From the NCBI GenBank assembly GCA_016840645.1, contig JAEORY010000061.1, positions 1 through 13,338 on the forward strand: 13,338 bases of DNA. Direction: 5' to 3'. Of this stretch, positions 1 through 13,338 are shown piece after piece. How positions within the stretch are numbered: the first letter of the stretch is position 1; every line of letters starts with the position of its first letter. A program made the translations under genes and the position numbers. The notes under the pieces are model-generated. The model saw only the letters and a program-made list of their open reading frames with translations, was not told the origin of the DNA and searched no databases. The DNA comes from Candidatus Borrarchaeota archaeon (GTDB lineage: Archaea > Asgardarchaeota > Sifarchaeia > Borrarchaeales > Borrarchaeaceae).

Positions 1-1
1 A

Positions 2-118
2 AGACTTGCAGAAGAACTAAATACTACCCTTGATGGACTTTCAGCCTCTTTCAATTATTTTATAATCATTTATGGGCACTGCTATCCCAATATAAGTGAA
101 TTACAGACAACTAGTTAA
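2..118 (+). pseudogene. 3' fragment of a DUF1638-like gene, cut by a repeat
   Basis: An open frame enters from the left edge and reads about 34 codons before it meets the repeat at 104. It then stops at TAA 116-118, inside the repeat. The visible peptide contains LAEELNTTLDGL and then IIIYGHCYP. This resembles the YGxCxP segment of DUF1638 proteins, a family often found near corrinoid methyltransferase genes. The normal C-terminal part is missing, so the element probably inserted into or next to the gene and truncated it. The assignment rests on a short motif remembered from the family, so it is tentative. The sequence just after the repeat (311-400) is open in the same frame, which fits an insertion of a whole number of codons but could be chance. 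Confidence 0.35.
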
Positions 119-310
119 GAAAGCATCAATACTTTAGCGTGGTGATGAATGGCGTGGTGTGTATATAGTGTGTTGGTGATATTCTTTATGAGTACCTACG
201 GGGCGTAGGGATGTTAAGCCTGTGGAGATACGACCTCGGTAACTCGCAAGGGGATCGAGTCTGTCGTTGAAGCAGGAAGCCTCAAAGCTTGAGCACGAGG
301 TAGCTCACTA
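104..310 (+). ncRNA. TnpB-less IS200/IS605 omega-RNA-like element, copy 1
   Basis: This 207-nt block recurs at 1652-1858 with about 21 hand-counted mismatches and no gaps. Its 3' half carries signatures of the right end / omega-RNA scaffold of IS200/IS605 transposons: CCTGTGGAGA, then GAAGCAGGAAGC, then a hairpin ending in GAGGTAGCTCAC at 297-308. Visible structure: an imperfect hairpin AAAGCAT-CA-ATACTTT at 120-135, a perfect stem CCTACG/CGTAGG with a GGG loop at 195-209, and a GCAA-loop stem CTC/GGG at 243-252. No tnpB or tnpA lies upstream; the flank is a DUF1638-like fragment. It is therefore a non-autonomous (PATE-like) element or a solitary guide RNA whose guide would begin near 309. 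Exact transposon ends are uncertain. Confidence 0.7.
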
Positions 311-362
311 CAAAAGATTAAGAAAGTATCATATGATCTTGCTGGAAAAATAGCAGGTAGAT

Positions 363-1517
363 CTAATTATGTTTATCTGCAAGCAAAGCTATCTGATTAA
401 TTATTGCGAAAATTTTTCTACCCTTTTCAGTAATTAAATACTTTCCACGGTTCTTTTCTTGTGTAACTAGTCCTTCATCTTTTAGTTTTCCAATGTGGAA
501 TTGAAGATGACCACCTTTAACTAATATGTTTTCTTCTATTTCAGAAAATTGTAAGGCTTCCTGCCAAAGCATCCTGAGGATCCTTAAACGAACTATGTTG
601 GACAAACTTGATAATATTTTGTGAATCTTTTCTTCTGAGAGTACTATTTCATCGATGTTTATAGACTCTTGTGAAACTAAAAGATGACTTTCAGCTTTTT
701 TCAATTCTTTGTTATTTACTACTCCAACAAACTCTTGAAAGTTTTTGACTTGCTCTGCTAATTCTTGAATCATTTTTCTGTTTTCGTCCATTTTAATTAA
801 CATTAATTTTTGATTTTCATCTTTAGGTCCATCAGGTTGCTTTTTAATTCGAAGCAATTCTTCAAGCAGGTCAACTGATGCAAAAGCGTCTTTCGCGTAT
901 CCATCAGCACCAATTTCGTTAGCATAATTTTTTGAGACTGATGCTCCGCCAATGATAAAAATAACTTTATCCCTAATTCCTGCCTTCTTAAGTTCCTGTA
1001 TTATCTTTTTTTGAGCGCTTCTAGTGCTTGACATAAATGCAGAGGCACCTATAATATTAGCTTTTTCTTCTATTGCCATTTTAACGAATATCTGAGGCGC
1101 TACATTCAAACCGAGATCAATAACTTCAAAATCATTTGCACGAAGCAACGCTGCAACAACATTTTTACCGATATCATGAGTATCACCTTCAACTGTTCCA
1201 AGGAGAACTTTTCCTTTTTTTGTCTGCGTAAAATAAGAGGGTGTGTGCACGGTATTTGTTAAAACATTAAGTGCTTCTTTGAGTGATTCTCCTGCTAAAA
1301 TAACATCTGGTAGTTCACATTCTCCAGTTTCGTACCTATCTGCGACTCTTTTAATGCCTTCAATAAGGACAGTCATAACGGAGTCAAATGGATTTGGGAT
1401 CTTAGAATTTAGTACATCTAATATGTATTTGCCAACAATAACATCGTTGCCATCAATAACTGCTTGTTTCACCTTTTCTAAAAGGTCTTCTTTAAGTTTG
1501 AGAATTGATGCATCCAT
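363..1517 (-). CDS. Corrinoid-binding protein fused to ArsR-like winged helix (putative B12-dependent regulator)
   Basis: Product of 384 aa from the ATG at 1517. Residues 1-95 form the helical cap (B12-binding_2) and about 103-225 the Rossmann B12-binding domain. The base-off/His-on motif is EGDTHDIGKN, with D112, H114 (cobalt ligand) and G117, followed by GASAFMSST and IIGGASV. A charged, probably coiled linker (about 228-290) leads to a winged helix-turn-helix at about 295-375, with SLSNIVRLRIL, GGHLQFHIGKL and a YLITEKGR wing. Methyltransferase corrinoid proteins are about 210-220 aa and lack this tail. The order is the reverse of CarH, where DNA binding is N-terminal. A TTG at 1571 would add 18 residues; ATG 1517 is preferred because the family begins there and a GTGAT precedes it. 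It probably senses corrinoid, methylation or redox state and controls transcription, perhaps of the methyltransferase genes. That role is inferred. Confidence 0.85.
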   Translation of the reverse strand: MDASILKLKEDLLEKVKQAVIDGNDVIVGKYILDVLNSKIPNPFDSVMTVLIEGIKRVADRYETGECELPDVILAGESLKEALNVLTNTVHTPSYFTQTKKGKVLLGTVEGDTHDIGKNVVAALLRANDFEVIDLGLNVAPQIFVKMAIEEKANIIGASAFMSSTRSAQKKIIQELKKAGIRDKVIFIIGGASVSKNYANEIGADGYAKDAFASVDLLEELLRIKKQPDGPKDENQKLMLIKMDENRKMIQELAEQVKNFQEFVGVVNNKELKKAESHLLVSQESINIDEIVLSEEKIHKILSSLSNIVRLRILRMLWQEALQFSEIEENILVKGGHLQFHIGKLKDEGLVTQEKNRGKYLITEKGRKIFAIINQIALLADKHN

Positions 1518-1550
1518 TGATATCACTTTTGCTAATAGGTAAGCAAGTAA

Positions 1551-1570
1551 TGATTCTTGCGATCGAATCA
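1551..1570. promoter_or_regulatory. Inverted repeat TGATTC-N8-GAATCA in the regulator leader
   Basis: A perfect 6-bp inverted repeat with an 8-nt spacer begins 33 nt upstream of the regulator's ATG. ArsR-type winged helices bind such dyads, so it may be an autoregulatory operator. An imperfect relative (TGATTC-N7-GAATTT) overlaps the start of the MFS gene near 5288. Short dyads in AT-rich DNA arise by chance. Confidence 0.3.
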
Positions 1571-1631
1571 ATTTTTTAAATCAATTAGGTAAGGGCAATA
1601 TTGTAAACTAATACTAAAATATTACTCTTTA

Positions 1632-1640
1632 ATTATATAT
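1632..1640 (-). promoter_or_regulatory. TATA-like box for the B12-winged-helix gene
   Basis: On the minus strand the sequence reads ATATATAAT. A start site about 25 nt downstream would fall near 1610, giving a leader of roughly 90 nt that contains the inverted repeat at 1551-1570. It lies just outside the second omega-RNA-like element. The call rests on composition and position only. Confidence 0.35.
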
Positions 1641-1651
1641 TCTTTCATTTT

Positions 1652-1858
1652 CAGACAACTAGTCAAGAAAGCATCAATGCTTTAGCGTGGTGATGAATTA
1701 AGTTGTGTTTATATAGTGTATTGGTGATAAAGTCTATGAGTACCTACGGGGCGTAGGGATGTTAAGCCTGTGGAGATAAGACCTCCGTAACCCGCAAGGG
1801 GATCGAGTCTGTCGTAGAAGCAGGAAGCTTCGATGCTTAAGCACGAGGAAGCTCACTA
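1652..1858 (+). ncRNA. TnpB-less IS200/IS605 omega-RNA-like element, copy 2
   Basis: Same length and orientation as the copy at 104-310. The left subterminal hairpin AAAGCAT-CA-ATGCTTT (1668-1683) is perfect here. The CCTACG-GGG-CGTAGG stem (1743-1757) is identical. The next stem is CCC-GCAA-GGG (1791-1800), where copy 1 has CTC-GCAA-GGG, so C-G becomes U-G and pairing is kept. The 3' hairpin pairs AGCTTC with GAAGCT (about 1826-1853) and ends in GCTCAC (1851-1856). Upstream lies the promoter side of the regulator gene, not tnpB. A guide, if the RNA is used by a TnpB-type protein encoded elsewhere, would start near 1857. Confidence 0.7.
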
Positions 1859-1949
1859 AAGTAAAAATTAGAAACAAAAGATTAATATCTTCAATTTCTT
1901 AGAAATTAAATCTCATTACAGCATTTGGGTTTGTAAGCAAAGACGGTAA

Positions 1950-2294
1950 TTATAAATCATAGTCAACTTCAAAGAATGGCATAGAAAAGTAACTAAATTT
2001 TGTGATACATTCGCTACATTGGCGATATATTACACCATATCCCCCCGCTGCGTCGCGTGTTGGTGGTCTAGTATTATCTTCTTTTGTGTTCAGAGATCCG
2101 CATTTTGGACATACATCATCCAATATTATTTTTGCATTATGGATTAGTCCTAATTGGCACTCCATAAATTTGTCAACCAAGATATCTCTTAGCGGACGTA
2201 GTTCCTTTCTGCTTTCCAATAGTTTTTCGAATATTTCAATTTCTTCTTGTGAGAATGCGATTTTTATTTCCAAAGATTTCTTCGGGGCACCCAT
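1950..2294 (-). CDS. Small zinc-ribbon protein (paralogue A)
   Basis: Product of 114 aa. The N-terminal half is helical (FSQEEIEIFEKLLESRKE, about residues 14-31). The C-terminal half is a four-cysteine zinc ribbon, CPKC (C62, C65) and CSEC (C93, C96), with spacing and an aromatic tail (CITKFSYF) that recall the NrdR-type ribbon. No ATP-cone is present, so it is not NrdR. The start is ATG 2294: GGAG sits 8 nt upstream, and the longer frame would need a TTG at 2339. It is one of a tandem family with a decayed copy just upstream and an intact paralogue beyond. Function is unknown; a small nucleic-acid-binding or regulatory role is plausible for such ribbons. Confidence 0.7.
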   Translation of the reverse strand: MGAPKKSLEIKIAFSQEEIEIFEKLLESRKELRPLRDILVDKFMECQLGLIHNAKIILDDVCPKCGSLNTKEDNTRPPTRDAAGGYGVIYRQCSECITKFSYFSMPFFEVDYDL

Positions 2295-2335
2295 ATAGGT
2301 CGCTCCATTAATCTTTTTTTGCTCCTCTGCACATT

Positions 2336-2498
2336 TCAAATATCGTAATCTATTTCGAAGGAGGGCATAAAAAACGAAGTAAATTTTGTACCCTTACTGG
2401 ATGTGTTTCCTTTCTGCTTTCCTTTAGATTTTCGAATATTTCAATTTCTTCTTGTGAGAATGCGATTTTTATTTCCAACAATTTTTTCGGGGCCCCAT
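2336..2498 (-). pseudogene. Decayed third copy of the zinc-ribbon gene
   Basis: This remnant matches both ends of the neighbouring zinc-ribbon gene. The 5' part encodes GAPKKLLEIKIAFSQEEIEI, nearly the same as the intact copy, and homology continues upstream to about 2517. The 3' part encodes TKFTSFFMPSFEIDYDI before a TGA at 2336-2338, matching the intact C-terminus. About 60 codons, including both cysteine pairs, are missing between them. One base is lost at the former start (ATGGGGCC against ATGGGTGCC), which puts the ATG out of frame, and the frame shifts again at the deletion junction. It cannot make a functional ribbon. Confidence 0.75.
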
Positions 2499-2549
2499 TG
2501 TAGATCGTTCCATTAAACTTGTTTCTAGATTAGAAAATTATTTAATCGA

Positions 2550-2891
2550 TTACCAAGATGGATAATCACGCTCAAAAGGATTCCAAATGATACTGAATTT
2601 ATTATCACAGTTTTCACATTTTCGAAATATTATAACTCTTCCATTCCTATCATCAATTGAGTTCCGATCCATATCTTGAACTGTCTCGTTTGATCTGCAT
2701 TTTGGACAAACTTCACTTAGTTTGGAGTGTGCACTGAAAACTAGACCTATCTTATACGCGTGGAGTTTTTCCTCTAAAATCTCTTTTATAGGGCGGTTAT
2801 CATTTTTGCTCTTTAACACTTTTCTTATTATCTTGAGGTCGTCTTCTGAAAAACTTATGGCGATCTCCATCTTTCCCACCACAAGGCTCAT
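2550..2891 (-). CDS. Small zinc-ribbon protein (paralogue B)
   Basis: Product of 113 aa, a clear but distant paralogue of the gene at 1950-2294, with the same length and cysteine layout: C62 and C65 in CPKC, C92 and C95 in CENC. Shared landmarks are FSEDDLKIIRKVLKSK against FSQEEIEIFEKLLESR, RPIKEIL against RPLRDIL, and a C-terminal NPFERDY against MPFFEVDY. ATG 2891 gives colinear numbering with the paralogue. An internal ATG at 2870 with GGTGGG just upstream is a credible alternative (106 aa). A TATA-like TTATAT at 2931-2936 (minus strand) would place the transcript start close to the gene. Function unknown. Confidence 0.7.
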   Translation of the reverse strand: MSLVVGKMEIAISFSEDDLKIIRKVLKSKNDNRPIKEILEEKLHAYKIGLVFSAHSKLSEVCPKCRSNETVQDMDRNSIDDRNGRVIIFRKCENCDNKFSIIWNPFERDYPSW

Positions 2892-2930
2892 ATAGCTCTT
2901 TCTTTCATAAATCTTGCGTAGTATTCATAC

Positions 2931-2936
2931 ATATAA
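2931..2936 (-). promoter_or_regulatory. TATA-like box for zinc-ribbon paralogue B
   Basis: Minus-strand TTATAT within TGCATTATATG. It lies 40 nt upstream of the ATG at 2891, so transcription would begin around 2907 with a short leader. Positional inference only. Confidence 0.35.
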
Positions 2937-3029
2937 TGCAATAATAAAAACTGTATGTTATTCAGTATACACTTGCTTTTTGTTATTATCTGAATGGAAT
3001 ATCGTAAACTATTGTTCACTACAGAACAG

Positions 3030-3035
3030 TTATAT
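3030..3035 (+). promoter_or_regulatory. TATA-like box for the first MtrH homologue
   Basis: TTATAT in the context AACAGTTATATGGG. The second MtrH homologue has a matching GTTATAT at 9914-9920. In both cases the box lies about 33-38 nt before the shared ATTTAGTAATATTTTTTT block, so transcription would start at or just before that block. Confidence 0.35.
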
Positions 3036-3061
3036 GGGAGAACTCGACTACTTCAATCTAG

Positions 3062-3079
3062 ATTTAGTAATATTTTTTT
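3062..3079 (+). promoter_or_regulatory. 18-nt element shared with the second MtrH promoter
   Basis: ATTTAGTAATATTTTTTT occurs here 66 nt before the TTG start of the first MtrH homologue and again at 9952-9969, 65 nt before the second. The flanking leader sequence is not conserved, so this looks like a retained regulatory or early-transcript element rather than background similarity. The T run could also cause pausing or termination. Confidence 0.4.
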
Positions 3080-3127
3080 ATAATAAAATAGATGTACATA
3101 GATATCTCATATTGGAAGGGAGAAACC

Positions 3128-4069
3128 TTGTTTGGATTTGAAAAGCCTCAAGAAATATTAAGAATCGGTAATGTTGAGCTTGGAGGACAACCAGGAGAAT
3201 TACCGACTGTATTGATCGGAAGTATCTTTTTTTATTTCGACAAGATTGTTGAAAATAAACATCAGGGCATTTTTAAGAAAAATGAAGCAAAGAAGTTAAT
3301 CGATAAAGTAGACATCCTATCTATGACGACAGGAAACCCGTATATAATTGATATAGAGGCTTTTACAAATACTGCAATTGAAAAATATATAGATTTCATT
3401 TCGGAAGTAACAGAGGCACCATTCTTTGTAAATAGCACAAATATCCCAGTCAGACTTCATGGTGCCAATTATGTAAATGAAATTGGTCTCCTCGATAGAG
3501 CAATCTACGCTTCTATAAATTTCACGGCAGATCAAAACGAATTTGATGTGCTAAAGCAGGCAAAAATAGAGAATGTGTTAGTTCAAGCATTTAATCCTAA
3601 AAACCCATTTACTAAAGGAATGATGAAAATGATGAAAGAGGGCCTTGATGGTGAAGGATTGGTAGATAAAGTTATCAGGGTGGGAATAAAAAACCCCCTC
3701 CTTTTTGCAAATGTTTATGATGTGCCAAGTATTGGGGTTGGCTGTGAAACTGTCTATATGTTAAAGAAGGAGTTTGGATTGCCAAGTGGGACAGCCCCAG
3801 TTGGTGTCGTAGGAATCTGGGGAAAGACAGAAAAGGCTAAAGACATTTCTTCAAATATAAGTAGTATTTGTGGAGCAAACGCTGCTGCCTTCGCTAAACT
3901 TAAAGGTTCTGATTTTATCCATTACGGTTCCTTGAAGAGAGCAGATAAGATTTACCCAGCAGTTTCCATGATTGATGCGATAATAGCATATAGAGCACAC
4001 TTATCTGGACTTGAGCCAAAGAATGTAACACCGGCTTTACAAGATTTTTTAGACAATTCGAAAAAATAA
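3128..4069 (+). CDS. MtrH-family methyltransferase, divergent paralogue 1
   Basis: Product of 313 aa with the TIM-barrel MtrH fold. Landmarks are RIGNVELGGQPGELPTVLIG (11-30), the TTGNP turn (67-71), YIDFISEVTEAPF, and a C-terminal DFIHYGSLKRADKIYPAVSM. TTG 3128 is the start: GGAAGGGAG at 3114-3122 sits 5 nt upstream, and the three MtrH homologues then align without gaps over their first 110 residues. ATG 3092 would add 12 unmatched residues. It is the most divergent of the three: the Asp of the (L/V)DS(S/T) motif is N102, YGP is YGS, and the usual HPxYKIF end is replaced by a longer tail. Family members move methyl groups between a corrinoid protein and a tetrahydropterin. It stands alone, away from the corrinoid operon, so its partner is unknown. 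Confidence 0.85.
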   Translation: MFGFEKPQEILRIGNVELGGQPGELPTVLIGSIFFYFDKIVENKHQGIFKKNEAKKLIDKVDILSMTTGNPYIIDIEAFTNTAIEKYIDFISEVTEAPFFVNSTNIPVRLHGANYVNEIGLLDRAIYASINFTADQNEFDVLKQAKIENVLVQAFNPKNPFTKGMMKMMKEGLDGEGLVDKVIRVGIKNPLLFANVYDVPSIGVGCETVYMLKKEFGLPSGTAPVGVVGIWGKTEKAKDISSNISSICGANAAAFAKLKGSDFIHYGSLKRADKIYPAVSMIDAIIAYRAHLSGLEPKNVTPALQDFLDNSKK

Positions 4070-4088
4070 TCTTTTTAAAATTTCAGAG

Positions 4089-5294
4089 TTAATAAAGACT
4101 TTTGGTTTCCTTTCCTAAAATTAAGAATACAACCCCTCCTGCCGCTATGAGAATGCTTCCACTAACGAAAACAATCCAAGGGGCGTAAGCCTCCCAGATC
4201 CAACCAGCTAACAATACTCCAATTCCAAAACCTAGAGTCCAAAAAGTGCTCCATACTCCATATACCTGTCCTCTTTTCTCTGAAGTTGACACCTCTAAAA
4301 TTATTGAATTATCTGCTACACTATAGAACGAAGCAACCAATCCATTAAAAACCACTATGATAATAAGTTCGAAAAGTGATGAAAATATCGCAAAAAAGAA
4401 TGTTGCAAATGCACTTCCAAAACTGCCTATGAGGAGAATTTTTTTTCGTCCAAATTTGTCTACAATGTACCCCGCAAATGGATTTGTAACGGTAATTATC
4501 CCAACAAGAATCGAGCTAATAATTCCAATCCACAAGAAATTCAGTTTATAATGGATAAGAAGATATAGTGCTCGAAATCCAATTAAACTTGCACTTCCTA
4601 ATGCTGCAACAAAATCAGCCATTATAATGGCACAGATGATTCTGTTTTCTAATCCACTGCTAAAAAATTCTCTTACTCTTGTTGTCCATCTTGAATGTGT
4701 TTTATTTGTTATTTCTTTTGTTTGAAAAGTCTCTTTCAAGAATAGTCCCACAAAAAGGCTTGTCGCTAGCGCTAAAAATCCACTGATAATAAATAGCAAT
4801 GATAATCCGAAATAGAAAGCCAATATACCGCCAAATAATGAACCTAAAGCGTCTCCTAATCCCCAGGATGCTGATTCAAAACCAACAACTTTGCCCATTT
4901 CCTCGGATTGTGTAATATCTGCAACTGATATTAGACTTGCTGCAATAAACGCACCTGAACCGATTCCTCTAACTACCGCAAGAAAAGAAAAGATAACTAT
5001 ATCCCTAGACAGCGCCATGAAGATAGCTGATATCCCTAGAATGAGTAAGCCCGAAATATTGATTTTAAATCGTCCGATTTTGTCAATTAAATACCCGATT
5101 GGGATTCGCCAAATTGCATTGGCGAACCATAAAAATGCAGATAGTATGCCTATTACCAATGCCGAAGGGACAATTTCCTCAAATATTAAAATGGGAATAA
5201 AGTTGGTTATCATTCCAATTGCGATAAAAGCCGATAAAGTTGATATAAGAATTACCCACGCCGACTTCAGACTTGATAAGGTCAAATGATTCAC
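4089..5294 (-). CDS. Major facilitator superfamily transporter
   Basis: Product of 401 aa with about 12 hydrophobic segments. Motif A of the major facilitator superfamily appears in both halves: GYLIDKIGRFK (67-77) and GYIVDKFGRKK (275-285). A charged cytoplasmic loop (about 188-216) separates the two six-helix bundles. The polarity and length are normal for a 12-TM drug/H+ antiporter or metabolite permease; substrate cannot be read from sequence. The start is GTG at 5294. A TTG three codons later (5285), with AAGTGA just before it, is an equally good choice. It lies 86 nt downstream of the chaperonin gene on the same strand and converges with the first MtrH homologue, leaving 19 nt between stops. 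It might import a methylated substrate, but that is guesswork. Confidence 0.85.
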   Translation of the reverse strand: MNHLTLSSLKSAWVILISTLSAFIAIGMITNFIPILIFEEIVPSALVIGILSAFLWFANAIWRIPIGYLIDKIGRFKINISGLLILGISAIFMALSRDIVIFSFLAVVRGIGSGAFIAASLISVADITQSEEMGKVVGFESASWGLGDALGSLFGGILAFYFGLSLLFIISGFLALATSLFVGLFLKETFQTKEITNKTHSRWTTRVREFFSSGLENRIICAIIMADFVAALGSASLIGFRALYLLIHYKLNFLWIGIISSILVGIITVTNPFAGYIVDKFGRKKILLIGSFGSAFATFFFAIFSSLFELIIIVVFNGLVASFYSVADNSIILEVSTSEKRGQVYGVWSTFWTLGFGIGVLLAGWIWEAYAPWIVFVSGSILIAAGGVVFLILGKETKSLY

Positions 5295-5346
5295 TTAAAG
5301 AATTTTATTTTCAAAACTCTTTTAGAATATCTTAGATAATGAAATA

Positions 5347-5362
5347 GCATCCTTTGAGATGC
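5347..5362 (-). terminator. Small hairpin after the chaperonin gene
   Basis: GCATC and GATGC pair around a 6-nt loop, starting 18 nt after the chaperonin stop on the minus strand. The following sequence is AT-rich but has no long U run, so it may be a weak terminator or an RNA-processing site between the chaperonin and MFS genes. Confidence 0.2.
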
Positions 5363-5380
5363 AAAAATTATGAACTAATC

Positions 5381-7123
5381 CTAAAAAACTGTAAATTTCT
5401 GCTTATGATCTTTAAATTCTGGTAAATGCTCAGCAGACAAAAAGCCAGGTAATTGCATTGCTCTTCCAGAGGCATCAGGAGGGATTTCTTCTTTCTTTTC
5501 CTTTTTTAAATTAAGCATATCATCAATTCTTAAAATCGATATGGCCGTCTCACACGCCCCTTTGAGTATTGCTTTACTAATTCCTAACGGCGTAATAATA
5601 CCTATGTTCATCATGTTGGAAATTTTCCTAGTAAATGCATCATATCCGTACCATATGTTGCTAGATTGTTGATGTTCCATAGTAAGTGAAGGTAAAACAT
5701 CGTAAGGATTTAATCCAGTGTTCCTCACTAATTCCCTTGGAATACATAACATAGCATCCGCAAAAGCTTGAATAGCAAATTGTTCCTTCCCACCAAATCC
5801 TCGTGAAAACATAGTTAGTCGTTTTTTCAATTCAGCCTCTACAGCCCCGCCGCCAGCAACTATCTTATTACACTTGAACAGACTTGCTTTAGCATGAAGT
5901 GCATCAAGTACCGCTCTCTCGGCGTCTTCCATTATTTCTGTTGAAATACCCCTAATTAATATACTCGCTGCTCGCGGGTTTTTACAGCCTTCAAGAATAA
6001 CCATTTTACTATCGCCAAATTCCCTTTCCTCTGCTAAATCGGCATATCCTAAGTCCTTTTCCTCTAACTCTTCAATTCTTGCGAGATTTGCACCACATGC
6101 CCTCGCAACCCTTGTTATATGTTTATCCTTAGCCGCCCATCTGTACAGTGTTATTGTCATAATTCCAGCTCTTGCCAGAAAGTCTCCAATCATCTCATCT
6201 ATACGTTTTTCACAAAAAACAACATTTGCTCCAGCGTTTTTTATCTTATTGACCCATTCCCGCATTAATTGTGGCTTCGCTTCTATGAATGGCTTGATTA
6301 AATCAATATCGTCCATAACAATCTTTCCCCGAACTGTAGGGGGATGATGGTCTAGTTTAGAAAACTCCAAAGGACTTCTAAGTACTGCAATCTTTGCATT
6401 TTTGATTCGCTTTGGCATATTTGGATGAATTCTTCGTTCATCCATAACCATTCCACTGACAGATATTGAATCTTTAATAGCACCGCCTGGTTTTTGGATG
6501 AAGTGAACAAGATTAATATTCGCAATCCAGTTTGTTTCTCTTTTATTTCTGATCTTATCGAAAACATCAAGAGTGATATCTGTTAATATAGAACTAGCCT
6601 TTGTTCCCAATTTAGTGGACAGTGCAGTATAAGCTACGTTTTTGAGCATCTCTTTATCATTATACTCTATTTCTTCTGCAATCTCGTCCAAAATACTAAG
6701 TGTCTTTTTCAATGCCCTATTATATCCCTTAATAATAACTGAAGGATGAATTCTTTCATCTAACAGTTTCTCTGCACGCTCTAGAAGTTCACTTGCTAAT
6801 ACAACAGTCGAAATAGATCCATCTCCCACAACGTCTTTCTGAGTAGTTGCTAATTTAATCAGAATGTTTGCTATGGGATGCCATAAACTCATTTTTTCGA
6901 GCATGGCTGCCCCGTCACCAGAGACCTTATAGTATTTCATACTATCCACAAGAAACTTTTTTGAACCAAAAGGACCCAAGCTTTTCGCAATAATAGTTCT
7001 AATCACTTTTGCTACTGAGATATTACTCTTCACTAACTCTGAGCCCTTTAATTGACTAACTCCTTCTCGAATCGTTGTTGGATAAGTCATCATTGCCGCA
7101 TTTTCGGATGTTATCTGCCTCAC
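5381..7123 (-). CDS. Divergent group II chaperonin (thermosome/Cpn60-like) subunit
   Basis: Product of 580 aa with the full thermosome layout: an equatorial/intermediate N-terminal part with SLGPFGSKKFLVDS (48-61), SGDGAAML (68-75) and VVGDGSIS (98-105), an apical domain in the middle, then LDAL (406-409), GGGAVEAEL (424-432) and a C-terminal equatorial part ending near LRIDDML (531-537). The three catalytic-type Asp residues (D70, D101, D407) remain, but the usual TNDGATIL and GDGTTT are changed. The C-terminus is a charged tail ending in KFTVF instead of a Gly-Gly-Met-rich tail. It is therefore a specialised paralogue rather than the housekeeping thermosome. The start is GTG 7123; ATG 7093 or 7090 is possible. 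It lies 13 nt after a CBS-domain gene, so they are probably co-transcribed. Clients are unknown. Confidence 0.88.
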   Translation of the reverse strand: MRQITSENAAMMTYPTTIREGVSQLKGSELVKSNISVAKVIRTIIAKSLGPFGSKKFLVDSMKYYKVSGDGAAMLEKMSLWHPIANILIKLATTQKDVVGDGSISTVVLASELLERAEKLLDERIHPSVIIKGYNRALKKTLSILDEIAEEIEYNDKEMLKNVAYTALSTKLGTKASSILTDITLDVFDKIRNKRETNWIANINLVHFIQKPGGAIKDSISVSGMVMDERRIHPNMPKRIKNAKIAVLRSPLEFSKLDHHPPTVRGKIVMDDIDLIKPFIEAKPQLMREWVNKIKNAGANVVFCEKRIDEMIGDFLARAGIMTITLYRWAAKDKHITRVARACGANLARIEELEEKDLGYADLAEEREFGDSKMVILEGCKNPRAASILIRGISTEIMEDAERAVLDALHAKASLFKCNKIVAGGGAVEAELKKRLTMFSRGFGGKEQFAIQAFADAMLCIPRELVRNTGLNPYDVLPSLTMEHQQSSNIWYGYDAFTRKISNMMNIGIITPLGISKAILKGACETAISILRIDDMLNLKKEKKEEIPPDASGRAMQLPGFLSAEHLPEFKDHKQKFTVF

Positions 7124-7136
7124 CTATGTTGGGATT

Positions 7137-7583
7137 TTATTCATTCTCTCTTTTCCGTATCGAATGTATACAATCACGAAATTGCTCAAATTGTTTTTTC
7201 GAAATTATACCAATTAATCCACCGTCATCGTCGACTACACCAAGTCTGTTTATCTTGGTCTTAGCAAAATGACTAGCGATATCCCTGACTTTATCGCTTG
7301 AGAATACAGATGATACCGGTGACGCCATAACATCTTTCGCCATAACTTCGCAAGGATTATTTCCTTCCGAAATTAACGCAAACATTGATTCGCTAGTGAC
7401 AATACCAACCGGTTTATTACCTTCTGCAACAAGAATGCTGTCAATCCCGTGATTTATCATTAATTCAGCAACCTTGCATAAGGTTTCTTCAGGGGCGCAT
7501 GTTACCAAATCTATAGCCATATCTACTGCCAATGGCTCAACTTTAACTTCCTTTTCTTCTCCTCTTATATCTTCGAAACTCAT
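7137..7583 (-). CDS. CBS-domain pair protein
   Basis: Product of 148 aa made almost entirely of two CBS motifs, about residues 22-76 (VTCAPEETLCKVAELM to GIVTSESMF) and 85-135 (VMASPVSSVFSSDKVRDIA to GIISKKQFEQF). There is no attached enzymatic or membrane domain. CBS pairs usually bind adenine nucleotides such as AMP, ATP or SAM and act as energy or ligand sensors. ATG 7583 is the start because GGTGA lies 5 nt upstream; the longer frame would begin at TTG 7595. It directly precedes the chaperonin gene with a 13-nt gap, so it may sense nucleotide state for that partner, which is inference. Confidence 0.85.
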   Translation of the reverse strand: MSFEDIRGEEKEVKVEPLAVDMAIDLVTCAPEETLCKVAELMINHGIDSILVAEGNKPVGIVTSESMFALISEGNNPCEVMAKDVMASPVSSVFSSDKVRDIASHFAKTKINRLGVVDDDGGLIGIISKKQFEQFRDCIHSIRKRENE

Positions 7584-7621
7584 TTTTTTCACCAAATTGC
7601 AGATAATTTACTTGATTTAAG

Positions 7622-7635
7622 AAATAAAATAAACA
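7622..7635 (-). promoter_or_regulatory. Possible promoter of the CBS-chaperonin unit
   Basis: On the minus strand an AAAAAAGG block is followed by TGTTTATTTTATTT, a plausible BRE-TATA pair. A start about 26 nt on would lie near 7603, just before the GGTGA of the CBS gene. AT-rich sequence makes this call weak. Confidence 0.3.
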
Positions 7636-7639
7636 CCTT

Positions 7640-7660
7640 TTTTAAAAAATAAAAAAAAGA
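7640..7660 (-). terminator. T-rich terminator after the UroD-fold methyltransferase
   Basis: On the minus strand, about 20 nt past the methyltransferase stop, the sequence is TTCTTTTTTTTATTTTTT (7643-7660). Archaeal RNA polymerase commonly terminates at such T tracts without a strong hairpin. It separates the corrinoid operon from the CBS-chaperonin unit. Confidence 0.45.
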
Positions 7661-7679
7661 AGGGGATGAGGTAAACTGT

Positions 7680-8942
7680 TTAGAATGGTTTACCAATTCT
7701 TTTTATTTCAGCGGTGCTTTCAGTAGGTTGAAGTGCATCCACATTAATTGGGAATGTGCCATATTCCATTACCTTTCTGATAAGGTATTTGTATCTTTGC
7801 GGAGTACACGCTGGACCTACTGTGTCCAGTTTAACAGAAATGGAACCGCCTCCTGGGGCTGTATCTCTTATATGCCTTCTGACTCGCTCGTCTAAGATCT
7901 CCAGCGAAGAATAATTGATGGTTTCAGCATCTGTACCGACAACAAAGAGTTTTTTGTTTTTCGCGGTTATATTTTTAGCAGCAGCCAAGTCAGCAATTCG
8001 CGTATCCATACCGTACATGAACACGATGAATCCGCTATTATCCATATAATGCTGCCAAAATGCTTTCCAGTCGTCAACAGCTTCGTAGAATCGGAATACA
8101 CCCCAGTTATCATAGGGAATTTGCTTTATAACCTTCATAGTTGCAGGCATTGCATATTCTTCCCAGTTCGTTAAACCGATTAGCGGTACATCGCATGCGG
8201 CAGCCCACATGAAAGGCAATAGTGTTGGAGCAGTATCCTTTACAACGTCTTCGTATTGGAACTTTCCGTAATCCCTAGCGATATCCCCGAAGAAATCTAA
8301 CGCTTTCCACAAGAATTCAGGATCCTTACGTGCCCATTTGATGAGCCTTGGGAATCCCATAGTCTTAAACCCCATGTCCCAAGGGGTGATGTGGAAGTAG
8401 AATGGTGTAATCATGCCAGGTAATGTTTTGAACATCGTCTTCAATATGCCCGCCCAAAACGGTCCTCTAGCCTCTGTACTTAAGTCGGGTACCCTTAATT
8501 TGTCAAGGTCTGCCTTAGTTTTGATTATTTCTCCATCTGGAGCTACACAGGGATACGAAGTTATTGGACGAAGTAACTTACAGCCTAGTGCTTCAGCTTC
8601 AATATTATAAACATCGAAGTCGGCCTGCGGAAACTCATTCTTCACATTGTCTACAACCCAATATTGACCTGCCACAAGTTTTTTATAACTGTAGCAGCAC
8701 TCAAGCAGAGGGATGTTTGCGTGGTGTGCGGCAAACGTTTCCATAAGTCCTGTCGGACCGGGTATTCGCCATCTAGGTTCTTTATAGCTTGCAAGTCTCG
8801 AAATAGCTTCAGCAGGTGTCTCAGGATATTTGTTTATTCTAGCCGTAATGTTTGCTGCGTGTTTTTCAATTCGCGCTTCAAATTCTGGCTCTGGTTTTTC
8901 CTCGTATACTTTCTCACCAAAAATTGTTTCTCCAAAACCCAT
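7680..8942 (-). CDS. Uroporphyrinogen-decarboxylase-family corrinoid methyltransferase
   Basis: Product of 420 aa, a TIM-barrel protein of the UroD/MtaA superfamily. Conserved-looking blocks (numbered from ATG 8942) are WRIPGPTGLMETFAAHH (58-74), FPQADFDVYNIEAEALG (104-120), MITPFYFHITPWDMGF (177-192) and a C-terminal GGGSISVKLDTVGPACTPQ (365-383). No free-standing decarboxylase would be expected 9-15 nt after a corrinoid-protein gene; such pairs are substrate:corrinoid methyltransferases, as in O-demethylase systems (MtoB/MtvB type). The HxC zinc motif of MtaA/MtbA is not visible, so its substrate is unlikely to be coenzyme M. TAAAGGAGGT lies 8 nt before ATG 8942; ATG 8948 would leave only 2 nt. 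It probably demethylates a small methylated or methoxylated compound; the donor is unknown. Confidence 0.8.
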   Translation of the reverse strand: MGFGETIFGEKVYEEKPEPEFEARIEKHAANITARINKYPETPAEAISRLASYKEPRWRIPGPTGLMETFAAHHANIPLLECCYSYKKLVAGQYWVVDNVKNEFPQADFDVYNIEAEALGCKLLRPITSYPCVAPDGEIIKTKADLDKLRVPDLSTEARGPFWAGILKTMFKTLPGMITPFYFHITPWDMGFKTMGFPRLIKWARKDPEFLWKALDFFGDIARDYGKFQYEDVVKDTAPTLLPFMWAAACDVPLIGLTNWEEYAMPATMKVIKQIPYDNWGVFRFYEAVDDWKAFWQHYMDNSGFIVFMYGMDTRIADLAAAKNITAKNKKLFVVGTDAETINYSSLEILDERVRRHIRDTAPGGGSISVKLDTVGPACTPQRYKYLIRKVMEYGTFPINVDALQPTESTAEIKRIGKPF

Positions 8943-8957
8943 TTTCATATACCTCCT

Positions 8958-9605
8958 TTATTTTGCACCTACTAGTCTCTTGCACTCAACTACTGCGTCC
9001 GCTGCGTCTCTGCCGAACCCATCTGCATCGTATTGGATTATCATATCACGATACGCGCCAGCACCACCGAGTACGTAATTCACATCAGCCCTAATGCCGG
9101 CATCTCTAAGTGCCTTTTCTATTTGTGGGAATTCAGTATCGGCTGTTGATGTTGAATAGGCAGAGCAACCAAGAACATCTGGCTTGTGTTTCTTTACAGC
9201 TGCGATGAATGCCTCAGGGGATACATCCTGCCCCAAGTCAATGACTTTAAATCCAGCTCCTCTCAGAAATGCTGCGACAAGATTTTTCCCAATATCATGG
9301 ACATCTCCTCGCACAACCCCAATAACTACTGTTCCAAGGTATTTGGCACCTGCTTTTTCCAAATCAGGGAGTACTACAGCCATGGCTTTTTTCGCTGCTT
9401 CAGCGCACATGATTAGGTCTGCAATAAAGTATTCTCTTTTCTCAAGTTTGTCTCCAGCAGCAGTCAAAGCAGTTTTCATCGCTTCTAAAACATCTAATGG
9501 TGAAGCGCCTGCACTCATTGCAGCTTTCGCTAGGTCTCCCGCTTCGTCGTCTTCTCCTTCTATAATAGCACCCTCAAGTCGGGTTAGCTCTACTTTTACG
9601 GTCAT
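8958..9605 (-). CDS. Methyltransferase corrinoid protein
   Basis: Product of 215 aa, the normal length for MtaC/MtbC/MtoC-type corrinoid proteins. The N-terminal helical cap spans about residues 1-88 and the B12-binding domain about 90-215. The cobalt-ligand motif is GDVHDIGKN, with D101, H103 and G106, followed by CSAYSTST and VLGGAGAY. It carries the methyl group between the UroD-fold methyltransferase encoded immediately downstream and an MtrH-type enzyme. The start ATG 9605 has GGAGA about 9 nt upstream. It is first in a two-gene unit and divergent from the MtrH-MtrH-RACo operon, sharing a 411-nt intergenic region. GC content appears higher than in the flanking genes, in keeping with strong expression or codon preference. 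Confidence 0.9.
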   Translation of the reverse strand: MTVKVELTRLEGAIIEGEDDEAGDLAKAAMSAGASPLDVLEAMKTALTAAGDKLEKREYFIADLIMCAEAAKKAMAVVLPDLEKAGAKYLGTVVIGVVRGDVHDIGKNLVAAFLRGAGFKVIDLGQDVSPEAFIAAVKKHKPDVLGCSAYSTSTADTEFPQIEKALRDAGIRADVNYVLGGAGAYRDMIIQYDADGFGRDAADAVVECKRLVGAK

Positions 9606-9683
9606 TTATCTATCTCTCCTTGTTTTGATCCATTCTCCTTAACTTTTTTTTTACGGACCTCTTGTTAAAGAAGCCCATTTCGT

Positions 9684-9699
9684 ATACTAAGCTAAGTAT
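9684..9699. promoter_or_regulatory. Imperfect palindrome near the corrinoid-operon start site
   Basis: ATACTAAGCTAAGTAT reads as ATACT-n-AGCT-n-AGTAT, symmetric at 14 of 16 positions. It lies just downstream of a TATA-like box (CTATTTATAC, minus strand, 9711-9720), where a bound regulator would block initiation. The B12-winged-helix protein is a natural candidate, but nothing in the sequence links them directly. Confidence 0.3.
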
Positions 9700-9710
9700 T
9701 CATCATTCTA

Positions 9711-9720
9711 GTATAAATAG
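9711..9720 (-). promoter_or_regulatory. TATA-like box of the corrinoid-methyltransferase operon
   Basis: Minus-strand CTATTTATAC. A start site about 25 nt downstream would fall near 9690, overlapping the palindrome at 9684-9699 and leaving a leader of about 85 nt before the corrinoid protein. Confidence 0.35.
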
Positions 9721-9913
9721 TTTATTAGAAAATAATAACTTTTTATTATTTAAAATATATTTTACTATAACTAAAGGAATATAGATCCTCTAATTTCAAA
9801 CGAAGACAGACTTAACGCTAATTTAAATTAACATAGTCTCATTTCCGAAAATGAATCTAATAACATATATCTTGATATCGTGCTCGAGATTGGGAAACAC
9901 CTACCAAAGAAAA

Positions 9914-9924
9914 GTTATATATAG
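9914..9924 (+). promoter_or_regulatory. TATA-like box of the MtrH-RACo operon
   Basis: GTTATATATAG preceded by purine-rich AAAGAAAA, which fits a BRE. Initiation about 25 nt downstream would be near 9944, a few bases before the 18-nt element shared with the first MtrH homologue. Confidence 0.4.
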
Positions 9925-9951
9925 ATAGAAGTTCCCACTAAAAAAATATAA

Positions 9952-9969
9952 ATTTAGTAATATTTTTTT
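9952..9969 (+). promoter_or_regulatory. 18-nt element shared with the first MtrH promoter
   Basis: ATTTAGTAATATTTTTTT, identical to 3062-3079 and at the same distance (65 against 66 nt) from the TTG start. See that entry; it may mark co-regulation of two separately located MtrH genes. Confidence 0.4.
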
Positions 9970-10016
9970 TAAATACTAGAAATGCGCTCATATAAATGTA
10001 TCACGAGGTGCTAGAC

Positions 10017-10943
10017 TTGTTTAAATTCGAAACAGAACAGAAAATCTTTCGTATAGGAAATGTTGAGGTAGGAGGACAGCCGGGAGAGTTACCTACCGTA
10101 TTAATTGGCACTATATTCTATCAGGGTGACAAAATAGTCAAAGATGAAAAAACAGGAAAAATCGACCGAGAGAAGGCAGAAGAATATATCGAAAAACAAT
10201 CAGAGTTGTCGGAAAAAACTGGCAATCCTTGTATGATTGATGTTGTGGGTTTAAGTCCTGAAGCTATGCGTAAGTATATTGACTTTGTAACTAGTCTTAC
10301 AGATGCACCAATATTAGTCGATAGCTCGTTTATGGAGGTAAAAATTGCAGGCATCAAACACGCTGCAGAAGTAGGATTGCTTGATAGAATAGTATATAAT
10401 TCCATTTGGTACATGACACATAAAGAAGAATTAGACGCGATTAAAGAGATAGGTCTTAAGTCCGCGTTAATTTTAGCCTTTAATCCTTCTAATGCATGGC
10501 CTAAAGGCAGACTTAACATGTTATATGGAGACGAATCAAAGGATCAAGAAAGCCTTCTAAAAATAGCTGAGAGAGCAGGAATCGAAAATATTTTGATAGA
10601 TGGGGCCACGTTTGACGTGCCGAGTGTTGGACTAGTAGCCGAAGCGGGTACCCTAATTAAGCAAGAATTTGGCCTACCGGTAGGGGGCGCTCCATGCAAC
10701 GCTGTACTAGAATGGAAACGGGTAAAGGAATTAGGAGGAAAACTAGCAAAGAGGACCTGTATGGCGAGTTCTGTAACAGTTCTACAGAGTGCAGGTGCAG
10801 ATTTCATCCTCTATGGCCCAATAAAAAATGCAGAGATAATCTTTCCTTCTGCGGCAATGACTGATAGTATGATAGCTTATGCAATGCGAAAGCATAAGGT
10901 TAGGACAAGAACACAAGAACATCCTATTTACAAGATCTTCTAA
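10017..10943 (+). CDS. MtrH-family methyltransferase, paralogue 2 (best candidate for the active enzyme)
   Basis: Product of 308 aa, about the usual MtrH length and close to it throughout: FRIGNVEVGGQPGELPTVLI (11-30), TGNPCMID (68-75), ILVDSS with D102, and the C-terminal ADFILYGPIKNAEIIFPSAA followed by HPIYKIF. MtrH-type enzymes transfer methyl between a corrinoid and tetrahydromethanopterin or tetrahydrofolate; they share the pterin-methyltransferase barrel of MetH and AcsE. It is the only one of the three paralogues here that keeps the Asp of the DS(S/T) motif. Start TTG 10017 has GAGGTG (10005-10010) 6 nt upstream; ATG 9996 would add seven residues with no match in the paralogues. It leads an operon with paralogue 3 and RACo, divergent from the corrinoid protein, its likely partner. 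Confidence 0.9.
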   Translation: MFKFETEQKIFRIGNVEVGGQPGELPTVLIGTIFYQGDKIVKDEKTGKIDREKAEEYIEKQSELSEKTGNPCMIDVVGLSPEAMRKYIDFVTSLTDAPILVDSSFMEVKIAGIKHAAEVGLLDRIVYNSIWYMTHKEELDAIKEIGLKSALILAFNPSNAWPKGRLNMLYGDESKDQESLLKIAERAGIENILIDGATFDVPSVGLVAEAGTLIKQEFGLPVGGAPCNAVLEWKRVKELGGKLAKRTCMASSVTVLQSAGADFILYGPIKNAEIIFPSAAMTDSMIAYAMRKHKVRTRTQEHPIYKIF

Positions 10944-10949
10944 GATCAA

Positions 10950-10983
10950 GATATGAATCAATCCACTCATATATTCATATCTG
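10950..10983 (+). repeat. 10-bp perfect hairpin between MtrH paralogues 2 and 3
   Basis: AGATATGAAT (10950-10959) and ATTCATATCT (10974-10983) pair perfectly around a 14-nt loop, 7 nt after the stop codon. No U run follows, so it is more likely an mRNA processing or stability element, or a protein-binding dyad, than a terminator. Confidence 0.5.
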
Positions 10984-11053
10984 TGATGTATTGAGGGGAT
11001 AAATAACATTTTACTCTTAATACAAATGTTTCCTTTTTTCGGATGTGAAAAAA

Positions 11054-11971
11054 TTGTTTAAGTTTGAAAAAGAACAGAAAATGTTTCGTGTAGGAAACTT
11101 CCAAGTTGGAGGACAGCCGGGAGAGTTACCTACCGTATTAATTGGCACTATATTCTATCAGGATGACAAAATTGTTGAAAACGAGAAAACTGGAGAATTT
11201 GACAAACAAAAAGCGGAAGAATTCATTGCAAAACAATCTGAGCTATCGGAAAAAACTGGCAATCCTTGTATGATTGATGTTGTAGGCTTTAGTCCCGAAG
11301 CTATTTGTAGGTATATTGACTTTGTTGCCAATCTTACAGATGCACCGATATTAGTTTATAGCCCAAGTACAGATGTAAAAATCTCAGCTATCCAGCATTC
11401 AGCAGAGGTGGGAATAAGTAACAGAATTATTTATAACCATATTGCATATTTTACTAAAGAGGAAGAGGTGACATCACTAAGAGAGGCCGAGATAAAGTCT
11501 GCTGTAATCTTGGCTTTTAATCTCTCAAATCCCAGGTCAACAGGACGAATTGAAATACTTAATGGAACATCAACTCAGGAAAGCCTATTACAACTTGCTG
11601 AACGATCGGGGGTCGAAAACATCCTTGTAGATGGAGCTCCTTGCGATATACCTGGTGTTGGTATGGCAGCAAAGGCAATTCATTTAATTAAAGATAATTT
11701 TGGACTACCGGCTGGAGGAACACCTTATAGACAACTTCTACAATGGACACGACTGAAAGAGTACGGTGTTGTTGCAAAGAAAACATGTATGGCAAGTTGC
11801 TTGACGGTTCTACAACATGCAGGCGCTGATTTCCTCTTATATGGTCCAATAAAAAATGCAGAAATAACATTTCCTGCTGTAGCAATGACTGACGCAATAA
11901 TTGCATATGCAATGCGAGAAGAAGGCATAAAAACCAAAACCAAGAACCACCCTCTTTACAAAATATTCTGA
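11054..11971 (+). CDS. MtrH-family methyltransferase, paralogue 3
   Basis: Product of 305 aa, colinear with paralogue 2 from the first residue: MFKFEKEQKMFRVGN, GGQPGELPTVLIGTIFYQ, SEKTGNPCMIDVVG, YGPIKNAEITFPAVAMTD and HPLYKIF. The Asp of the DS(S/T) motif is Y102 (TAT at 11357-11359), which should alter pterin or methyl handling. It may therefore act on another carrier or serve as a non-catalytic partner of paralogue 2. GTG 11045 is three codons longer; TTG 11054 is preferred because GGATGTGA (11041-11048) then acts as the ribosome-binding site and the start matches the other two. Two stretches near the 5' end are identical at DNA level to paralogue 2, unlike the rest of the gene. RACo follows after 29 nt. 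Confidence 0.88.
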   Translation: MFKFEKEQKMFRVGNFQVGGQPGELPTVLIGTIFYQDDKIVENEKTGEFDKQKAEEFIAKQSELSEKTGNPCMIDVVGFSPEAICRYIDFVANLTDAPILVYSPSTDVKISAIQHSAEVGISNRIIYNHIAYFTKEEEVTSLREAEIKSAVILAFNLSNPRSTGRIEILNGTSTQESLLQLAERSGVENILVDGAPCDIPGVGMAAKAIHLIKDNFGLPAGGTPYRQLLQWTRLKEYGVVAKKTCMASCLTVLQHAGADFLLYGPIKNAEITFPAVAMTDAIIAYAMREEGIKTKTKNHPLYKIF

Positions 11972-12000
11972 ACTATTTTAGTTAATCGGAGCTTTAAACC

Positions 12001-13338
12001 ATGAATCAAATAGAAATAACATTTCAACCTGACGGAAAACGAGTCGCTATCGATTCTGGCGAAACATTAATGGACGGTGCAAAGAGGGGAGGCATAGATA
12101 TTCAAGCTATATGTGGAGGAAATGCTATATGCGGGAAATGTAAAGTTATAATCAATCCTGAACAAGTTTTAATCAACCCAATCACTGATGATGAAAAAAG
12201 ACTTCTTACCCCGTTAGAAATTCAAAAAGGTTACCGATTGGCATGTTCTGTAATTCCAACAGGAAATATTAATGTGGAAATACCGCTCTCAAGCAGAATT
12301 GGAAAACAGAGGCTTCAAGTTGAAGGTATTGAAGTTCTAGTGGAATTTGATCCTCATATACAGAAATTAGGATTACAGATAGCCCCACCTTCTCTTCATG
12401 ATCTTAGATCTGACGGAGAGCGAATTTTGGATGAAGTTCATAAGGTTCTTAATAATGAAGTTATATTGGATTATAACGTTCTTAATCGAATTCCTCGAAT
12501 TTTAAGGAATGGAAATTGGGTAGTGACTGTAACAATTTGGAATTATCAAAAAATAATAGAAATAGAGCCTGGCATGACATTCGAGAAGAATTATTGTGTG
12601 GCACTAGATATTGGAACTACAAAAATTGCGGCCTATTTGATAAATCTTTACGATGGAAACTTAGTAGCGAGTGATTCAATGATGAATCCCCAAATCCCTT
12701 ATGGAGAAGATGTTATTTCAAGAATCACTCTTACTGAAGAACCTAATTTACTTTCTGACCTTGTTGTGAGTGGGATAAATAAACTTATAAAATCGCTTTG
12801 TGAAAAAACTGATGTAAAACTAAATTGGATTTATGAGGTAAGCGTTGTTGGGAATACCGCTATGCATCATATATTTTTGCGAGTTCCTTCTGAATATTTA
12901 GCAGTATCACCATACGTACCAGTGATAAGAACACCTCTGAATATTCCCGCCGAAAAATTAGGGCTTGATATATTCCCTTATGGAAATGTTTATGTCTTTC
13001 CTATAATTGCAGGCTTTGTGGGGGGCGATAAAGTCGCGGAAATATTAGCCACAGAAATATACAAATCCGATGAGATTTGTTTAACGTTAGATATAGGTAC
13101 TAACACAGAAATCGCTCTAGGAAACAAAGATGATATTCTTACATGTTCTTGTGCGTCAGGACCCGCTTTTGAGGGAGCCTATATTAAGCATGGAATGCGT
13201 GCAGCGACTGGAGCAATTGAACGTATTAAAATCGACCCTGAAACTTTTGAAGTTACGTATAAAACGATAGAGGATGAGAAACCGAGGGGTATTTGCGGCT
13301 CAGCGATCGTCGATGCGCTTTCAGAGATGTTTAAAGCT
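12001..13338 (+). CDS. RACo-type reductive activator of corrinoid proteins (partial, runs off the right edge)
   Basis: The frame is open for 446 codons to the window end; the family is usually about 600-640 aa, so the last quarter is missing. The N-terminus is a [2Fe-2S] ferredoxin domain with C38-x5-C44-x2-C47 (CGGNAICGKC) and C82 (RLACS). A linker and middle domain follow, then an ASKHA ATPase-type domain with VALDIGTTKIA (200-210), VVGNTAMHH (282-290), FVGGDKV (339-345), LTLDIGTNTEIAL (361-373) and CSCASGPAFEGA (382-393). RACo proteins use ATP and a low-potential electron to reduce cob(II)alamin to cob(I)alamin. ATG 12001 has GGAG 9 nt upstream (11988-11991). As the last visible gene of the MtrH operon, it most likely serves the corrinoid protein encoded across the divergent promoter. 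Confidence 0.93.
   Translation, partial: MNQIEITFQPDGKRVAIDSGETLMDGAKRGGIDIQAICGGNAICGKCKVIINPEQVLINPITDDEKRLLTPLEIQKGYRLACSVIPTGNINVEIPLSSRIGKQRLQVEGIEVLVEFDPHIQKLGLQIAPPSLHDLRSDGERILDEVHKVLNNEVILDYNVLNRIPRILRNGNWVVTVTIWNYQKIIEIEPGMTFEKNYCVALDIGTTKIAAYLINLYDGNLVASDSMMNPQIPYGEDVISRITLTEEPNLLSDLVVSGINKLIKSLCEKTDVKLNWIYEVSVVGNTAMHHIFLRVPSEYLAVSPYVPVIRTPLNIPAEKLGLDIFPYGNVYVFPIIAGFVGGDKVAEILATEIYKSDEICLTLDIGTNTEIALGNKDDILTCSCASGPAFEGAYIKHGMRAATGAIERIKIDPETFEVTYKTIEDEKPRGICGSAIVDALSEMFKA

Follow-up and report, generated by a model that had tools for sequence, protein, structure and literature searches.

The DNA analysed here, a window of 13,338 nt (contig JAEORY010000061.1 of assembly GCA_016840645.1, Candidatus Borrarchaeota archaeon), encodes a protein in which a methyltransferase-type corrinoid module is joined to a C-terminal winged helix. 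With moderate confidence, we favour the view that this fusion is a corrinoid-bound, one-protein transcription factor acting on the methyl-transfer genes around it, the most likely signal being the upper ligand or the oxidation state of its cofactor. The methylation or oxidation state is preferred because a module of the methyl-carrier type is encoded among enzymes whose expected roles are to methylate, demethylate and reduce corrinoid proteins. To our knowledge, the sensing of one-carbon methyl substrates by archaea is poorly understood, and a regulator equipped with the same cofactor as the carriers of the pathway could measure the flux directly.

Domain organization of the fusion protein

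The gene and the parts of its product are located as follows:

363..1517, minus strand: corrinoid–winged-helix fusion protein, ORF of 384 aa plus stop; nine other full-length relatives
1260..1484, minus strand: helical cap, Pfam B12-binding_2, residues 12-86 (48.2 bits, cutoff 23)
873..1214, minus strand: Rossmann-like corrinoid-binding domain, Pfam B12-binding, residues 102-215 (90.7 bits, cutoff 32.1)
1167..1184, minus strand: DxHxxG motif D112-T-H114-D-I-G117, the His lower-ligand motif (alignment)
642..842, minus strand: linker, residues 226-292; predicted helix 234-267, partly of low confidence, then a low-confidence stretch
366..641, minus strand: ArsR/HxlR/MarR-like winged helix with C-terminal helix, residues 293-384 (Pfam, predicted fold)

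The TTG-initiated frame of the gene reaches 1571, and the start MDxxIL is common to all ten full-length members, that is, the protein of the window and the nine others. Both corrinoid families score above their gathering thresholds and the DxHxxG motif is present, which defines a corrinoid module of the methyltransferase type; all ten fused members match B12-binding_2, B12-binding and DUF7347 at E of 0.001 or better. The module was compared with 108 corrinoid homologues lacking the winged helix (P0013-P0120), taken from the best 120 of 284 matches listed. In this set, D112, H114, G117, G190 and G191 are identical in 108/108 proteins and S159 is kept in 107. The cap carries Y at position 62 (F in 86 and Y in 18 of the homologues listed) and L at position 69 (L in 67, V in 34), which we take to be the positions of F708 and L715 of the MetH methyl cap (aligned by eye). 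The module departs from the listed homologues at F161 (L in 105/108) and R166 (M in 101/108); by eye, F at 161 is also found in P0011 and corr3, two corrinoid proteins described below. The sequence-only reading of this DNA, which had proposed a complete corrinoid module with cap, B12-binding domain and D112/H114/G117, is thus borne out, as is its assignment of the module to the methyltransferase kind, given that the module lies closer to the corrinoid proteins of methyltransferases than to CarH.

The C-terminal domain matches the Pfam winged-helix family DUF7347 at residues 302-373 (34.0 bits, cutoff 27.6). Since structure searches with the whole model cover mostly residues 8-230, the winged helix was also predicted and searched alone, and its predicted fold resembles YodB, RosR, BigR and HlyU. 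Matches to HTH_45, HTH_34 and HTH_5 fall below the respective cutoffs (18.6 bits against 22 for HTH_5), and the curated ArsR/SmtB score is not reached (NF033788, 28.1 bits against 55). The HTH matches of the protein are solely C-terminal and DUF7347/ArsR-like, with no MerR family among them. Elsewhere in the two Borrarchaeum genomes, winged helices give only weak matches, the best at E 5.8e-4. The ArsR-like tail and the corrinoid-first, HTH-last order that had been read from the sequence therefore agree with the Pfam coordinates and the fold match, although in the profile check of the tail proposed at the time it is DUF7347, and not HTH_5, that exceeds its cutoff.

Comparison of the window with two related loci, L001 and L002, yields dN/dS values of 0.08-0.18 for the corrinoid module and 0.20-0.26 for the winged helix, against 0.53-0.79 for the linker, indicating that both domains are under purifying selection and that the linker is a loose joint. 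The pLDDT is under 50 across residues 249-292, a stretch that takes in the second half of the linker helix. A chance tail on an otherwise normal corrinoid protein is ruled out, as the winged helix scores above cutoff, is conserved and is under selection, and so is an assembly artefact, given the identical junction in the protein of the window and the nine others.

Distribution and phylogeny

The nine further full-length copies are 69-92% identical to the protein of the window. When residues 226-384 were used as a query against about 5.8 billion proteins, only the ten fused proteins carried this region among 347 candidates. Among the matches listed in a genome scan, two loci encode the fusion, L001 in Candidatus Borrarchaeum yapensis (88% identity) and L002 in C. 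B. weybense (69%), both of the phylum Borrarchaeota in the kingdom Promethearchaeati, which we take to be the Asgard archaea. Across 227 genomes of the phylum, with at most eight candidates scored per genome, 224 contain some match; among those listed, only the matches in the two Borrarchaeum genomes, G001 and G002, are full-length, extending past residue 306.

The tree was built from 51 corrinoid modules, including seven of the ten fused proteins and, from the 108 others listed, every fifth one (22 in all); its row as_L016 is the fusion gene, identical to the fused P0010, and not corr2. The seven fused proteins group with P0011 (100/100), a protein of 228 aa that is 78% identical to the corrinoid module and lacks linker and winged helix (longest contig 11783 bases). 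In the best tree, P0011 is placed weakly just outside the fused proteins (73/91); it may be an unfused relative, the outcome of a loss or the product of a broken gene. The next nearest relative is corr3 of the same gene cluster (94/90; long branch).

Gene neighbourhood

The fusion gene sits in a one-carbon methyl-transfer neighbourhood, as judged from the window and the two relatives in which the genomic context was compared. The neighbouring features of the window are:

3092..4069, plus strand: mtrH3, MtrH-family methyltransferase (profile matches)
9996..10943, plus strand: mtrH1, MtrH-family methyltransferase (profile matches)
11045..11971, plus strand: mtrH2, MtrH-family methyltransferase (profile matches)
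12001..13338, plus strand: RACo-type corrinoid reductive activator, truncated by the end of the window (ORF, profile matches)
8958..9605, minus strand: corr2, corrinoid protein without winged helix (profile matches)
7680..8948, minus strand: URO-D superfamily protein, methyltransferase candidate (profile matches)
7137-7595: CBS-domain protein, after the corr2-UroD genes; conserved in L001 and L002
5381-7123: thermosome-type chaperonin, after the corr2-UroD genes; conserved in L001 and L002
1950-2339 and 2550-2891: two small proteins, related to each other and containing CxxC pairs; both kept in L001 and L002

The window also encodes an MFS transporter, the only gene without a counterpart in L001, where the order is otherwise kept. 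L002 has a rearranged cluster, in which the fusion gene and the corr2-UroD genes are divergent. The fusion gene thus lies beside an MtrH/UroD/corrinoid cluster in both named Borrarchaeum genomes, so that the linkage to methyltransferase genes noted from the window alone extends to two related genomes. On the opposite flank of the fusion gene, L001 encodes a second RACo, DUF1638, methylene-H4MPT dehydrogenase, a flavin oxidoreductase and a protein of which a short segment matches the methionine-synthase activation domain. The mtrH1-mtrH2-RACo run is followed in G001 by a second URO-D protein, corr3, an ECF-type ATPase and a CbiQ-family protein; the last two genes (L034:6364-8501) possibly serve the uptake of corrinoid, cobalt or a methyl substrate.

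Two repeats were observed in the window. A 132-nt repeat (2188-2319 and 2393-2524) near the small CxxC proteins suggests a decayed third copy, and a 210-nt direct repeat, 90% identical between its copies at 101-310 and 1649-1858, brackets the fusion gene. Used as a query, the latter is matched 50 times in G001 and 53 times in G002, in part by fragments only, with no Rfam match at gathering score and no excess folding. It probably belongs to a family of small mobile elements and may resemble the ends of IS605-type elements.

Candidate DNA sites

The two dyads that had been put forward as operators do not hold up: by eye in the alignment, that at 1551-1570 is not kept in L001, and that at 9684-9699 is imperfect (14/16) and not kept in L002. 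Both were rejected for this lack of conservation. A better candidate is the exact 11-mer AGTAATATTTT, which occurs three times in the window against 0.04 expected, always on the coding strand upstream of a gene of interest:

1616..1626, minus strand: AGTAATATTTT, weak candidate operator upstream of the fusion gene; no exact copy at the fusion gene in L001 or L002
3066..3076, plus strand: AGTAATATTTT, weak candidate operator upstream of mtrH3; exact in L001, absent in L002
9956..9966, plus strand: AGTAATATTTT, weak candidate operator upstream of mtrH1; exact in L001 and L002

The motif was picked post hoc, for which the shuffle test allows: when nine upstream regions of 150 bases were dinucleotide-shuffled 2000 times, a word of 11 or more bases shared by three regions arose in 6 of the shuffles. 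With one mismatch permitted, the window holds three matches against 1.25 expected, a number reached in 22 of 200 shuffles. Apart from the site at mtrH1, L002 contains one further exact copy, located within the ORF of the chaperonin. The 12-mer form AGTAATATTTTT is not enriched genome-wide (7 matches versus 8 for the control in G001, and 7 versus 5 in G002). A 14-mer form is found three times in G001, twice at promoters of the mtrH/fusion cluster and once within an ORF on the opposite strand (C95:21731), with no match for the reversed control, and is absent from the whole of G002. With its incomplete conservation, we treat the motif as a weak lead and not as an operator.

The leader of corr2 contains an inverted repeat (9655-9676) that is conserved in the window, L001 and L002, was seen only at corr2 and folds as an RNA hairpin (z -3.99, -3.65 and -2.61). 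Because most of its asymmetries are G-U pairs (by eye), an RNA hairpin in the leader and an operator are equally likely readings, and the repeat was left out of the evidence for regulation.

Proposed mechanism and alternatives

In the mechanism that we propose, the N-terminal module would bind a corrinoid in the base-off form, with H114 as the lower ligand, as suggested by the intact motif. The linker, with its predicted helix and perhaps also a dimerisation helix, would connect the module to the winged helix, which, judging from its fold, would bind DNA. The putative targets are the fusion gene itself, mtrH3, and mtrH1-mtrH2-RACo with the genes that follow, which could be either repressed or activated. 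If the neighbouring enzymes act as expected of their families, the UroD-type proteins would methylate corrinoid proteins, the MtrH-type proteins would demethylate them and RACo would re-reduce them; the cofactor of the regulator would then be methylated when methyl substrate is plentiful, and unmethylated or oxidised otherwise. More tentatively, it is conceivable that these same UroD and MtrH enzymes methylate and demethylate the regulator's own corrinoid, that RACo re-reduces it and that the winged helix reads out the flux, an arrangement that would have evolved independently of CarH and of the AraC/CRP fusions discussed below. If so, methyl-transfer flux would be written on the regulator itself, making the protein a methyl-state sensor in an Asgard archaeon.

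The main rival to a methylation or oxidation signal is corrinoid supply. The fusion could distinguish its apo from its holo form and accordingly repress or activate the methyl-transfer genes and perhaps those for corrinoid or cobalt uptake. The ECF-type ATPase and CbiQ-family transport protein that follow the mtrH1 run in G001 would fit such a role, and there is a parallel in CarH, the AdoCbl-bound tetramer of which is the DNA-binding form (PMC10979010). However, the pattern of methyl carriers is retained in the cap, and these are the proteins that the module most resembles; we consider availability sensing a rather doubtful reading. The same likeness raises the question of whether the fusion is chiefly a working methyl carrier, tethered by its winged helix to DNA or to a partner without regulation by the corrinoid state. 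The carrier residues are kept, P0011 does without a winged helix at 78% identity, and in G001 the gene for corr3, which comes next after P0011 in the tree, adjoins that for a URO-D protein of the cluster. Yet that cluster already has two corrinoid proteins without a winged helix, corr2 and corr3, and the winged helix is under purifying selection, which makes this explanation unlikely.

Least plausible, and in our estimate highly improbable, is a CarH-like AdoCbl light sensor whose DNA-binding domain has been exchanged. Both B12 subdomains are alike, the fold matches 5c8d and the CarH model (NCBIfam TransRegCarH) gives 31.8 bits, but this is far under its cutoff of 400. Moreover, the AdoCbl motif Wx9EH, reported to be invariant among the CarH homologues studied (PMC8156234), is absent from all ten fused members, so that a CarH-type photoreceptor is ruled out.

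Comparison with known systems

Like the CarH/LitR regulators, the fusion combines an HTH, a helical cap and a Rossmann B12 domain in a putative transcription factor and has the His-on motif. CarH carries a MerR-type HTH in front; in the fusion, by contrast, the DNA-binding part is a C-terminal ArsR/HxlR-like winged helix, and Wx9EH is missing. In the published CarH description, the B12 domain is C-terminal and its motif reads ExHx2Gx41SxV/Tx22-27GG (PMC8156234). The fusion, with D112xH114x2G117x41S159, fits the MetH form; it has F and not V/T at position 161, and 28 residues before GG instead of 22-27. An HTH in last position has precedent, as a mining study states that output domains such as HTH are joined to light-responsive cobalamin domains at both ends (PMC11796333).

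The closest resemblance of the corrinoid module is to MttC, MtbC, MtgC and MtaC, which share the cap and B12 domain and the ligand residues and are the best structural matches. The fusion differs from them in its additional linker and winged helix and at F161 and R166, and scores below each curated family cutoff, including that of the methyltransferase cognate corrinoid proteins (TIGR02370, 157.8 bits against 215.3). The DNA-binding domain has the fold of ArsR/SmtB, HxlR and archaeal RosR proteins, but the putative sensor here is the fused corrinoid domain. In ArsR/SmtB proteins, metal-binding Cys in the winged helix is typical though not universal. None of the ten fused members has a Cys after residue 67, and hence none in the winged helix; their only Cys is C67 of the corrinoid cap, which is missing in P0007.

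The gene cluster follows the logic of the Mto and Cdm systems, with a methyltransferase I (MTI), a corrinoid protein and an MTII. In the available parts of these accounts, Mto combines such a cluster with an MtrH-like methyltransferase and an activase (PMC8630106), Cdm uses an MTI of the UroD superfamily and has CdmB relatives in Asgard archaea (PMC13222342), and neither includes a corrinoid-HTH fusion.

The joining of such a module to an HTH is not unique to the protein described here, since a length-shifted search revealed at least 31 AraC-type and at least three CRP-type corrinoid fusions among the best 120 of 381 matches listed (Pfam domains counted by eye). These likewise unite a methyltransferase-type module with a DNA-binding domain, but of the AraC or CRP type and in front: the HTH precedes the module in all six fusions scanned (P0136, P0144, P0179, P0189, P0200 and P0202), and in 33 of the 34 listed the corrinoid motif is 111-126 residues away from the C-terminus, the remaining one, P0171, giving no pattern match. 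No AraC or CRP HTH precedes the module in the protein of the window. A literature search, conducted outside most subscription journals and bioRxiv, listed no title or abstract that describes a corrinoid–winged-helix or AraC/CRP-corrinoid fusion. By their HTH type, the AraC/CRP fusions are probably bacterial, and the archaeal form, with its ArsR/HxlR-like HTH in last position, seems to have arisen separately. The AraC and CRP fusions suggest that methyl-carrier modules and DNA-binding domains have been joined more than once, and the idea of corrinoid-based sensing could therefore be explored in other organisms too.
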